Positions 1 to 64,000 of a stretch of DNA of 64,000 nucleotides are shown here, piece by piece (the first letter of the stretch is position 1; each line of letters starts with the position of its first letter). Made by a program: the position numbers and the translations under genes. Origin of the DNA: Alphaproteobacteria bacterium (GTDB taxonomy: Bacteria; Pseudomonadota; Alphaproteobacteria; SMXS01); contig JANQQJ010000032.1 in the NCBI GenBank assembly GCA_028284945.1, positions 1 through 64,000 of the forward strand, in the 5' to 3' direction. The notes beneath the pieces were generated by a model. That model had not been told where the DNA came from, ran no database searches, and saw nothing but the letters and a program-made list of their open reading frames with translations.

Positions 1-159
1 GCTCTTGTCCGGCAGCTCACCCCACATGGAATTTGAGCCGTCGAAGATGATGTAGATACCCTCGCGCGTTTCGGACGTGTCCGGTGCGTCCTGCGCCGAT
101 ACCGGCACGGCCACGACAAGGGCGGCCAACATTGCTGCGATGGATTTCACGAACTGCAT
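1..159 (-). CDS. VWA-domain-like exported protein, N-terminal part only
   Basis: The first 53 codons of a gene run off the left edge. The start is an ATG preceded by a strong purine-rich site (GGGAGGGG). The product opens with a signal peptide (MQFVKSIAAM then a hydrophobic stretch ending VSAQD) and then reads IYIIFDGSNSMWG. That is the DxSxS metal-site motif at the start of a von Willebrand A domain. The protein is therefore probably exported to the periplasm or envelope. Ligand and full length cannot be judged from this fragment. Confidence 0.8.
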   Translation of the reverse strand, partial: MQFVKSIAAMLAALVVAVPVSAQDAPDTSETREGIYIIFDGSNSMWGELPDKS

Positions 160-202
160 AATTCCCCTCCCGGTTCAGGGCCAGCCCCCGGCCCTGGCAT
201 CG

Positions 203-1744
203 TCAGTTGGGGCGCAGTGTACTTTGCCCTTCTTCATTGGTCGAGACGGTGCCGGAACGGCCCATACTGTCGTTTTCCATCAGGTCGTTCAGCGTTCCTG
301 CATCATCTGGGGTATTGGCGACAAAACGATGTCCATTTTCGTCCAGCCGCCCGATGACGATGCCGCGTTCAGGACCATTGCGGCCGAAACAGACCGTATA
401 GGTTTCGATCGTTGCAGCGCCGTCCGGCGTTTCAGTGACCGTGGGGCTTTCCATTGCGTCGATTTCAGCCTGATAGCCTGCTGGGTCTTCGCGCTGCCAG
501 GTCCCCTCGGTCGGCGTCGTCGAATAGATGCCGGCCGCGTGCTTGGACAGATAGCCGCCATTGGCGGTTATCAGCCCGAATGAGCCGGGTTTGGCGCGCA
601 GCATCGGCACCATCTGTGCGATGCCGTTCATGGAATAGTTGTTGCCCGGGCCACCGAAGAAAGGCAGGCCGCCGGTGACGGTCAAACCCCTTGGGTCGTC
701 ATAGGCAAGGCCCAGCGCATCAGCAGCAACCTGAACAGCCGATGGAAAACAGGAATAGATATCGATGAAGTCCACATCGTCGACGGTCTTGCCGGCCATA
801 TCGAAAGCCTTGGCCGCGTTGATTTTGATCGCGGGCGACGCGTGGTAATTGACGCGGTCGCTGACCAGAATTTTCTCATTGGCTTCGGCGCAGCCATGCA
901 GAAAGACCCACTTGGCCGGGTCGATGCCCAGTTCCCTGGCCTTGCCAACGGATGTAAGGATGACGGCCGCGCCCTGATTGACGCTATCCATCGCGTTCAT
1001 CCATTTCGGATAAGGGAAACAGATGAACCGGTTGTCGGGCGTCACGGTGGCCAGCTCTTCGGCGCTGCGCTCCACACCATAAAATGCATAGGGGTTGGTA
1101 GCAGCCACCTTGGTGAATGGCTCGAACAGCTTGCCCATGCTCAGCATGTGCTGCTCGATGGTTTCGCCCTGGTTCTTACGGATGGCTTGCTCAAACAACG
1201 GATAGGTCTGGATCGGAATGCCGACACCGTGGGCAAATTCATGCGGCGTGACATAGGTGCCGCCGATGCCGCGGTCTTCCAGACTGCCTTCGTCGTCTTC
1301 CTGCCAGTCCAGCATCAGGCCCGCCCGGGCAGCGGCCTTTGCTGTGGCGATCGCTTCAGAGCCCGCCAGCAACGCCACACCGACGTCGCCGGCGACAATG
1401 CGTTCACACATCTCGTTGATCATCTTCTGCGGAGTGTTGCCGCCCACATGGGTATAGATCGCATTGACCGGATTGGCGCCGACGCGACGTGCGACAGCGC
1501 GCGGTGGATTCTCGGCCCGGCCCCAGGGATGCTGCAGGCGGGGGCGGTTCGAGGAATCCGGGAAAATCCGTGTCACCACGACCGTGTCGATCAGCGGCGC
1601 GACAGTGTCGCCAACACCGGTATCCGAGAGCGCAGCCTTGGAGGCTTCGCCGGCGATCCCCATCGGCGAATGCGCCTCCAGCGGTGGCACGTCCTTTTCC
1701 GTGAACTGGCCTGCCCCTACCAGAATCGGTGTCGAATCTTCCAT
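203..1744 (-). CDS. Thiolase-like protein (TLP1/SCP2-thiolase type) with extra C-terminal domain
   Basis: A 513-residue protein of the thiolase superfamily, probably acting on acyl-CoA substrates in the cytoplasm. The thiolase frame is visible in VNAIYTHVGGNTPQ near residue 98, IDIYSCFPSAVQ near 350, GGPGNNYSMNG and NGGYLSKHAAG. The usual nucleophilic cysteine is absent at the expected place (GGNTPQ). About 90 residues follow the thiolase core, as in thiolase-like protein type 1 with its additional C-terminal domain. The ATG at 1744 is chosen because GGAGG lies seven bases upstream. A longer reading to 1804 lacks such a site. It diverges from an acyl-CoA ligase gene, so a shared role in acyl-CoA metabolism is likely. 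True thiolase activity is doubtful. Confidence 0.85.
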   Translation of the reverse strand: MEDSTPILVGAGQFTEKDVPPLEAHSPMGIAGEASKAALSDTGVGDTVAPLIDTVVVTRIFPDSSNRPRLQHPWGRAENPPRAVARRVGANPVNAIYTHVGGNTPQKMINEMCERIVAGDVGVALLAGSEAIATAKAAARAGLMLDWQEDDEGSLEDRGIGGTYVTPHEFAHGVGIPIQTYPLFEQAIRKNQGETIEQHMLSMGKLFEPFTKVAATNPYAFYGVERSAEELATVTPDNRFICFPYPKWMNAMDSVNQGAAVILTSVGKARELGIDPAKWVFLHGCAEANEKILVSDRVNYHASPAIKINAAKAFDMAGKTVDDVDFIDIYSCFPSAVQVAADALGLAYDDPRGLTVTGGLPFFGGPGNNYSMNGIAQMVPMLRAKPGSFGLITANGGYLSKHAAGIYSTTPTEGTWQREDPAGYQAEIDAMESPTVTETPDGAATIETYTVCFGRNGPERGIVIGRLDENGHRFVANTPDDAGTLNDLMENDSMGRSGTVSTNEEGQSTLRPN

Positions 1745-1867
1745 ATTGTGCCTCCGCAATTCGCTGCTTTTGTCCGCGCGACTGATAGGTGCGTCGAAAA
1801 CCATTGGAAAGCAAGCCGCGTCGTAATATTTACCCCGTAAACCACTTTAGTCAGGGACGGGAAAAGC

Positions 1868-3400
1868 ATGACCAAAATCATCAGCGGCGATCGCGAACAA
1901 ACCCATATGGAAGCGTTGGAGCGGTCCATGCGCGCCGCCGCCGGGTTCGTCGGCCTGGGGCTCGATCAGGACGGCGGTGTCGGGGTGATGCTGCGCAATG
2001 ATTTCTCGTTTTTTGAGGCAAGCCGCGGCGCGACCAGCTCCGGCGCCTTCGGTGTGCCGATTAACTGGCACTTCAAAGGGGATGAGGTTGGCTACATTTT
2101 GCGCGACGCCAATGCCAAGGCACTGGTGGTCCACGCCGACTTGTTGCCGCAGGTCGAGGGCGTTGTACCCGACGACTGCACCGTTCTGGTGGTCGAGACG
2201 CCGCCTGAGGTTGCCCAGGCCTATGGTCTGACTGAAGGCCAGTGCAAGGTGCCACCCGGCATGATCGACTGGAACAGCTGGGTCGACAGCCACGAGCCGC
2301 TTGATGCGCCGATGCCGGCCTCGCGCGGCGCCATGTTCTACACATCGGGCACCACGGGCCGGCCCAAGGGTGTGCGCCGCGAACCGATCGATCCGTCCAA
2401 GGTGATGATGTTGATGCTGCAGGCCTCTGCCGAAGCCTGGGGTTTTACCCGCACGGGTATTACCGCCATGGCGACCGGGCCGATCTATCACTCGGCGCCC
2501 AATGGCTATGCCAATGCTGTGATGGGCATGGGCGGCGAACTCATCATGCAGCCGCGCTTCGACGCGGAGGATTTCCTGCGCCTGGTTGAAAAACACAAGG
2601 TCAGCCACGCGATCATGGTGCCGACCATGTTTGTGCGCCTGCTGGCCCTGCCGGATGAGGTGAAGAACAAATATGACCTGTCGTCGCTGGAATTCATAAC
2701 TCATGGGGCAGCGCCCTGTTCGCCCGAGGTCAAACGCCGCATGATCGAATGGATGGGGCCGGTCATTAATGAATATTTCGGTGGGACCGAAGTTGGCCTC
2801 ATCACCTATGCCACGAGCCAGGATGCGCTGGATCGGCCGGGCACGGTCGGTAAGGCCGTGACAGGTGCGCATATTCTGATTTTCGACGAGGAGGGCAACC
2901 GCCTCGCACCGAATGAGATCGGCGAGGTTTATGTCGGTATGGAAGGCATGCCTGACTTCACCTATCACGGGCTGGACGACAAGCGCGCCGAGATCGGCCG
3001 CGAAGGCCTCGTCTGTATCGGCGACATTGGCTATGTCGACGAAGACGGCTTTCTGTTCCTCTGCGACCGCAAGATCGAGATGGTGATCTCTGGCGGCGTA
3101 AACATCTACCCGGCGGAGATCGAAGCCAGCCTGATTACCATGCCCGGCGTCAAGGATTGTGCGGTGTTCGGCATTCCCGACGAAGAATTCGGCGAAGCGC
3201 TCGCCGCCTATGTCGAGCCCGATATCCCCGGCGAACTGACCGGTGACGATGTCAAAGCGTTCCTGCGCGGTGAATTGGCGGGCTACAAGGTGCCACGTGT
3301 GGTCGAGTTCGCTGACAGCCTGCCGCGCGAGGATTCAGGCAAGATCTATAAGCGCAAGCTCCGTGAACCCTATTGGGAGGGGATGGAGCGGAAGATTTAG
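1868..3400 (+). CDS. AMP-forming acyl-CoA ligase (ANL superfamily)
   Basis: A 510-residue adenylate-forming enzyme that would activate a carboxylic acid to its CoA thioester with ATP. The P-loop-like A3 motif YTSGTTGRPKGV lies near residue 157, the A5 motif EYFGGTEVG near 300 and the A7 motif GDIGYVDEDGFLFLCDR near 385. The C-terminal SGKIYKRKLR carries the catalytic lysine. The length is normal for the family. The start ATG has GGGA upstream. It is divergent from the thiolase-like gene, with about 120 bases between them. The substrate, whether fatty, aromatic or steroid-derived, cannot be read from sequence alone. Confidence 0.92.
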   Translation: MTKIISGDREQTHMEALERSMRAAAGFVGLGLDQDGGVGVMLRNDFSFFEASRGATSSGAFGVPINWHFKGDEVGYILRDANAKALVVHADLLPQVEGVVPDDCTVLVVETPPEVAQAYGLTEGQCKVPPGMIDWNSWVDSHEPLDAPMPASRGAMFYTSGTTGRPKGVRREPIDPSKVMMLMLQASAEAWGFTRTGITAMATGPIYHSAPNGYANAVMGMGGELIMQPRFDAEDFLRLVEKHKVSHAIMVPTMFVRLLALPDEVKNKYDLSSLEFITHGAAPCSPEVKRRMIEWMGPVINEYFGGTEVGLITYATSQDALDRPGTVGKAVTGAHILIFDEEGNRLAPNEIGEVYVGMEGMPDFTYHGLDDKRAEIGREGLVCIGDIGYVDEDGFLFLCDRKIEMVISGGVNIYPAEIEASLITMPGVKDCAVFGIPDEEFGEALAAYVEPDIPGELTGDDVKAFLRGELAGYKVPRVVEFADSLPREDSGKIYKRKLREPYWEGMERKI

Positions 3401-3421
3401 CTTCAAGTCGCTAGGTCAATC

Positions 3422-3518
3422 CGTCATTGCGAGCCGCCGAATGGCGGCGTGGCAATCCAGTCAGCATGTGTGCATGGCGCGGGTCTGGATCGCTTCGCCC
3501 TTCGGTCTCGCGATGACG
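3422..3518. repeat. Palindromic intergenic repeat
   Basis: Inverted outer arms CGTCATTGCGAG (3422-3433) and CTCGCGATGACG (3507-3518) match at 11 of 12 positions. They enclose smaller hairpins such as GCCGCCGAATGGCGGC. It lies between convergent genes, where such a mobile palindrome can fold in the 3' ends of both transcripts. It differs in sequence from the other four palindromic repeats in the window. Confidence 0.75.
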
Positions 3519-3548
3519 AACTGATATGATTCAAATGATGGGTAGCTG

Positions 3549-4427
3549 TTACCCTCCCGGCGCGAGTGCCTGCAGAATCCGTTCGTCTGGGGTGAACGCA
3601 CCGGTGGGGTTCAGCGCCTGAATGCACACTTGCGAGGCGCCGGCCTTCAGGTGCGCTTCGACGGCGTCATTGATCCTGGTTTCATCGCCCCAGATCACCA
3701 AGGCATCGACCAGCCGGTCGGCACCGCCATCATTGTCGATTTCATCTGCCGTAAAGCCCAGCCGCAGCAGGTTGTTGCGATAGTTTGGCAGGCTTAGGTA
3801 GATCGCCAGTGCACGCCGCGCGACCTCGCGCGCTTTGCCCGCATCGGTCTCAAACAGCACCTTCTGTTCGACACACAGAAACTTCTTCTTGCCCACGACT
3901 TTGCGCGCCTGTTCGGTGTGTTCGGGTGTAACGAGATAGGGATGTGCACCGTCCGCATGGCTAGCCGAAAGTTCGAGCATTTTGGGGCCAAGTGCGGCGA
4001 TCACCGTCTTGGGTTCTTCCGGCGCGGGCTGACCCATATGTTGAACGGCCTTCATCGCCTCCAGATAGGCGCGCATGGCTGCCACCGGGGATGTGTATTC
4101 ATGGCCGCGTACGGCCTCCACAAAGGGCCGATGCGAGACGCCCAGGCCCATCAGGAAACGCCCGCCCGATTGTTCATTAAGGGTGATCTGCGCCAGCCGT
4201 GAGGCAACCGCGTCGCGCGCGTAGATGCTGGCGATGCCCGTGGCCACGATCAACCGTTCTGTATTGGCTAGCAGCCAGGACGCCTGCGCCATGGGTTCGC
4301 GGCCCAGCGCCTCTGGAATCCATAGGGCCGAATAGCCCCAATCCTCAACCCGCTGCGCGAAGTTGGCCGCGTCTGCGGCGTTGAACCCGTCTGTTGGCGC
4401 CCAGACGGCGCGTTTTCCAAGTTTCAT
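3549..4427 (-). CDS. Luciferase-like (LLM class) flavin or F420-dependent oxidoreductase
   Basis: A 292-residue TIM-barrel oxidoreductase of the bacterial luciferase-like class. Visible features are an N-terminal strand and helix (KRAVWAPTDGFNAADAANFAQRVEDWGYSA, here described by its start and end), LWIPEALGREP and ATGIASIYARDA. The segment GGRFLMGLGVSH is typical of the TIGR03620-like group. The length fits. Whether the cofactor is F420 or FMN cannot be decided from sequence. Its neighbours handle CoA and glutathione conjugates, so oxidation or reduction of an organic substrate is a reasonable inference. Confidence 0.82.
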   Translation of the reverse strand: MKLGKRAVWAPTDGFNAADAANFAQRVEDWGYSALWIPEALGREPMAQASWLLANTERLIVATGIASIYARDAVASRLAQITLNEQSGGRFLMGLGVSHRPFVEAVRGHEYTSPVAAMRAYLEAMKAVQHMGQPAPEEPKTVIAALGPKMLELSASHADGAHPYLVTPEHTEQARKVVGKKKFLCVEQKVLFETDAGKAREVARRALAIYLSLPNYRNNLLRLGFTADEIDNDGGADRLVDALVIWGDETRINDAVEAHLKAGASQVCIQALNPTGAFTPDERILQALAPGG

Positions 4428-4471
4428 ACTTCAGCGTCCTTTTGGTCACTTATCGCGATTGAATTCTCATT

Positions 4472-4538
4472 GTCATTCCGGCGAAGGCCGGAATCCAGAA
4501 CAACCATCGGCCTGGACCCCGGCCTGCGCCGGGGTGAC
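4472..4538. repeat. Double-hairpin palindromic repeat
   Basis: Outer arms begin GTCATTCCGGC and end GGGGTGAC. Each half holds its own GC-rich hairpin (CCGGCGAAGGCCGG and CCCCGGCCTGCGCCGGGG). The layout is that of a REP/BIME-like unit. It lies between the oxidoreductase start and the glutathione transferase stop on the minus strand, so it is probably transcribed. Confidence 0.75.
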
Positions 4539-4546
4539 GCCCAGGG

Positions 4547-5173
4547 TTATACATTCGCGCTTGGCCGGGCGGAAATCCGGTCCCACCAGGCTTGCAGGTT
4601 TGTATGGTCTTTGCGCCAGTCTGCATTGGCGCTGTCGCGCATACCGATCCGGCCATAGGCGGTGATATCAACCACGGTAAACCGGTCACCGGCAATGTAG
4701 TCGCGGGTACCCAACTCTTCGTTCAGCCAATCATACTTCTTCATCAGGTCTGTCCGGCAGGCCTCGGCATATTCCGGTACCTGGGTGATGACGGGCGCGA
4801 AAAATTCGCCGGTATGTTTCATGATCATGGTGATGTAGTTCGCGACATCGAACTCGATCCGGCGGTTCCACATCTCGATCTGCGCCCGTTCCAAGGGCGT
4901 TTCACCGAACAGGTTGGGTTCGGGATAAAGGTCTTCGATATAGCGGCAAATCGCCTGTGATTCGGTAATGATGGTGCCGTCGTCCAGTTCGATCATCGGC
5001 AGCGTCGCCATCGGGTTCTTGGCCCGGAATTCCGGGCTGCGATGTTCCAGCTTGGCGAACGACACGGGCTCGAAATCGACCTCAAGACCTTTCTCGGCCA
5101 GGAACATGCGCACCCGCTTCGGGTTTGACCCGTTGCGATTATTGTAGAGCTTGAAGCCGGTAATTTTCTGCAT
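4547..5173 (-). CDS. Glutathione S-transferase family protein
   Basis: A 208-residue cytosolic GST. It has an N-terminal thioredoxin-like domain (GFKLYNNRNGSNPKRVRMFLAEKG, residues about 5-28) with the conserved cis-proline and glutathione gamma-glutamyl contact region ATLPMIELDDGTIITESQAI. An all-helical C-terminal domain holds AGDRFTVVDITAYGR, the usual helix-6 N-capping motif. The ATG at 5173 shares a TGATG overlap with the stop of the upstream VOC gene, so the two are translationally coupled. A longer in-frame reading exists but runs through the VOC gene. Detoxification by glutathione conjugation is the family role. The substrate is unknown. Confidence 0.92.
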   Translation of the reverse strand: MQKITGFKLYNNRNGSNPKRVRMFLAEKGLEVDFEPVSFAKLEHRSPEFRAKNPMATLPMIELDDGTIITESQAICRYIEDLYPEPNLFGETPLERAQIEMWNRRIEFDVANYITMIMKHTGEFFAPVITQVPEYAEACRTDLMKKYDWLNEELGTRDYIAGDRFTVVDITAYGRIGMRDSANADWRKDHTNLQAWWDRISARPSANV

Positions 5174-5724
5174 CAGGGAACTCTGTATCCGTCTGCTGTG
5201 GTTATTCTGATCGGGTCGCTGCCGTCCCAATCTGCGGCAACCTGCTTGATCATTTCGTTTCGTGCAACAAGCCCTTCGCCGGGGTTGACGACTTCGGTCA
5301 TGACGCCGCAAAGCGCGCGCGTATCGTAGTAAGCAAATCGGACCGAGCCATCGGGCGATGCCCCTTGGGTCGCCGTGGCGAAGCCCGCATCTTCGAAGGC
5401 CGTCTGGTCGGCGTCAAAGTCGTGAGTCCAAACGCAGAAATGGTGATAGCCGCTCTGTCCTTCGGGCACCACGTCACGGTAGGCGCTGGGCTCCGGATTG
5501 AACTGTTGGATCAGCTCGATCTGCACCGGCCCGGCCTGGGCCAAAGCGACCGAGATGTCGAGCGTTGAATCGCTGCCCCGATACTTGATCTGGTGAAGGT
5601 CGAGATGTTCCATCACATAGAACGGGCCGACGCCGTAAAAGTCGATCCAGCGTTGCGCGGCGGCAAACACATCGTCCACCACCCAGGCGTTTTGAAACAC
5701 CGTCCTGTCTGTCAGCAGGCTCAT
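5173..5724 (-). CDS. VOC (glyoxalase/dioxygenase fold) family protein
   Basis: A 183-residue vicinal-oxygen-chelate protein. It has the paired beta-alpha-beta-beta-beta pattern, beginning FQNAWVVDDVFAAAQRWIDF with GVGPFYVMEHLDL. The segments QIELIQQFNP and GYHHFCVWTHDFD carry His and Glu in metal-ligand positions. The ATG at 5724 has AGGGGA upstream and is preferred over upstream in-frame codons. It is coupled by TGATG to the glutathione transferase gene. That pairing suggests a joint role on a glutathione adduct or an epimerase-like step, but this is inference. Confidence 0.85.
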   Translation of the reverse strand: MSLLTDRTVFQNAWVVDDVFAAAQRWIDFYGVGPFYVMEHLDLHQIKYRGSDSTLDISVALAQAGPVQIELIQQFNPEPSAYRDVVPEGQSGYHHFCVWTHDFDADQTAFEDAGFATATQGASPDGSVRFAYYDTRALCGVMTEVVNPGEGLVARNEMIKQVAADWDGSDPIRITTADGYRVP

Positions 5725-5797
5725 GAAGGTTCCCCTGATTGATTCCTCAATGCCATAGTGGGGCATCGCAACTGCACTGCCAACAGGGGAGACAGGC

Positions 5798-6187
5798 ATG
5801 ATCAAGTTAACATTTTGTCTCAGGCGCCAACCGCATCTGACACGGGCTGAGTTTCAGGACTATTGGTACAACAATCATGGTCGGCTGGGTCAGCGGCTGA
5901 TGAGCCGCATTGGCACGATCCGTTATGTTCAGACCCACACGCTCGACCTGGACCTCAATCAGGCGTTTGCCGAAGGGCGCGGCGGACCTGAACCGTTTGA
6001 CGGCGTCGCGGAAGCCTGGTGGGAGGACGAGGCGGCCCTGCGCGCTATAGTCGATGACGAAGATGCAGCCGAGGCGTTTCAGGAAGCGCTCGATGATGAG
6101 AAGACCTTTATCGATCTGGCGAACTCACCGCTCTGGCTGGGCGAAGAACGGGTCTTGATCGACAACGGCGAAATCAAACCACTTTAG
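5798..6187 (+). CDS. EthD-domain (dimeric alpha-beta barrel) protein
   Basis: A 129-residue protein of the EthD family. It opens with IKLTFCLRRQPHLTRAEF, followed by QDYWYNNHG, the hallmark of the ferredoxin-like dimeric barrel. EthD proteins often accompany oxidative degradation operons, and several act as small decarboxylases or cyclases in polyketide pathways. It is first in a three-gene operon with an SDR (11-base gap) and an unassigned protein. It diverges from the VOC/GST pair. GGGGAG precedes the ATG. Confidence 0.85.
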   Translation: MIKLTFCLRRQPHLTRAEFQDYWYNNHGRLGQRLMSRIGTIRYVQTHTLDLDLNQAFAEGRGGPEPFDGVAEAWWEDEAALRAIVDDEDAAEAFQEALDDEKTFIDLANSPLWLGEERVLIDNGEIKPL

Positions 6188-6198
6188 AAGGGCAGACA

Positions 6199-6966
6199 AT
6201 GAATCGATTGGAAGGAAAAGTGGCGCTGGTTACCGGTGGGGGGTCGGGCATCGGGCGCGCCACCTGCGAACGGCTAGCGTCTGAAGGTGCGGCGGTGGTC
6301 GCGGTGGATGTCAACGATGCCGGTGGTGCCGAGACCATCGCCTTGGTCAAATCAGCAGGCGGGGAAGGCGTTTACCACCATCTGGATGTGACCTCCGAGG
6401 CCGGGTGGCAGGCACTGATCGAGACCATTGAGGCGGAGCGGGGCCGTCTGGACATTCTCGTCAACAATGCGGGGCTTTACCGGCGCGGGTTCCTGGATGA
6501 CATGGACCTCGACGAGTTTCGCCAGCTCTTTGCGGTCAATGTCGAAGGTGTGTTCCTGGGTATGAAATATGCCGCACGGCTGATGCGCAAATCCGGCGGA
6601 GGATCAATCGTCAATCTGTCATCCGGCGCCGGCCTGATCGGCTCGCCCGGCGGGGTCGGCTATTGCGGGACCAAAGGGGCTGTCCGGCTGATGACCAAGG
6701 CGGCTGGCGTCGAGCTGCCGCGATTCGGCATAAGGGTGAACTCGGTCCATCCCGGCTATGTCGATACGCCCATGGGGGCTTCTGTTATTGACGCCATCGG
6801 TGGTGATCCGGATCAGCGGCGCGAACAGTTGACGCGTGCCGTGCCGATCCGCGACTGGGCCAATCCGGAAGACATCGCCAACGGGATCGCCTTCCTGGCC
6901 AGCGATGACAGCCGCTACATGACCGGGTCGGAGCTGATCATCGATGGTGGTGCAACCGCGCAGTAA
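6199..6966 (+). CDS. Short-chain dehydrogenase/reductase
   Basis: A 255-residue classical SDR. The NAD(P)-binding motif TGGGSGIG is at residues 13-20, with NNAG near 88, catalytic Ser in NLSSGAG and the YxxxK pair in YCGTKGA near 154. The C-terminal DGGATAQ is typical. An aspartate at the end of the second strand (VVAVDVND) favours NAD over NADP. It follows the EthD gene by 11 bases. Its TAA stop overlaps the next ATG by one base. The alcohol or ketone substrate is unknown. Confidence 0.92.
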   Translation: MNRLEGKVALVTGGGSGIGRATCERLASEGAAVVAVDVNDAGGAETIALVKSAGGEGVYHHLDVTSEAGWQALIETIEAERGRLDILVNNAGLYRRGFLDDMDLDEFRQLFAVNVEGVFLGMKYAARLMRKSGGGSIVNLSSGAGLIGSPGGVGYCGTKGAVRLMTKAAGVELPRFGIRVNSVHPGYVDTPMGASVIDAIGGDPDQRREQLTRAVPIRDWANPEDIANGIAFLASDDSRYMTGSELIIDGGATAQ

Positions 6967-7424
6967 TGTATGTAATCGACCCCGCAATAACGAAAGACCC
7001 GGTCCGCCGGTGGGCATTGCCGGACCGCGTGTTCTTCGCCTGCGGCGCGTGCCACATATTGGCCTACGCGTTTCTGCAGGAATTCCAGGACGCCGGGTTT
7101 CAGGCAGTCTGGATCAAACCGGACCATGGGTTCAGGGGAAATCACATCGTCGCGGTCGGCGGCAACATGGCGTTCGACTATCATGGATATTCGGATTGGG
7201 ATCGTTTGGTTGAACACACAAAGATAAAGGCCCGCAGGTGGTGGCCTGAATGGTCAGCTGAACTTATTCCATTGCCCGCTGACGTCCTGATTTCAGAGGC
7301 CAAGTCCAGAAGGTACAATGGGCTTTGGCTGCGTGAACCCGGACAGTTTTTGCATGATGCTTTGCCCCGGGCGCGGCGTTTCCTCGACAGGTTCGACCAT
7401 CCGGCTCAGCGGGGCACCCGTTAG
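6966..7424 (+). CDS. Unassigned protein with papain-like Cys-His-Asp order
   Basis: A 152-residue protein I do not recognise as a named family. It is coupled to the SDR by TAATG. Visible features are FACGACHILAYAFLQEF (Cys26, Cys29, His30 at the head of a helix), then GNHIVAVGGNMAFDYHGY (His60 at the start of a strand and Asp71 at the end of the next). A Cys at a helix start followed by His and then Asp on neighbouring strands is the order of the papain/transglutaminase/NlpC fold. A cysteine hydrolase or acyltransferase is therefore possible. This is fold reasoning, not homology. No signal peptide is seen. Its stop overlaps the convergent NTF2-like gene by four bases. Confidence 0.7.
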   Translation: MYVIDPAITKDPVRRWALPDRVFFACGACHILAYAFLQEFQDAGFQAVWIKPDHGFRGNHIVAVGGNMAFDYHGYSDWDRLVEHTKIKARRWWPEWSAELIPLPADVLISEAKSRRYNGLWLREPGQFLHDALPRARRFLDRFDHPAQRGTR

Positions 7425-7804
7425 TCGTCCACGTTCAGGGCAACGGTTATCTTCCAGCCGTCGCCATAGTCACAAAGCACATAGCGCGTCTCGAAGGCGT
7501 AGATGTCTTCGTGCGCTGTATTGATGAACCGCCAGCCGATGGTTGCCTCAACCACATTGTCGCCTTTTGTGGGCTGTACCTCGCAGTGCTCAATCCGGGC
7601 TTCGGCCAGTCCCATCTGCGCGTTGACGTCATTGAGCCGGGCGAAATTGTCCATCAACGCCGCTTTGTCGGTTAGGGCGATGGTTTTGTCGCGCTCGACA
7701 ATGGTCAGCGGCACATGAAGAAACCGGTCAGCGGCTTTCGTCGCATCGTCGATAAAGGCGGCAGCATAGTCGGTGAAATAGGCGTGGGCTTCGGTCTGGG
7801 TCAT
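7421..7804 (-). CDS. NTF2-like (SnoaL-type) small protein
   Basis: A 127-residue protein with the cone-shaped NTF2-like pattern. It has an N-terminal helix (EAHAYFTDYAAAFIDDATKAADRFL), a strand LTIVERDKTIALTDKAAL, and C-terminal strands ending WKITVALNVDD. Such proteins are isomerases, hydrolases, or ligand binders without catalysis. Two adjacent ATG codons exist. The second (7804) has better spacing to GGGAG; the first would start at 7807. It is convergent with the preceding operon. Confidence 0.75.
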   Translation of the reverse strand: MTQTEAHAYFTDYAAAFIDDATKAADRFLHVPLTIVERDKTIALTDKAALMDNFARLNDVNAQMGLAEARIEHCEVQPTKGDNVVEATIGWRFINTAHEDIYAFETRYVLCDYGDGWKITVALNVDD

Positions 7805-7901
7805 CATTTGCTCCCATGAATTGTCACATTCTGCCCTCGCCGGGGCGGGGTGGATAGTCTATCTAGACGTCAAACCGTGAATCCCGGATCAGGAGAGAAG
7901 A

Positions 7902-8921
7902 ATGGCCGATCAAAACAGGCAATGGCTGCTGACGAGCCGCCCGCAGGGACAACCCAAGACATCGGATTTCGAATGGCGGGTCGATGACGTCCCCAGCATC
8001 GAGGACGGGCAATATCTGGTGCGCGTGCTCTATGCGGCGATGGACCCGGCGATCCGTGGCTGGATGGACCCTAGCGGCAACTATATGGACCCAATCCCCC
8101 TGGGCAGCCCTGTCCGTTCTGTCGTGCTCGGTCGTGTGGTCGAGTCTAAGAATCCGGATTATCCGGAAGGCATGATCGTGTCCGGCCTGGGCGCCTGGTC
8201 GGATTATGTCGTGGGTTTCCCCGGCATGCTGGGCCCGGTACCGGCCGAATGGGGCCACGACTTCACCACCTATCTGCACCCGCTGGGCGCGGTGGGCGCG
8301 ACCGCCTATTACGGGCTCTTCGAGGTTGCTGAATACAAGGACGGCGAGAACCTGCTGGTCTCTGGTGCGGCAGGGGGCGTGGGCTCGCTGGTCGGCCAGA
8401 TGGGCAAGATCAAGGGCAGCAAGGTGGTCGGCATCGCCGGCGGGCCGGAGAAATGCGCCTGGCTGACCGATGAGCTGGGCTTCGATGCGGCCATCGACTA
8501 CCGCGCGACGGAAGACCTGTCAGCCGCCATCGCCGAGCACTTCCCGGATGGCGTCGATGTCTATTTCGAGAATGTCGGCGGGCCGATGCTGGAAGCCGCG
8601 ATTGACAATCTGGGCCAGAAGGCCCGGATCGCGATCTGCGGCATGATCTCCCAGTACAATGAGTCCGATAACCCGCCCCCCGGCCCTCACAATCTGTGGC
8701 GGCTGCTGGTCACGCGCTCACGCATGGAGGGCCTTCTGGTCTCCGACTATATGCACCGCGCCATGGACGGCTATGCCGAGATGAATGAGTGGATCAAGTC
8801 AGGCCAGCTGAAGTTCTCGGTTGATGTGCGCGAGGGTCTGGAGAACGCAATCGACACGTTCAACCTGCTCTTCACCGGCGCCCATGACGGCAAGCTGCTG
8901 CTGAAGATCGGCGACGAATAA
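7902..8921 (+). CDS. NADP-dependent zinc-free reductase, CurA/leukotriene B4 dehydrogenase type
   Basis: A 339-residue medium-chain reductase. The N-terminal part matches the CurA/YncB group (QWLLTSRPQGQP, MDPAIRGWM). The nucleotide-binding motif GAAGGVGSLVGQMGKIKG lies near residue 160. VDVYFENVGGPMLEAA and the later ARIAICGMISQYN are also family hallmarks. These enzymes reduce the C=C bond of alpha,beta-unsaturated ketones and aldehydes with NADPH. No zinc-binding cysteines are present. A GGAGAG site precedes the ATG. It stands alone, convergent with the next NTF2-like gene. Confidence 0.92.
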   Translation: MADQNRQWLLTSRPQGQPKTSDFEWRVDDVPSIEDGQYLVRVLYAAMDPAIRGWMDPSGNYMDPIPLGSPVRSVVLGRVVESKNPDYPEGMIVSGLGAWSDYVVGFPGMLGPVPAEWGHDFTTYLHPLGAVGATAYYGLFEVAEYKDGENLLVSGAAGGVGSLVGQMGKIKGSKVVGIAGGPEKCAWLTDELGFDAAIDYRATEDLSAAIAEHFPDGVDVYFENVGGPMLEAAIDNLGQKARIAICGMISQYNESDNPPPGPHNLWRLLVTRSRMEGLLVSDYMHRAMDGYAEMNEWIKSGQLKFSVDVREGLENAIDTFNLLFTGAHDGKLLLKIGDE

Positions 8922-8924
8922 ACC

Positions 8925-9380
8925 CTAGAAGTCGAACGGCGCCTCGGGGTCTTCCCGCGGCGTCTTGAGCGGGTTGTTATAGAGTGCGGCTTCGGCCAGC
9001 GCGCTGTCGAAGAATTCGTGCGTCTCAACGATCAGCCCGTCTTCGATGGTAAAAATGTGGCAGTAGGTCTGGTTGTAGGGCACGCCGTTCTGGCCGACCC
9101 CGCCGCCCTGCATCAGCGCGACCACCCGGTGCTCGTCGGCGCACATGATCTTCCATTTGCGCGAGAAGTCGATGCTCTCCGGCTTCAGCCGGGCAAACAC
9201 GTCGGCGACGATCTCATCAAAGATCGCGGTCTTTCCGTGCGCGCGCCCGGAAATCGGGATCGAGCCGATGATGTTGTAGATGATGTCGTCCGAATGAAGC
9301 GCCTTGAACGCCTCCGTGTCAGCATTGCCGAGATGGGTATAGTACTTTTCGATGATGGCCTTGTTGTCTTCAACGCTCAT
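8925..9380 (-). CDS. NTF2-like / SnoaL-type protein
   Basis: A 151-residue protein of the SnoaL/limonene-epoxide-hydrolase-like fold. Helix NKAIIEKYYTHLGNADTEAFKAL is followed by a strand DDIIYNIIGSIPISG, and the C-terminal sheet holds YCHIFTIEDGLIVETHEFFDS. This pattern is typical of SnoaL-like enzymes and of many ketosteroid-isomerase-like proteins. A GGGAG site sits in front of the ATG. The catalytic function is not defined. Isomerase, epoxide hydrolase and binding roles are all possible. Confidence 0.82.
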   Translation of the reverse strand: MSVEDNKAIIEKYYTHLGNADTEAFKALHSDDIIYNIIGSIPISGRAHGKTAIFDEIVADVFARLKPESIDFSRKWKIMCADEHRVVALMQGGGVGQNGVPYNQTYCHIFTIEDGLIVETHEFFDSALAEAALYNNPLKTPREDPEAPFDF

Positions 9381-9460
9381 GGGGCATCTCCCTGTTTGGC
9401 GGGACGGTAGCGGGCGGGCAGGGGATTGTCACGCCCGCGCGCCGCGCTTAGCTTCAGCCC

Positions 9461-9796
9461 ATGCAACCGCGCCTCAAAGCTGAAATCTGGGTGAAAGCCT
9501 ATATCCGCCGCTGTTTTGCGTCAGACATCCCGGCCATGGTCGTCCGGCATGGCGATGACACGGCGGGGACGGTGCTGGTGAAGCTCAATCAGTTCGAGGG
9601 CGGCTGCACGGTTTTCGAGCGCACGACGGATATGGACGGCAACCGGGCGTGGCGCCGCGGCACCGGCGACGACCCGGTCTCCGAAGCCGATGCCGACGCC
9701 TTTATTGAACGCCAGGCCAGCTTCGACCCGGACCTCTGGGTGGTCGAGGTGGAATCCCGCGACGGCACTCATCTGCTCGAAGACCCGATTGTTTAG
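9461..9796 (+). CDS. DUF1491 family protein
   Basis: A 111-residue protein matching the alphaproteobacterial DUF1491 family: RLKAEIWVKAYIRRCFASD at the N-terminus, TVLVKLNQFEGG in the middle and DPDLWVVEVESRDG at the end. Its function is unknown. It is predicted cytoplasmic with mixed alpha/beta content. No clear ribosome-binding site is seen. The assignment rests on the conserved sequence pattern and length. Confidence 0.85.
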   Translation: MQPRLKAEIWVKAYIRRCFASDIPAMVVRHGDDTAGTVLVKLNQFEGGCTVFERTTDMDGNRAWRRGTGDDPVSEADADAFIERQASFDPDLWVVEVESRDGTHLLEDPIV

Positions 9797-9823
9797 GGAC
9801 TTCTGCGTTCTCGCCTCCTCAAA

Positions 9824-9986
9824 CCGTTCGTCCTGAGGAGCAGTCCCGAGTTCAGCGAGGGACTGCGTCTCGAAGCATGTCCTGAGCGACGCCGCAAGGC
9901 GGCCTCGAAGGGGATGAACAGCGGTCCGCCCGCACTTCGAGACGGCCTCCTTCGCCTGGCTCAGGAGGCCTCCTCAGTGCGAACGG
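9824..9986. repeat. 163-base palindromic intergenic repeat
   Basis: Outer arms CCGTTCGTCCTGAGGAG (9824-9840) and CTCCTCAGTGCGAACGG (9970-9986) are inverted copies with 15 of 17 positions matching. Inside lie further paired segments (CAGTCCC with GGGACTG, GGCGGCCTCG, CTTCGAGACGGCC). The whole could fold into a long branched hairpin. Most of the gap between the DUF1491 and DUF3775 genes is this element. Confidence 0.8.
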
Positions 9987-10072
9987 GATTGGGATGCCGA
10001 ATTGACTGGGCTCAAGGCGTGGTAAAGTGTCGGGTGGTTTAGTGGTGCTGTCAGGTAGATAAGGAGCCCACC

Positions 10073-10477
10073 ATGGAAGCACTGAGTACTGAAACCATCT
10101 CCTACATCATCGTCAAGGCGCGCGAGTTCGACGCCAAGGTCGACCCCGTCGACGAAAATCCGGCATCCGACGAGGCCGATGATGGTGAGCGGATCATTCT
10201 GGAAGACTTTGCCGACGACCCGACCTTTCAGGAACTGACCGAAGCCATTGACGACCTGAACGAGCAGGAAGCCGCCGAGTTGGTCGCGCTGATGTGGGTG
10301 GGGCGGGGCACTTATGACGCTGAGGATTGGGACGAAGCGCTCGCCACTGCCCATCAGGAGGCGACCAACGCCACCTCAGCCTATCTCACCGGCACGCCGC
10401 TGTTGGGCGATTATCTCGACGATGGCCTCAACGCCATGGGCCTCGAATTCGATGAGGGTGTTAAGGAGCATTTGTAA
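10073..10477 (+). CDS. DUF3775 family protein
   Basis: A 134-residue acidic protein fitting DUF3775: TISYIIVKAREFDAKVDPVD at the start, EAIDDLNEQEAAELVALMWVGRG in the middle, and HQEATNATSAYLTGTPLLGDYLDDGL near the end. The function is unknown and it is predicted cytoplasmic. A strong AAGGAG site precedes the ATG. Just downstream lies a Fur-box-like element with its own promoter, so the following RNA is probably a separate transcript. Confidence 0.85.
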   Translation: MEALSTETISYIIVKAREFDAKVDPVDENPASDEADDGERIILEDFADDPTFQELTEAIDDLNEQEAAELVALMWVGRGTYDAEDWDEALATAHQEATNATSAYLTGTPLLGDYLDDGLNAMGLEFDEGVKEHL

Positions 10478-10514
10478 ATCCGCCCGAGTGGCTCCTGACC
10501 CTTCTGATAGTTTT

Positions 10515-10529
10515 TAATAATCATTCGCA
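10515..10529 (-). promoter_or_regulatory. Fur-box-like site 1
   Basis: On the minus strand the site reads TGCGAATGATTATTA, matching the 7-1-7 Fur consensus TGATAATGATTATCA at 12 of 15 positions. It lies just upstream of the -35 of a predicted promoter. Ten of its bases (TCATTCGCAA) recur exactly at 13130-13139 in front of the TonB receptor gene. Confidence 0.55.
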
Positions 10530-10536
10530 AAACCTG

Positions 10537-10565
10537 TTGCGTGTAATCCGCATCCACGGTAGAAC
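10537..10565 (+). promoter_or_regulatory. Predicted sigma-70-type promoter
   Basis: TTGCGT (10537-10542) and TAGAAC (10560-10565) are separated by 17 bases. Transcription would begin near 10572. The promoter lies between two Fur-box-like sites and reads into a stretch without an open reading frame that ends in a strong terminator. Confidence 0.5.
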
Positions 10566-10575
10566 ACAACTCAGT

Positions 10576-10590
10576 TAATAACGATTCGCA
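10576..10590 (-). promoter_or_regulatory. Fur-box-like site 2
   Basis: The minus strand reads TGCGAATCGTTATTA, 10 of 15 matches to the Fur consensus. It repeats site 1 with two differences over 16 bases, 61 bases further on. It would overlap the start of the predicted transcript, where a bound repressor would block initiation. Confidence 0.4.
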
Positions 10591-10697
10591 GAAAGGGTTT
10601 CCTGGCGGGTCGTTCCACACCGTCCACGGCTAGGTGTCTGTAACATTTGAGGTTTTCTCCCCGCGCGCAACGACGCGAACAACTCCTGAAACAACTA

Positions 10698-10730
10698 GGC
10701 CCGCCGGTTTCCCGGCGGGCCTTTTCTTTT
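10698..10730 (+). terminator. Rho-independent terminator
   Basis: A stem GGCCCGCCGG / CCGGCGGGCC with a short TTTC loop is followed by CTTTTCTTTT. It closes the candidate small RNA. The T-run is on the plus-strand side only. Confidence 0.85.
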
Positions 10731-10743
10731 GGGATCTCTATCT

Positions 10744-10890
10744 GTCATCCCGGACAAGCCGTCCAAATCCTATTGGGCGGCGCGATCCGGGATCCATGTC
10801 TAAGGCGGACAGTATCGTCGACATGGATTCCGGACAGCTCGGTTTGCTAGATCGGCCTATGGCCTCAAGCAAACCGGCTTCCGGAATGAC
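10744..10890. repeat. Palindromic intergenic repeat
   Basis: Outer arms GTCATCCCGG (10744-10753) and CCGGAATGAC (10881-10890) pair with one mismatch. Inside, GATCCATGTC pairs with GACATGGATT, and CGGTTTGCT pairs with AGCAAACCG. It lies between the sRNA terminator and the stop of the TonB receptor gene, and may act as the 3' structure of that transcript. Confidence 0.75.
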
Positions 10891-10913
10891 GGGTGGGCGT
10901 TTGGCTCCAGGTC

Positions 10914-13046
10914 CTAAAGCTTCCCAACGATCCGGAAGCTCGCATTCAGCGGCGCACCGACACTGGCCTGGTGGGTGCTGTGCGAGTTCGGGAAATAGAG
11001 CTCATCGGTCAGGTTCTCGATATTGACCTGAAGGCGCAGGCTGTCTGACACGTCGTAATAGATTGCCGCGTCCACCCGGGTATAGCTGGGCAGCAAGGCG
11101 GTATTGCCGTTGTTAATGAAGCTCTTGCCCTGATGGGTCAGGCCGACGCCAAAGCCGAATTTCTCTGTGATCTGGAACTGGTTCCAGATCGAGAACATGT
11201 GCTCGGGCAGTTCGCGCGGGCGCAACCCCGTGGGGCCCATGCGGTCAACCTGTTGCCCGTCGAGATAGCTGTAGCCGGCCGAGACAAACCAGAAGTCGGT
11301 CACCTGTCCCTGAAGCTGAATTTCGAAGCCCTTGATCTTCGACTTGATGACGTCCAGCGTCGACGGGTCATTGTCGGCAACCTGTGGCGAGCTTTGTTTG
11401 ATCTCGAAGACGGCGGCCGTCAGGCTGAGGCCCGGCTCGAAATCCCATTTGATGCCTGCTTCAAGGTTCCTGAACTTGTCAGGGTCCAGCGCGTTGTTGT
11501 TGCCGTTGATGTTGGCGAACTGTTCGCCGCTGCGGGGCAGGAAGGTTTCGCTATAGCTTGTATAGATCGAGATGTTTTCCTGCGGTTTCAGGATGATGCC
11601 GAAGCGTGGCGATACGCGGTCGTCCTTCCGGGTGCGCGTTTCGTTCGCGGGAACGTTGAACACCTTGATGTCGAAGCTGTCATACCGGCCGCCGGCGACC
11701 ACATCCAGCCAGTCGGCGATCTCCACCTGGTCCTGAATATAGACGGAGAACACGTCAATGCTGACGCGCGTGTCGTCGTTGAGGTCAACCGTGAAGTCGT
11801 TGCTGGTCGGCATGCCGAACGCATTCACGCCCATCCCACCGCGCAGATTGAGAGGCCGCGCGATGGTGAAAATTTCATTGTCGTCCAGGGTTGTATCCCA
11901 GAACGAATTGAACCGGTCCTGGTCGGACGAGGTGTTGATGTATTCACCCCCGACAATGATCGTGTGGCCAATGCTGCCCGTGTCGAATTCACCCACCAGA
12001 TTACCTGACAGGATCAGGTTCTTACGCTTGGTCACATCGACATAGCCATCCAGCGTTACCTGGTCGGGCGTATTTGCCTGGTCATAGCCTGATGCATAGA
12101 AGTTTGCGTAGAGCTTGTCGTAATAGCCATAGAACGCGCTGAAATTGCCTTTCAGATTCTCTGAGAACTCATGCTGCAGAGAGGCGCGAATTAAATGCGC
12201 TTCAAGCTCGGAAGTGTTCAATTCCGGGTCGCCGAAGACAATGTTCTTGAATTCCTTGACCGGGCGGCCATCGGTTCCGGTGGGAATGCCGCGGTCAATG
12301 AAGCGTTCGTGGTTGATATACTCATAGGAGATATCGAGTGTCGTATTGTCGCCGAGTTCAAACCTCACGGTCGGGTTGATGCCGAACCGGTCTCCATCGT
12401 AGAAATCCCGGTGATTGTTCAGGTGTTCATACATGGCGTTGATGCGGATGGCGGTCTTCTCGCCTGCATCGATGTTGCCATCGATCTGGAAACCGAATGC
12501 GCCGAAGGTGTCGACACCAGCCTCATAGCCAATAAACGTCTCGCCGATCACGCCCTTCTTGGTGACACGGTTCAGGATGCCGCCCGCGCCGCCACGACCG
12601 AAGAGAAGCGCATTCGGGCCGCGCAGAATCTCGATTTGCTCGAGGTTATAGACGGGGCGGTAATACTGAACATCGTCGCGAAAGCCATCGATGAAGAAAT
12701 CCGCTGTCGAGCGCACGCCGCGGAACACAACAGCGTCCCGGTGTCCTTCGCCCTGAGAGGTATTGACCCCGGGAGTGTAGTCGATCAGTTGCCCGATACT
12801 CGTGAAGCCCCGCCGCGAGATTTGATCCGCGGTAATAATGGAAAGGCTTTGGGGCACGTCGATGATCGGCGTCGGTGTCTTTAGTGCGTTGACCTGATCG
12901 GCATAAAGAGTCTTGCCGACGATCACGATTTCGTCCCTGTCATTTTCGTCTGAGGCCTCAGCCATAGCCATGGGCGCGCCGAGAGCGAGACAAAGCGCTG
13001 TGGCGCTGCACAGGCTGAAAGAGAAGGGGCTCATTAGTTTCCTCAT
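10914..13046 (-). CDS. TonB-dependent siderophore receptor
   Basis: A 710-residue outer-membrane receptor of the ferrichrome/ferric-siderophore group. A signal peptide (MRKLMSPFSFSLCS... ending AMAEA) is followed by a plug domain with TPTPIIDVPQSLSIITADQI, GVNTSQGEG, RGVRSTADFFIDGFRDD and GPNALLFGRGGAGGILN. A 22-strand barrel then ends FRIVGKL, with a hydrophobic residue near the C-terminus. It would import ferric chelates with TonB-ExbBD energy. Three close starts exist. That at 13046 gives a charged n-region, while that at 13034 has the best Shine-Dalgarno (GAGG). A Fur-box-like sequence lies upstream. Confidence 0.93.
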   Translation of the reverse strand: MRKLMSPFSFSLCSATALCLALGAPMAMAEASDENDRDEIVIVGKTLYADQVNALKTPTPIIDVPQSLSIITADQISRRGFTSIGQLIDYTPGVNTSQGEGHRDAVVFRGVRSTADFFIDGFRDDVQYYRPVYNLEQIEILRGPNALLFGRGGAGGILNRVTKKGVIGETFIGYEAGVDTFGAFGFQIDGNIDAGEKTAIRINAMYEHLNNHRDFYDGDRFGINPTVRFELGDNTTLDISYEYINHERFIDRGIPTGTDGRPVKEFKNIVFGDPELNTSELEAHLIRASLQHEFSENLKGNFSAFYGYYDKLYANFYASGYDQANTPDQVTLDGYVDVTKRKNLILSGNLVGEFDTGSIGHTIIVGGEYINTSSDQDRFNSFWDTTLDDNEIFTIARPLNLRGGMGVNAFGMPTSNDFTVDLNDDTRVSIDVFSVYIQDQVEIADWLDVVAGGRYDSFDIKVFNVPANETRTRKDDRVSPRFGIILKPQENISIYTSYSETFLPRSGEQFANINGNNNALDPDKFRNLEAGIKWDFEPGLSLTAAVFEIKQSSPQVADNDPSTLDVIKSKIKGFEIQLQGQVTDFWFVSAGYSYLDGQQVDRMGPTGLRPRELPEHMFSIWNQFQITEKFGFGVGLTHQGKSFINNGNTALLPSYTRVDAAIYYDVSDSLRLQVNIENLTDELYFPNSHSTHQASVGAPLNASFRIVGKL

Positions 13047-13111
13047 TTTTGTTTTTGGCCCCACAATCGGACGTCGTGAGGTTGGGATAAGCGTCGCGAA
13101 GCTAGGCTAGT

Positions 13112-13126
13112 TGAGAACGAGTGTCA
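13112..13126 (+). promoter_or_regulatory. Fur-box-like site upstream of the TonB receptor gene
   Basis: TGAGAACGAGTGTCA matches the 7-1-7 Fur consensus at 11 of 15 positions. Together with TCATTCGCAA at 13130-13139 it forms an inverted repeat of 10-base arms (8 of 10 paired) spaced by nine bases. The site is 66-80 bases upstream of the receptor start, as expected for an iron-repressed promoter. Confidence 0.45.
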
Positions 13127-13227
13127 ATTTCATTCGCAAGTAAATTAACAGCGATCGCGGCACGCCTTGGATCGGATGACGATGCGGCGAAGGCCTGCTA
13201 AGTTTCTGTCCTGACGGGGGAATCGGA

Positions 13228-14766
13228 ATGAATGGCGCGGAAGCACTGATCGCAACGGCTTTGAACGAAGGCATCGAAGTGTGCTTCGCCAATCCGGGAA
13301 CGACCGAAATGCCGATGGTGGCTGCGCTTGATTCCGTACCCGGCATGCGCGGTGTGCTGTTTCTGCATGAAAACGCGGCAACCGGGGCCGCCGACGGTTA
13401 TGCTCGGATGGCCGGCAAACCGGCCATGACGATGCTGCATCTGGGGCCGGGCATGATGAACGGACTGGCCAATCTGCACAATGCGCGCCGGGCGCGGTCA
13501 CCGGTCTTCAATGTGATCGGCGAACATGCCAGCTGGCATGTGCGGTCGGACCCGTTGTTGAACACTGACATCGAAACCGTCGCGCGCACCGTCCATGGCT
13601 ATGTGAAGGAGAATTTGGGTGCATCGACGGTTGCCATGGATACTGCCCAGACCATTGCTGAAGCCATGGCGCAGGGCGGGCGCAGCGGTACGCTGATCCT
13701 GCCGCATGATGCGCAGTTGGACGATGCTGGCGATACGATTCCGGTGAGGCGAGCGCTTGAGCCAGCGAGTTTCTCATCCGGCCACGTGATCGAAGCAGCG
13801 CGCCGGATACGCGCCGGCAAAAGCGCTTTGTTTCTGGGTGGGGATGGTCTGTCAGAAGATGCCCTGATGCTAGCCGGGCGGATCGCTGCGGGCGCGGGCG
13901 TTGCACTCATCTGTGAAACCTTTGTGGCCCGCATGGAAAAGGGGGCGGACTTGCCGGCTCCCATCAAGCTGCCCTATCGCCTGGAAGACGCCGTAGCGCT
14001 GTTGGAACAGTTTGAAACCGTTGTGATTGCCGGCACCAGCCGCCCCGTCGCGTTCTTCGGGTATCCCGGCGGGGCGAGCCATCTGACCAAAGAGGACCAG
14101 GCGGTTACACTGGCCGTACCCGGAGACGACGTGACTGGTGCGCTTGCGGCGCTCGCCGACGAGTTGAGCGCGCCCGACGCACGGGCACCGCGCTCGGGCT
14201 CGTTGCCTGATATGCCGGCCGGACCGATTGACGGCGCCGCCATGAGTGCCGTGATCGCCAATCTTCAGCCGGAAGGGGCCATCGTCATGGATGAAGGCCT
14301 GACGTCGGCGGCGGCCTATCATGCCTTTAGCGACAATTCCCCCCGGTTCACCCATATGCAGTTGACCGGCGGCGCTATCGGCGAAGGGCCTGGTGCCGCG
14401 ACCGGGGCCGCCATTGCCTGCCCTGATCGCAAGGTGATCAATTTTCAAGCCGACGGGTCCGGGGCCTATTCAGTCCAGGCGCTTTGGACCCAGGCACGCC
14501 AGAACCTCGATGTCGTAACCGTGGTTGCTGCCAATCGCCGCTACAACATTCTGGGGTTCGAGTTGGAACGGGCAGGCATCCAGAACCCCGGCCCAACCGC
14601 ACTCTCCATGATCGATCTGGGCAGCCCGCATCTCGACTGGGTCAAGATCGGCGAGGGGTTCGGTGTTCAGGGCGTATCGGTCGATACCGCAGAAGGACTA
14701 GCCCAGGCGCTCGCGGACGCGTTGGAGGTAAAAGGCCCCCGCCTGATTGAAGCCGTCATGGCTTGA
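13228..14766 (+). CDS. TPP-dependent enzyme, acetolactate synthase large-subunit-like
   Basis: A 512-residue thiamine-diphosphate enzyme with the three-domain ALS/benzoylformate decarboxylase layout. The catalytic Glu is in HENAATGAADGYAR near residue 51, the Pyr domain in GPGMMNGLANLHNA. The ThDP/Mg motif is the variant ADGSGAYSVQ...AANRRYNIL near 410-440. The usual GDG reads ADG and the closing residues are AN. It is shorter than IlvB (about 560-590), and no small subunit is adjacent, so it is probably not the branched-chain biosynthetic enzyme. Decarboxylase or carboligase activity on an unknown 2-oxo acid is likely. GGGGGA precedes the ATG. Confidence 0.85.
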   Translation: MNGAEALIATALNEGIEVCFANPGTTEMPMVAALDSVPGMRGVLFLHENAATGAADGYARMAGKPAMTMLHLGPGMMNGLANLHNARRARSPVFNVIGEHASWHVRSDPLLNTDIETVARTVHGYVKENLGASTVAMDTAQTIAEAMAQGGRSGTLILPHDAQLDDAGDTIPVRRALEPASFSSGHVIEAARRIRAGKSALFLGGDGLSEDALMLAGRIAAGAGVALICETFVARMEKGADLPAPIKLPYRLEDAVALLEQFETVVIAGTSRPVAFFGYPGGASHLTKEDQAVTLAVPGDDVTGALAALADELSAPDARAPRSGSLPDMPAGPIDGAAMSAVIANLQPEGAIVMDEGLTSAAAYHAFSDNSPRFTHMQLTGGAIGEGPGAATGAAIACPDRKVINFQADGSGAYSVQALWTQARQNLDVVTVVAANRRYNILGFELERAGIQNPGPTALSMIDLGSPHLDWVKIGEGFGVQGVSVDTAEGLAQALADALEVKGPRLIEAVMA

Positions 14767-14820
14767 AACCTGCACCCGTGACTGTATGTTCCGGGCAGAA
14801 CAGAATACGGGGAAGCAAGC

Positions 14821-15798
14821 ATGAAAGCCGTTTTGTGCGAAAAGCACGGTCTGCCCGATGATTTGAGCATCACGGAGCTGCCAAGGCCGGAAATGAAGCC
14901 GGGCCATTTGCGCATCGCGACGCGCGCCGCGGGTGTAAATTTCCAGGATACGTTGATGATCGCCGGGAACTATCAGTTTCAGCCGGATATGCCCTTCATT
15001 CCGGGCGGCGAGGTCGCTGGTGAGGTGCTGGAGGTCGCCGATGATGTTGACGGCTTTGCCGTTGGCGATCATGTGCTGGCGATGACCGGCCATGGCGGCT
15101 TCTGCGAGGAACTGGTGGCCGAGGCGGGCCGGGTCGTGAAATACCCACCGCAAATGCAATTCGCCGATGCGGCCGGGTTCCTGACCAATTTTGGTACCTC
15201 CTACCATGCGTTGGTGCACCGGGCGGAGCTGCAAGCCGGTGAAACCTTGCTGGTACTCGGCGCGGCGGGCGGTGTTGGTCTGGCCGCGGTTCAGATCGGC
15301 AAGGTGCTGGGCGCGCGGGTGATCGCGGCCGCCAGCAGCCAATCAAAGCTCGATCTTGCCAAGCAATATGGCGCGGACGAGGTCATCAACTATGCCGACG
15401 GCCCCTATAAGGACACGGTTAAGGAACTGACCGGCGGCAAAGGCGCCGACGTGATCTATGACGCCGTGGGCGGCGACTATTTCGATCAGGCGCTGCGTTG
15501 CATCAACTGGAACGGCCGGATCCTGGTGGTCGGCTTTGCCGCAGGCCGGATCCCCGAAGCGCCAGCCAATCTTGCGCTGTTGAAGGGATGTGCCATCGTC
15601 GGTGTATTCTATGGCCGCTTCAAACAGGAAGAGCCGGAAAAGAGCCAGGCGATGATCGAAGAGGTCGTCAAACTCTACGAGGCGGGCAAGCTGAAACCGC
15701 ACATCTCGCAGGCGTTGCCACTCGATAAGGCGCGCGAGGCGCTCAACCTGTTTATCAATCGTGAGGCCGAAGGTAAGATCGTCCTTACATCAGGCTGA
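14821..15798 (+). CDS. NADPH:quinone oxidoreductase family protein
   Basis: A 325-residue zinc-free medium-chain reductase of the QOR type. The N-terminal GroES-like domain includes AAGVNFQDTLMIAGNYQ and PGGEVAGEV. The cofactor motif LGAAGGVGLAAVQIGK lies near residue 143, and GADVIYDAVGGDYFDQALRC further on. The same family member recurs at 16574. It would reduce quinones or enones with NADPH in the cytoplasm. It is in a plus-strand run after the TPP enzyme, with a good GGGGAAG site. Confidence 0.92.
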   Translation: MKAVLCEKHGLPDDLSITELPRPEMKPGHLRIATRAAGVNFQDTLMIAGNYQFQPDMPFIPGGEVAGEVLEVADDVDGFAVGDHVLAMTGHGGFCEELVAEAGRVVKYPPQMQFADAAGFLTNFGTSYHALVHRAELQAGETLLVLGAAGGVGLAAVQIGKVLGARVIAAASSQSKLDLAKQYGADEVINYADGPYKDTVKELTGGKGADVIYDAVGGDYFDQALRCINWNGRILVVGFAAGRIPEAPANLALLKGCAIVGVFYGRFKQEEPEKSQAMIEEVVKLYEAGKLKPHISQALPLDKAREALNLFINREAEGKIVLTSG

Positions 15799-15826
15799 CG
15801 CCTGAACCCGATACCGGAGACGGACA

Positions 15827-16417
15827 ATGAACGAACAAAGCCCCAAGCGCGCCAGCTTCCGGCGCATGGATGAAGGCACGCCTAATGATTGGGAGATCAT
15901 CGGCAGCGAATATCTCAAATTTGCCAATGGTCTGGTCGACCGTGTTCTTGATCATCTGAAACTGCTGGATGGAGACTTTGGCGGCTTCGCCGTCGACCGT
16001 CTGACCCACAGCCTGCAGACTGCGACGCGGGCCCACCGCGCCGGCAAGGATGAGGAATACGTTGTCTGTGCGCTGCTGCATGATATTGGCGATATGCTTG
16101 GCACCTATAATCATGGGGCCGTGGCGGCAGCCATCCTGAAACCCTTTGTGTCAGAGGCCAATCAGTGGATGCTGGCCAATCATACGGACTTCCAAGGCTA
16201 CTACTATTTCGAACATGTCGGGCTCGACAAGAACCGCCGCGAGGTCCATCGCGACAGCCCCTATTACGAGCATACCCGTGAATTCATCGACGAGTATGAC
16301 ATGCCAGCGTTCGATCCGGACTATGACACGCTGCCACTGGAGTTCTTCGAGCCCATGGTGCGCCGGGTGATGCAGAAGCAGGTGAAGTCGAACATCAAGA
16401 TGGACCCGGCATCTTAG
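15827..16417 (+). CDS. HD-domain protein resembling PhnZ/TmpB di-iron oxygenases
   Basis: A 196-residue HD-fold protein. Metal-ligand candidates in order are His61 (LTHSLQTA), His85-Asp86 (LLHDIGD), His96 (NHG), His119 (ANHTDF) and Asp163 (FDPDYD). This His...HD...His...His...Asp set is the one used by the mixed-valent di-iron oxygenases PhnZ, TmpB and MIOX. It differs from the magnesium HD phosphohydrolases, which often lack the extra histidines. It is usually annotated simply as a phosphohydrolase. It sits between two quinone oxidoreductase genes, with a GGAGACGG site 28 bases after the first. Confidence 0.8.
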   Translation: MNEQSPKRASFRRMDEGTPNDWEIIGSEYLKFANGLVDRVLDHLKLLDGDFGGFAVDRLTHSLQTATRAHRAGKDEEYVVCALLHDIGDMLGTYNHGAVAAAILKPFVSEANQWMLANHTDFQGYYYFEHVGLDKNRREVHRDSPYYEHTREFIDEYDMPAFDPDYDTLPLEFFEPMVRRVMQKQVKSNIKMDPAS

Positions 16418-16436
16418 ACCGGTGTCTGATTTGATA

Positions 16437-16532
16437 CCCCTCACCCGGCCCTCGCCACGCTCGGTCCACCCTCTCCCCTCGGGGGAGAGGGAAGCGAGGC
16501 CGAGCTTTGCGATGGTCGAGCGGGGTGAGGGG
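16437..16532. repeat. Palindromic intergenic repeat
   Basis: Arms CCCCTCACCCG (16437-16447) and CGGGGTGAGGGG (16521-16532) pair. An inner hairpin CCTCTCCCC...GGGGAGAGG lies near 16470-16491. It fills the gap between the HD-protein gene and the next oxidoreductase gene. Confidence 0.75.
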
Positions 16533-16573
16533 GGCTACTGCGCTCAGTTCGATCTGACCTTTGAGTTGTGGTC

Positions 16574-17566
16574 ATGAAAGCATGGCGCTGCCATGAATTT
16601 GGCGATTACCACGATCTAAGGATCGAGGAACTGCCCGATCCCGAACCCGGCCCCGGCGAGGTGCTGGTCGATATTCGTGCATCCAGCGTCACCTTTGTTG
16701 AAATGCTGATGTGCCAGGGCAAGTATCAGCTCAAGCCGCCGCTGCCCTTCACCCCTGGTGGGGAGTGTGCCGGGGACGTGATCGCGGTGGGCGAGGGGGT
16801 AACCAGCCTAAAACCCGGTGACCGCGTGATGGGTGGCGGTGCCATCGGGCAGGGTGTGGGCATCTATTCCGAACGCTTTGCCGGTCCGGAAGCCAATTTC
16901 AGACCACTGCCAGCATCATTTGGCTACAAGGAGGGGGCCTCCTTCACCAGCGCCTATATCACCGCCTATGTCGGGCTCGTGGTCCGTGGTCAGTTGCAGG
17001 CAGGAGAAACGCTCCTGGTTCACGGTGCGGCGGGCGGTGTCGGGCTTGCCGCCGTTGAAATCGGCAAGCTGATTGGCGCAACGGTGATCGCCACTGGCGG
17101 CAGTGACGAGAAGCTCGCGGTCGTTAAGCAACGCGGCGCCGATCATGTCATCAACTACAACACGTTGCCGCGCTTTCGGGACCTGGTGAAGGAGATCGCC
17201 GGTGGCACCGGCGCCGATGTGATTTACGACCCTGTTGGCGGCGATGTTTTCGATGAATCAACGCGTTGTATCAATATCTTCGGACGTCTTCTGATTATTG
17301 GCTTCACGAGTGGCCGCATTCCGTCGGTGCCGGTCAACCTGCCGCTGATCAAACAGTTCGCGGTGATTGGCGTGCGGGCCGGGGAATATGGCCGGCAGAA
17401 TCCCGAAGGTGGCCGCAAGGCGCGCGCTGAACTGTTCAAGTGGGCGGATGAGGGGCGTTTGACCCCCCATGTTCACAAATTGATGCCTTTTGACGGGCTG
17501 ATCGATGCATTCGACGAAATTGCCGGCCGAAAGGTTGTTGGCCGGATCGTGCTGGAGGGCACCTGA
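16574..17566 (+). CDS. NADPH:quinone oxidoreductase family protein
   Basis: A 330-residue paralogue of the product of 14821-15798. It has the same GroES-like N-terminus (ASSVTFVEMLMCQGKYQ, PGGECAGDV), cofactor motif HGAAGGVGLAAVEIGK near residue 150 and GADVIYDPVGGDVFDESTRC. The ATG at 16574 is used; an in-frame GTG at 16568 is possible, and neither has a strong ribosome site. The stop forms a TGATG overlap with the Nudix gene, so these two are coupled. Confidence 0.9.
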   Translation: MKAWRCHEFGDYHDLRIEELPDPEPGPGEVLVDIRASSVTFVEMLMCQGKYQLKPPLPFTPGGECAGDVIAVGEGVTSLKPGDRVMGGGAIGQGVGIYSERFAGPEANFRPLPASFGYKEGASFTSAYITAYVGLVVRGQLQAGETLLVHGAAGGVGLAAVEIGKLIGATVIATGGSDEKLAVVKQRGADHVINYNTLPRFRDLVKEIAGGTGADVIYDPVGGDVFDESTRCINIFGRLLIIGFTSGRIPSVPVNLPLIKQFAVIGVRAGEYGRQNPEGGRKARAELFKWADEGRLTPHVHKLMPFDGLIDAFDEIAGRKVVGRIVLEGT

Positions 17567-18249
17567 TGAGTGACAAGAAACCCGAACCCTATAAGCTCAA
17601 GCCCAAGGACTCATCGACCCTGATCATTGTCCGCGATGGCAAAGAGGTGCTGATGGGGCAGCGGTCGACCAAGCACGTCTTTATGGCAAACAAATATGTC
17701 TTTCCGGGTGGCCGGGTGGATCGGGCCGACGGGTTGGTGCCGCGGCCGATCGATCTTGAGACCAATGTGGCCGAGCAGCTTGAGCGAGGCACAACGGCGC
17801 ACCGGGCGAGGGCGCTCGCCATGGCGGCGATCCGCGAAACCTATGAGGAGGCGGGGCTGGTGTTGGGCACGTCCCACGATGACGCACCGGTCAAAACCCG
17901 GTCGCCCGGCTGGAAACCGTTCTACGAACAGGGTGTCGTGCCCGCGCTCGACAAACTTGAATACATTGCCCGCGCTATTACGCCACCGGGCCGCCCGCGC
18001 CGCTTTGATTCACGCTTCTTTATGGTCGATGCGCATCACGTCGATGGGCAGGTGATGGGCAATGGCGAACTGGTCGATCTGCAATGGGTACCGATCAAGG
18101 ACGCCAATGATCTTGATCTGCCCAACATCACACGACTGGTCATCGACCTGATCGACAAGCGAGTGAAAGACAAGGCGCACAAGAAACCCGGTGCCGGCAT
18201 TCCGTTTGTCCGAACCGTCAACCGCCGCCACATCATCAGCGAGCACTAG
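17566..18249 (+). CDS. Nudix hydrolase, NUDT19-like with insertion in the Nudix box
   Basis: A 227-residue Nudix protein. FPGGRVDRADG (residues 46-56) is the glycine end of the Nudix box. The catalytic helix RETYEEAG (90-97) comes about 35 residues later because of an insertion, the arrangement of NUDT19-type CoA or acyl-CoA diphosphatases. Metal-binding glutamates are present. Hydrolysis of CoA esters is the likely reaction, but nucleotide sugars cannot be excluded. It is coupled to the upstream reductase and followed 12 bases later by a kinase/P-loop fusion gene. Confidence 0.88.
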   Translation: MSDKKPEPYKLKPKDSSTLIIVRDGKEVLMGQRSTKHVFMANKYVFPGGRVDRADGLVPRPIDLETNVAEQLERGTTAHRARALAMAAIRETYEEAGLVLGTSHDDAPVKTRSPGWKPFYEQGVVPALDKLEYIARAITPPGRPRRFDSRFFMVDAHHVDGQVMGNGELVDLQWVPIKDANDLDLPNITRLVIDLIDKRVKDKAHKKPGAGIPFVRTVNRRHIISEH

Positions 18250-18261
18250 GCGCTTTCTGAT

Positions 18262-19779
18262 ATGAGCGTACCGAGCCAGTCAGACGTTGTTGAGTTCCTA
18301 AGCAGTGGTGCGGCATTCAGCGGCGTCGCGCCGAATCACGTGGAGACCTCGGTGTCTCATGTCTTTATCGGTGACGAGATCGTCTACAAGCTGAAGAAAG
18401 ACATCCAACTCGACTACCTTGACTACAGCACGGCCAGCAAACGCCGCCAGATGTGTGAGCGTGAATTAAAACTGAATCATCTGGCCGCACCATCGCTTTA
18501 TCGGTCGGTTCAATCCGTCAGTTGGGATGGCCATTCCCTGTCTGTTGGCGGCAAGGGGGCTGCGATTGATTGGTTGGTCAAGATGGACCGCTTCGATGAA
18601 ACCATGACGTTCGACCGCTTGGCGCATGACGGCAAGCTGACCCTGCAGCTGGTCGCCGCGCTGACAGAGGAGATTGTTGCCTTTCACGCCATTACAGAAG
18701 AACGCCCGGATATGGGCGGTGCAGCGGAAATGCACCGGGTCAGTCATTTTGTGGCTGAAACGCTGCAAGAACACGGCAAAGGTATTCTGGATTCAGATGA
18801 GATAGCGACATGGGACAGGGCTATTGACAGGGCCTTTGCGCGTTCTTCTGCCTTACTCAACCAGCGGCAGGCACACGGTTTCGTCCGGCAATGTCATGGT
18901 GATATGCATTTGGGCAACATCTGCTTTCACGACGGCAGGCCGACCCTCTTCGACTGTATAGAATTTAGTGACGATATAGCTTGCGTGGATGTGCTCTACG
19001 ACTTGGCTTTCCTATGTATGGACTTGTGCTTCCACGGGTTGGAGCAACATGCCAATCTCGTCATGAACCGGTACTTGAGCGTCACGCGTGATTTCCGCGG
19101 CCTTGATGCCTTTCCCGCATTCCTGTCACTGCGGGCGGCAATCCGCGCGATGACAAGCGCCATCGAGATGCAGGAGAAGAGCACGCTGGACCCCAAAGGG
19201 TGTCACGATGCCGTCAGGCACTTGGACTTTGCCGTGGCGGCACTACAGCGCCCACAGCCGTCCTTGCTGGCAATTGGTGGTTTCTCCGGCAGTGGTAAGT
19301 CGTCTCTGGCGACGGCGCTTGCGACACGTATCTGTGCAGGGGCAGGGGCCGTTGTTGTCTCGAGTGATGTTGTTCGCAAGCGGATCGTCGGAGCTGCACT
19401 GGAAGACAAACTGGATGCTGAAGCCTATTCACCCAGCATGTCTGCAAAAACCTTTACCCGCTTATTTGATGATTGCGATGCGGCATTGGGTGCAGGCCAG
19501 ACCGTGATCGCCGATGCAACATTCTTGCGTGAGGAAGACCGCGATAAAATAGCACAGGTCGCGGAGGACTGGGGCGCGACATTCAGGGGTGTCTGGCTTG
19601 ATACACCGCCTGACATTCTCAGGGCGCGCACCGCAGCGCGTGAAGGTGATGTATCGGATGCCGGGCCATCCGTCGTTGACATACAACTCACACAAAACCT
19701 GGGTACCATCTCCTGGTCCCGGCTTGATGCTGTTGCTGATACACTGACCGAGGACGCTTTAGCCCTTTTGTCAGAGTAG
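18262..19779 (+). CDS. Fusion of aminoglycoside-phosphotransferase-like kinase and P-loop kinase
   Basis: A 505-residue two-domain protein. Residues about 1-330 form a kinase-like fold of the APH group, with catalytic loop CHGDMHLGN near 212 and metal motif LFDCIEF near 232. From about 335 a zeta-toxin/gluconate-kinase-like P-loop domain begins with GGFSGSGKS (near 340-348). It continues with DATFLREEDRDKI and WLDTPPDILRARTAAREGD. The same fusion (COG2187 plus COG0645) is widespread in proteobacteria without a proven substrate. It lies four bases before the Pat-like gene, so a role in CoA-linked or protein-acylation metabolism is possible but unproven. Confidence 0.87.
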   Translation: MSVPSQSDVVEFLSSGAAFSGVAPNHVETSVSHVFIGDEIVYKLKKDIQLDYLDYSTASKRRQMCERELKLNHLAAPSLYRSVQSVSWDGHSLSVGGKGAAIDWLVKMDRFDETMTFDRLAHDGKLTLQLVAALTEEIVAFHAITEERPDMGGAAEMHRVSHFVAETLQEHGKGILDSDEIATWDRAIDRAFARSSALLNQRQAHGFVRQCHGDMHLGNICFHDGRPTLFDCIEFSDDIACVDVLYDLAFLCMDLCFHGLEQHANLVMNRYLSVTRDFRGLDAFPAFLSLRAAIRAMTSAIEMQEKSTLDPKGCHDAVRHLDFAVAALQRPQPSLLAIGGFSGSGKSSLATALATRICAGAGAVVVSSDVVRKRIVGAALEDKLDAEAYSPSMSAKTFTRLFDDCDAALGAGQTVIADATFLREEDRDKIAQVAEDWGATFRGVWLDTPPDILRARTAAREGDVSDAGPSVVDIQLTQNLGTISWSRLDAVADTLTEDALALLSE

Positions 19780-19783
19780 ATTA

Positions 19784-22420
19784 ATGTCCATTCGTAATCT
19801 CGACAGGCTTTTCCGGCCTGACTCCGTGGCGGTTATTGGCGCCAGTAACCGGCCGGACGCCGTCGGCCACATTGTCATGCACAATATGCTGACCTCACGG
19901 TTCGAAGGGCCGGTCATGCCCGTCAATCCGAAGGAAAAGGCCATTGCCGGCGTGCTGGCGTTCAGTGATTTATCAGAGCTTCCGGTGGTGCCGGACCTGG
20001 CGGTGATCTGCACGCCGCCCGCCACGGTGCCCGGTATCATCGATCAGCTCGGCGCGATGGGGACAAGGGCCGCGATTGTGCTGACAGCCGGCCTCGACCA
20101 ACAGGCCATGTTGGACGCCGCGCGTCCTTATCTCTTACGGATTTTGGGCCATAATTGCCTGGGTTTGCTGGTCCCGCCAGCCAGATTGAATGCCAGTTTC
20201 GCGCCGGGATCCTTGAAGCCAGGCAGCCTGGCATTCGCGTCTCAGTCGGGTGCGCTGTGTACGGCGGTGCTGGACTGGGCTGCCGCGAAAGATATCGGGT
20301 TTTCGCACTTTATTTCGATGGGGAACTGCGCTGACGTCGATTTCGGCGATGTGGTGGATTATCTCGCACGCGATCCCGATACCTCGGCGATCCTGCTGTA
20401 TATCGAATCCCTGACCAATGCGCGTAAGTTCATGTCAGCCTGCCGGGCGGCCTCGCGGATCAAGCCGATTATCGCGATCAAGTCGGGACGAAACGCCGAA
20501 GGGGCAGAGGCTGCGGCGTCTCATACCGGCGCCCTTGCCGGGCGCGATGATGTCTATGACGCGGCGCTGAGGCGCGCGGGTGTTCTACGCGTCGATTCCC
20601 TGGCCGATCTGTTCGATTCTGTTGAGACGCTGGCACGCGCCCGGCCGCTTTCAGGCGAAAATCTTGTTGTTGTCACCAATGGGGGTGGCCTCGGCGTGAT
20701 GGCGGCTGATCACCTGTCCATGGTCGGTGGTCATCTGGGTAAGCTCTCCGACGACACCATTGCATCGCTTGACGCTGTGCTGCCCAGTACCTGGTCACAC
20801 GGCAATCCGGTCGACATTATCGGTGACGCGCCGGGCAAGCGCTATGTTGACGCGCTTGACGTTTTGCTCGAGGCGCCGGAGGTCGACGCGTTGATGATCA
20901 TGCACGCGCCGACGGGAATAACATCCAGTGACGAGGTGGCTGAGGGCGTGTTGAGCCGTGTGCGCGGCACACGCAAGACCGTACTGGCTAATTGGGCCGG
21001 GGGGCGCGCTGTAGCCGGGGCGCGCGAAGCGTTTGAAAATGCGGGGATTCCCTCCTACGAAACGCCAAGCAGTGCGTCACACGCATTCATGCAGTTGGTC
21101 CAACAGCGGCGCCTACAGACCATGTTGATGGAAACCCCGCCGGTTCAGCCCCAATCATTCACGCCCGACAAAGAGCGGGCTCGTGGGGTTATCGACGCTG
21201 TATTGGCTGAAGGCCGACGCTTGCTGACAGAGGTTGAAGCCAAGGCGCTGCTGGATGCCTATGGGATTCCAATCGTGGTCACACGCGTTGCTAGGAACGC
21301 TGATGAAGCGGTTGAAGTCGCTGAGGAAATGGGCTTTCCGGTAGTCGTCAAAGTTCTTTCACGCGATATCAGCCACAAGTCGGATGTCGGTGGGGTGGTA
21401 CTGAATCTGAAATCGGGAGAGGCCGTACGCGATGCGGTCGACAATATCGAGGCGCGTGTCTATGAGCTAAGGCCCGATGCGACGGTTGACGGCTACACAG
21501 TGCAACAGATGATTGCCCGGACCGGTGCCCATGAGTTGTTGATCGGTGCTTTCGTTGATGAGGTTTTCGGCCCGGTCATCATGTTCGGGCAGGGCGGCAC
21601 AGCGGTTGAGGTGGTCGCTGATCGGGCGGTAACACTGCCGCCGCTCAATATGGTGATCGCGCAGCGGCTGATGGAGGAAACCCGGGTCTTCAAGCTGCTG
21701 GCGGGATACAGGGACCGTCCGGCAGCGGACCTCGATGCGATCAAGATGACGCTGCTCAAACTATGCCAGTTGGTGGCTGATTTCGCTGAAATCACCGAAC
21801 TCGACATCAATCCACTGCTAGCCGACGACAAAGGCGCTATTGCGCTGGATGCACGGGTGGTCGTCCAAGACTCACAAATGGCGGGTATTGATCGGTTGGC
21901 GATCAGGCCCTATCCGGCGGATTTAGAAGACAAAGCAGACTTACGAAACGGTGAAACGGTTTTTGTCAGGCCAATCCGCCCAGAGGACGAACCTGCCTAT
22001 GCCCGCTTCTTCGATCATCTGGAGGCCGACGACATCCGCTTCCGGTTTTTCAATCTGGTCAAGCATCCCGGCCACAAGTTCCTCGCCCGGCTGACGCAGA
22101 TCGATTACGACCGGGAAATGTGTTTTGTTGCGTTCCGCGATGGTGAGATTCTCGGTACGGTTCGGGCGATTTCAGACCCGGATAATGAGCGCGCAGAATA
22201 TGCCATCATCGTACGGTCTGACCTGAAAGGCACAGGCTTGGGTTATTTGCTGATGCAGAAGATCATTGCCTATTGCCGAGATCGTGGAACGGACGAGATT
22301 TTTGGCCACGTATTGGCAGACAATCACCCCATGCGGAACATGGCCTCTGAGCTGGGCTTCGAGACCCGAAAGGGGCCCGATCCCACGGTGATCGAGGTGG
22401 TCTTACCGCTGGTGCGCTAA
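19784..22420 (+). CDS. Pat-type protein acyltransferase: ADP-forming acyl-CoA synthetase domain plus GNAT
   Basis: An 878-residue protein. It comprises an N-terminal CoA-binding domain (VAVIGASNRPDAVG), a Succ-CoA-ligase-like part with SHTGALAG near residue 246, an ATP-grasp part (GIPIVVTRVARNADEAVEVAEEMGFPVVVKV) and a C-terminal GNAT acetyltransferase (from about 715, FVRPIRPEDEPAYARFF, with KGTGLGYLLMQKI). The architecture and length match Pat/YfiQ (PatZ) lysine acetyltransferases, which inactivate acetyl-CoA synthetase. The histidine of SHTG, needed for NDP-forming ligase activity, is retained. Either enzyme activity or sensing is therefore possible. It is the last gene of the Nudix-kinase-Pat run. 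Confidence 0.93.
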   Translation: MSIRNLDRLFRPDSVAVIGASNRPDAVGHIVMHNMLTSRFEGPVMPVNPKEKAIAGVLAFSDLSELPVVPDLAVICTPPATVPGIIDQLGAMGTRAAIVLTAGLDQQAMLDAARPYLLRILGHNCLGLLVPPARLNASFAPGSLKPGSLAFASQSGALCTAVLDWAAAKDIGFSHFISMGNCADVDFGDVVDYLARDPDTSAILLYIESLTNARKFMSACRAASRIKPIIAIKSGRNAEGAEAAASHTGALAGRDDVYDAALRRAGVLRVDSLADLFDSVETLARARPLSGENLVVVTNGGGLGVMAADHLSMVGGHLGKLSDDTIASLDAVLPSTWSHGNPVDIIGDAPGKRYVDALDVLLEAPEVDALMIMHAPTGITSSDEVAEGVLSRVRGTRKTVLANWAGGRAVAGAREAFENAGIPSYETPSSASHAFMQLVQQRRLQTMLMETPPVQPQSFTPDKERARGVIDAVLAEGRRLLTEVEAKALLDAYGIPIVVTRVARNADEAVEVAEEMGFPVVVKVLSRDISHKSDVGGVVLNLKSGEAVRDAVDNIEARVYELRPDATVDGYTVQQMIARTGAHELLIGAFVDEVFGPVIMFGQGGTAVEVVADRAVTLPPLNMVIAQRLMEETRVFKLLAGYRDRPAADLDAIKMTLLKLCQLVADFAEITELDINPLLADDKGAIALDARVVVQDSQMAGIDRLAIRPYPADLEDKADLRNGETVFVRPIRPEDEPAYARFFDHLEADDIRFRFFNLVKHPGHKFLARLTQIDYDREMCFVAFRDGEILGTVRAISDPDNERAEYAIIVRSDLKGTGLGYLLMQKIIAYCRDRGTDEIFGHVLADNHPMRNMASELGFETRKGPDPTVIEVVLPLVR

Positions 22421-23640
22421 CTAAAAATCAACACCTTGGCCTGAAATACCGTGAAGGCGGCGCTGACTAAAAAACCCAGCACAGGGATCCAGAGCGGGAT
22501 TGGGTTCTCCACAGCAGGTGTGGTTTCGCGCCGCCTGATCTGAACCAGCGACAGGTTGACCAACGCAAAAATCGTCAAGGCGATCAGGGAGGTCGCTTGC
22601 GCCAGGGTCACAATCGGCAGCAGCAATGCGAGGATCAAGACCAAGCCAGCGACTAGAAGGGTGGCACGGATCGGAGTCTGGGTTTTTGCATTCACACGGG
22701 CCAGGGCCCTGATGAGCATACCCCGGGAAGACAGGCCGTAAAGCACCCTTGACGCCATGATGATCTGGATCAGCGCGCCATTTACGACAGCGACAATACC
22801 GATGGCGCTGATGATGTAAGGGTTGCTGCCGGTCGCGCGTTCGTAGATCAGTGCCAGAGGCGCGTCGCTGGCACCCAGTTCGGCCGGCGATACGGTTAGG
22901 ATCGACACGGTCGACACAGAGAAATACAGCAGCGCCGTAACGCCCAACGTAATCAGGATGGCCCGCCGCATGGTGTGCCGGACGTCGCGCACTTCCTCCG
23001 ACAGGTTGACCATGTCCTCAAAACCGATAAAGGCATAGAACGCCAAGACAGCCGCGGTCAGAACAGGCAAAGCTAACGCATGGATTTCCAAATCCGCGAG
23101 ACTGTCCGCCCACTCCGGGACGCCAACAAGGCTGTCGCCAGCGACAGCAATCACAAGAACCAGACCGCCGACCTCGATAACAGTCACAATCGCCGCGACT
23201 GTCACAGATTCCACAATGCCCCAGGCCGCAAGAGCCGCGAGGGCGACTGTCATCAATATAATTGCCGACCAGTCCGGTATCTCAACGAAGGATCGGAAAT
23301 ATCCAACAAAACCATTCACAATGGCGGCGCTGGATACGGTGGCGGCGGCAACCACCAGAAAACCAACGCCAGTTGCTAGTCGGCGTGACCGTAAACCTGC
23401 CTCGACATAGGCGGCCTCGCTCGCGCTGACGGGATAGCGTGCGGCCATTTCGCCAAATGTCAGCGCGGTCAGGCCTGCCAGGCCTGCTGCAATCAGAAAT
23501 GCCAGAGGGGCTGCAGGTCCCGCAATCTCGGCAACCTTGCCGACCAGGACGAAGATCCCGGCGCCAACCGTCGTCCCCAGGCCATAAAGCGTGAGGAGGG
23601 GTAATCCCAGCCCGCGCTTCAGCGTTGGCTGGTCCGTCAT
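22417..23640 (-). CDS. APC-superfamily amino acid permease
   Basis: A 407-residue integral membrane transporter with about 12 hydrophobic segments. TM1 holds the broken-helix motif YGLGTTVGAGIFVLVGK near residue 17, and AFYAFIGFEDMVNLSEEV is the TM6 signature of the APC group. A GAGG site lies in front of the ATG at 23640, so upstream in-frame codons are rejected. It is 7 bases downstream of the universal stress protein gene and probably cotranscribed with it. The stop overlaps that of the convergent Pat-like gene by four bases. The substrate is unknown. Confidence 0.9.
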   Translation of the reverse strand: MTDQPTLKRGLGLPLLTLYGLGTTVGAGIFVLVGKVAEIAGPAAPLAFLIAAGLAGLTALTFGEMAARYPVSASEAAYVEAGLRSRRLATGVGFLVVAAATVSSAAIVNGFVGYFRSFVEIPDWSAIILMTVALAALAAWGIVESVTVAAIVTVIEVGGLVLVIAVAGDSLVGVPEWADSLADLEIHALALPVLTAAVLAFYAFIGFEDMVNLSEEVRDVRHTMRRAILITLGVTALLYFSVSTVSILTVSPAELGASDAPLALIYERATGSNPYIISAIGIVAVVNGALIQIIMASRVLYGLSSRGMLIRALARVNAKTQTPIRATLLVAGLVLILALLLPIVTLAQATSLIALTIFALVNLSLVQIRRRETTPAVENPIPLWIPVLGFLVSAAFTVFQAKVLIFS

Positions 23641-23647
23641 GGCGACC

Positions 23648-24472
23648 TCAGTGCGACAGGAGGAGGGGTACCGGTACTTCGTGCAGCAGGTCCCGGGTAA
23701 CGCCTCCCAAGACCGTCTCAAGCACCCTCGAGTGGCCCCATGCGCCACAAACCATCACATCGGCAGCAAAATCCGCAGCCTCGGCCGCGAGCGACTCGCT
23801 GGTCGACATATCCCGCTCAATGGCGTGGTCTGCTTCAACCCTGACCCCATGCCGCGCCAGATGGCCGGCGATTTCAGCGCCGGGAATGTGGCCGGTCTGT
23901 TCCGGGCCAACGGTCAAGACCTTGACCGCATCGGCCGTCTCGAGCAGCGGCAGGGCGTCATGCACGGCGCGGGCCGCTTCTTTGCTGCCATTCCAGGCGA
24001 TCATAATCCGGCTGCCGATGGAACCAGGTACCCCTTTCCAGGGCACGACAAGGATCGGACGGCCCGCCGACAATACCAAGTCACCAGGCAAGTTAAGGGC
24101 TGGGCCGACCGGCACATCATGGCCGGCCCCCTGAGCCAGCACACACAGATCCGTATAGTGAGCGTGCTGCGAAAACACCGCCCTGATGTCGCCTTCGCGC
24201 GCTCGCCACTCGGTTTCTATACCGGTCGATTTTTCGCGAGCCCTGACCCGTTCCTCGACGGTCTGCGACGTGGTCCTTGCCTCGTCGACATAGGTCTCTG
24301 CCAGGTTAGCCGGCACATAGGGCATGACATAGGCCGGGATCGGCGTGTTATCGATGATGCTCAGCGCTGTCAGCGATGCCCCATGCTGTGCCGCCAGATC
24401 ATAGGCGACGTCCTCGACCGCTTTGCCTGCATCGCCTTCAAACGCGTGAAAAAGGATGTTTCTGATAGCCAT
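23648..24472 (-). CDS. Universal stress protein, tandem UspA domains
   Basis: A 274-residue protein with two Usp domains. The second carries the ATP-binding signature CGAWGHSRVLETVLGGVTR near residue 240. The first is degenerate at this motif (AQGAGHDVPVGPALNLPGD). Such proteins bind ATP and support survival during stress or oxygen limitation. A GGGGAG site precedes the ATG. An FNR/FixK-like box lies about 98 bases upstream (24564-24577), consistent with oxygen control. It is the first gene of an operon with the APC permease. Confidence 0.93.
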   Translation of the reverse strand: MAIRNILFHAFEGDAGKAVEDVAYDLAAQHGASLTALSIIDNTPIPAYVMPYVPANLAETYVDEARTTSQTVEERVRAREKSTGIETEWRAREGDIRAVFSQHAHYTDLCVLAQGAGHDVPVGPALNLPGDLVLSAGRPILVVPWKGVPGSIGSRIMIAWNGSKEAARAVHDALPLLETADAVKVLTVGPEQTGHIPGAEIAGHLARHGVRVEADHAIERDMSTSESLAAEAADFAADVMVCGAWGHSRVLETVLGGVTRDLLHEVPVPLLLSH

Positions 24473-24563
24473 ATGTGTGCTCCCCGAATGGGCTTCATGA
24501 TTGAAGTTGACCGATATTATCGACCTGGGAACTACACTCTAATTTACAAGTCAGATTTGGTAT

Positions 24564-24577
24564 TTGACCCCGATCAA
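24564..24577 (-). promoter_or_regulatory. FNR/FixK-like box
   Basis: TTGACCCCGATCAA fits the FNR/Anr/FixK consensus TTGAT-N4-ATCAA at nine of ten fixed positions. It lies upstream of the universal stress protein gene and overlaps the stop end of the MlaC-like gene. A match this close, upstream of a usp gene, suggests activation under low oxygen. Confidence 0.55.
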
Positions 24578-25188
24578 GGAGTGCTACCCCTTGATGCGGT
24601 TTTCTCCGCAATGGCCGTGATCAATGCGTCATACCCCTGATCACGCAAGACAGCAGCGAATTCTGACCGCCGCAATGCGACTTCGCTGATTGTCCCATCG
24701 AGAAAAAGGTCAATGATGCCCCATCGACCGTTGATCTCCTGCATCACGTAGTTGATGGCGACGGGTTGCGTGCCGGGGACGCGGACCTCGGTCAGCAACA
24801 GCAGGCTGCCGCGGGGGCCGGGCCGTTCGCCAACAATATGGAATGTCTGGCCGACATCAGCATCGAACCGGTCCGCGTAAGAGGCGCACAGATAATCACG
24901 GTAATACGCGGCATAGGCGTCGCGCTGATCCTGCGACCAGGTATTCCAGGCCCGGGCACCAACCGCGCGGGCACTTTGCCTTTTGATCGCCATCGCCTGT
25001 TCCAGAACGGGGCACAGCAGGTTGGTGCGTCCTTGGAAATCCAGCCCACTGCTTGCTTTCAGCACGCTCGAGATGCCGTTATGAAAGCGCTCCAGAGTGG
25101 CATGTGCGTCGGCCTTGCTGTCGTCGGCAGCATAGGCAGCGGGAGGCATCAATGTAAGCGCGAAGGCGACGATGAATCGTCTGAGCAT
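24574..25188 (-). CDS. hpnM: MlaC/Ttg2D-like periplasmic protein, likely HpnM
   Basis: A 204-residue exported protein: a signal peptide (MLRRFIVAFALTLMPPAAYA) and an MlaC-type lipid-binding domain. The latter includes FHNGISSVLKASSGLDFQGRTNLLCPVLEQAM and QEINGRWGIIDLFLDGTISEVALRRSEF. It is divergent from an HpnN-like transporter gene, with 75 bases between starts. That partner defines it as HpnM-like, a periplasmic shuttle for hopanoids between inner and outer membranes. In many genomes the two genes are in one operon. The divergent arrangement here is less usual. Confidence 0.85.
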   Translation of the reverse strand: MLRRFIVAFALTLMPPAAYAADDSKADAHATLERFHNGISSVLKASSGLDFQGRTNLLCPVLEQAMAIKRQSARAVGARAWNTWSQDQRDAYAAYYRDYLCASYADRFDADVGQTFHIVGERPGPRGSLLLLTEVRVPGTQPVAINYVMQEINGRWGIIDLFLDGTISEVALRRSEFAAVLRDQGYDALITAIAEKTASRGSTP

Positions 25189-25263
25189 AGTCAGGGGCCA
25201 GATCGGTGAAAAAGGGCAGGTCAGCGGTAGTATATAGGTCCTGCATCACCCTATAACAAAGCC

Positions 25264-27870
25264 ATGAAAACGCTTCTACAGAACGGGTTACGGGCCTGGA
25301 TGGGTTTTGTGGCGCGCCGGGCCTGGCTGGTTCTGGGCCTGGTGGTGCTCAGTCTGGGCGCGTCAGGCTGGTATACGGTCAGCAATCTAGGCATCAACAC
25401 CAGCACAGCCAATATGGTGCCCGCTGACGCACCGTTCCGCCTTGCTGAAGAGGCCTATTGGGACGTGTTTCCCCAGAATGACGATAACGTTGTTTTTGTC
25501 ATTGAAGACAAAGACGCGTTTGAAGCTGACCGAACGGCGGCTCTGGTCGCTGATGCACTGCAACGCAATACCTCTCTGTTTACCGACGTCTATGCCCCGG
25601 GCATCGGCCCGTTTTTTGACCGCAACGGTCTGCTCTATCTGGAGCCCGATGCGCTGGCCGAGACGTTGGATCGCCTGGCACAGGCGCAGGCTGGCCTGGC
25701 GGTGATCGCCGGAGATCCCAGTCTGCGAGGTCTGTTCGAAGCGCTGTCGCTTGCGTTGGAGGCCGCTGAGGGTGGGGAGCCTTTGCCGCCTGCGTTTCAG
25801 GCCATCATGCAACGGCTCGCCGATGCGACACGGGTCGTCAATGAGGGCGGCACACCAACTGGCCGTTTGATCCCCGGCGTGCTTGATAACGATGGCAGCA
25901 GCATACGAGTCATTCAGGCCAAACTACGGCTTGATGTCAGTCAGGCGATTTCGTCGGCTGACGGGATCGAATGGTTCCGCGCGATGGTCAATGAGCGCCG
26001 GGCCGCCGGAGACATCGCGGCGACCACCACGGTGCGCATGACCGGCGAAGTCGTCATGGGGTATGAGGAGCTTCAGTCCGTCGCCCAGGGCATGGCACTC
26101 GCGGGTCTGGTCTCGTTGACCCTTCTTGTCTTGATCCTGGGTTGGGGCATGCGGTCGGTGCGATTGATCGCCGCGTCCTATCTGACGCTCTTTATCGGGC
26201 TGATCTGGATGGGTGCGTTTGCAACCGCCACGATTGGCGAACTTAATATGCTGTCTGTGTCCGTAACGGTGCTTTTCATCGGGCTGGGCATCGATCATGC
26301 CATCCACTTCTGTATGCGCTACGCCGAAGCGCTGGCCAATAGTGGTGACAAGGTTCTGGCACTGCAGGAAGCGGGTGGGGATATCGGTCCAGCGCTCATG
26401 CTGTGTGCACTAAGCTCGGCAATTGGTTTCTTATCCTTTATTCCGACCGATTATCGTGGGTTTGCCGACTTGGGCGTTATCGCCGCGGGCGGCATGCTGA
26501 TGGCGCTGATCGCCAGCCTGGTGGCATTGCCGGCCATTCTGGCCGTATTCGGCGCACCGGGCCGTAAGGTCTGGCGCGGTCCGGTGCGGCACCTGAACCC
26601 GGGAACACGATCAAAAGCGGCCATCGCAATTATTGTTCTTGGGGTTCTGGCCTTGCCATTGGCCTCTGGCGCGCGGTTCGATTCCAGCACCATTGCCCTT
26701 AAGGATCCTGAATCCGAAGGCGTTCAGACACTGAATGACCTTACAGAGGACGGCGGAAATTCAGGCTTTACCGCCAATGTCATTGTCGAGGGGCGGCAGG
26801 AAGCCGAAGCGTTGGCCGCAAAATTGGAGGCGTTGCCCGAGGTGGACTGGGTCATGACCCCGGCGGACTTCGTACCCGCCGATCAGGACCTCAAGCTGGA
26901 TATGATTGACGAGGCGTCGCTGTTCCTTTGGCCAGTTCTGAACCCGGAAAAGGTCGCGCCGCCCAGGGACCAGGACTTGATTGCGGCTGCAGAAAATTTC
27001 GTGACGCGTGCTCAAGAGAACAGGGGGCTTGACGGCAATACGGCAGAGACCGTCGAAACCCTGGCTGATGAGGTGCGGCGGTTGCTGGAATCAGGCGCAG
27101 CCGTTGACCGACTAAAAACCCTTCAGAACGCAGCCATTCCGGGCGTTCAGGCCCAAGTCGGGCGGCTGCAGGACGCGATGAGCGCCGGGCCTGTCGACTT
27201 TGCCGGCCTGCCGCCCAATCTTCTCTCGCGCGATATCGGGCAGGGTAACGCATGGTCGCTCACCATCTTTCCGACTGGCGATATGAGTAATCATCAGGAG
27301 ATGCGCGCATTTTCAGACGCGTTGACGGCGGCGGTGCCCGGCGTTTCCGGTCGGCCGATTTCCGAGGTGGCGACAGGCGAGATTGTCGTCAACTCGTTCA
27401 TCACGGCGTCGGGCCTTGCCCTCACATTGATCACCATATTGCTGTTGGTGGTGTTACGCCGGATCACAGATGTTCTCTTCGTGCTGATCCCGCTTGCCCT
27501 TGCGTTCAGTCTCACCGTCGGTGTTACGGTTCTGACGGGTATGGCATTCAATTTTGCCAACGTGATCGTCCTGCCCTTACTGTTGGGATTTGGGGTCGAT
27601 AGCGGCATTCACATGGTGTTGCGGCGGCGTGATCACACCGCGGTTGATGCCATGATGGGGTCGAGCACGCCGCGCGCCATCGTACTCAGTGCTTTGACAA
27701 CCATCGCATCTTTCGTCAGCCTGTCCCTGTCACCGCATTGGGGGACGGCCAGCCTCGGCATCTTGCTCACGCTGGCGATGTCGCTGATCGTGTTATCGAC
27801 AGTGATTGTCTTGCCGGCCTTGCTCAGGTGGCGCGACGGGAGATCAACGGCCTTGGGGGATTCGGCTTGA
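25264..27870 (+). CDS. hpnN: RND/MMPL-family hopanoid transporter HpnN
   Basis: An 868-residue inner-membrane transporter. A first transmembrane helix (AWLVLGLVVLSLGASGWYTV) is followed by a large periplasmic part with NMVPADAPFRLAEEAYWDVFPQNDD near residues 55-80. Five more membrane helices with a GLGIDHAIHF core lie near 340. A second such half ends in LLLGFGVDSGIHMVLRRR near 780. These GxGxDxxIH motifs hold the proton-relay aspartates of MMPL proteins. HpnN moves hopanoids to the outer membrane in hopanoid makers. The length is in the expected range. The next gene starts within its stop codon. Confidence 0.9.
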   Translation: MKTLLQNGLRAWMGFVARRAWLVLGLVVLSLGASGWYTVSNLGINTSTANMVPADAPFRLAEEAYWDVFPQNDDNVVFVIEDKDAFEADRTAALVADALQRNTSLFTDVYAPGIGPFFDRNGLLYLEPDALAETLDRLAQAQAGLAVIAGDPSLRGLFEALSLALEAAEGGEPLPPAFQAIMQRLADATRVVNEGGTPTGRLIPGVLDNDGSSIRVIQAKLRLDVSQAISSADGIEWFRAMVNERRAAGDIAATTTVRMTGEVVMGYEELQSVAQGMALAGLVSLTLLVLILGWGMRSVRLIAASYLTLFIGLIWMGAFATATIGELNMLSVSVTVLFIGLGIDHAIHFCMRYAEALANSGDKVLALQEAGGDIGPALMLCALSSAIGFLSFIPTDYRGFADLGVIAAGGMLMALIASLVALPAILAVFGAPGRKVWRGPVRHLNPGTRSKAAIAIIVLGVLALPLASGARFDSSTIALKDPESEGVQTLNDLTEDGGNSGFTANVIVEGRQEAEALAAKLEALPEVDWVMTPADFVPADQDLKLDMIDEASLFLWPVLNPEKVAPPRDQDLIAAAENFVTRAQENRGLDGNTAETVETLADEVRRLLESGAAVDRLKTLQNAAIPGVQAQVGRLQDAMSAGPVDFAGLPPNLLSRDIGQGNAWSLTIFPTGDMSNHQEMRAFSDALTAAVPGVSGRPISEVATGEIVVNSFITASGLALTLITILLLVVLRRITDVLFVLIPLALAFSLTVGVTVLTGMAFNFANVIVLPLLLGFGVDSGIHMVLRRRDHTAVDAMMGSSTPRAIVLSALTTIASFVSLSLSPHWGTASLGILLTLAMSLIVLSTVIVLPALLRWRDGRSTALGDSA

Positions 27871-28451
27871 ACCTTGCTTTGTGGAAGAAACTGCTGGTTG
27901 TCGTGCCGGCGCTGATCATTGTTCATCTGACGGCGACCGGCATGTTGCCGCTGATGGAAGGGTTCCGCGAGTATTGGGAACTTGGTCCTGGGCAGGACGT
28001 TCACCTGGGTGCGGCTTTCCCGATCGGCTATGCCGCCGCCGTCCCATTCGCTTTGCTGCTGAGGGGTAAAAACCTTCGTGCGGCGCTCTCGCTGTCGGTT
28101 TTGGCCACGATTATTGCTGCAGCGATTTTCGCGATCTATGTGGCCGGTTATGGGCTCGCCATGGTCTGTATTGTCGCTCTGGGCGCCGCAGCCGGCATTG
28201 GAACAGTAGCGTCAGCGCGGCTGCTGGGCCTGGCCGCGGCACCGCTACAAGCCCTGGTCATGGCGTTGCTGATCGTTGTCGCGTGGTACATATCGGTGCC
28301 GTTTTTCGATTTCTTCAAACAGGGCTTGCCGATTGGGGGCGCGGCAGGTTGGGCCGGTCCATATATGGTTCAAGCCGTTTTGGCATTGGTCTGGTTCCCG
28401 CTGGTTCTTTTCACCATTCCCAGCAGACCACCGGGGCGCTTCCGGCAATAG
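27867..28451 (+). CDS. Small integral membrane protein coupled to hpnN
   Basis: A 194-residue protein of five or six hydrophobic segments that I cannot assign to a family. The likely start is TTG at 27867, placed after GGGGGA by six bases and overlapping the hpnN stop (TTGA). An earlier in-frame start would lie inside hpnN. Visible segments include LLVVVPALIIVHLTATG, FPIGYAAAVPFALLL, AALSLSVLATIIAAAIF and ALVMALLIVVAWYISVPFF. Coupling to HpnN suggests an envelope or hopanoid-related role, but nothing else supports a function. Confidence 0.7.
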   Translation: MNLALWKKLLVVVPALIIVHLTATGMLPLMEGFREYWELGPGQDVHLGAAFPIGYAAAVPFALLLRGKNLRAALSLSVLATIIAAAIFAIYVAGYGLAMVCIVALGAAAGIGTVASARLLGLAAAPLQALVMALLIVVAWYISVPFFDFFKQGLPIGGAAGWAGPYMVQAVLALVWFPLVLFTIPSRPPGRFRQ

Positions 28452-28457
28452 GGGACC

Positions 28458-29231
28458 TCAGTCGGCGAATTGCTCGGCGATAATGCGGTCAGCCAGATTG
28501 TGGCCGGCGTCGAACAACAGCCGCAGCGAGATGTCCCGAACCTCCTCGATTTCAACCTGCGCTACATCGCGCACTTCGAAGTTGTCGGCTGTCGCGCTGA
28601 CTGGCCTGTCAGCGGGGTAAAGAACCTCGAAGGTGATTTTCGCGTCATGGGGCAACAGCGCCCCGCGCCAGCGCCGGGGACGAAAGGCGCTGATCGGCGT
28701 TAAGCACAGCATATCGGCATTGATCGGAATGATGGGACCGTGGACAGAGAGGTTATAGGCGCTGCTGCCGGCCGGTGTTGCGACCAGCGCGCCATCGCAA
28801 ATCAGCTCGTCCAGGCGGACTTTACCATCGATCAGCACCCGGATTTTTGCCGCCTGATAGGTCTGGCGCAGCAGCGAGACCTCGTTGATGGCGAGGGCTT
28901 TTTCGACCGTGCCGTCAACGGTTGTCGCCGTCATGTGCAGTGGATGTAGTTCGACCTCTTCAGCCTGCTCTATACGGGCAACCAGATCGTTCTCATGAAA
29001 TTCATTCATCAGAAAGCCAAGCGACCCGGCGTTCATGCCATAGACAGGTAGCTGTCTGTCGATAATGCCGTGAAGCGTCCGCAGCATAAACCCGTCGCCC
29101 CCCAGGGCGACCACCACATCAGCGTCTTCAATCGGGACATGACTATAGTTTTGCTGCAGCCGTTCCAGGATTTGGGCGGCTTTCTCCAGGCGGGTGCTGG
29201 CGGCGAAAGCGATTTTGGGGTGGGAAGACAA
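28458..29231 (-). CDS. nadK: NAD kinase
   Basis: A 257-residue ATP-NAD kinase that phosphorylates NAD to NADP in the cytosol. The GGDG nucleotide motif is at residues 44-47 ([11 protein letters not shown]). The substrate region [12 protein letters not shown] follows near 68, and [21 protein letters not shown] near 150. The length is typical of alphaproteobacterial NadK. It follows moaA by five bases on the minus strand, so the two are probably cotranscribed. Confidence 0.95.
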
Positions 29232-29236
29232 GCGCG

Positions 29237-30226
29237 TCAGCCGCCCGTGACGCTCATATGGCGCGAAACGGAGGGGGCTTTGGTCCGCCGGTCGATGACG
29301 AAGTCGTGGCCCTTGGGTTTGCGGCCAATGGCTTCATCAATAGCGGCATTGAGCGCAGAATTATCCTCATCAGCCCGCAACGCCGCGCGCAAATCAGCCG
29401 AGTCATCCTGGCCCAGGCACATATAGAGCATGCCGGTGCAGGTCACCCGGACACGGTTGCAGGATTCGCAGAAATTATGGGTCAGGGGGGTAATGAACCC
29501 TAGGCGCTGGCCGGTTTCCGCCAGATTGACATAGCGGGCCGGGCCGCCGGTGCGGTGGTCGGACTCGATCATCTCGTAGCGTTGGCCAATTTGCGCCTTG
29601 AGCAACGACAGCGGCAAATACCGGTCCACGCGGGCCACATCGACTTCGCCCAGCGGCATGGTTTCGATGAAGGTCAGGTCGAATCCTTCACGGCCCGTCC
29701 ACTCGATCAGGTCGAAGACTTCCTCGTCGTTTACGCCGCGCAGGGCGACCGTGTTGATCTTGATCTGCAGGCCGGCATCTTTTGCGGCCGCAATGCCATC
29801 CAGCACCTGTGGCAGGCGGCCCCAGCGCGTGATGTCGGCGAACTTGCCTTCATCGAGCGTATCGACCGAGACATTGATCCGCTTGACCCCGGCATCGACC
29901 AACTCGTCGGCAAAGCGGCCAAGCTGGCTGCCATTGCTGGTCAGCGTCAGTTCCTCCAGCGCACCCGTATCCAGATGCCGCCCCAGGCTGCGGATCAGGG
30001 TCATCACGTCGCGCCGCACCAGCGGCTCGCCGCCGGTCAGCCGCAGCTTGCGCACGCCCTTTTCGATGAAGGCGGTGCACAGGCGGTCCAATTCTTCCAG
30101 GGTCAGAACTTCGGACTTGGGCAGAAAGGTCATGTCTTCCGCCATGCAATAGACACAGCGGAAGTCGCAACGGTCGGTCACCGACACGCGAAGATATGAA
30201 ATGTGCCGCCCGAACGGGTCGATCAC
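29237..30226 (-). CDS. moaA: GTP 3',8-cyclase (molybdenum cofactor biosynthesis)
   Basis: A 329-residue radical SAM enzyme. The first cluster motif is Cys20, Cys24 and Cys27 (RCDFRCVYC). The second cluster is the C-terminal [13 protein letters not shown], and the GG terminus (MSVTGG) is intact. It makes (8S)-3',8-cyclo-7,8-dihydro-GTP, the first step in molybdopterin synthesis, together with MoaC. MoaC is not in the window. It is followed closely by nadK. Confidence 0.96.
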
Positions 30227-30313
30227 AGACCCTCTCCCAATTCAGTCAAACCCTTAGCAGACCGATATATAGCAGGGGTTTGCCGGTTTTCACGCGTTTT
30301 TGGGCCTAATGGC

Positions 30314-33300
30314 TTAAGCCGCCTGCTTCATGGCGATACCGGCTAGCGTGCTGACAAGGTCCTGCGCGCCTTTGACGCGGGCGTCTGCATCCGACCAGTC
30401 GCGCTTCAGAACCAGCGTATGGTCAGGCCGCAGTTTGGCGGTGCCGGATTGGCGCGCGAGGTACTCCACCAGCCCGGCTGGGTTGCTGAATTGGTCGTTG
30501 TGGAACGAGACAGTGGCGCCGCGCGGTCCGGCATCCAGCTTGGCAATCCCCGCCTGGGCGCATTGCTGTTTGATCGAGACGATCCGCAACAACCCATCGA
30601 CTTCGCCGGGCAGGGGGCCGAACCGGTCGATCATTTCAGCAGCCAGCGACTCCAGGTCATCGGGCTCTGTAAGCCCTGCGATCCGGCGGTATAGGCCCAG
30701 CCGGACGCTCAGGTCCCGCACATAGGTTTCCGGTATCAGGACCGCAGTGCCCAGATTGACTTGTGGTGACCATTCACTATCCAGCACGGGCGCGTCGCCG
30801 GTGCTTTCCGCGCGGGCCCGGATGACGGCTTCCTCGAGCATGTGTTGATAGAGCTCAACCCCGACCTCGCGAATGTGGCCGGACTGTTCTTCACCCAGCA
30901 GATTGCCGGCTCCACGAATATCGAGATCGTGGCTAGCGAGGCTGAATCCGGCGCCCAGTTCATCCAGTGACTGCAATACCTTAAGGCGCTTTTCTGCATT
31001 CTGGGTTAAGGCGCGGCCCGGTGGTGTCGTCATATAGGCATAGGCGCGCAGTTTGGACCGGCCGATGCGGCCACGCAGCTGATAGAGTTGCGCCAGGCCG
31101 AACATGTCTGCCCGGTGCACAATCATTGTATTGGCGCTGGGAATATCCAGGCCTGATTCAATAATCGTGGTCGACAGCAACACGTCATATTTGCCGTCAT
31201 AATAGGCGTTCATCACGTCTTCCAGCTGCCCCGTCGGCATCTGGCCATGGGCGACGGCGACCTTTACCTCGGGGACTTCTTCACGCAGGAATTCCTCAAG
31301 TTCAGGCAGGTCCGCGATGCGCGGGCAGACATAATAGGACTGCCCACCACGATAGTGTTCGCGCAACAGCGCTTCGCGGACGGTCAGCGGATCAAACGGC
31401 ATAACGAATGTGCGCACCGCCAGCCGGTCTATTGGGGGTGTTGCAATCAGGCTCAGGCCGCGCATGCCGCTCATCGCCAGTTGGAGGGTGCGGGGAATCG
31501 GCGTTGCGGTCAGCGTCAGCACGTGAACGTCTTCCCGCAGGTTTTTGAGCCGCTCCTTGTGGCGGACGCCAAAGTGCTGTTCTTCGTCAATGATCAACAG
31601 GCCCAGGTCTTTGAACGACACGGATTTGCCCAGCAGTGCGTGGGTGCCGATCACGATATCGACATGCCCGCTGGCCAGGTCTTCCTTGGTCCGCCGCGCG
31701 TCGCCTGAACTGACGAACCGGGACAATTGCTCAATACGCACCGGCAGGCCGGCGAACCGCTCGCGGAAACTCTTCAAATGCTGACGGACCAGCAGGGTGG
31801 TTGGCGCGATCAATGCGACCTGCTTGCCTTCCATCACGGCGATGAAGGCGCTACGTAAGGCGACTTCGGTTTTCCCGAACCCGACATCGCCGCAAATCAG
31901 CCGGTCCATCGGCCGGCCGTCGACCAGATCGTGGGTCACGTCGTCGATGGCGCGAAGCTGATCGTCGGTTTCTTCATAGGGGAAACGGGCGCAGAATTCT
32001 TCGTAGAGCCCCTGAGCGGGCGAGAGTTTGGGTGCCTGCTTCAGCTCGCGGCTGGCCGCCAGCTTGATCAACTCGTCCGCCATGTCCTTCAGGCGCTTCT
32101 TCAGCTGCGCCTTGCGTTGTTGCCAGCCCTGGCCACCCAGCTTGTCGAGACGGACAATCGCGTCTTCCGAGCCATAACGGGAGAGCACATCGATGTTTTC
32201 GACCGGCACGAACAGCTTGTCGCCGCCGTCATAGATCAGCATCGCGCAGTCATGCGGTGCGCCTGACACATCAATCGTTTCCAGCCCTTCGAATCGTCCT
32301 ATGCCGTGGTCGATATGGACGACAAAGTCGCCTTCGTTGAGCGATGAGGCTTCCGTGATGAAGTTTTCGGCCCGACGCGACCGCTTGGCCTTGCGGATCA
32401 ACCGGTCGCCCAACACGTCCTGTTCGGTGATCACAACCAGATCGTCGGTCGTAAACCCGTGTTCCAGCCGCAGCACGGCCAGCGCAGCCGTATTGCGGGC
32501 GACGTTTTCCAGCTCGGCAAAGCCGTCAATGGGTAGCGTGGCGGTCATCCCATGGTCGGCCATCACCAGCCCCATGCGTTCGCGCGCCCCCTCACTATAA
32601 GTGGCGACCATGATCCGACGGCCATCCCTGACCAGGTCGATCAGGTGTTCGCGCAACGAGTCATAGACATTGACGTCGTCCTGCGCGCGTTCCGGGGCAA
32701 AGTCCCGGCCCTGGCGGGCGCCATAATCGACAACCGTGTCGCTCTCGGGAATCTGATAGGCGTTAAGTGCCCGGGCGTTGCCGCCATCCAGCGCATCTGC
32801 CCATTCTTCCGCTGTCAGATAGAGCTGTTTGGGGGGCAGGGCGTTGTAGCGGGTAGAGTCGTCAGCCTCATTCTGACGTTGGCGCGCTTCATAGTGATCG
32901 TTAATCATCTCCAGCCGGCTGTCGAATGCCTCGCCTGCAAGGTGATCGAGGCTGACAAACGCGCCGGGCACATAGTCGAAGATCGACCCCATGGTTGCAT
33001 GGAACAGCGGTAGCCAGTGTTCCATACCCTGATACTTTCGCGCTTCGCTGACGGCTTCGTATAGCGGGTCTGTGCCCGTGACCCCACCAAACGCCTCGCG
33101 GTAGCCCTGCCGGAAGCGGGTGATCGTCCCGTCGCTCAGACTCAGCTCGCTGACCGGAACAATCTGAAAACCGTCTTCGCGGCCTGTGCTGATCTGGTCG
33201 AGCGGATCGAACCGCCGCACGCCATCGAGCTCGTCGCCAAAAAAGTCCAGCCGGACTGGCTCCTCCGATCCGGCAGGCCACAGGTCGATCAGCCCGCCAC

Positions 33301-33802
33301 GGACGGCAAACTCGCCGGATTCATTCACTGTGCTGGACCGGACATACCCGCTTTCGGCCAGGAATCGCAGCAGCGCATCGGTATCGACCGCGTCTCCCAC
33401 AGATGCCGCAAAGCTGCTCTGCTCGACCGTCTCCGGCGTCGGCAGGCGTTGGATCGCCGCGTTGACGGTGGTTAGAAGAACCCGCCCGGCGTTGGGTTTC
33501 GCTGTCAATGTCGCCAGCGTCTGCATGCGTTGCGCCGTAATTGCCGGATTGGGCGACACCCGATCATAGGGCAGGCAGTCCCAGGCCGGTAGCGCAACAA
33601 CCTCCAGTTCCGGTGCGAAGAAGGCGAGCGCCTCCTGCAAGGTGGCTAGCCGCGCGTCATCGCGGACAATGTGTAGCAAGCCGGACTGATTGTTGTCTGC
33701 TGCCCGTTGCCGGGCCACATCGGCAAGCAGCAGCGCTTCGGCGCCCTCCGGGACCCCGCAGACTGTCAGTCGGCCGTCAGCATTGAGAATCCGGTCGCTC
33801 AA
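30314..33802 (-). CDS. mfd: Transcription-repair coupling factor
   Basis: A 1162-residue DNA translocase that removes RNA polymerase stalled at lesions and recruits UvrA. Visible parts are an N-terminal UvrB-like module (WDCLPYDRVSPNPAITAQR), an RNA-polymerase-interacting domain (DFVVHIDHGIGRFEGLE), a RecG-like helicase core with GDVGFGKTEVALR near residue 642, DEEQHFGVRHKE, and a C-terminal TRCF domain. The start is TTG, supported by GAGGGG five bases upstream and by a TTGA overlap with the sdhE stop. The pairing with sdhE and nearby recG is typical of alphaproteobacteria. Confidence 0.97.
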   Translation of the reverse strand: MSDRILNADGRLTVCGVPEGAEALLLADVARQRAADNNQSGLLHIVRDDARLATLQEALAFFAPELEVVALPAWDCLPYDRVSPNPAITAQRMQTLATLTAKPNAGRVLLTTVNAAIQRLPTPETVEQSSFAASVGDAVDTDALLRFLAESGYVRSSTVNESGEFAVRGGLIDLWPAGSEEPVRLDFFGDELDGVRRFDPLDQISTGREDGFQIVPVSELSLSDGTITRFRQGYREAFGGVTGTDPLYEAVSEARKYQGMEHWLPLFHATMGSIFDYVPGAFVSLDHLAGEAFDSRLEMINDHYEARQRQNEADDSTRYNALPPKQLYLTAEEWADALDGGNARALNAYQIPESDTVVDYGARQGRDFAPERAQDDVNVYDSLREHLIDLVRDGRRIMVATYSEGARERMGLVMADHGMTATLPIDGFAELENVARNTAALAVLRLEHGFTTDDLVVITEQDVLGDRLIRKAKRSRRAENFITEASSLNEGDFVVHIDHGIGRFEGLETIDVSGAPHDCAMLIYDGGDKLFVPVENIDVLSRYGSEDAIVRLDKLGGQGWQQRKAQLKKRLKDMADELIKLAASRELKQAPKLSPAQGLYEEFCARFPYEETDDQLRAIDDVTHDLVDGRPMDRLICGDVGFGKTEVALRSAFIAVMEGKQVALIAPTTLLVRQHLKSFRERFAGLPVRIEQLSRFVSSGDARRTKEDLASGHVDIVIGTHALLGKSVSFKDLGLLIIDEEQHFGVRHKERLKNLREDVHVLTLTATPIPRTLQLAMSGMRGLSLIATPPIDRLAVRTFVMPFDPLTVREALLREHYRGGQSYYVCPRIADLPELEEFLREEVPEVKVAVAHGQMPTGQLEDVMNAYYDGKYDVLLSTTIIESGLDIPSANTMIVHRADMFGLAQLYQLRGRIGRSKLRAYAYMTTPPGRALTQNAEKRLKVLQSLDELGAGFSLASHDLDIRGAGNLLGEEQSGHIREVGVELYQHMLEEAVIRARAESTGDAPVLDSEWSPQVNLGTAVLIPETYVRDLSVRLGLYRRIAGLTEPDDLESLAAEMIDRFGPLPGEVDGLLRIVSIKQQCAQAGIAKLDAGPRGATVSFHNDQFSNPAGLVEYLARQSGTAKLRPDHTLVLKRDWSDADARVKGAQDLVSTLAGIAMKQAA

Positions 33803-34074
33803 CGCAGCCCCTCGACCGTGAAATCGAACGCCTGCAGCTTTTTCATGGTGCCGGTCTGATACTGTTCGGGAACAGGGTCGCGGCCGATGACCCAGCCATA
33901 GACATCCAGGTCCGGTGCGTTGAGCAGATCGGCAAATTCGGCCAGTTCCGCCGGGCCGAAATCAGCAAGATTGGCATCGGCGAACCGGCCCATCATCAGA
34001 TCGATTTCCTTGGTGCCGCGATGCCAGGCGCGAAAGCGCAGCTTCTTGCGGAGTATATCCAGATCCTCTGTCAT
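33799..34074 (-). CDS. sdhE: Succinate dehydrogenase FAD assembly factor SdhE
   Basis: A 91-residue SdhE/SDHAF2 protein. It carries the RGTKE form of the RGxxE motif (RAWHRGTKEIDLMMGRFAD), which is needed for covalent flavinylation of SdhA. It also has the later LNAPDLDVYGWVIGRDPVPEQY. The ATG at 34074 gives the normal length. Longer in-frame readings run into the recG promoter region. It is coupled to mfd by TTGA and divergent from recG. Confidence 0.93.
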   Translation of the reverse strand: MTEDLDILRKKLRFRAWHRGTKEIDLMMGRFADANLADFGPAELAEFADLLNAPDLDVYGWVIGRDPVPEQYQTGTMKKLQAFDFTVEGLR

Positions 34075-34159
34075 CGATCGCCTGCGTTTCAACTCGTTCG
34101 GGCCCCCGATATACTGACTTCGCTTCACCCTGTCATCAGGTCCAAGGCTGCGATCCGCT

Positions 34160-36244
34160 ATGCGTCCCGAAATCCTGTTTCCGTTGTTTGCCGATGTGAC
34201 GACCCTGTCGGGTGTGGGGCCAAGAAACGCCAAACTGATTGAGCGCGTGGCAGGGGCTCATCTGGTTGATCTGTGCTGGCATCTTCCCGTCGGCGTCATT
34301 GACCGGCGGTTGGCGCCCAAGATCGCGGACGCGCCGATTGGCGAAATCGCGACGATCACTGTTACCGTCGACAAACATGAAAAACCGCCAAGCCGCCGCA
34401 GCCCCTATCGGGTGATCTGCAGCGATGAGACAGGATTCCTTACGCTCGCATTCTTTCACGCACGAGACGATTACCTGAAACGTATGTTGCCAGAAGGCCA
34501 GATCCGGGTGATCAGTGGCCGCGTCGAGGAGTATCAAGGCGGGCGGCAGATCACCCATCCGGACTACATGGTGCCAGAGGCTCAACGGTCGAGTGTGCAG
34601 ATCGTCGAACCGGTCTATCCATTGACGGCGGGGCTTTCAACCAAGGTTGTCACCAAGGCGGTCCGGGGGGCGTTGGTTCAGGCTCCCGAGCTGGATGAGT
34701 GGCTCGATCCCAGCTTCAAGCAGCAAAAGGACTGGCCGGATTGGTCGCATGCACTGCGCACGGCGCATAGTCCCGAGGGTATGGCTGATCTGGAGCCCAT
34801 GGCATCTGCCCGGCAACGGCTGGCCTATGACGAGCTTTTGGCCAATCAGCTCGTGTTGGGGCTGGTACGGCAGCGCCAACGCCGCGGCAAGGGCCGCTCT
34901 ATTAAGGGAACGGGTCTGCTGCTTCGGCGCCTGCAGGAACTGTTGCCCTACACGCTGACCGGGGCGCAGGACACGTCGATCGCAGAAATCCTGGCGGATA
35001 TGGCTGCGCCGAACCGGATGATGCGCCTGTTGCAGGGCGATGTCGGCAGCGGCAAGACCGTAGTTGCGCTGTCGGCGATGTTGGCCGCGGTGGAAGAGGG
35101 AGCCCAGGCGGCGTTCCTCGCGCCCACGGAGATACTGGCGCGGCAGCATTTCGATACGATTGAGCCCCTTGCGGAAGGGTTGGGTATCACGGTCCGGTTG
35201 CTCACGGGCCGCGACAAGGGAAAACCCCGCGATGCGCTGCTGGCTGAACTGGCCGATGGCACCGTCGATATTCTGGTCGGCACCCACGCGCTGTTTCAGC
35301 AGGATGTCGCCTATCATGATCTGGCCATTGCGGTGATCGATGAACAGCATCGATTCGGGGTGCACCAACGGTTGATGCTATCGGCCAAGTCCGACGGGCC
35401 CGTGGACGTGCTGGTGATGACGGCGACCCCGATCCCGCGCACCCTTGCGCTGACGGCCTATGGCGACATGGATGTGTCGCGGCTCACTGAAAAGCCGCCT
35501 GGCCGTCAACCGATCGAAACCCGTGCGATGCCCAATTCGCGCCTTGGGGATGTTGTACAGGGATTGGAACGCGCGGTTGGGCAGGGCGCGCAGGTCTATT
35601 GGGTCTGCCCCCTGGTGGAGGAGTCAGATGTTCTGGACGTTGCTGCAGCGGAAGACCGGTTTGATGCGCTTAAACAACAGTTCGGTGACAGGGTCGGCCT
35701 GGTACACGGCCGGATGAAGGCGGCGGACAAGGACGCTGTGATGGAGCAGTTCGTGGCAGGTGAGTTGAGCATTCTGGTCGCCACAACTGTTATTGAGGTC
35801 GGGGTTGATGTACCCAATGCCTCAATCATGGTGATCGAACATGCCGAACGGTTTGGTCTTGCCCAGCTTCACCAGTTGCGCGGCCGTGTCGGGCGGGGCG
35901 CAGAGCGGTCATCGTGCCTGTTACTGTATGGGCAGCCCTTGGGTGAGACGGCGCAACAGCGCTTGAAAGTAATCCGCGACAGCGAGGATGGGTTCTTCAT
36001 TGCCGAGGAAGATTTGCGCCTGCGGGGTGCGGGGGAATTACTCGGGACCAAGCAAAGCGGCCTGCCCGATTTCCGCCTCGCCAATATTGAGGTCCACGGT
36101 GACCTGCTGGCAGCGGCTAGGGACGATGCCGGTTTGGTTCTCTCGAAAGACCCCAAACTCGAAACGGACCGCGGCCAAGCCCTGCGTGTTCTGCTCTATC
36201 TTTTCGAACGCGATGCGGCCATGCGCTACTTGGAGTCCGGATAA
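34160..36244 (+). CDS. recG: ATP-dependent DNA helicase RecG
   Basis: A 694-residue branch-migration helicase that processes stalled forks and Holliday junctions. The N-terminal OB-like wedge domain is present. Walker A GDVGSGKT lies near residues 293-300 and the DEQH box ([12 protein letters not shown]) near 393. The C-terminal helicase half includes [16 protein letters not shown], and the TRG-like region [25 protein letters not shown]. The length fits RecG. It is divergent from sdhE-mfd, with 85 bases between starts. Confidence 0.97.
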
Positions 36245-36248
36245 GCGT

Positions 36249-36284
36249 GCAGGGCAGGTGCGTTGTAACGCGCGCCTGCCCTGC
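36249..36284 (+). terminator. GC-rich hairpin after recG
   Basis: GCAGGGCAGGTGCG pairs with CGCGCGCCTGCCCTGC around a TTGTAA loop, starting five bases after the recG stop. No T-run follows. It could be a factor-dependent terminator or a 3'-end protecting structure, shared with the convergent YHS gene. Confidence 0.55.
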
Positions 36285-36335
36285 GGCACTGTTGGCAGCG
36301 ATTGCCAGTAGGGGTGCCTTGCGTAGGCTATTCGA

Positions 36336-36839
36336 TCAGCTTCCCAGTTCATTCACTTCCGCGACCGAGACGTGGTGCATAGCGGGCCAGTTCTGTGCTG
36401 CTTTGGTGAGGAACCCTTCCTTGTCCTTCTTGTATGTTTCGAAGACAGCGGCGTTCAGGAATACGTAAAGCTTTCCGTCGACGATGTCGGCAAAGCGGGG
36501 ACTGGCGTCGAGCTTCTTACCAAGTGCCACACCCAGAGTGCAGTACCCGCCATATTGCGGCATATATTTCTCAGGAGCCGCCGCGAACTTGGCCAAAGCG
36601 TCTTCAGAGGTGAAATAGTAGGCGACGCCGTCATGCACGTGTGTGTGGTCAGCACGTCCGGGCACAATGCCCAGGCCATTGTTGATCGCGACGAGATCAT
36701 TGCCGCGAAAGGCAACACCAGCGCCGCCAACTGTTGTTCCGACGGAGACGTTGTATTCGTCAACTGCAAAGGCAACGGGTCCTGAAGAGAGCACGCCGAT
36801 GAATGTGGCTGCAGCAATAAGTGAATTGATGGTTTTCAT
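36336..36839 (-). CDS. Exported YHS-domain protein
   Basis: A 167-residue exported protein. The signal peptide (MKTINSLIAAATFIGVLSSGPVAFA) is followed by a YHS-type region. That region has FRGNDLVAINNGLG where most have GYDPVAYF, then YYFTSEDALAKFAAAPEKYMPQYGGYC, the conserved end of the domain. YHS domains have been linked to metal binding, often by cysteine. Here Cys in GGYC is the only one apparent. GGAG precedes the ATG. It is 128 bases downstream of a membrane protein gene on the same strand. The function is not proven. Confidence 0.85.
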   Translation of the reverse strand: MKTINSLIAAATFIGVLSSGPVAFAVDEYNVSVGTTVGGAGVAFRGNDLVAINNGLGIVPGRADHTHVHDGVAYYFTSEDALAKFAAAPEKYMPQYGGYCTLGVALGKKLDASPRFADIVDGKLYVFLNAAVFETYKKDKEGFLTKAAQNWPAMHHVSVAEVNELGS

Positions 36840-36967
36840 TTCAGTTCTCCTTTTGGGGTTAGCCGCTCTCGGGAGCGGGGTAGGTGATGTCCGCCAGCCA
36901 CTTGGCGTGCGGAGGGTGCCGGCGAACCCATGACGTGAAGTCATGCCGCACGACGGCGAGACCGGTG

Positions 36968-37480
36968 TTATCGGACTGCAACGCCGATCCGTTTGGTTGC
37001 CGGCTTTGCGACGCTGTTGCGATCAAGCAGGCGAACAAAGACCATGACGTGGCTGACAAGAAGGATCGGCACGACAAAGGTCGGGATGTACCAAGTCGCA
37101 ACAAAATGCGGCACAGCTTCGGCCTGGCGCAGCGCGTTGAGTAGGTCAAACGTGCCCACGACATTGAAAAGCCAGACAAGCGCAATCGCTATCGCCCATC
37201 GGTAACGAAGAGCGATGACCGCGAGAAGCGCTAGCAGTCCCGTGGCGAGATCACCGTATCCGGCGGCAGCGGCGAAATCTGCGGGCATCGCCTCAGTGAC
37301 TTGGCCCGGAACCAAAAACGCCAGTCCAAGGTGGCGCAGCGTATGTGGAAGAATGAGAATTGCGAGCGCAGAGTCGCGAGGTTTCTGTGCAAGCCAGGGC
37401 GCTATGTACCACCTTGCGATGAGCGCGAAGACGATCACGCTCAAGACGAACTGAGTCAAAAAGATTTCCAGTGTGTCCAT
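36968..37480 (-). CDS. Small multi-pass membrane protein
   Basis: A 170-residue membrane protein of four to five helices, not assigned to a family I can name with confidence. Hydrophobic parts are FLTQFVLSVIVFALIARW, LGLAFLVPGQVTEAM, LATGLLALLAVIALRYRW and IPTFVVPILLVSHVMVFV. A charged loop and DRNSVAKPATKR end the chain. The ATG at 37480 has GGAG seven bases upstream. A longer frame lacks such a site. It lies upstream of the exported YHS gene and may be cotranscribed. Confidence 0.75.
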   Translation of the reverse strand: MDTLEIFLTQFVLSVIVFALIARWYIAPWLAQKPRDSALAILILPHTLRHLGLAFLVPGQVTEAMPADFAAAAGYGDLATGLLALLAVIALRYRWAIAIALVWLFNVVGTFDLLNALRQAEAVPHFVATWYIPTFVVPILLVSHVMVFVRLLDRNSVAKPATKRIGVAVR

Positions 37481-37567
37481 TTGAAGTCTCCTATGTCTTC
37501 GTCGGCGCCGCGAAAGGTTCCAGCTGTGCGACGCCATGATGTAAGCGGGGGCTTTTACTCACGCGAT

Positions 37568-38032
37568 TCAGAGGCCGAGTTCTGATAGGCCGGGGTGGTC
37601 GTCCGGCCGTTTGCCCAATGGCCAGCGAAATAGTCGTTCCGCGTTTTCGATGGGCGCATCGTTGATGCTGGCGATCCGTCGGCGCATCAGTCCGGCCTCG
37701 TTGAATTCCCAGTTCTCATTTCCGTACGAGCGGAACCAACGCCCACAGTCGTTGTGCCACTCATAGGCAAAGCGAACGGCAATCCGGTCTTCCCGGAATG
37801 CCCACAGCTCCTTGATCAATCGGTAGTCCAATTCGTGCGCCCATTTACGCGTCAGGAATCCGATGATCTCGTCGTGGCCTCGCAGGAATTCACTGCGGTT
37901 TCGCCACTGGCTGTCGGGCGTGTAAGCGAGGGCAACCGCCTCTGGCGTGCGGGAATTCCAAGCGTCTTCTGCCATGCGTACCTTCTGGGCGGCGGTCTCG
38001 GTCGTAAAGGGAGGGAGCGGTGGGCGGGTCAT
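37568..38032 (-). CDS. DUF1348 NTF2-like protein
   Basis: A 154-residue DUF1348 protein of the NTF2-like fold. Conserved segments are [61 protein letters not shown] and [19 protein letters not shown]. The very high density of conserved Trp, Tyr and Arg is typical. The reaction is unknown. It follows a hairpin after the isochorismatase-like gene and may be cotranscribed with it or not, depending on that hairpin. Confidence 0.9.
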
Positions 38033-38063
38033 CGGGCGGCTCGATTCAAGGGTTTGTAGGGGT

Positions 38064-38105
38064 GTCTCCGGCCATCGGGGGAGGGGGAGGCCGATGGCCG
38101 GAGAC
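38064..38105 (-). terminator. Long perfect hairpin between two minus-strand genes
   Basis: GTCTCCGGCCATCG (38064-38077) and CGATGGCCGGAGAC (38092-38105) are perfect inverted repeats of 14 bases around a 14-base purine-rich loop. No T-run follows on either strand. It separates the isochorismatase-like gene from the DUF1348 gene and may terminate, attenuate, or protect transcripts. Confidence 0.55.
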
Positions 38106-38127
38106 GTCCGCGGGGAGGGACGCGGGG

Positions 38128-38991
38128 TTATGCGTGTACTGCGGCCTTGATCGAGGCGACCGCGTCATCGGTCCACCAGACCGCATTGGCGATCATCCGG
38201 AAATTGATCAGTGCCGCGAGATAGCCGTCACCTTCGGGCACCTTTGCGCCGGCTGTCGCATCGCGCACGACCGCGACCTCAAAGCCGGTCTCTAACAGCG
38301 CGCGCATGTGGCTCTCGACGCAGAGATTGGCTGACATGCCTGCTAGGATCACCTTATCGATACCAATCTTGCGAAGCTGCAGAACGAGATCGTTCTGCTC
38401 AGGCCCATAGACCTTGTGCGGCGAACACACGATGGTTTCGCCATCCTCGATGTACTTTTTGTACTGCGGCATCCAGTCGGCGCCGGATCCCTCGAATCCG
38501 TTGAGATTGAGGGGGCCCTTGCGGTCGAACATGCCGATGCCATGCATCACGCGTTCAAGAGTTCCCTCGAACTGCCATTTGTGGTCCTGCGGGTAGTAGT
38601 AGTGCGGCGAGACAACAACCGGCATATTGGAGCCTTTCGCCGCCTCGAACAGGCGCTCCAGGTTGTCGACCACACCCTGCTCACTGACGCTCTCACCAAC
38701 GACGCCCCAGGCAACACCGCCTTCGTCTAGGAAATCTACCTGCGGGTCGATGACGACGAGGGCGGTGCGTCCGGGGACAATCTGCATATCGATTTCGGGA
38801 AGACCCGGATTAGCCGGGTCGGCATAGGTCGTTTTGGCCTGGTCGGTGGCGGCCAATACATTGCCGGCGACAGAAGCAGCCGCTGCGCCGGCAACGACGG
38901 CTGTGGCTGCTCCGGCCAGGACCCTTCTACGGTCCTGATTGATAGTGCCTTTGGCGCTTTCGCCGTCGGGGTTTTGGTGGTTGGCGGTCAT
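38128..38991 (-). CDS. Tat-exported isochorismatase-family hydrolase
   Basis: A 287-residue cysteine hydrolase of the isochorismatase-like superfamily. The N-terminus has a twin-arginine pattern, [17 protein letters not shown] at residues 20-36, which predicts export to the periplasm by the Tat route. The catalytic Asp is Asp82 in VVIDPQVDF and the nucleophile is Cys in [11 protein letters not shown] near 218. Family members hydrolyse isochorismate, nicotinamide, N-carbamoyl compounds and others. Export is unusual for this group. A divergent TetR gene and shared operator-like repeats suggest direct control. GGAAAG precedes the ATG. Confidence 0.9.
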
Positions 38992-39048
38992 GGGGCTTTC
39001 CTTCCTCGTACAAAATCAGCTGTGACTTAGGTTGGCTGTGCAAGAGTT

Positions 39049-39060
39049 ACCGATCTGTTA
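39049..39060. promoter_or_regulatory. TetR operator-like site A
   Basis: ACCGATCTGTTA is an inverted copy of site B (AACAGATCGGTT, 39082-39093). It is 58 bases upstream of the hydrolase start, so it lies in or near that promoter. Confidence 0.55.
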
Positions 39061-39081
39061 ACCTTGCTGACGCCCAACATG

Positions 39082-39093
39082 AACAGATCGGTT
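39082..39093. promoter_or_regulatory. TetR operator-like site B
   Basis: AACAGATCGGTT is the exact inverse of AACCGATCTGTT, of which site A holds 11 bases. Centre-to-centre spacing to A is about 33 bases, three helical turns. Two dimers could bind the same face of the DNA. Confidence 0.55.
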
Positions 39094-39182
39094 AATGTTT
39101 TCAATCAATTTTCTTGAAATTTTTGTGAGATCGAAGGCGTTTTCGTTTATGCTATTGTTTTTGTGTTAGAAAAATCGTCTGG

Positions 39183-39210
39183 TTGACATTTTTGATGCGC
39201 AAAGTATTTA
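39183..39210 (+). promoter_or_regulatory. Promoter of the TetR gene
   Basis: TTGACA (39183-39188) and TATTTA (39205-39210) are spaced by 16 bases. The expected start of transcription is close to 39217, inside operator-like site C. The TetR product is therefore probably autoregulated. Confidence 0.6.
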
Positions 39211-39221
39211 CAGATCAGTCA
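39210..39221. promoter_or_regulatory. TetR operator-like site C
   Basis: ACAGATCAGTCA resembles the ACAGATCGGTTA of site B with two differences. It overlaps the -10 and start region of the TetR gene promoter. Confidence 0.45.
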
Positions 39222-39236
39222 ATGATTGGAGCAAAA

Positions 39237-39803
39237 ATGAGTGCATCAAAACGCGATGAGCTGGTTCAGAAGGCGTTGGGGGTCTTCTATCGAAATGGTT
39301 TTCATGCGGCCGGCATGGACCTACTTGCAGCCGAAACAGGGGTTTCAAAAACCTCGATGTACAAACACTTTAGGACCAAGGAAGAACTGATCCTTGCCGT
39401 CCTGCGGCTTCGCGACGAGCAATTCCGGAATTGGCTGTATCGCCGCATGGACGAGATTGGTGATTCGCCTGCAGAAAAACTGCTCGGAATGTTTGACGCG
39501 ATGGGCGAGTGGTTCGCCGAAAAAGGGTACCGCGGTTGTATGTTTATCAAGGCGTCGGCTGAGTATCAGGATCGGGATGATCCAATCCATGCGCAGTCTG
39601 CTGAGCATAAACGTTTGCTGTTCAATCACATGCGGGATCTGGCTCAAGATGCTGGTGCATCAGAGCCCGAGAAACTTGCGCGTCAGCTCCTTCTCTTGAA
39701 GGAAGGGGCAATTGTCACGGCGCATTTGGGCCATACTGACGATCCGGCCAGCGATGCGAAGATGGCCGCCAGCGCTATCCTTAAGGTCTCAGGCGTCAAG
39801 TAA
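39237..39803 (+). CDS. TetR/AcrR-family transcriptional regulator
   Basis: A 188-residue regulator. The N-terminal HTH is QKALGVFYRNGFHAAGMDLLAAETGVSKTSMYKHFRTKEELI (residues about 10-52, described by its ends and TGVSKTSMYKHF). A helical ligand-binding domain follows. The ATG at 39237 has GGAG five bases upstream; a longer frame would begin in the promoter. It is divergent from the Tat-exported hydrolase, with three operator-like sites between. The ligand may be the substrate or product of that enzyme, which is inference. Confidence 0.92.
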   Translation: MSASKRDELVQKALGVFYRNGFHAAGMDLLAAETGVSKTSMYKHFRTKEELILAVLRLRDEQFRNWLYRRMDEIGDSPAEKLLGMFDAMGEWFAEKGYRGCMFIKASAEYQDRDDPIHAQSAEHKRLLFNHMRDLAQDAGASEPEKLARQLLLLKEGAIVTAHLGHTDDPASDAKMAASAILKVSGVK

Positions 39804-39805
39804 AT

Positions 39806-40777
39806 CTAAAGCCACTTGTTGCGGCGGAACAGGATCACCAGGCCGATGCCAACCACGGCCATGAAGCCAAGCAGGATGAAATAGCCATTGGGATGGGAAA
39901 GCTCCGGCATATTCTCGAAGTTCATGCCGTAGATTCCGGCAAAAAATGTCAGCGGGATAAAGATCGAGGCGACGACGGTCAGCACCTTCATGATGTTGTT
40001 GAGCCGGTGCGACGCCAGCGAGATATAGCCATCTCGCAGGTCAGAGGCGAGGTGATAGTACAGCGACGCCAGGCTGCTTACCCGTTCCAGCTTATCGTAG
40101 ACCATCCGGACGTCCCTGCTCACCGCCGGGCGGACCCCGGCCAGGCTGTCAGAGACCGCTTCTTCGAACACATGGACGTGGTTGGCCAACACCCGCTGCA
40201 TACGCGTGAGATTGGATTTCAGCGTGATCAGCTCCGCGAGAAGCGAGTCACGGGGGTCCGTGGTGACCTCGTCTTCCAGCAGCTCGAGCCGGTCTTCCAC
40301 GGCCAGCAGAATCGGCAGATACCGGTCAACCACAATATTGGTGAGGGCGATGCCTGTGGCGTCGCAGCCTGAATTCAAGGAGCGCTCGCCAGCTTGTGTC
40401 ATGTCCCAAAGGCGGTCTGTGCTGAGCGACTTCTCGGTATGCCGTGTGATCAGGAAGCGCTGCGACAGAAACAGCGACAATTGGATCGTGTTGAATTCAA
40501 TGTCATCGGTATAGGCGTCGAGGCCTTTGAGCAGAACGAATGTATGGTTTTCGAACTGTTCGATTTTGGGCGGCCGCCGGCCCATTTGCGCTTCGGTCAC
40601 GGCCCGGCTGTTCAGACCGAAGTCATTGACCAGGATGGTGCGCTCTTCGGCGGCATCGACACCGTCGAAATCCACCCAGATGCTGGTTTCCGGCTCGGCC
40701 TTCCAGCGTTCGATGAGCTCCGGGCCGCCGGTGGTCGTTTCATCCGAACTGGGGTCAAACAACTGCGCGCGTATCAA
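39806..40777 (-). CDS. CorA-family divalent cation transporter
   Basis: A 323-residue membrane transporter. A large N-terminal cytoplasmic domain precedes two C-terminal helices. The signature YGMNF near residue 284, between the helices, holds the GMN selectivity motif followed by ENMPEL. The C-terminus is basic (FRRNKWL). CorA carries Mg2+ and sometimes Co2+ or Ni2+; ZntB, a relative, carries Zn2+. The initiator is TTG, with AGGAG six bases upstream and no better in-frame ATG. It is convergent with the TetR gene. Confidence 0.92.
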   Translation of the reverse strand: MIRAQLFDPSSDETTTGGPELIERWKAEPETSIWVDFDGVDAAEERTILVNDFGLNSRAVTEAQMGRRPPKIEQFENHTFVLLKGLDAYTDDIEFNTIQLSLFLSQRFLITRHTEKSLSTDRLWDMTQAGERSLNSGCDATGIALTNIVVDRYLPILLAVEDRLELLEDEVTTDPRDSLLAELITLKSNLTRMQRVLANHVHVFEEAVSDSLAGVRPAVSRDVRMVYDKLERVSSLASLYYHLASDLRDGYISLASHRLNNIMKVLTVVASIFIPLTFFAGIYGMNFENMPELSHPNGYFILLGFMAVVGIGLVILFRRNKWL

Positions 40778-40909
40778 CTATCGCTCCTGCTCAGTTTCTA
40801 ATCCCAGCCTAGCCTAAGGTGCTGTTATCTCAAATAGATGTCGTGGGGTGCCCGGCGTGTGAAAACAGGCTAACCTGCGATCAGCAGAAATGTCGTGAAC
40901 AGGAAACAC

Positions 40910-41782
40910 ATGGGCGAGCTTTGGAACACGGCGCTAATCGATCTTGGTGACGGCAACATTTTGACGGTCGGCAAGCTGGTTATTGCGCTGGTGGTGATAC
41001 TGGGCGGCTTTGTCCTCAGCTCTATCGTCTCCCGCCTGGTTGCGCGGCGGTTGGGCAAGCGTGAGACAAGTGCCAATGTTGTTGTCGTCGTTCAGCGGCT
41101 AACGTTTTTCGTGCTGCTCGCGGTCGTATTGATGACCGGCCTCAGCATGCTGCAGATTCCATTGACGGCCTTTGCATTCCTCTCCGGCGCGGTCGCCATT
41201 GGTGTGGGCTTCGGCGCGCAAAACATCATCAACAACTTTATCAGCGGCTGGATCATCATGTCCGAACGCCCGGTGCGTATCGGCGACTTTATTGAGATTA
41301 ACGATTCAAAGGGCACGGTTGAACGCATCGGTAATCGATCGACACGTATCCGCCGAGTTGATGGTGTGCATCTTCAGGTGCCCAACAGCATGATACTGGA
41401 ACAGGTCGTCGTGAATTGGACGTTGGTTGATCATGAATTGAGGACCAGCGTTACCGTCGGCGTGGCCTATGGGTCGCCCACCCGGCAAGTGGCCGATCTG
41501 ATCGATCAGGCCCTTACCGAGCACCCGGATGTTTTGCGCGAACCTGCGCACCGGATATTGTTCGATGACTTTGGCGACAGTGCGCTGATCTTCCAGGTTT
41601 TGTTCTGGTGCGAACAGGGCACGGAAGGCGGACTGCGCAGGATTCAAAGCGAAATCCGTTTTAGAATCGACGAACTGTTTCGCGAAGCAGGCATCGTCAT
41701 TGCCTTCCCGCAACAGGACGTTCACCTGGACTCGCAAAGCCCGATCGAAGTGCGGATGGTCGGCCCGCACGAAGGCGGGTAG
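40910..41782 (+). CDS. Small-conductance mechanosensitive channel (MscS family)
   Basis: A 290-residue MscS-type channel. Three N-terminal helices end in the pore helix GAVAIGVGFGAQNIINNFISG near residues 92-112. The beta domain carries VRIGDFIEINDSKGTVERIGNRSTRIRRVDG. The C-terminal domain follows. It relieves osmotic downshock by opening under membrane tension. The ATG at 40910, preceded by AGGA, is preferred over an in-frame GTG 15 bases earlier. It is divergent from corA. Confidence 0.93.
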   Translation: MGELWNTALIDLGDGNILTVGKLVIALVVILGGFVLSSIVSRLVARRLGKRETSANVVVVVQRLTFFVLLAVVLMTGLSMLQIPLTAFAFLSGAVAIGVGFGAQNIINNFISGWIIMSERPVRIGDFIEINDSKGTVERIGNRSTRIRRVDGVHLQVPNSMILEQVVVNWTLVDHELRTSVTVGVAYGSPTRQVADLIDQALTEHPDVLREPAHRILFDDFGDSALIFQVLFWCEQGTEGGLRRIQSEIRFRIDELFREAGIVIAFPQQDVHLDSQSPIEVRMVGPHEGG

Positions 41783-41791
41783 GGGCCGGAC

Positions 41792-43477
41792 TTATTCTGC
41801 GGCGACAGCTGCTCGCGCCCGCGTTCCCCGCAGCACTTCACCGCCGCGCGCACCGGTCAGCTGATCGTCGCGCAGAATGACGGTGCCATTGCAGATCGTC
41901 GCGATATAGCCTTCGGCAGCCTGACTGAAGTGCGGCGCACCTTGCGGGAACTCGTGAATAATCTCAGGCATTTTCTCGTGCAGGCGGTCCAGGTCGATCA
42001 CATTGATGTCCGCGCGCATGCCTTCGGCAATGGTGCCGCGGTCTTCCAAGCCCATAACCCGGGCCGGCGCCGAGGTCACGCGCCGCACCGCATCCTCCAG
42101 CGGATGCAGGCCGACGTCGCGTGTCCAGTGTGACAGCCAGAACGTCGCCCAGCCGCCGTCTGTCACCTGGCTGACATGGGCGCCGGCATCACCGAGACCC
42201 GGCAGCACATAATCGCTGGATAGCAGGTTGGCGACAGCCTTCAGGTTCTTGTTGAAGTAGCGGCGTGTAAACAGCGTCTTGCCGTCGCTTTCAACAGCCA
42301 TGCGGATGAAGGTATCAGCCGGGTGCTCCATGGCGCGTTCGGCGATGGCCGCAAGACTTTCATCGTCCCCCGCGGTGTAATCCGGGCGTTCGCCGTCGCC
42401 CAGCCAGAAAAGCTCGGCGCTGATGTCCATCTCCTCAGCTTTGGCTACGGCGATCAGGCGCGCTGCCGTTTCAGGATCTTGGATCGCGGCCAATCGGCCA
42501 TTCAGATCCAGCGCGGCCAGGTCCTGCCATGCCGGTGTTTTCCAGGGCATGCCGCATTGCAGACCGAGTACATTACCGGTGCCGCGGGGGACGGAGATTG
42601 CATTGACGTCCATGTCGCCCGCCTGCATTTCCTCGATCATCGAGCGCACGCGTGCGCCGGATGTGTCTTTGGCACCTGCGGTAATACTGAACAGCACGCG
42701 GCCCCCAGCGGCGCGGGCTTCCTTACGCAATAACTCGGCTTCGCCTTCGAAGTCACCGCCAAGATTAAGAACGTTCTGCATCAGGCCACCGGCCTCGCCG
42801 ACGGCACTGGCGATAGCGACGACTTCGTCATGATCGGCGTGGGTGCCGGGCACGTGGCGGCCATCGGGCATGTAGTGGCCTAAAAAGCGATTGGTGGAGA
42901 AGCCAATGGCGCCATCCTTGACAGCATCTCCGGCGATCCTGGCAATTTGTTCCTGTTCTTCCGGTGTCGGCTGGTCTGCCACACCTCGGTCACCCATGAC
43001 GTAGTAGCGGATGGCACAGTGGCCTACGAGGCCGCCAATATTGATCGCCGGGTTCATCTGTTCGATGGCGTCGAGATATTCGCCATAGTTTTCCCAGCTC
43101 CAGGGCAGGCCGGTCAGGATGGCCTGGCGAGGGATGTCCTCGACCGTTTCCATCATCGCGGCGATGATTTCCTGATCTTCTTTTTTGCAGGGGGCAAACG
43201 TCACGCCGCAATTGCCCATCAGCGCCGTGGTCACGCCCTGGCGGCTGACGGGTGAGAGCAGCGGGTCCCAGCCGATCTGGGCATCCAGGTGGGTGTGAAG
43301 ATCGACAAAACCGGGGGTCACCAGATTGCCGCCCGCGTTGATTTCCTCCTTGGCCGACCCGTCGATTTTGCCGATCGCGGCAATCTTGTCGCCCGTGATC
43401 GCAATATCGGCCTTGTAGGCCGGCGCGCCGGTGCCGTCGGCGATCAGCCCGTTTCGAATAATCAGGTCGTAGTCCAC
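41792..43477 (-). CDS. N-acyl-D-amino-acid deacylase-like amidohydrolase
   Basis: A 561-residue amidohydrolase of the D-aminoacylase/dihydroorotase-like group. It begins DYDLIIRNGLIADGTG and has the metal motif PGFVDLHTHLDAQIGWDP (HxH) near residue 60. A later MGNCGVTFAPC and DAGAHVSQVTDGG, with an aspartate for the metal, complete the site. It would remove an acyl group from an N-acyl-D-amino acid. The start is GTG at 43477, supported by GGGGAG seven bases upstream; an earlier TTG is less likely. It is convergent with the MscS gene. Confidence 0.9.
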   Translation of the reverse strand: MDYDLIIRNGLIADGTGAPAYKADIAITGDKIAAIGKIDGSAKEEINAGGNLVTPGFVDLHTHLDAQIGWDPLLSPVSRQGVTTALMGNCGVTFAPCKKEDQEIIAAMMETVEDIPRQAILTGLPWSWENYGEYLDAIEQMNPAINIGGLVGHCAIRYYVMGDRGVADQPTPEEQEQIARIAGDAVKDGAIGFSTNRFLGHYMPDGRHVPGTHADHDEVVAIASAVGEAGGLMQNVLNLGGDFEGEAELLRKEARAAGGRVLFSITAGAKDTSGARVRSMIEEMQAGDMDVNAISVPRGTGNVLGLQCGMPWKTPAWQDLAALDLNGRLAAIQDPETAARLIAVAKAEEMDISAELFWLGDGERPDYTAGDDESLAAIAERAMEHPADTFIRMAVESDGKTLFTRRYFNKNLKAVANLLSSDYVLPGLGDAGAHVSQVTDGGWATFWLSHWTRDVGLHPLEDAVRRVTSAPARVMGLEDRGTIAEGMRADINVIDLDRLHEKMPEIIHEFPQGAPHFSQAAEGYIATICNGTVILRDDQLTGARGGEVLRGTRARAAVAAE

Positions 43478-43566
43478 TGCCCATCTCCCCAAAGCAAGAT
43501 CATCTTCGGGCGGGAGTATCGTTCAGCAGCCTTGTTGGCGGCAAGACCGAATTGGCGCTGGTGACC

Positions 43567-44028
43567 TCAAGCAGTGATCCTTTTCCGGCGGCGGATCAAA
43601 CGAGATGTCTCACGTAACAGCAGATAGACGAGCAAACCGACGGGGCCCAGCATAAAGGTCGCAGCCAGTGCGGGAAGAACGGCAAGGTGAGCGATGCCAT
43701 GCTTTTGAGAATCCTCCACTTCCCACGTACCAGCGAAAAGGTCCCAAGCCATAAAGTGGATCCAGCCCACCACCATCAAGCCATCAACGCTGAAAAACAG
43801 TTGCATTTCATCGATTGAGCCAAGACCGCCACCCTGGGGCACATCACCCCGATGGGTTGCGAGCAATACGACATAAAGCAGTGCCATCAGACCGGGGATT
43901 ACCAGTCGAGCTATGACTTTCACCACCAGATCCGATTTGGGCAGTAAAACGATGGCGATCCAGCCCACGATTGCCAGGTTGCTCGCGATTGAGGATAGGG
44001 CGTCATAACTGAGGCCAAGTGCTGTCAT
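43567..44028 (-). CDS. ABA4-like membrane protein (DUF4281)
   Basis: A 153-residue membrane protein of four helices. The region DGLMVVGWIHFMAWDLFAG, near residue 80, is the family hallmark. A basic C-terminus (RRRKRITA) follows. In plants ABA4 takes part in neoxanthin synthesis. In bacteria the function is not established, and no carotenoid genes are visible here. It lies between an amidohydrolase gene and an SDR gene on the minus strand and may belong to either transcript. Confidence 0.8.
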   Translation of the reverse strand: MTALGLSYDALSSIASNLAIVGWIAIVLLPKSDLVVKVIARLVIPGLMALLYVVLLATHRGDVPQGGGLGSIDEMQLFFSVDGLMVVGWIHFMAWDLFAGTWEVEDSQKHGIAHLAVLPALAATFMLGPVGLLVYLLLRETSRLIRRRKRITA

Positions 44029-44055
44029 GGAACTAAGCTCGCGGTTGGTGTCATG

Positions 44056-44892
44056 CTATGCTTGTGGCAGCAGCATTTTTTCCATCTGGTCGAGGAAATT
44101 TTGCCGTGGCGCGATACCCATAAGTCCGACCAGCATTTCAGCATCCTGTCCTACGGGATTGTGCACCGGCATGTCGGTCGTTGCGCAAGCGTATATTACG
44201 TCGGCGACTTCTTGCGGATCCTGTGTCTTGTTGCCGCCGTTGCTGACAACATTTTGGAAGTGCTCACGCAGCTTGCGCGCATAGCCAACAAGGTCGTCGC
44301 TCCCTGCGGTCATATCTTCCTGGTCTACATTGGCGGTAAATTCAGTCGTCAGATAAGCGCCGGGCGCGACCGATCTGGCAATGATGTTGAGTGGCTTGCA
44401 CTCGAGCGCAAGCGCCTCTGTGAGGCCTTCAACAGCAAACTTTGAGGAGCAGTATACCGTGTCCAAAGGCAGGCCCATCATGCCGCCCATCGACGTCACG
44501 TTAATAATGTGCCCAGCGCCTTGTTTGCGCATCAACGGCAGGACAGCACGACACGTGTTCATAACGCCAAAGACGTTGGTCTCGTACATCTCACGAATTG
44601 TTTTGTCCGTTGTTTGTTCCAGAAGCGCATGTCCGCCGTACCCGGCGTTGTTTACCAATGCATCAATTTTGCCAAATGCCTCGAGCCCTGCGTCGATTGC
44701 CTGACTAATGCTGCCCTGGTCAGTAACATCGAGCCGTGTAACCAGGGTGTTCTTCAACTTGGAAAGTTCGGACTCTTTATCCGGTGAGCGCATGGTTGCG
44801 ACCACATTCCAACCCCTATCTTGGAACGTATTTGCGGTAATTTTCCCAATTCCGGAAGAACAGCCGGTAATTAGAACCGTGTTCGTTGTCAT
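44056..44892 (-). CDS. Short-chain dehydrogenase/reductase
   Basis: A 278-residue classical SDR: TGCSSGIGK at residues 9-17, NNAGYGG near 86, catalytic Ser in NVTSMGG, and YCSSK near 150. The length and TGCSSGIG form resemble SDRs acting on steroids or retinoids. The ATG overlaps the stop of an upstream 70-codon reading frame (ATGA), so it is probably translationally coupled to it. It is divergent from a TetR/SDR pair, which may control it. Confidence 0.92.
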   Translation of the reverse strand: MTTNTVLITGCSSGIGKITANTFQDRGWNVVATMRSPDKESELSKLKNTLVTRLDVTDQGSISQAIDAGLEAFGKIDALVNNAGYGGHALLEQTTDKTIREMYETNVFGVMNTCRAVLPLMRKQGAGHIINVTSMGGMMGLPLDTVYCSSKFAVEGLTEALALECKPLNIIARSVAPGAYLTTEFTANVDQEDMTAGSDDLVGYARKLREHFQNVVSNGGNKTQDPQEVADVIYACATTDMPVHNPVGQDAEMLVGLMGIAPRQNFLDQMEKMLLPQA

Positions 44893-45101
44893 GTTCGCAT
44901 CTCTCCGTCGATGCGCGGGAGGTGTCTGAATTCATGTCCACTATCAGGCTGAAACTCGTGCGCACGATGGCTCTCTGAATAGTCGCCAAACAGGGTCAGC
45001 GAACCCGGAATGGTCAGTCGGTCAAACCACAATAAAAGCTGTTCAAAAGAAGGTAATGATGGCGCGTGGCAATGTGCCGTATCGCAAAGTGTGAAAGTCA
45101 T
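44889..45101 (-). CDS. Small protein coupled to the SDR gene
   Basis: A 70-residue frame of unknown family. Support comes from GGAGG seven bases before the ATG at 45101 (an ATG at 45107 is too close to it), and from the ATGA overlap with the SDR start. The sequence holds CDTAHCHAP and SHRAHEFQPDSGHEF, rich in His and Cys, with a hydrophobic FEQLLLWFDRLTIPG between. A leader role or a metal-binding small protein is conceivable. There is no homology I can cite. Confidence 0.5.
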   Translation of the reverse strand: MTFTLCDTAHCHAPSLPSFEQLLLWFDRLTIPGSLTLFGDYSESHRAHEFQPDSGHEFRHLPRIDGEMRT

Positions 45102-45168
45102 GGTCATACCTCCATATCACGCGTTCGGGGAATCAGGCGCTTCGAACAATAAATATATATTGGACAAA

Positions 45169-45188
45169 ACTTGCAATATCTGTCAAGT
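45169..45188. promoter_or_regulatory. Inverted repeat, possible TetR operator
   Basis: ACTTG and CAAGT form matched arms around ten bases, ending eight bases before the TetR start at 45196. The minus strand of the same stretch holds a TTGACA hexamer that could be the -35 of the divergent genes. The position fits a regulator that controls both directions. Confidence 0.35.
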
Positions 45189-45195
45189 ATGAACC

Positions 45196-45750
45196 ATGCA
45201 GATCGAAAATGAGCTTAAAGAGGTTTTGTCCGTCTTCGCCTATTACGGGTTCAAGAAGGCGTCCATGGATGACCTGGCTCGTGCGGCCGGCATTTCCCGC
45301 CAGACGCTCTACAGCCGGTTTAAGACGAAGGAAGGCGTTCTGGACTGGGCGGTGGAAGGTGCGTTAAGCGCTGCAGCCGGTCTTGCTTCTGATGCACTTC
45401 AAGATGAAGCGATGACAGTTGGGGAGCGTCTGGTTAATGCGTTTTCACGCTGGTCCGGCGATATGGTTCCTCTATTGCGCGCGCCCCATGGCAATGAAGC
45501 CATTGAACTGGGGACCGCGTCGATTTCCCGGTCAAAAGTCGATCCTCGAGCCGCTTTTGAAAGCGATTTGGCCGACTTCCTTTTGGCTCAGAAGATCTGT
45601 CTTTCCAGGGATGAGGCCGTTGATAGAGCCTATCTGCTCTTGATGGCGTCTAAAGGGCTTTTGATCAAAAGCCCCACAAGCGATGCTTTTGAAGACGATA
45701 TGAGGCGTATCGTCAGGGCCGCGGTCTCTGTTGGTACCGCCAGAAAATAG
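45196..45750 (+). CDS. TetR/AcrR-family transcriptional regulator
   Basis: A 184-residue regulator. The HTH is GFKKASMDDLARAAGISRQTLYSRFKTKEGVL near residues 18-49, here described by its ends and GISRQTLYSRF. A helical domain follows. It lacks a clear Shine-Dalgarno sequence; a short leader or leaderless start is possible. It is nine bases upstream of an SDR gene on the same strand and divergent from another SDR. Its targets are probably the two SDR transcripts, which is inference. Confidence 0.9.
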   Translation: MQIENELKEVLSVFAYYGFKKASMDDLARAAGISRQTLYSRFKTKEGVLDWAVEGALSAAAGLASDALQDEAMTVGERLVNAFSRWSGDMVPLLRAPHGNEAIELGTASISRSKVDPRAAFESDLADFLLAQKICLSRDEAVDRAYLLLMASKGLLIKSPTSDAFEDDMRRIVRAAVSVGTARK

Positions 45751-45759
45751 GAGGCGACC

Positions 45760-46512
45760 GTGAGTCTTTCAGGAAAAATTGCCGTCGTTACAGGTTCCGC
45801 TTCCGGTATTGGACGCGCATCGGCGATTCGTCTGGCGCAGGATGGTGCGGATATTGGGCTGATCGACATCGACCAGGATGGCATGGCGGAAACGGCAGAA
45901 CTCGTCAAAGCAGAAGGCCGGAAAGTCCTTTCAGTTGTCACAGATTTGTTGGACCGCGATTCTGTTTCCGCGGCTTTCGAACAGATCAAACGAGATCTGG
46001 GTGAGGTGGATGTGTTGCACAACAATGCGGGTGGCGGCGCTCGTGGTGGAGGGCGGTCCTTTCCCAAGGCCTCAGTCGAACAATGGGACGACGTTGTGAA
46101 CCTGAATTTGCGGGCTGCGGCCGATTGTGCGCGCGAGGTCGTGACTGGCATGAAAGAACGGCGCTGGGGCCGCATTATCAACACATCGTCGGAACAGGCC
46201 TTCAAAGGTGGCCCGGGATTTACAGACTATTCGGCGGCAAAATCAGGCTTACTCGGCTTCACCCGGTCGCTCGGGCTGGAGCTTGCCCGTTATCAGGTCA
46301 CCGTAAATGCTGTTTGTCCGGGCATTATCCGGACCCCGATCCTGGACAAGTTGCCGCAGGACAGGATTGAAGCCTCAATCAAGGAAGTGCCGATGGGGCG
46401 AATGGGTGAACCAGAAGAAATCGCGCACGTCGTTTCGTTTCTGGCGAGCCCTGGCGCGTCCTATGTGACCGGCGCCTATATTATGGCAACGGGTGGCCGG
46501 ACCCTTCATTAG
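45760..46512 (+). CDS. Short-chain dehydrogenase/reductase
   Basis: A 250-residue classical SDR with a GTG start, supported by GGAGG just upstream (the site overlaps the end of the TetR gene). The motif TGSASGIG is at residues 11-18. An Asp in IGLIDIDQDG favours NAD. NNAGGGARGG near 88, NTSSEQA with the catalytic Ser, and YSAAK near 153 complete the active site. It is in an operon with the TetR gene. Confidence 0.92.
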   Translation: MSLSGKIAVVTGSASGIGRASAIRLAQDGADIGLIDIDQDGMAETAELVKAEGRKVLSVVTDLLDRDSVSAAFEQIKRDLGEVDVLHNNAGGGARGGGRSFPKASVEQWDDVVNLNLRAAADCAREVVTGMKERRWGRIINTSSEQAFKGGPGFTDYSAAKSGLLGFTRSLGLELARYQVTVNAVCPGIIRTPILDKLPQDRIEASIKEVPMGRMGEPEEIAHVVSFLASPGASYVTGAYIMATGGRTLH

Positions 46513-46520
46513 TGATTGGT

Positions 46521-47681
46521 CTAAAGGGCTTTTTCGTAGACCCGATAGGTCTTGTAATGTTCACAGCCTATTAGCTTCAGGATTTTGTGCATTGATGGAT
46601 TGCTCTCCAAAATCCAGGACAGTTCTGCCCGCTTATAGCCTGTTGTTTTGACGGTATTGGCGCGGATGGTCTCGATCAACAGCATGGCCATGGACGCACC
46701 GGCAAGACCGCTTTGATGCTCTTTCTTAACGCCCATCAGCGGCACACGGCAGCGGGTTGGCGTACCCAGGATCAGCCGGCTCAGTAGTTTGACCCAGCCC
46801 AACGGGAAGACTCTTCCGTCAAGATCTGCAACCGCCTGATTGATGTCTGGAATCGTCAGCATGAAGGCCGTGGGTTCGCCGTCCCAATAGGCGATCATGC
46901 AGCCTTCTTCTGCGACAAAGGGCTTTAAGTCGTCGCCCATCTTGTCGATTTCCTTGGCCGTCATGGGGATAAAGCCCCAATTGTCGGACCAGGCATCGTT
47001 GAAGATGCCGATGACGGTGTACAGCTCGTCCTTGAACTTCTTTTTGTCGAATTTCCGCAGCGTCAGCTTTTCGAGGGCGCGGGCGCGCGTGAGGATTTTC
47101 TGTACGTTGTCGGGGAACTCTTTCGTGACATCCAGGTCATAGGCCCACATTTCCTGAGCCTGCTCAAAACCGAGACGCAGAATCTGGTCCAGATAATAGG
47201 GCCGGGCATGGCTCATCAAGATGCGAGGCGGATGTTCAAAGCCATCCACCAGAAGGCCGGTTTCCTCGTTAATGGAGAGCGTGAACGGGCCCAGCACGCG
47301 GGTCATGCCTCGGTCTCTCAGCCAGGTCTCAGCCGTGTCAAAAAGCGCCGAAAACACGTCGGGATCGTCAATCGCTTCGATCGATCCGAAATGGCCGGTG
47401 CCAGCACCTTGATGGGTTTGGGCCATCTGGTCGACCTGTGCGCTGATCCGGCCGACAGCTTCACCGTTCTTATAGGCGACCCAATAGGCCGCTTCGGCAT
47501 GCTCGAAATAGGGGTTCTTCTTGCGGTCAAACAGACCACGGCGCTCGAATTTGAGGGGGGGCGTCCAGGTCGCGTCGTCGCGATAAACCCGCCATGGCAC
47601 CTCGATGAATGTGTTGAGTTGAGCCTTGGTTGTGACCTCAACGATGTCGAGGCCGGCTCCGGCTGCGCCGGTGGGGCTCAT
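46521..47681 (-). CDS. GNAT-fold acyltransferase-like protein
   Basis: A 386-residue protein of the acyl-CoA N-acyltransferase fold, from a group usually annotated as hypothetical or GNAT. Typical parts are FIEVPWRVYRDDATWTPPL near residue 25, FGSIEAIDDPDVFSALFDTAETWLRDRG near 100 and GPFTLSINEETGLLVDGF near 130. MGVKKEHQSGLAGASMAMLLIE near 320 holds a pyrophosphate-loop-like part. The substrate is unknown. It starts six bases after the stop of the fatty acid hydroxylase gene, suggesting a joint role in lipid modification. Confidence 0.8.
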   Translation of the reverse strand: MSPTGAAGAGLDIVEVTTKAQLNTFIEVPWRVYRDDATWTPPLKFERRGLFDRKKNPYFEHAEAAYWVAYKNGEAVGRISAQVDQMAQTHQGAGTGHFGSIEAIDDPDVFSALFDTAETWLRDRGMTRVLGPFTLSINEETGLLVDGFEHPPRILMSHARPYYLDQILRLGFEQAQEMWAYDLDVTKEFPDNVQKILTRARALEKLTLRKFDKKKFKDELYTVIGIFNDAWSDNWGFIPMTAKEIDKMGDDLKPFVAEEGCMIAYWDGEPTAFMLTIPDINQAVADLDGRVFPLGWVKLLSRLILGTPTRCRVPLMGVKKEHQSGLAGASMAMLLIETIRANTVKTTGYKRAELSWILESNPSMHKILKLIGCEHYKTYRVYEKAL

Positions 47682-47687
47682 GAAGCG

Positions 47688-48521
47688 TCAGGCAGCTTGC
47701 TTTTGGCGCCGGTCACGCGGCGTATCGTTGGAGACGCCCCCGGACATATCCGACACCCATGGATAACGCTCCGCCATTTCCTGGTCATATCCAAGGTTAT
47801 AGACGGTCGCGCTTTTTTCCGGCCGTGTCGCATTGGTGTAGTAGGTGCCGAAAATCTTGTCCCAGGCGAAGTTAGTGATGCCGTAATTGCCCTGTTCGCT
47901 GTGAAAATGATGCGCCATATGCGCCTGTTTCATGCGCTTCAGAAGCGGGTTTTTCGGCTTGTAGGACAGATGTTCCACGCAATGGCAGAACTCGTAAAAG
48001 CACGTCACAACACAGCCAGTGGCCAACGCCATGGCGGCACCCGGCCAACCTGCCAGAAGGTACCCGACGGGCATGGTCGCCAGCGCAATCGTCGGCAGCG
48101 TTGTGTAGAGCGCGCCAAACAGAATATGCAGATCGTGCGGATCCTGGTGATGGTCGAAGTGAATGCGCTTCCATACGCCGGCGGTCAGTGGTGATTTCGC
48201 CATCCAGTTGCCGTGCAGGATGTATCGGTGGATCAGATACCAGGCGAGGGGGTAGATCAGCACCGCCGCCGCCGCCGATAGCGCAAGCGGAATAGGCGCC
48301 GCTCCAGCGGTTAGCGCATAGGCGAAACCGCCAATAGCTACAAGGATATAGGCCTGAATCGCATAATATTGGAAATAGGCCTTCACCAGCTCGCCAAATG
48401 TCATTTTGTCGAGGTGATGCCGCCGCCGCTTCCAGAATCCGACTTTTGCCAGCACTAGTCTGTCACTCTTTGTCCAATGTTCGCGTAGGCGGAAAATAGT
48501 ACCGAAGGCACCATTTTCCAA
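47688..48521 (-). CDS. Fatty acid hydroxylase/sterol desaturase superfamily protein
   Basis: A membrane di-iron enzyme of up to 277 residues. Histidine boxes are HRYILHG near residue 117, HFDHHQDPHD near 133, HCVEHLS near 180 and HMAHHFH near 198, the order of the superfamily. It would hydroxylate a lipid using O2. The start is uncertain. TTG at 48521 is the longest frame, GTG at 48455 and the ATG of MTFGELVKAYF are alternatives, and none has a good ribosome site. It is directly upstream of the GNAT-like gene. Confidence 0.85.
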   Translation of the reverse strand: MENGAFGTIFRLREHWTKSDRLVLAKVGFWKRRRHHLDKMTFGELVKAYFQYYAIQAYILVAIGGFAYALTAGAAPIPLALSAAAAVLIYPLAWYLIHRYILHGNWMAKSPLTAGVWKRIHFDHHQDPHDLHILFGALYTTLPTIALATMPVGYLLAGWPGAAMALATGCVVTCFYEFCHCVEHLSYKPKNPLLKRMKQAHMAHHFHSEQGNYGITNFAWDKIFGTYYTNATRPEKSATVYNLGYDQEMAERYPWVSDMSGGVSNDTPRDRRQKQAA

Positions 48522-48540
48522 GCTGGAATACGTTCACACC

Positions 48541-50112
48541 CTAACGGTGGATCAGGAAGGGCAGGCGTTTGCCCACTGGGCGCGGCACGATCAACCGGGC
48601 GTCTTCCTCGCTCATACCCAGTCGGATGATGGCCATCAGGGCGATCAGAAGCGTGACGATTCCGAGGATGAAATAGCCTGTCCGCCACATGTCCTGAACC
48701 GCGGTGAACAGGGTTGCCATGGCAATTGCCACCAGCAGCGCGATGGCCAGGGGCTTCAGAAGGCGCAAGTCATAGGGCTTCAGGCCATGCAGAATCCGCA
48801 CTTCGATATGGCCCAGCAGGGCCGTCACATTAACACCCGCCGCAGCCGCCAGCGCGGCGCCGACCATCGCACCGGCCAATCCACCCCCGAACCAGTCCGC
48901 CTGAGGCACAAAGACATAGGCCAGGACGCCGGTGGTGACCACGCCGGCAATGGCGTTCAGCAGGGGCAGGCGATAGGCCCCGATCATCGCCAGAATGGAC
49001 GTAGACGGTCCCAGGGTCACTTCCGCCGCGCGGCCCAGCGCAAGGATAAGCATCGCGCCGGCGCCAGCGACAAATTCTGACCCGCTTTGCCGCAACAGTT
49101 CTTCGCGGTAACAGATGATCAGGGTCGCGGTCGGGATGAAGGCGGCAATCGACATTCTGGTGGCGAAGGAGAACATCTCTTGCAGCTGAGTTTTGTCACC
49201 GGCGGCTTGCTGTGCCGACGCCATGGGCGCCAAGACATATTCGAAGCTCTCGCGGAAGATGTTGAGCACGCTGACCAGCTTGCGTGCGGCGCTATAGACA
49301 CCAGCGGCCTCTGCCCCCCGCGCGCCCGGGAGCAAAATGTTCAGGAACAGCACCGGCAGCCATGAGTGCCATTTCTTGGCCAGATTGGGCAGCATCATGC
49401 TGGACGAGAAGGACATCATCTCGCGGCCCAGGCCTTTACCCATGCCGGTGCGGGCGAACAGGTGGTGCAGCCCGTAATATTTGTGGATCAGCCGCATGGC
49501 GAAAATCAGCGTGACGGCGAGCCCGATCAAATGAGAGATGAACAGGCCCATGGAAACCGCACCGAGCCACCAGAACAGCGAGCCGAACGCAAGCCGGAAC
49601 CCCTGCTCATAGAAGATTCGGACGCGTACCTCCGGCCCGAAGACGCGCCTGGCGCGGATCGCTGCGGTGGCAACATCGATCAGGCACCACAGCGGCACCG
49701 CGATCGCATAGATCCGGATGATGGTTTCCAGATGTCTGGAATCCTGCTCATTGGCATTGATGACCTGCGCCAGCCACGGCGCAGAAAAACTGAGCGCCAG
49801 CGCCACGGCCACTGATATCACCAGGGCCGTATAGAACGCATATTTCAGAACCCGGCCGGCACCGGCTTCGTCTTCTTCAGCAGGCACAAAGCGCTGCAGC
49901 GCCATGGTCATGCCGAAATCGGAAATAATTGAGAGCGCCTGGGCCAAACCCCATAGGGTCATAAACAACCCAAAGGTCTCCGCCCCATACATTTGGGTGA
50001 ACAGGAAGAATGTCAGAACTTCGATGACCGCGCCGGCGCGGCCAAGCAGCGCTAACCCAGCGCCGCGCGCCAGGTCGGCGTTCTTGCCGGTGCCGGTCGC
50101 GGAGCTTGCCAC
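48541..50112 (-). CDS. Polysaccharide/lipid flippase (MOP superfamily, Wzx-like)
   Basis: A 523-residue membrane protein with about 12-14 helices. The N-terminal helices read LARGAGLALLGRAGAVIEVLTFFLFTQMYGAETFGLFMTLWG (residues about 14-55). The family moves lipid-linked sugars or lipids across the inner membrane. The start is GTG, immediately after the lptG stop (TAA GTG). It lies at the end of the lptF-lptG transcript. A role in envelope glycolipid export is inferred from that context. Confidence 0.88.
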   Translation of the reverse strand: MASSATGTGKNADLARGAGLALLGRAGAVIEVLTFFLFTQMYGAETFGLFMTLWGLAQALSIISDFGMTMALQRFVPAEEDEAGAGRVLKYAFYTALVISVAVALALSFSAPWLAQVINANEQDSRHLETIIRIYAIAVPLWCLIDVATAAIRARRVFGPEVRVRIFYEQGFRLAFGSLFWWLGAVSMGLFISHLIGLAVTLIFAMRLIHKYYGLHHLFARTGMGKGLGREMMSFSSSMMLPNLAKKWHSWLPVLFLNILLPGARGAEAAGVYSAARKLVSVLNIFRESFEYVLAPMASAQQAAGDKTQLQEMFSFATRMSIAAFIPTATLIICYREELLRQSGSEFVAGAGAMLILALGRAAEVTLGPSTSILAMIGAYRLPLLNAIAGVVTTGVLAYVFVPQADWFGGGLAGAMVGAALAAAAGVNVTALLGHIEVRILHGLKPYDLRLLKPLAIALLVAIAMATLFTAVQDMWRTGYFILGIVTLLIALMAIIRLGMSEEDARLIVPRPVGKRLPFLIHR

Positions 50113-51216
50113 TTAACCTTCCGTATGGAACAGCAAGGCGCTGCCCAGGCATAGGAACAGAAAAAACGGGCTCCAGGCGGCCAGCAATGGCGGCATCGCG
50201 CCATATTGTCCGATTGCCAGCAGGAAGTTGTCGAAGACAAAATAGGAAAAACCGAAGGCCATGCCCGCGATGACCCGTATGAACATGGCGCCGGACCGGA
50301 GCACGCCGAACGCCGCGATGGCGCCCAGCAGGGGCATCAAAATTGTCCCGAGCGGGCCGGAGACTTTATGGTGCAGCCAGACTTTAAGCCGTGTCACCGC
50401 GGTGCTTTCACCCTTGAGCTGCTGGATGGTTTTTTGCAGTTCGGAGAACGAGACCATGTCGGGTTCCACGGCCAGGGCCTGAAAGCGCTCTGGCGGAATC
50501 TGGGTGTCCCAGGATCGCTGAGAGAATGCCTCGACCTTGTTTTCCGGCACGGAAAACTCGGTCACGTCGAACATCGTCCATCTGCCGTCGGCGAAAACGA
50601 CAAAGTTGCTGGCGACCAGCTTTACGGTGTTGCCCTTCTCATCGAGTTCATAGAGACGGACCTTGTCCAGAATCGTGCCCTCGCGGGCGACGCCGCCGAC
50701 GCGTATACGCACGTCGCCTTCCACGGCCCAGGCGTCTGTGGGCGCCGGCGGCAATGAAATCGGGCCTGGTTCAAATCCCGCTGCCTCCCACCGCTCATAC
50801 TCCGCATTGGAGCGAACGACGATGGTTTCGTTGAAGGCGAAGTGCAGTACCGCGATGACAGCAGCCACGCCCATCATCGGAAAGATAATGCGGAACGCAG
50901 ACAGGCCGCTGGCCTGCATTACGGCAATTTCGCTGTGTTGTGCGAGCGCGGTCGCGGTCAGCAAGGTCGCCAAAAGGGCCGAGAATGGGACGACATTGGA
51001 CAAAATCGCCGGGAAGCGAAGGACGGTGACCCGCCAAACCGACTCCAGTCCGGCGTCAGCCGGGGCCAACACATCACCGGTTTGCGACAGCAGGTCCAGC
51101 GCCTGCATGATCACCGCCAAGCCGATCAGCAGGATCAGGAAGCGGGACAGGAACGTCTTGGCGATATACTCCAGCAGGACCGGGACAGAGGTCTTATGGG
51201 ATTGCAATCGGGTCAT
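50113..51216 (-). CDS. lptG: LPS export ABC transporter permease LptG
   Basis: A 367-residue permease of the YjgP/YjgQ family. It has six membrane helices (for example FLILLIGLAVIMQALDLL and VVPFSALLATLLTATALAQHSEIAVMQASGLS) with a beta-jellyroll periplasmic domain between TM3 and TM4. With LptF and LptB it extracts lipopolysaccharide from the inner membrane. The ATG overlaps the lptF stop (TAATG). Order and length match the lptF-lptG pair. Confidence 0.93.
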   Translation of the reverse strand: MTRLQSHKTSVPVLLEYIAKTFLSRFLILLIGLAVIMQALDLLSQTGDVLAPADAGLESVWRVTVLRFPAILSNVVPFSALLATLLTATALAQHSEIAVMQASGLSAFRIIFPMMGVAAVIAVLHFAFNETIVVRSNAEYERWEAAGFEPGPISLPPAPTDAWAVEGDVRIRVGGVAREGTILDKVRLYELDEKGNTVKLVASNFVVFADGRWTMFDVTEFSVPENKVEAFSQRSWDTQIPPERFQALAVEPDMVSFSELQKTIQQLKGESTAVTRLKVWLHHKVSGPLGTILMPLLGAIAAFGVLRSGAMFIRVIAGMAFGFSYFVFDNFLLAIGQYGAMPPLLAAWSPFFLFLCLGSALLFHTEG

Positions 51217-52427
51217 TATTCAGCGGCCTGTTGGGTTTTCGCGGGCTCATCCCGGCCGAAACTGAACTGTTGGAAGAAGTCCAGGACCGCTTGCCAGCCA
51301 TTTTCAAGCCACGCCAACGGGGCCACGCCCACCCGATGCGCGACGCTGTAATAGAAAAACGCTGCCAGCGCCGTGTAGATGGCAACCGGCAGAAACAGGT
51401 TAAGCGCGACTGATCCAGCGCCAAGCGCGACGGTCGCAGCACCGAATTCCAGAACCTTGTGCAGCACCAGCAGCAGAATGACGCTGACCACCAGTCCCAG
51501 AGGCCGCTGCTGGCGTTTTGCTGTGACACCGAGGCCGACGGCCATAAAGGGAATCACCAGAATCGCCAGTGATCTGAGAAGCCGATCGTAGAATGCGGCC
51601 TTGAACGCGCGCACTTCAGCGTCATCAACGGAGCTGTTCGACTCGCGCCAAAGCTCATCCATTGTCATCTCGCGTTCCCGGCCACCGCGGGGCCGGAACT
51701 GCTCGACGGCGGGCATCTCAATGGCCCAATCATGCTGTTCAAAGGTGAACAATCGCGGTGCAGGCTTGTCGGGTTCAATATCGATGATCACGCCGTCATA
51801 AAGCCGCATCAGAATTGTTGATCCGTCCGTCGTTGCAAGAAATGATCCCTCGGCTGCGGTAATTGTGGTGATGTTCCCACCGGGCCGCTCCGTTTGGGCA
51901 AAAATCCCGACAAGCCGCCCGCCATCTTCGTGGGATTCCTCGATCCGAAGGGTAAAGCCATCACCCAGATCGGCGTACTCTCCCGGCCTAATGCTGGTTC
52001 CGAAAGCACCTGATGACAGTTCAAACAGCAGGCTGTTATAGGCGTAGAAACTTCGGGGCTGGATGTATCCCAGCAGTGCAATACTGATCATGGTTACAAC
52101 AACGCTCAAAGCAACCGGGCCGCGCATCAAACGCCAGAGCCCCGACCCTGATGCCTGAAGGCCTTCCAGTTCACTGGTTGACGACAGCTTTCTGAACGCC
52201 AGCAGCACACCGAGCATGAAACCAAGCGGCAGAGCCAAGCCGATATATTGCGGAATCAGGTTGCCCAGCATCTCGAAGACGACACCGACCGGACCACCCA
52301 GATTGGCGACCATGTCGAAAAGGCGTAGCATTTTTTCGAGAATCAGCAGCATCGCCGATACGCCGATCGTCAGCAGCAGCGGTGACAAAACCTGCCTGAA
52401 AATATATTTGTCGATCCTCCTGATCAT
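51216..52427 (-). CDS. lptF: LPS export ABC transporter permease LptF
   Basis: A 403-residue permease of the same family as LptG: N-terminal IDKYIFRQVLSPLLLTIGVSAMLLILEKML, GLALPLGFMLGVLLAFRKLSSTSELEGLQASGSG and a periplasmic jellyroll. The last three helices lie near residues 285-370. It forms the other half of the LptB2FG extractor. The start ATG lies 12 bases after GGGGAG, a wide spacing. The C-terminal tail (SFGRDEPAKTQQAAE) is longer than usual. It diverges from the DUF2141 gene. Confidence 0.93.
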   Translation of the reverse strand: MIRRIDKYIFRQVLSPLLLTIGVSAMLLILEKMLRLFDMVANLGGPVGVVFEMLGNLIPQYIGLALPLGFMLGVLLAFRKLSSTSELEGLQASGSGLWRLMRGPVALSVVVTMISIALLGYIQPRSFYAYNSLLFELSSGAFGTSIRPGEYADLGDGFTLRIEESHEDGGRLVGIFAQTERPGGNITTITAAEGSFLATTDGSTILMRLYDGVIIDIEPDKPAPRLFTFEQHDWAIEMPAVEQFRPRGGREREMTMDELWRESNSSVDDAEVRAFKAAFYDRLLRSLAILVIPFMAVGLGVTAKRQQRPLGLVVSVILLLVLHKVLEFGAATVALGAGSVALNLFLPVAIYTALAAFFYYSVAHRVGVAPLAWLENGWQAVLDFFQQFSFGRDEPAKTQQAAE

Positions 52428-52609
52428 CAGGCGAAGCGGCTCCCCGGATGGGTTGTTGATGCGTGCGTGACCACTTAGGAAAACTGCCCGGGCGATTGCA
52501 AACGAATTTTTGAGACCAAGATACTACCGTAGTTGCAGGAAATAGCGGCATGATACTGAAACAAAAAGGGTCTGCGTCGATGCACTGTGCGCACGTCCGG
52601 AAGAGAAAG

Positions 52610-53164
52610 ATGCGGTCTGGAACAGTTTTGTCGGGATTGATTGGGCTTTTTGCGGGAGCGGTGGCAATTTCCGGCCCGGTTTTTGCGGACAACCAGTCGC
52701 CGCCGGCCTTGGCGGACCTTGCCATATCCGGTACCGCAATTGCCGAGGTTGTGGACCATATCGACCCGTCTCTGCCGCTTGGAAGCTGTACAGAAGACGC
52801 TGATTTCGATCAGCTTAGGATCATTTTACCGAATCTGCGCAATAGCCAGGGTAATGTCCGTCTAAGCCTTTATCGCGGCCTTAAGAACGAGTGGCTCAAA
52901 AAGGGAATGAAAATCCTGCGCTATGACGTGCCCGCCCAGATCGGCCGGATGGAGGTCTGCATGCCGTTACCCTATGGCCCTGGGGAATACGGCCTGGCGC
53001 TCTATCATGATGAGGACGCCGATACGGACTATGACTTTACGTCAGAGGGGTATGGCTTCTCCAACAATGCCAAAGCGCAGTTGTTTGGCCCCGCCAAGTT
53101 CAAGCGGGCCGTCTTTACGGCCATGCCGGGCGAGACCCGTCAGGACATCCGCATCAGGTATTAG
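52610..53164 (+). CDS. DUF2141 exported protein
   Basis: A 184-residue exported protein. A signal peptide starts MRSGTVLSGLIGLFAGAVA and ends near VFADNQ. The DUF2141 domain reads GNVRLSLYRGLKNEW, VPAQIGRMEVCMPLPYGPGEYGLALYHDEDADTDYDF and GYGFSNNAKAQLFGPAKFKRAVF. The function is unknown. The ATG at 52610 has GGAAGAG upstream; ATGs at 52550 and 52580 would give a longer, more basic leader. It is divergent from lptF and convergent with the CoA-transferase gene, with a four-base overlap of stops. Confidence 0.9.
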   Translation: MRSGTVLSGLIGLFAGAVAISGPVFADNQSPPALADLAISGTAIAEVVDHIDPSLPLGSCTEDADFDQLRIILPNLRNSQGNVRLSLYRGLKNEWLKKGMKILRYDVPAQIGRMEVCMPLPYGPGEYGLALYHDEDADTDYDFTSEGYGFSNNAKAQLFGPAKFKRAVFTAMPGETRQDIRIRY

Positions 53165-54363
53165 ATAACGCGCTTTTCGCACAGTTCAGCCATATCGGCG
53201 GCTGAATAGCCCAATTCGGTCATCACCTCTTCGGTGTGCTCGCCAAGCTGCGGCGCGCGTTCACGGATTGTACCGGGTGTCTTCGACAGATGCACCGGCG
53301 GTCCCATGACGGGGACTGGCTTGTGGACGCCGGGCAGGTCCATCTGCACCATATCGCCCATGGCTTGAACCTGGGGGTCGTCCAGCGCCTGTTGCGGGTT
53401 AAGGACCGGTCCAGCGGGCACGCCGAATTCTTCGCAAAGAGCAATCACTTCGTCGGTCGTGCGGGTTGCGCACCAGTCCGCCATGCGCTGGCAAATCACA
53501 TCGCGATTGTCGCCGCGGGACTGGTCAGAGCGGCAGCGGGGATCGTTAACCCATTGTTCTTCCTCGCCGATCATCCGTGCCCAATTGGCGAACAAACCGT
53601 CGCCGACAATGTGCGTCAGGACATGGCCGTCACTGGTGGCAAAGATGTCGGACGGCGCCGAGGTTTGAACCCGGTTCCCGGTCGGCTGCCGGTTCATGTC
53701 CAAGACCGCCTGTTCCATAAGTAGCCCGTTCATATAGGTCAGGCCGGTGCGGAGCAGGGCGCCGCCCACTTCCTGGCCTTCGCCGGTCGCCCGGTGATGC
53801 ATGATCGCCGCCAGCGTGCCATAGGCGGTGATGACCGCCGTGCCGAAGTCGATAAAAGGCGCATTGGATTTCACCGGGCCCTCGCCACCGCTTGAAAACC
53901 ATGCCGCGCCGGACATCACCTGGCCAATGCCGTCAAAGCCGCCGCGATTGGCATAAGGCCCCGTCGGGCCGAAGGTCGAAATTGATGCCAGGATGATATC
54001 CGGTTTCGTTGCCGTCAGGCTGTCATAGTCGAGACCCAGCGCCTTCATGGCCGGGGCCGGTAGGTTGGCCACGACCACATCGGCGGTCGCGACGAGTTTT
54101 TTGACGATCTCGCGTCCCTCTGGCTTGGTCGGGTTGAGGGTGATGGATTTCTTATTGGTGCCGACCTGGTTGAACAGGCTGCCTTCGCCTTCGCTTCCAT
54201 CATCATGGTGGTAGAGCGGATAGACATAGCGGTCTTCACCGCCCTTCAGTTTTTCAACGCGGATGACCTCTGCGCCCATATAGCCCAACATGGTCGCGCA
54301 ATAGGGGCCGGCGATATAACGCCCGAAATCCAGTACCCGTACCCCGTCCAACACACCGGTCAT
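53161..54363 (-). CDS. CaiB/BaiF family III CoA-transferase
   Basis: A 400-residue CoA transferase: GVRVLDFGRYIAGPYCATMLGYMGAEVIRVEK at the N-terminus and the catalytic Asp in PFIDFGTAVITAYG near residue 170. The conserved GGEDRYVYPLYHHDDGS region near 40-58 is longer than in most members. The enzyme moves CoA between acids, for instance between carnitine- or bile-acid-like thioesters. The GGGAG site in front of the ATG supports this start. Partners are not clear from the neighbours. Confidence 0.93.
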   Translation of the reverse strand: MTGVLDGVRVLDFGRYIAGPYCATMLGYMGAEVIRVEKLKGGEDRYVYPLYHHDDGSEGEGSLFNQVGTNKKSITLNPTKPEGREIVKKLVATADVVVANLPAPAMKALGLDYDSLTATKPDIILASISTFGPTGPYANRGGFDGIGQVMSGAAWFSSGGEGPVKSNAPFIDFGTAVITAYGTLAAIMHHRATGEGQEVGGALLRTGLTYMNGLLMEQAVLDMNRQPTGNRVQTSAPSDIFATSDGHVLTHIVGDGLFANWARMIGEEEQWVNDPRCRSDQSRGDNRDVICQRMADWCATRTTDEVIALCEEFGVPAGPVLNPQQALDDPQVQAMGDMVQMDLPGVHKPVPVMGPPVHLSKTPGTIRERAPQLGEHTEEVMTELGYSAADMAELCEKRVI

Positions 54364-54445
54364 TCCCGTCTCCCTCAGCTTTCAAATTCGCCCGCACTAT
54401 GCAAAAACCCTGAACGCGTTGCGAGTCAGAAGAATAGGGGACCCC

Positions 54446-54973
54446 ATGCCGATCTACGCCATTGGTGACAAGACACCTGTGTTGGAAAGCGACGATATCT
54501 TCATTGCACCTTCTGCGGATGTGATGGGCGACGTCCGCCTCGGCAAGGGCGTCAACGTCTGGTTCAATGCCACTATTCGTGGCGACGATGGCCCCATCAG
54601 CATTGGTGAGGATACCAACATTCAGGATGGTGCGGTGGTGCATGTGGATGTGCGGTTTCCGACCAATATCGGACGCAATGTGACCGTTGGGCATCAGGCG
54701 ATGATCCATGGCTGTACCATTGGTGATAATGCGTTGGTCGGGATCGGGTCGACGATTCTGGATGGCGCCGTCATCGGGAAAAATACCCTAATCGGGGCCC
54801 ACACGCTGATCGGAAACGGCAAAGAGATACCTGAAGGGGTATTGGTATTGGGGTCGCCCGGTAAGGTCGTGCGTGACCTGACTGAAGAACAGATCCAGTT
54901 CCTTGAACTCTCCGGGCGCAGTTACGTCCAGAAGAGCCGGATGTTTGCCGAGACGTTGAAAGTGGTCGGGTAG
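54446..54973 (+). CDS. Gamma-class carbonic anhydrase family protein
   Basis: A 175-residue left-handed beta-helix protein with hexapeptide repeats. The three zinc histidine candidates are in VVHVDVRFP and VGHQAMIHG, the usual spacing of gamma-CA/YrdA proteins. The helical C-terminus (EEQIQFLELSGRSYVQKSRMF) is typical. It may hydrate CO2 or act as an acyltransferase-like scaffold. The ATG at 54446 is chosen for length and for GGGGA before it; an upstream TTG frame is unlikely. Confidence 0.93.
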   Translation: MPIYAIGDKTPVLESDDIFIAPSADVMGDVRLGKGVNVWFNATIRGDDGPISIGEDTNIQDGAVVHVDVRFPTNIGRNVTVGHQAMIHGCTIGDNALVGIGSTILDGAVIGKNTLIGAHTLIGNGKEIPEGVLVLGSPGKVVRDLTEEQIQFLELSGRSYVQKSRMFAETLKVVG

Positions 54974-54978
54974 ATGCC

Positions 54979-55007
54979 TTGTGGCGCCGCATTAATGAGG
55001 CTATATT
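54979..55007 (+). promoter_or_regulatory. Promoter of the toxin-antitoxin operon
   Basis: TTGTGG (54979-54984) and TATATT (55002-55007) are spaced by 17 bases. The -10 abuts the direct repeats at 55011-55028, so a bound antitoxin complex would block transcription. Confidence 0.5.
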
Positions 55008-55010
55008 AAT

Positions 55011-55028
55011 CTAGACAGTCTAGACAGA
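55011..55028. promoter_or_regulatory. Direct-repeat operator of the toxin-antitoxin operon
   Basis: CTAGACAGT and CTAGACAGA stand in tandem; the stretch also holds two palindromic TCTAGA cores. It lies 13 bases before the antitoxin ATG and is a likely site for autoregulation. Confidence 0.55.
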
Positions 55029-55040
55029 ATTGGCGCCGAT

Positions 55041-55295
55041 ATGAAGATCTGGCAGGTTCAGGAAGCCAAGAACAAGTTTAGTGAGGTGATCCGCGACGCC
55101 CAGTCAGGCGAACCTCAATTCATCACCAAGCACGGCGAGAAGACCGCCGTCGTTTTGTCCGCGGATGAGTATGACCGGTTGATTGGTAAAGTGCGGCCTG
55201 AGACGGACCTCATATCACTTCTCCTGGGCGGCCCGAAGGTCGACGACTTTGAGGTGCCGCGTAGTACCTTGAGATTGCGTGATGTTGAGTTCTGA
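55041..55295 (+). CDS. Phd/YefM-family antitoxin
   Basis: An 84-residue antitoxin. The N-terminal DNA-binding part reads WQVQEAKNKFSEVIRDAQSGEPQFITKHGEKTAVVLSADEYDRL, the YefM/Phd fold. A short C-terminal tail (DDFEVPRSTLRLRDVEF) would wrap the toxin. The stop and the toxin start overlap (TGATG). It would repress its own operon at the direct repeats upstream. Confidence 0.93.
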   Translation: MKIWQVQEAKNKFSEVIRDAQSGEPQFITKHGEKTAVVLSADEYDRLIGKVRPETDLISLLLGGPKVDDFEVPRSTLRLRDVEF

Positions 55296-55705
55296 TGTTT
55301 CTGCTCGATACCAACGTGGTTTCCGAGACACGCAAACCCCAGCCGAATTCATCCTTGTTGTCCTGGATTGAAGCATCGGACCCGTCGACTGTTTTTTTGA
55401 GTGTCATGACCACAGGCGAGATCCGAAAGGGAATCGAACTTTTTCGGACCGCAAATCCTACAGGCGCTGAGGAAATCGAGGTATGGCTGAAAAAAATCGA
55501 GACCGCGTTTGGCGATCGCTTGCTGCCTGTCACAAGAGAGATTGCGGACATGTGGGGAACAATTGCAGCGGGTACAGCGGTTGATGATATTGATATATTG
55601 CTTGCTGCGACGGCCAAAGTTCACGGGCTGACATTGGTCACTAGAAATATCCGCCACGTCGAAGGCCTTGGCGTACCTGTTCTAAATCCTTTTCAGAGCC
55701 CATAG
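55295..55705 (+). CDS. VapC-type PIN-domain toxin
   Basis: A 136-residue PIN-domain ribonuclease toxin. Acidic metal ligands are Asp5 in LLDTNVVSE, Glu in TTGEIRKGIE near residue 44, and Asp in VDDIDILLAATA near 99. The family cleaves tRNA or other RNA when freed from its antitoxin. It forms a two-gene operon with the Phd-like gene. The arrangement and lengths are those of functional pairs, and nothing is truncated. Confidence 0.93.
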   Translation: MFLLDTNVVSETRKPQPNSSLLSWIEASDPSTVFLSVMTTGEIRKGIELFRTANPTGAEEIEVWLKKIETAFGDRLLPVTREIADMWGTIAAGTAVDDIDILLAATAKVHGLTLVTRNIRHVEGLGVPVLNPFQSP

Positions 55706-55723
55706 GCTGCAAGTGAGGAAATG

Positions 55724-56521
55724 ATGCCCCGACGACTATCCTTGAGTATTTTGGCTGCTGCGTTCGCTCTGGCTGCCTGCGGTGCGGATGACGCCCCTGC
55801 GCCACAACCGGTCATGGATACGGTTTTTCAATACTCTACGGTGAACGCGTTGCTCAGTGGTCTCTATGACGGCGACATGACCTTGGCTGAATTGGCAGCC
55901 AAGGGCGATACTGGCCTGGGAACCATTAACGGAATTGATGGCGAATTAATCGTGCTGGACGGAAAGTTCTACTCAGCACTGGCCAATGGGACAGTGCGGG
56001 AATTGAAGCCCGAGGACAAAACCCCTTTCGCGGTGGTCGCCCATTTTCGGCCGGAACGGCAGGCCGGGTTGCCTGACGGGCTGGATTACAAATCGTTGCA
56101 AAGCTTGACGGACCAGCTTGTTCAAGCCCCCAACCACCTGCAGGTGATCCGGATTGACGGCACATTCCCTGAGATGAAGGTGCGCAGCGAACCGAAGCAA
56201 TCGCCGCCCTATCGCCCGTTGGCCGAGGTGCTTGAAGATGAGCAGGTGGTGTTTGAACTCGAGAACGTCACTGGCTCAATGATCGGCTTCCGGATGCCCA
56301 GCTATGTGGCTGGTATCAATGTGCCGGGCTATCACTTTCACTTCATCACCGATGACCGCAAACAGGGTGGCCACGTGCTCGACCTTGAGCTGTCGTCCGG
56401 AACGATCAAGATCGACGATGTCTCGAACTTCGAAATGGTGTTGCCGACCTCTGCGGCGTTTCAGGGAGTGAAACTTGGTGGTGACAGAATGGATGAGATC
56501 GACGCCGTTGAACGGCGATAA
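55724..56521 (+). CDS. Alpha-acetolactate decarboxylase with lipoprotein signal
   Basis: A 265-residue protein of the acetolactate decarboxylase family, which makes acetoin from 2-acetolactate. The N-terminus is a lipoprotein signal (SILAAAFALAACGADD) with a lipobox Cys, so the enzyme would be anchored in the membrane facing the periplasm. The metal site is visible in YHFHFITDDRKQGGHVLDLE (two His, then a third). FYSALANGTVREL and VIRIDGTFPEMKVRS also fit. GAGG favours the second of two adjacent ATGs. Most homologues are cytoplasmic, so export is notable. Confidence 0.9.
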   Translation: MPRRLSLSILAAAFALAACGADDAPAPQPVMDTVFQYSTVNALLSGLYDGDMTLAELAAKGDTGLGTINGIDGELIVLDGKFYSALANGTVRELKPEDKTPFAVVAHFRPERQAGLPDGLDYKSLQSLTDQLVQAPNHLQVIRIDGTFPEMKVRSEPKQSPPYRPLAEVLEDEQVVFELENVTGSMIGFRMPSYVAGINVPGYHFHFITDDRKQGGHVLDLELSSGTIKIDDVSNFEMVLPTSAAFQGVKLGGDRMDEIDAVERR

Positions 56522-56543
56522 CGCAAGCTTGGTGAGCTGACTC

Positions 56544-57662
56544 TTGCGCACCCCATTTAGGATTCTGGAACCAGGATTTGCGCAGCGCGCGCTGGGATTC
56601 GGGCCCGAGGCAACAGTTTTGTCCAAAGCTGGCCGGGCCGCCCGGTTGGGATTTTGGTACACGCCGTTTGTTGGGCCGCTTCTTCGCCGAATGGACCGCG
56701 TATTGCCGGCCCCGGCGGGGTTTCGCGGCGCCTATCAGCCAGATTATTGGACGGAGGACATCGTCCAGGAAGAGGGTAGCCTGCGCGACGAGGCGAGAGA
56801 TATCGGTTTGGACTACTCTATCGTCCGGCCAGCGCAACCGGATGCGCCGATGCCCATCGTCATCTATTCAATTCCCATGGTCTGGGGCGCCCGGCATCGA
56901 TCGCCGCCGATAAACTATATCTCGCGGTACCTGGCGGCCGCAGGCTATTGCGTGATCCGCGTCAGCCATACCGATAGTGACCGGCACGTTTTTCCCATCG
57001 ACGTTGACGATGCGGAAGACCGCTATGGCTATGTCAGCGAGAATATCCGCGACACCGAAAAGTCCCACCATCGGTTTTTGGACACACCCTTCCTGATTGA
57101 TAGTCTTGAAAGCTGGAGTGCAGGAACGGGGCCTTTGGCAGGCCTTCTTGACCTGAGCCGGATCGGCATGTCGGGACACTCATTCGGGGGGTGGACGGTG
57201 TACTTCGCTATGGGCAAAAAGATCGGCCGGGAGGGTACCTCATATGCTGACGCCAGGCTGAAGGCAGGTATTGTCTACAGCCCGTCACCGTCCATCGATC
57301 CATATACGCCGGTCGAGCATTTTGAGGACGTCCGGGCGCCGATGCTCCATATCGCCGGGTCGCGGGATGTGTCCTGGTCTGAGCCAACACTGCCCGAAGA
57401 TCGCATTTGGGCCTTCGAAAAGATCAATGCGCCAGAGCAATACCGCCTGATGCTCAAAGGTGCGGATCATATGACGTTTCCCGGCGGGCAGGATGACCGC
57501 GGCACCGCCACGCCGCGCGAGAAAAACCTCCACACCATTATCAAGACGGTTTCTCTTGTCTTTTGGGACGCTTACCTGCGTGATAGTGACACCGCGAAAG
57601 ATTGGCTCAGGACAGAATTTCCAAAAGCGCTCGGCCGCACCGGCAAAATTGAGTCGAAGTAG
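56544..57662 (+). CDS. Alpha/beta hydrolase (dienelactone hydrolase/PAF-acetylhydrolase-like)
   Basis: A 372-residue alpha/beta hydrolase. The nucleophile elbow is GMSGHSFGG near residue 212. The acid and histidine are likely Asp in LHIAGSRDVSW and His in LKGADHMTFPGG near 310. The start appears to be TTG at 56544, with GGTGAG upstream; no early ATG is available. It ends one base before the stop of a convergent epoxide hydrolase gene. The substrate is unknown, an ester or lactone being likely. Confidence 0.82.
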   Translation: MRTPFRILEPGFAQRALGFGPEATVLSKAGRAARLGFWYTPFVGPLLRRMDRVLPAPAGFRGAYQPDYWTEDIVQEEGSLRDEARDIGLDYSIVRPAQPDAPMPIVIYSIPMVWGARHRSPPINYISRYLAAAGYCVIRVSHTDSDRHVFPIDVDDAEDRYGYVSENIRDTEKSHHRFLDTPFLIDSLESWSAGTGPLAGLLDLSRIGMSGHSFGGWTVYFAMGKKIGREGTSYADARLKAGIVYSPSPSIDPYTPVEHFEDVRAPMLHIAGSRDVSWSEPTLPEDRIWAFEKINAPEQYRLMLKGADHMTFPGGQDDRGTATPREKNLHTIIKTVSLVFWDAYLRDSDTAKDWLRTEFPKALGRTGKIESK

Positions 57663-58874
57663 CTAGCCCACCGCTTTCAAAAACCCCTGTACGTCGCTGA
57701 CGAATATTTCGGGTTGTTCAAGGGCAGCGAAATGGCCGCCCCGGATCTGATGGGTGATCTGGACCACATCGCCATAGGCTTGATCGATATAGGACCGCGG
57801 TGGCAGGGGCGCCAGTTCGCCGGGATATTCGGCAAAGCCGACAGGCACCATGATCTTCTCGCCTTTCGGCAGTACCACATTAGGATTGCCCGCCAGCGAC
57901 CGGTACTGCCACGCGGCGGTGTGGAAGCAACGCCCAGTGATATAGATCATCGCATTGGTCAGCAGCTGATCCTTGGTAAAGGCGTTTTCAATATGGCCGG
58001 TTGGGTGTTGCCCCTCGCGCCGGTCGGACCAGCGGTGGAATTTCTCGATGATCCAGGCGGCGGTGCCGACCGGCGAATCCATCATCCCAAAAGCCAGCGT
58101 CTGAGGCTTGGTGCGTTGAATGGCCTGATAGCCCATCTCGTCGGCGATGCGGACGGCGGCGTTGCGGGCCCAGGCTTTTTCTTCGTCGGTTGTCAGGCGC
58201 GCAACCCCGGCGCCGCCAAACCGGCCAACAAAGTCACCCCCGGCGCGCAGCCCGAACATGTTGAGGTGGACTGCTTGACACGGGCCGCTTTTATCCGCAC
58301 CGAAGTCAAACCCCATCCATGCCGCGATTGATGATCCCCAGTCGCCGCCTTGTGCGACATAGCGGTCGTAACCGAGCACATCCGTCATCAGCTTGTGCAT
58401 GTGGGCGGCCTGGCCACGCGGGTCGAGGGGGCGAGGCGGTTTGCCGGAATAGCCGTAGCCGACGAGCGAGGGAACGATCACGTCACACCCGTCCTCTGCA
58501 TCACCACCAAAGCGTTCCGGATGCGCAAAGCGTTCAACGCATTCCATGAACTCGAAGAAAGATCCGGGCCAGCCGTGCAGCAGGATCAGGGGTGTGGGGC
58601 TGGTGCCGGAGCCTTTTTCATGGACGAAATGCAGGTCGATACCGTCCACGGTCGCGGTAAACTGCGGAAAGCGGTTCAGCCCGGCTTCCGCCGCCCGCCA
58701 GTCAAATTCATCCAGCCAATACTGGCGCAGCTCGCCGATGTAGGCGCCTTCGGTGCCGTATTGCCAGTCAATGGAATCGGTGTCGTCCGGCTGGCTGAAG
58801 CCTTCAAACTCCCTGACGCGCCGCCAGATACGGTCGGTCTCGGTTTGCGGGATGTCGATAGTATAGGGCGTCAT
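57663..58874 (-). CDS. EHN-type epoxide hydrolase
   Basis: A 403-residue epoxide hydrolase with the N-terminal EHN region (YTIDIPQTETDRIWRRVREFEGF), the oxyanion HGWPGSFFEF near residue 105 and the nucleophile Asp in QGGDWGSSIAAW near 180. A C-terminal His in GGHFAALEQPE follows. It opens epoxides to diols by a covalent ester route. It has a paralogue at 60090-61298. The ATG overlaps the stop of an exported ABC-like gene (ATGA), so the two are translationally coupled. Confidence 0.93.
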   Translation of the reverse strand: MTPYTIDIPQTETDRIWRRVREFEGFSQPDDTDSIDWQYGTEGAYIGELRQYWLDEFDWRAAEAGLNRFPQFTATVDGIDLHFVHEKGSGTSPTPLILLHGWPGSFFEFMECVERFAHPERFGGDAEDGCDVIVPSLVGYGYSGKPPRPLDPRGQAAHMHKLMTDVLGYDRYVAQGGDWGSSIAAWMGFDFGADKSGPCQAVHLNMFGLRAGGDFVGRFGGAGVARLTTDEEKAWARNAAVRIADEMGYQAIQRTKPQTLAFGMMDSPVGTAAWIIEKFHRWSDRREGQHPTGHIENAFTKDQLLTNAMIYITGRCFHTAAWQYRSLAGNPNVVLPKGEKIMVPVGFAEYPGELAPLPPRSYIDQAYGDVVQITHQIRGGHFAALEQPEIFVSDVQGFLKAVG

Positions 58875-60022
58875 GGCGCGGACGCTTGTTTCTCCATTTG
58901 TCCGATCCGTGCCGCCAGTCGCTCACAATAGGACTTGCTGCCTTCCGGCCGTGTCGTGCCATCAGAACCGGTATTCATCTGTTCGCTCATGTCCTGCATG
59001 TTGCAGACCGCCTGTTCGAGTTTGAGGATGTCGAGGCTCTTGCCAGCAAATTCGTCGACATTCATCTCGCTGGCGCCGGGAATAGACGCTTTGGGAAACA
59101 TCGGCGCATCGGTCCCATCACCGGTGACGGGCGCGCTGGCAGCCTGGACCCCGGACATCGCATTGTCGTCCTCAAGAATCGTTTTCGAATCCAGATGGGA
59201 AATGGTCGACGCCGACTTCGGATCGGCCGGATTATCTGCCGGCACGTAAATGTGGCTCAGCGACGAGATCTCCCCGGTTCTGCTGGCCTCAATGGCCTTC
59301 ATCAGCGCATCGATATCCAGCACATATGTTGAATCATACGCGGTCGGTTCGTCCATCAAGAGAATTTCAGGGTCGTTTATCAGGGCCCGCCCGATTGCCA
59401 CCCGCTGCTTGGCCGCCCCTGACAGGAAGCGGGTCGGCCCCCTGCCCAGTCCAGCGATCAAGTCGGCGTTTGCCGCAACCTGGTCACCGGGGAGGCCCAG
59501 ATCAGCAAAAGTGATGGCCTGTTGTGCCAGTTCCCGGCGCAGCGCCTGGATCTGTGGATCCAGTTCAGCACCCGGTGCGGCATAGCGCGTTAAGGGTTCG
59601 ATGAACAATATGTCCGACCGGCTGACTGTCGTTTTGCCTACGCCGGTGGGGTCGGTAAGCCCGGTGAGGTCACCAGGGTCGATACTCAGGTCGAGATCGT
59701 TCACGGCGTCATGATCTGAAACATTGGCCGGAACGCGAAGCTGCTGCGCGCCAAGCGAACCGGTTACCGCTTCGTCATCAGCAATGGTGGCGTCATCATT
59801 GGTAGGGCCGCTATCCGTGGGGTTAACGCTCGTCGAGAGATCCATTTTGACCTCGCCGTTCTCGACCTTGGGGGTGGCTTCCAAGGTGACGCCCGCGTTC
59901 GCGCCTTCTCCCGCGATCGCGGCTGCTTCAGCGCTAACCGCCGCCGTCGTGGAATCAGCAAGAGCGCTTGCTCCACTTAAACCCGCCAGTATCATACCGA
60001 TCAACAGTCTGCGGATGGTCAT
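58871..60022 (-). CDS. Exported protein with a shortened ABC-ATPase-like core
   Basis: A 383-residue protein. A signal peptide (MTIRRLLIGMILAGLSGASALA) is followed by an acidic linker to about residue 95. Then comes an ABC-like core: NDLDLSIDPGDLTGLTDP with Walker A-like TGVGKTT (Lys130), possible Q-loop QQ at 167-168, signature LSGAAKQRVAIGRAL (200-213), Walker B ILLMDEPT (220-227) and SLSH (His257). The D-loop reads AYDST. The stretch between Walker A and signature is about 30 residues shorter than usual. The C-terminal tail has two Cys (340 and 366). It starts with a strong GGGAGGGG site. If exported it would have no ATP, so binding of another ligand or a structural role is possible. I know no such family. 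Confidence 0.8.
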   Translation of the reverse strand: MTIRRLLIGMILAGLSGASALADSTTAAVSAEAAAIAGEGANAGVTLEATPKVENGEVKMDLSTSVNPTDSGPTNDDATIADDEAVTGSLGAQQLRVPANVSDHDAVNDLDLSIDPGDLTGLTDPTGVGKTTVSRSDILFIEPLTRYAAPGAELDPQIQALRRELAQQAITFADLGLPGDQVAANADLIAGLGRGPTRFLSGAAKQRVAIGRALINDPEILLMDEPTAYDSTYVLDIDALMKAIEASRTGEISSLSHIYVPADNPADPKSASTISHLDSKTILEDDNAMSGVQAASAPVTGDGTDAPMFPKASIPGASEMNVDEFAGKSLDILKLEQAVCNMQDMSEQMNTGSDGTTRPEGSKSYCERLAARIGQMEKQASAP

Positions 60023-60089
60023 TGGCCCCTCCCATGTCCCTGTCCTTCCAAGACAATAGGCGGGTTGGGGGCCGGATGCCAGTTGGCGG

Positions 60090-61298
60090 CTATCCCCAAT
60101 CCTTTAAGAAGGCTGTTAGGTCCTCCAAAAACAGTTCGGGTTGTTCGAACGCTGCAAAATGACCGCCCTTGGGCTGCTCGGTGTAACGCACTATATTGTA
60201 AGCCTTTTCGCAGTAAGAGCGGGGCGGTACTGGCGCGATCTCACGCGGGTAGGAGCCGACTCCGACAGGAATTTCAACCCGTGCGCCAGCCGGGAAGACG
60301 AACGCATTTTCCACCCGTCCGCCGTAATAGTTCCAGGCCGCTGTGTTGAACCGCCGGGTCACGACATAGAGCATAATGCTCGAGAGTAACTGGTCCTTGG
60401 TATAGGTGTTCCAGAGGCTGCCGCCGGGTTCGCCTTTGCCCGACAAGTCCGACCATGTGTGGAACTTTTCCGTCAGCCAGGCTGCCACGCCCACAGGCGA
60501 GTCCATCATCGCATAGGACAAGGATTGCGGCTTGGTTGCCTGAACCTGGAAATAGGCGCTTTCAAAGGCAAAGCGGCCCATGGCTTCCTGTTCCCAGCGC
60601 TTTTCTTCTTCGGTCTCCGCCGCCAGAATGCCTGCAGCACCCGTAGGGCTCATGCCCTCTCCGGCCGGGCGCACACCGATCAGATTGACGTGGATCGCAT
60701 GCAGTTTGCCGCCTTTGTCCTCCCCGAAATCAAACCCCATCCAGTTGCAGACCAGACCGCCCCAATCACCGCCCTGAGCGACATAGCTGTCATAGCCCAG
60801 CACCTCAGTCATCAGCTTGTCGAAATAGCCGCCCATGGCGCGGGGGCCCATGGGCTTATCCGGCTTGCCGGAGAATCCGTAGCCGATGAGCGAGGGAACG
60901 ATCACGTCGCGCCCGTCGCTGGCGTCCCCTCCATATTTTTCCGGATGGGCGAGGGGGTCGATCACCGGCGTCAGCTCAAGAAATGAGCCCGGCCAGCCAT
61001 GCAGCATGATGATAGGCCGGTTTTCAGGGTTTGAGCCCTTCTCGTGGAAGAAATGGATGTCGATCCCGTTAACCTCGGCGAGAAACTGCGGCATCGCGTT
61101 GAGCGCGGTTTCTTCCCTTCGCCAGTCATAGTCCGTCACCCAATAATCACAGAGCTCGCGCAACACGGCCTGATTGCAGCCATAATCCCAACCCGCATCA
61201 ACCGGCTCCTCGAACCATTCATATTCGTTGATCCGGCGTTTGACACGGTCCAGTTCGGCTTGTGGAATGTCGATCTTGAAGGGACGCGTTTCACCCAT
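60090..61298 (-). CDS. EHN-type epoxide hydrolase
   Basis: A 402-residue paralogue of the hydrolase at 57663-58874. It has EHN (FKIDIPQAELDRVKRRINEYEWF), oxyanion HGWPGSFLEL near residue 100, nucleophile Asp in QGGDWGGLVCNW near 178 and C-terminal GGHFAAFEQPE. It begins ten bases after the stop of an SDR gene on the same strand, so an SDR-epoxide hydrolase step is likely. Two diverged copies in a few kilobases suggest different substrates. Confidence 0.93.
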   Translation of the reverse strand: MGETRPFKIDIPQAELDRVKRRINEYEWFEEPVDAGWDYGCNQAVLRELCDYWVTDYDWRREETALNAMPQFLAEVNGIDIHFFHEKGSNPENRPIIMLHGWPGSFLELTPVIDPLAHPEKYGGDASDGRDVIVPSLIGYGFSGKPDKPMGPRAMGGYFDKLMTEVLGYDSYVAQGGDWGGLVCNWMGFDFGEDKGGKLHAIHVNLIGVRPAGEGMSPTGAAGILAAETEEEKRWEQEAMGRFAFESAYFQVQATKPQSLSYAMMDSPVGVAAWLTEKFHTWSDLSGKGEPGGSLWNTYTKDQLLSSIMLYVVTRRFNTAAWNYYGGRVENAFVFPAGARVEIPVGVGSYPREIAPVPPRSYCEKAYNIVRYTEQPKGGHFAAFEQPELFLEDLTAFLKDWG

Positions 61299-61308
61299 TT
61301 GACATCTC

Positions 61309-62058
61309 CTAGGCAGCGATCATCCCGCCATCGACGTGGATCGAGGCGCCGGTCATATAGCTTGCTTTGTCGGACAGCATGAAGGCGACCACTTCGCCCA
61401 TTTCCTCTGCCTCGGCCAAGCGCTTCATCGGGACTCCACCGGCAAATATGGAATCGTCTCCGCCAGTGGCTGCATCCATCGGGGGCGTCTTGGTGTTACC
61501 CGGGCAAATCACGTTCACGCGGATGTTCTGCTCGGCATATTCCAGTGCGGCTGCTTTTGTCAGTCCCAGAATGCCGTGCTTGGCGCCGGTATACCAATTC
61601 AGGCCCGGCATCGCCTTGACGCCATAGATCGATGCGTTGTTGACGATCGATCCGCCACCCGCGCGCAGCATCGCCGCCAGTTGATATTTCATGCAATAGA
61701 ACACGCCCTTGTAGTTCAGGTCGGTCCCGTCATTGAATTCCTCCAGCGACATTTCGTGGATCGGCACGACGGTCCGATGGAACATGCCCGCATTGTTGAA
61801 GGCGAGGTCGAGCTGGCCATACTCGCTTTCAGCCCGCCCGATCAGCGCTTCGCATTGTTCGGCGCTCGAACAGTCGGTCTTATGGAACAGGGCCGTTCCG
61901 CCTGCCTGCTCGATCACATGGCAGGTGTCTTCACCCTTTTCGGTATTGCGATTGCCGATCACCACGGTGGCGCCTTCGCGGCCCATGGAAATGGCGGCAG
62001 CGCGGCCAATGCCGCTTCCGCCGCCGGTTACGACGGCAATTTTGTTTTCCAAAAGCAT
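61309..62058 (-). CDS. Short-chain dehydrogenase/reductase
   Basis: A 249-residue classical SDR with TGGGSGIG at residues 12-19 and NNAGMF near 90. Catalytic Ser is in NNASIYG and the YxxxK pair in YTGAK near 155. HVDGGMIAA ends the chain. IGNRNTEKG (Asn-Arg after the second strand) suggests NADP. It is in the same transcript as the second epoxide hydrolase and divergent from the MFS exporter gene. Confidence 0.92.
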   Translation of the reverse strand: MLLENKIAVVTGGGSGIGRAAAISMGREGATVVIGNRNTEKGEDTCHVIEQAGGTALFHKTDCSSAEQCEALIGRAESEYGQLDLAFNNAGMFHRTVVPIHEMSLEEFNDGTDLNYKGVFYCMKYQLAAMLRAGGGSIVNNASIYGVKAMPGLNWYTGAKHGILGLTKAAALEYAEQNIRVNVICPGNTKTPPMDAATGGDDSIFAGGVPMKRLAEAEEMGEVVAFMLSDKASYMTGASIHVDGGMIAA

Positions 62059-62115
62059 GGTAGAGCCTTCTCGTCCCCTGATTCGTGATGCCGGAACTTA
62101 GCAGAAAAAGCAGCT

Positions 62116-63402
62116 ATGCATTTTTCAAACTGTCGCCGCTTGAGGGTTCTGTGCTACTCCAGCCGGCTAACAAGAACAAAGAACGTCAATCATCCCTTGA
62201 GCTCAGAGAACGTCATAAGAGCGCCGTCAACGGTGCAACTGGTTGCCTTTTCGGCGCTTGGCCCGTTCTCTATGCATTTGATTATTCCGGCGATCACGCC
62301 GATTCAGGAACAGTTCGGCATCACCGCCGGAACCGCCGGGCTGCTGATCAGCGGAACGCTTTGGGGCATTGCCGTCTCCACCCTTTTCTTTGGTGTCTTC
62401 GCCGACCGTTTTGGGCGCCGCCCCATGCTGATGCTGGGCATGGGCCTGTTTGTCGTTGGCAGCGTGATGGGTGAGTTCGGCGACAGCGCGGCCATGGTCA
62501 TCATGGGACGGGTGGTGCAGGGGGTCGGCGGTGCGACCGGTATCGTGATCTCGCGCGCGGTGATCCGTGATCTCTATAGCCGCGAGAAGGGCACCAGTGT
62601 CCTTGCTTATCTGACCATGGCGGTGATGATTGCGCCGATCCTGGCCCCGGCGTTTGCCGGGTTTGTCGTTGAATCCTATGGCTGGCGGCGCGTTTTCGAT
62701 ATAGCAGCGATTACCGGTTTTGTGGTTTTCATCTGGCTGGTGAAAACGTTTCCGGAAACGCTGAAAGACCATATCCCGTTGCCCAATATCGGTGCCATTT
62801 TCAACGCCTATATCGATGTTCTTCGGTCGCGGGTGTTCGTGCTCTATTCGCTGGTCGGCACCTTTGTAATGACCGGCTTTTTCAGCATGATGAGTGGCGC
62901 CCCCCATGTCGCCGATCAGGCTTGGGGTATCGGCCGGGACGAGCTGGGCTATTACCTCGGCCTTGGCGGCGTCGGTATGATGATGAGTACCTTCATCACC
63001 GCGCGGATCGCTGAACGAACCGACAACAACCAGATGATGCTGACCGGGCTCGGCTTCATCATGCTGGGCAGCCTGATCGCGGTCTCGCTATTTTCGGTCG
63101 GGGTCAATCACCCGGCGTCCTTGTTTGCGCCGGCGGTAATAACAGGGTTTGGCGCGGGGTTCGTGCTGCCGACGACCACCGCGGGCGCGCTTAGCGTGGT
63201 TCCAAAAATGGCGGGTACGGCCTCCGGGATGATGACCTTTATGCAGTTCCTGGTCGCCGGCATCGCGGCCCAGGCCATTGGCTATTTCAATCATACGACC
63301 GCCTGGTCGGTGATCGGATTTATGGTCACGTTTCAGACTCTGGCAGTGGTGAGCGCGCTGGTGGCGACCGCCGTGGCGCGGCAGCTCAGCGCGGCGGAAT
63401 AG
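62116..63402 (+). CDS. MFS transporter, Bcr/CflA-like
   Basis: A 12-helix exporter of up to 428 residues. The MFS motif A is FFGVFADRFGRRPMLMLG near residue 95, motif C-like FVVGSVMGEFGD, and GRVVQGVGGATGIVISRAVIRDLY is the Bcr/CflA hallmark. It would export drugs or small metabolites by proton antiport. The start is uncertain: the ATG at 62116 gives a long basic leader, the TTG at 62197 is another possibility, and neither has a clear ribosome site. It is divergent from the SDR/hydrolase transcript and could export a product or substrate of it. Confidence 0.88.
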   Translation: MHFSNCRRLRVLCYSSRLTRTKNVNHPLSSENVIRAPSTVQLVAFSALGPFSMHLIIPAITPIQEQFGITAGTAGLLISGTLWGIAVSTLFFGVFADRFGRRPMLMLGMGLFVVGSVMGEFGDSAAMVIMGRVVQGVGGATGIVISRAVIRDLYSREKGTSVLAYLTMAVMIAPILAPAFAGFVVESYGWRRVFDIAAITGFVVFIWLVKTFPETLKDHIPLPNIGAIFNAYIDVLRSRVFVLYSLVGTFVMTGFFSMMSGAPHVADQAWGIGRDELGYYLGLGGVGMMMSTFITARIAERTDNNQMMLTGLGFIMLGSLIAVSLFSVGVNHPASLFAPAVITGFGAGFVLPTTTAGALSVVPKMAGTASGMMTFMQFLVAGIAAQAIGYFNHTTAWSVIGFMVTFQTLAVVSALVATAVARQLSAAE

Positions 63403-63465
63403 CGCTCAACTTGCCATTGCCGGCGCTAGTCGCTATGTCATGCGCATTCTCAGCCGGAGGAAGTT

Positions 63466-63828
63466 ATGTCGGAAGAAGGTAGTTGGATCAGTATCGCCAA
63501 GACTACGGATGTCGAGGCGGGCAAGTGTAACCCTTATGAACATGAGGGGCACAATCTGCTGATCGCGCAGACCAAGAACGGCGACTTCTATGCGGTCGAA
63601 AACCTGTGCTCTCATGCCGATGCAACGCTTGAAGGCGGCCGCATCCGGGGCACCCACATTATGTGCCCGCTGCATGGTGCACGGTTCAGCCTGATCGACG
63701 GCAGTTTCGGTCCGCCTGCCTGGGCACCGATCAAGACCTATGAATGCCGGGTTGAGGGTGACGACGTCCAGGTGTTGATTTCCGGCCCGCCTGAAAAGAA
63801 GGCCCGGCCCGCGATGGGAATGATTTAG
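63466..63828 (+). CDS. Rieske [2Fe-2S] ferredoxin-like protein
   Basis: A 120-residue Rieske protein. The cluster ligands are in NLCSHADATL (Cys-x-His) and MCPLHGARF (Cys-x-x-His), near residues 47 and 66. It resembles the ferredoxin subunit of non-haem iron oxygenases, which passes electrons from a reductase to the oxygenase. No oxygenase subunit is seen in the window. A GGAGG site lies just before the ATG. A cytoplasmic location is expected. Confidence 0.92.
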   Translation: MSEEGSWISIAKTTDVEAGKCNPYEHEGHNLLIAQTKNGDFYAVENLCSHADATLEGGRIRGTHIMCPLHGARFSLIDGSFGPPAWAPIKTYECRVEGDDVQVLISGPPEKKARPAMGMI

Positions 63829-63833
63829 AGGGC

Positions 63834-64000
63834 TTAGAAATAGGCCTCGCCCCAGCGGTCCTTGAAGACCGTCTCGGCCAAGGGCTTTCGCCGCACGGGC
63901 CCGAAATTTCCCAGCGGATAGCCAATCGGTAAGATCGCGAAAGACCGTACGCCTTTGGGTAGTCCAAAGATCGCGTCCATTTCCTCAGAATGGACTGTGT
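63834..64000 (-). CDS. Nitroreductase-family protein, C-terminal part only
   Basis: About 55 codons of the 3' end of a gene that continues beyond the right edge. The readable end contains IFGLPKGVRSFAILPIGYPL and NFGPVRRKPLAETVF, the usual C-terminus of FMN-dependent nitroreductases, where arginines contact the flavin phosphate. It is convergent with the Rieske gene. The family reduces nitro groups, quinones or other electron acceptors with NAD(P)H. Confidence 0.75.
   Translation of the reverse strand, partial: TVHSEEMDAIFGLPKGVRSFAILPIGYPLGNFGPVRRKPLAETVFKDRWGEAYF

Follow-up and report, generated by a model that had tools for sequence, protein, structure and literature searches.

A mosaic open reading frame between two epoxide hydrolase genes

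The window, i.e. the whole stretch of 64,000 nucleotides analysed here, carries on its minus strand two epoxide hydrolase genes recognised by Pfam EHN and by synteny: EH1 upstream (60090..61298; 1e-35) and EH2 downstream (57663..58874; 4.6e-33). Between them lies an open reading frame of 383 aa on the same strand, called gene X below (58871..60022, stop codon counted). A Shine-Dalgarno sequence GGAGG (60028..60032, minus strand) is located 5 nt upstream of its ATG, and its stop overlaps the start of EH2 as ATGA. The strong ribosome site and the ATGA coupling to an epoxide hydrolase gene, both described in the initial annotation of this DNA, are as reported. Codon usage and position-wise GC content of X (0.63/0.49/0.66) fall inside the range of the adjacent genes. 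Together, the codon usage, the ribosome site and the ATGA overlap suggest that X is a coding, translated gene.

The first 22 residues (59957..60022, minus strand) resemble a signal peptide in sequence and hydropathy. The N-terminus, MTIRRLLIGMILAGLSGASALA followed by DS, is composed of a basic start, a hydrophobic 12-mer and an AxA-type site ahead of D23; the Kyte-Doolittle mean of the 12-mer (2.16) is the maximum over the whole protein. By the usual rules of thumb (charge, hydrophobic core, AxA site), the product is probably exported. An internal ATG at residue 60 is preceded at 5 nt by GAGG, a weak ribosome site, and a leaderless product starting there is conceivable.

The gap between EH1 and EH2 measures only 13-140 nt in six family members (G002, G004, G005, G007, G008, G009), and the two genes are adjacent in G018 as well. 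In the genome of X, some 1.2 kb separate the two genes, and X occupies this space. Given this difference in spacing, the simplest reading is that X is an insertion in its own lineage; loss of X in other lineages, rather than insertion in one, is possible. We found no convincing mobile-element repeats flanking X and no permease gene beside it. In four of the six short gaps (G004, G009, G007 and G005; L060, L062, L063 and L064) a palindromic element, CGTCATCCCGGCGAAGGCCGGGACCCAG...GGGATGACA, is present; it is missing from G002 and G008.

Other features were observed on the plus strand of the window. A type II toxin-antitoxin pair (55041-55705) consists of a Phd/YefM antitoxin gene directly followed by a PIN-domain gene. 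The gene at 55721-56521 encodes an alpha-acetolactate decarboxylase (Pfam, 6.2e-81). Judged by eye, its start, MMPRRLSLSILAAAFALAACGADD, resembles a lipobox-bearing lipoprotein signal, so that the enzyme may be exported. At 18262-19779, an APH-like phosphotransferase domain is fused to an AAA_33 kinase-like domain.

The ABC-like part of X stops at Walker B

The initial annotation saw in X a signal peptide followed by an ABC-ATPase core. The Pfam ABC_tran model, whose use it had proposed, matches residues 108-228 (6.7e-11, 43.4 bits for a cut-off of 25): the ABC similarity is real and ends at Walker B. With a model built from relatives, the whole of X scored 1.1e-21 in a search space of one, and the P-loop piece and the signature/Walker B piece were each significant separately. 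The P-loop piece (residues 105-134, 59621..59710, minus strand), carrying DPTGVGKTT, was recognised by NCBIfam and by a local ABC model (9e-9, residues 90-135). The piece carrying the signature LSGAAKQR and the Walker B ILLMDEPT (residues 187-229, 59336..59464, minus strand) reached 3.3e-16 with a local model. The middle stretch (residues 135-186, 59465..59620, minus strand) has no significant match when taken alone, and its ABC Q-loop region aligns only in the full alignment; an origin of this stretch from AtpA was considered and rejected, no signal being obtained. Sequence matches in the PDB for the ABC part are ABC exporters. Since the best NCBIfam ABC models (CydD, DevA, PstB and FtsE) score within 2 bits of one another, the LolD/MacB-type resemblance put forward earlier is unspecific.

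The motifs listed initially, TGVGKTT, LSGAAKQR (at residue 200) and ILLMDEPT (DEP at residue 224), are all present. As in ordinary ABC nucleotide-binding domains (NBDs; PF00005), the similarity runs from P-loop to Walker B, and signature and Walker B are 24 residues apart, as in reference NBDs. X keeps the Walker A lysine and threonine, the Walker B DE with its catalytic Glu (ILLMDE), and a well-conserved block LSG..KQRVAI.RALI.DPEILLMDEPT. Unlike these NBDs, X has a signal-like leader, several catalytic motifs are changed or missing, and nothing ABC-like is found past Walker B. In its Walker A, DPTGVGKTT, an Asp replaces the first P-loop Gly, conserved in 13/13 reference NBDs, so that the sequence departs from GxxGxGK[ST]. 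The signature is LSGAA instead of LSGGQ, with an altered glycine, and the A-loop aromatic position is V by alignment. DPQ lines up with the ABC Q-loop in one alignment, and residues 133-199 alone score nothing; a Q-loop would be a remnant at best. Neither the histidine nor the strand of an H-loop was found, that stretch matching AtpD, the F1 ATP-synthase beta subunit. The signature of X (residue 200) follows its first P-loop residue (124) at a distance of 76, vs 84-114 in 12 ordinary ABC domains. The unusually short distance noted before (about 70 instead of about 100) is thus short indeed, at 76 only 8 residues under the lowest of the 12. As the defining motifs were looked for and several found changed or absent, X is not classed as an ABC ATPase.

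The F1-beta-like part and the join

From residue 227 to residue 300 (59123..59344, minus strand), X resembles AtpD. NCBIfam atpD (TIGR01039) gave 1.4e-10 when the whole protein was searched and 2.8e-11 with the piece; its 40.5 bits are those of a fragment only, below the curated cut-off of 462.85 bits. Pfam ATP-synt_ab gave 0.0016 (residues 229-292), an AtpD model built from relatives 3.8e-15 (residues 225-320, search space of one), and the PDB sequence matches from residues 223-227 on are F1 beta chains. In shuffle tests, none of 200-500 shuffled sequences reached the ABC or the AtpD score of X (z 16-20), which excludes chance for both parts. The likeness to F1 beta covers about 72 residues, up to the AVDPL region, with 35% identity; unlike the full subunit, X holds only about one sixth of it, and 34 of the 57 locally invariant residues are changed. 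No P-loop or Walker B of AtpD was detected in X with significance. Residues 138-154 (ILFIEPLTRYAAPGAEL; 59561-59611, minus strand) resemble the AtpD Walker B stretch (LFFVDNIFRFTQAGSEV in L081), at a level that is not significant (z 1.8, E about 0.04 in a one-model search); as a second AtpD piece, in the expected order, this candidate is a lead only.

The two similarities abut at residues 226-229: DEPTA ends the ABC part and YDSTYVLDIDALMKAIEASRTGEISSLSHIYVPAD follows as AtpD-like sequence. From general knowledge of the P-loop fold, we take the join to be a swap: the helix and the strand that follow Walker B give way to the corresponding F1 beta elements. The possible H-loop of the initial annotation falls in this region, where LSHIYVPAD aligns with VQAIYVPAD of F1 beta. 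Because ABC similarity ends at DEPTA and the AtpD-like sequence starts with the next residues, this supposed H-loop is AtpD sequence.

The AtpD stretch is identical to the AtpD of its own genome at 25/72 positions (35%) vs 25-29/72 for other AtpDs, and is thus no closer to the own copy. Over these positions, the other AtpDs of the class have 61-68/72 residues in common with that AtpD. Compared with its own atpD gene, X is most alike at codon position 2 (0.64) and least at position 3 (0.40; expected 0.31), which places the resemblance at the protein level and argues against a recent DNA copy. A recent copy of the genome's own atpD or ABC genes was accordingly rejected: DNA likeness is only short (e.g. 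82% over 33 nt with atpD) and third positions are near chance. Judged from these comparisons, X would be old and constrained at the protein level, or fast-evolving, or else derived from elsewhere.

Terminal regions and predicted structure

N-terminal to the ABC part, residues 38-77 (59792..59911, minus strand) may form a secretin-like beta hairpin. This 40-residue stretch weakly resembles the beta hairpin of the secretin C-domain (PF00263; E 0.013), and scores 15.5 bits, under the gathering cut-off of 27.5; unlike secretins, X has no secretin barrel. A secretin of the same genome aligns with the stretch at z 5.8, for a protein picked from the whole genome. A beta hairpin (45-54/57-66) is seen in the predicted model. 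The C-terminal region (residues 301-383, 58874..59122, minus strand) gave no match in Pfam, NCBIfam or genome searches. It is predicted to fold as a helical hairpin (322-350/360-381) bearing C340 and C366, which could be joined by a disulfide. Searches for relatives of the two ends returned none, the best scores being 0.003 (N-end) and 0.005 (C-end); the latter, in G271, lies antisense within an efflux-pump region and was dismissed as chance.

Structure prediction was guided by 13 ABC and 11 AtpD pieces, a shallow, piecewise alignment that makes the model weak evidence. The resulting model lacks compactness. Mean pLDDT was 53.9 and pTM 0.30, with large parts of the core under pLDDT 50; outside the N-terminal beta hairpin, segments of some helices and the C-terminal hairpin (about 80-92), confidence is low. 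A single-sequence model (pLDDT 39.5) was discarded. Foldseek matches in the PDB were led by MacB and LolD (best E 0.19), with a TM of about 0.14 and an rmsd of 18, values that give no support for a fold. The structure check suggested at first thus yielded no intact ABC core, for a model of pTM 0.30 drawn from a shallow alignment. With ABC similarity ending at Walker B, motifs lost and no intact core modelled, the proposal of an exported ABC nucleotide-binding domain is not supported; what stands of it is a signal-peptide-like leader ahead of an ABC-like stretch.

X was found in one genome only

No relative carrying both the ABC and the AtpD parts was found among 60 relatives, 10 family genomes (own one included), 385 genomes of the class, 398 of the phylum and 40 from the order of G018, nor among viral contigs, plasmids and phages. 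Scanning 84,980 species genomes for peptide patterns, a method that detects close relatives only, was also negative. These searches share genomes, and in the large ones scoring was limited to the few top candidates of each genome, so a distant relative could have escaped them. Two candidates (L021 and L022) turned out to be ordinary ABC transporters, and an assignment of X as a defence or phage gene was dropped, the sole match being a generic ABC motif. The literature yielded no description of a protein like X, an exported ABC/F1-beta mosaic, in agreement with the earlier remark that no described family has this layout. The initial annotation had held that its reading would fail if no homologue combined the two parts; none was found here, which points to a lineage-specific fusion.

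Discussion

We class X as a chimeric orphan gene. The account we favour, tentatively and at somewhat less than even confidence, is that of a lineage-restricted, probably exported chimera whose NTPase-derived part does not use ATP and whose role is carried by its terminal modules. X would have arisen by insertion between the two epoxide hydrolase genes, in its own lineage only. In its protein, the signal peptide and a new N-terminal part would be followed by a degenerate piece of an ABC ATPase, from P-loop to Walker B, then by the helix-strand-loop of F1 beta and finally by the helical hairpin that bears the two cysteines. Translation would start from the strong ribosome site of X itself and be coupled to EH2; the product would then exit the cytosol, probably via Sec, with its leader cut near A22. 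Outside, it may act through the new terminal modules, the NTPase-derived part serving as a spacer or scaffold without hydrolysing ATP. Against this account counts the fact that X is known from one sequence. The well-kept signature/Walker B block, Walker A K/T and Walker B DE are also odd, being unexpected in an inert spacer. A more far-reaching reading, which we regard as improbable, is that X is an exported P-loop hybrid selected for an extracytosolic function, its F1 beta part standing in for the ABC helix and strand downstream of Walker B.

Low model confidence over much of X, its presence in one genome only and the loss of residues invariant in ABC and AtpD proteins (34/57 AtpD columns) would also fit a non-functional frame, a drifting patchwork of coding scraps that is open by chance and has no role. 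Such a frame would hardly be expected to combine 383 stop-free codons with a signal-like leader, a strong ribosome site and an exact ATGA coupling; neighbour-like codon usage, best conservation at codon position 2 and a confidently predicted C-terminal hairpin also speak against it, and we consider it unlikely. We are equally doubtful about horizontal transfer from an exported family of an unsampled lineage, with the N and C ends as the family signature and the NTPase middle as a variable part. The near-equal distance of the AtpD stretch from its own AtpD (25/72) and from others (25-29/72), the predicted beta and Cys hairpins at the two ends and the insertion itself would agree with this origin. 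It is countered by host-like codon usage, by the lack of flanking mobile-element repeats and by the searches with the ends, which brought up relatives of neither (N 0.003; C 0.005, antisense to an efflux gene).

Restriction to a single genome and the unusual, motif-rich mix of unrelated NTPases might likewise betray an artefact, either a mis-assembly or a sequence absent from the living organism. Identity between the pieces of X and any relative reaches only about 25-40%, which means that X is no splice of sequenced genes. It lies exactly between two genes of a conserved neighbourhood, its composition and its start and stop signals fit, and the assembly has a completeness of 99% and a contamination of 0.5%; an artefact therefore seems quite improbable. 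Least credible of all is a working ABC-type ATPase, acting in the cytosol from the internal start or outside the cell. In favour of it, X retains Walker B together with much of the signature helix, and ATG60 has its weak ribosome site. Against activity stand the missing A-loop aromatic, first P-loop Gly, second LSGGQ Gly and H-loop, the doubtful Q-loop, a model without an intact core and the lack of an adjoining permease gene. ATP, moreover, is absent outside the cytosol, which counts against a working exported ATPase.

New proteins are known to arise through chimeric orphan genes, but the bacterial fusions described so far mostly unite two neighbouring genes that can still be recognised. Gene birth from fragments is known in bacteria, including deletion-born fusions, in which the loss of intervening DNA links the beginning of one ORF with the end of a second (PMC12803068). 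Like the deletion-born and other bacterial fusion genes, X is a new gene made from pieces of unrelated genes; unlike the deletion-born ones, it is an insertion, and it has diverged deeply from all its sources. Two ancient, unrelated cytosolic NTPases are here joined behind an export signal, in a protein deeply diverged from both. If X is real and expressed, it would provide a concrete case in which to ask how mosaic bacterial genes originate, and whether parts of highly conserved enzymes can find a second, purely structural use beyond the cytosol.
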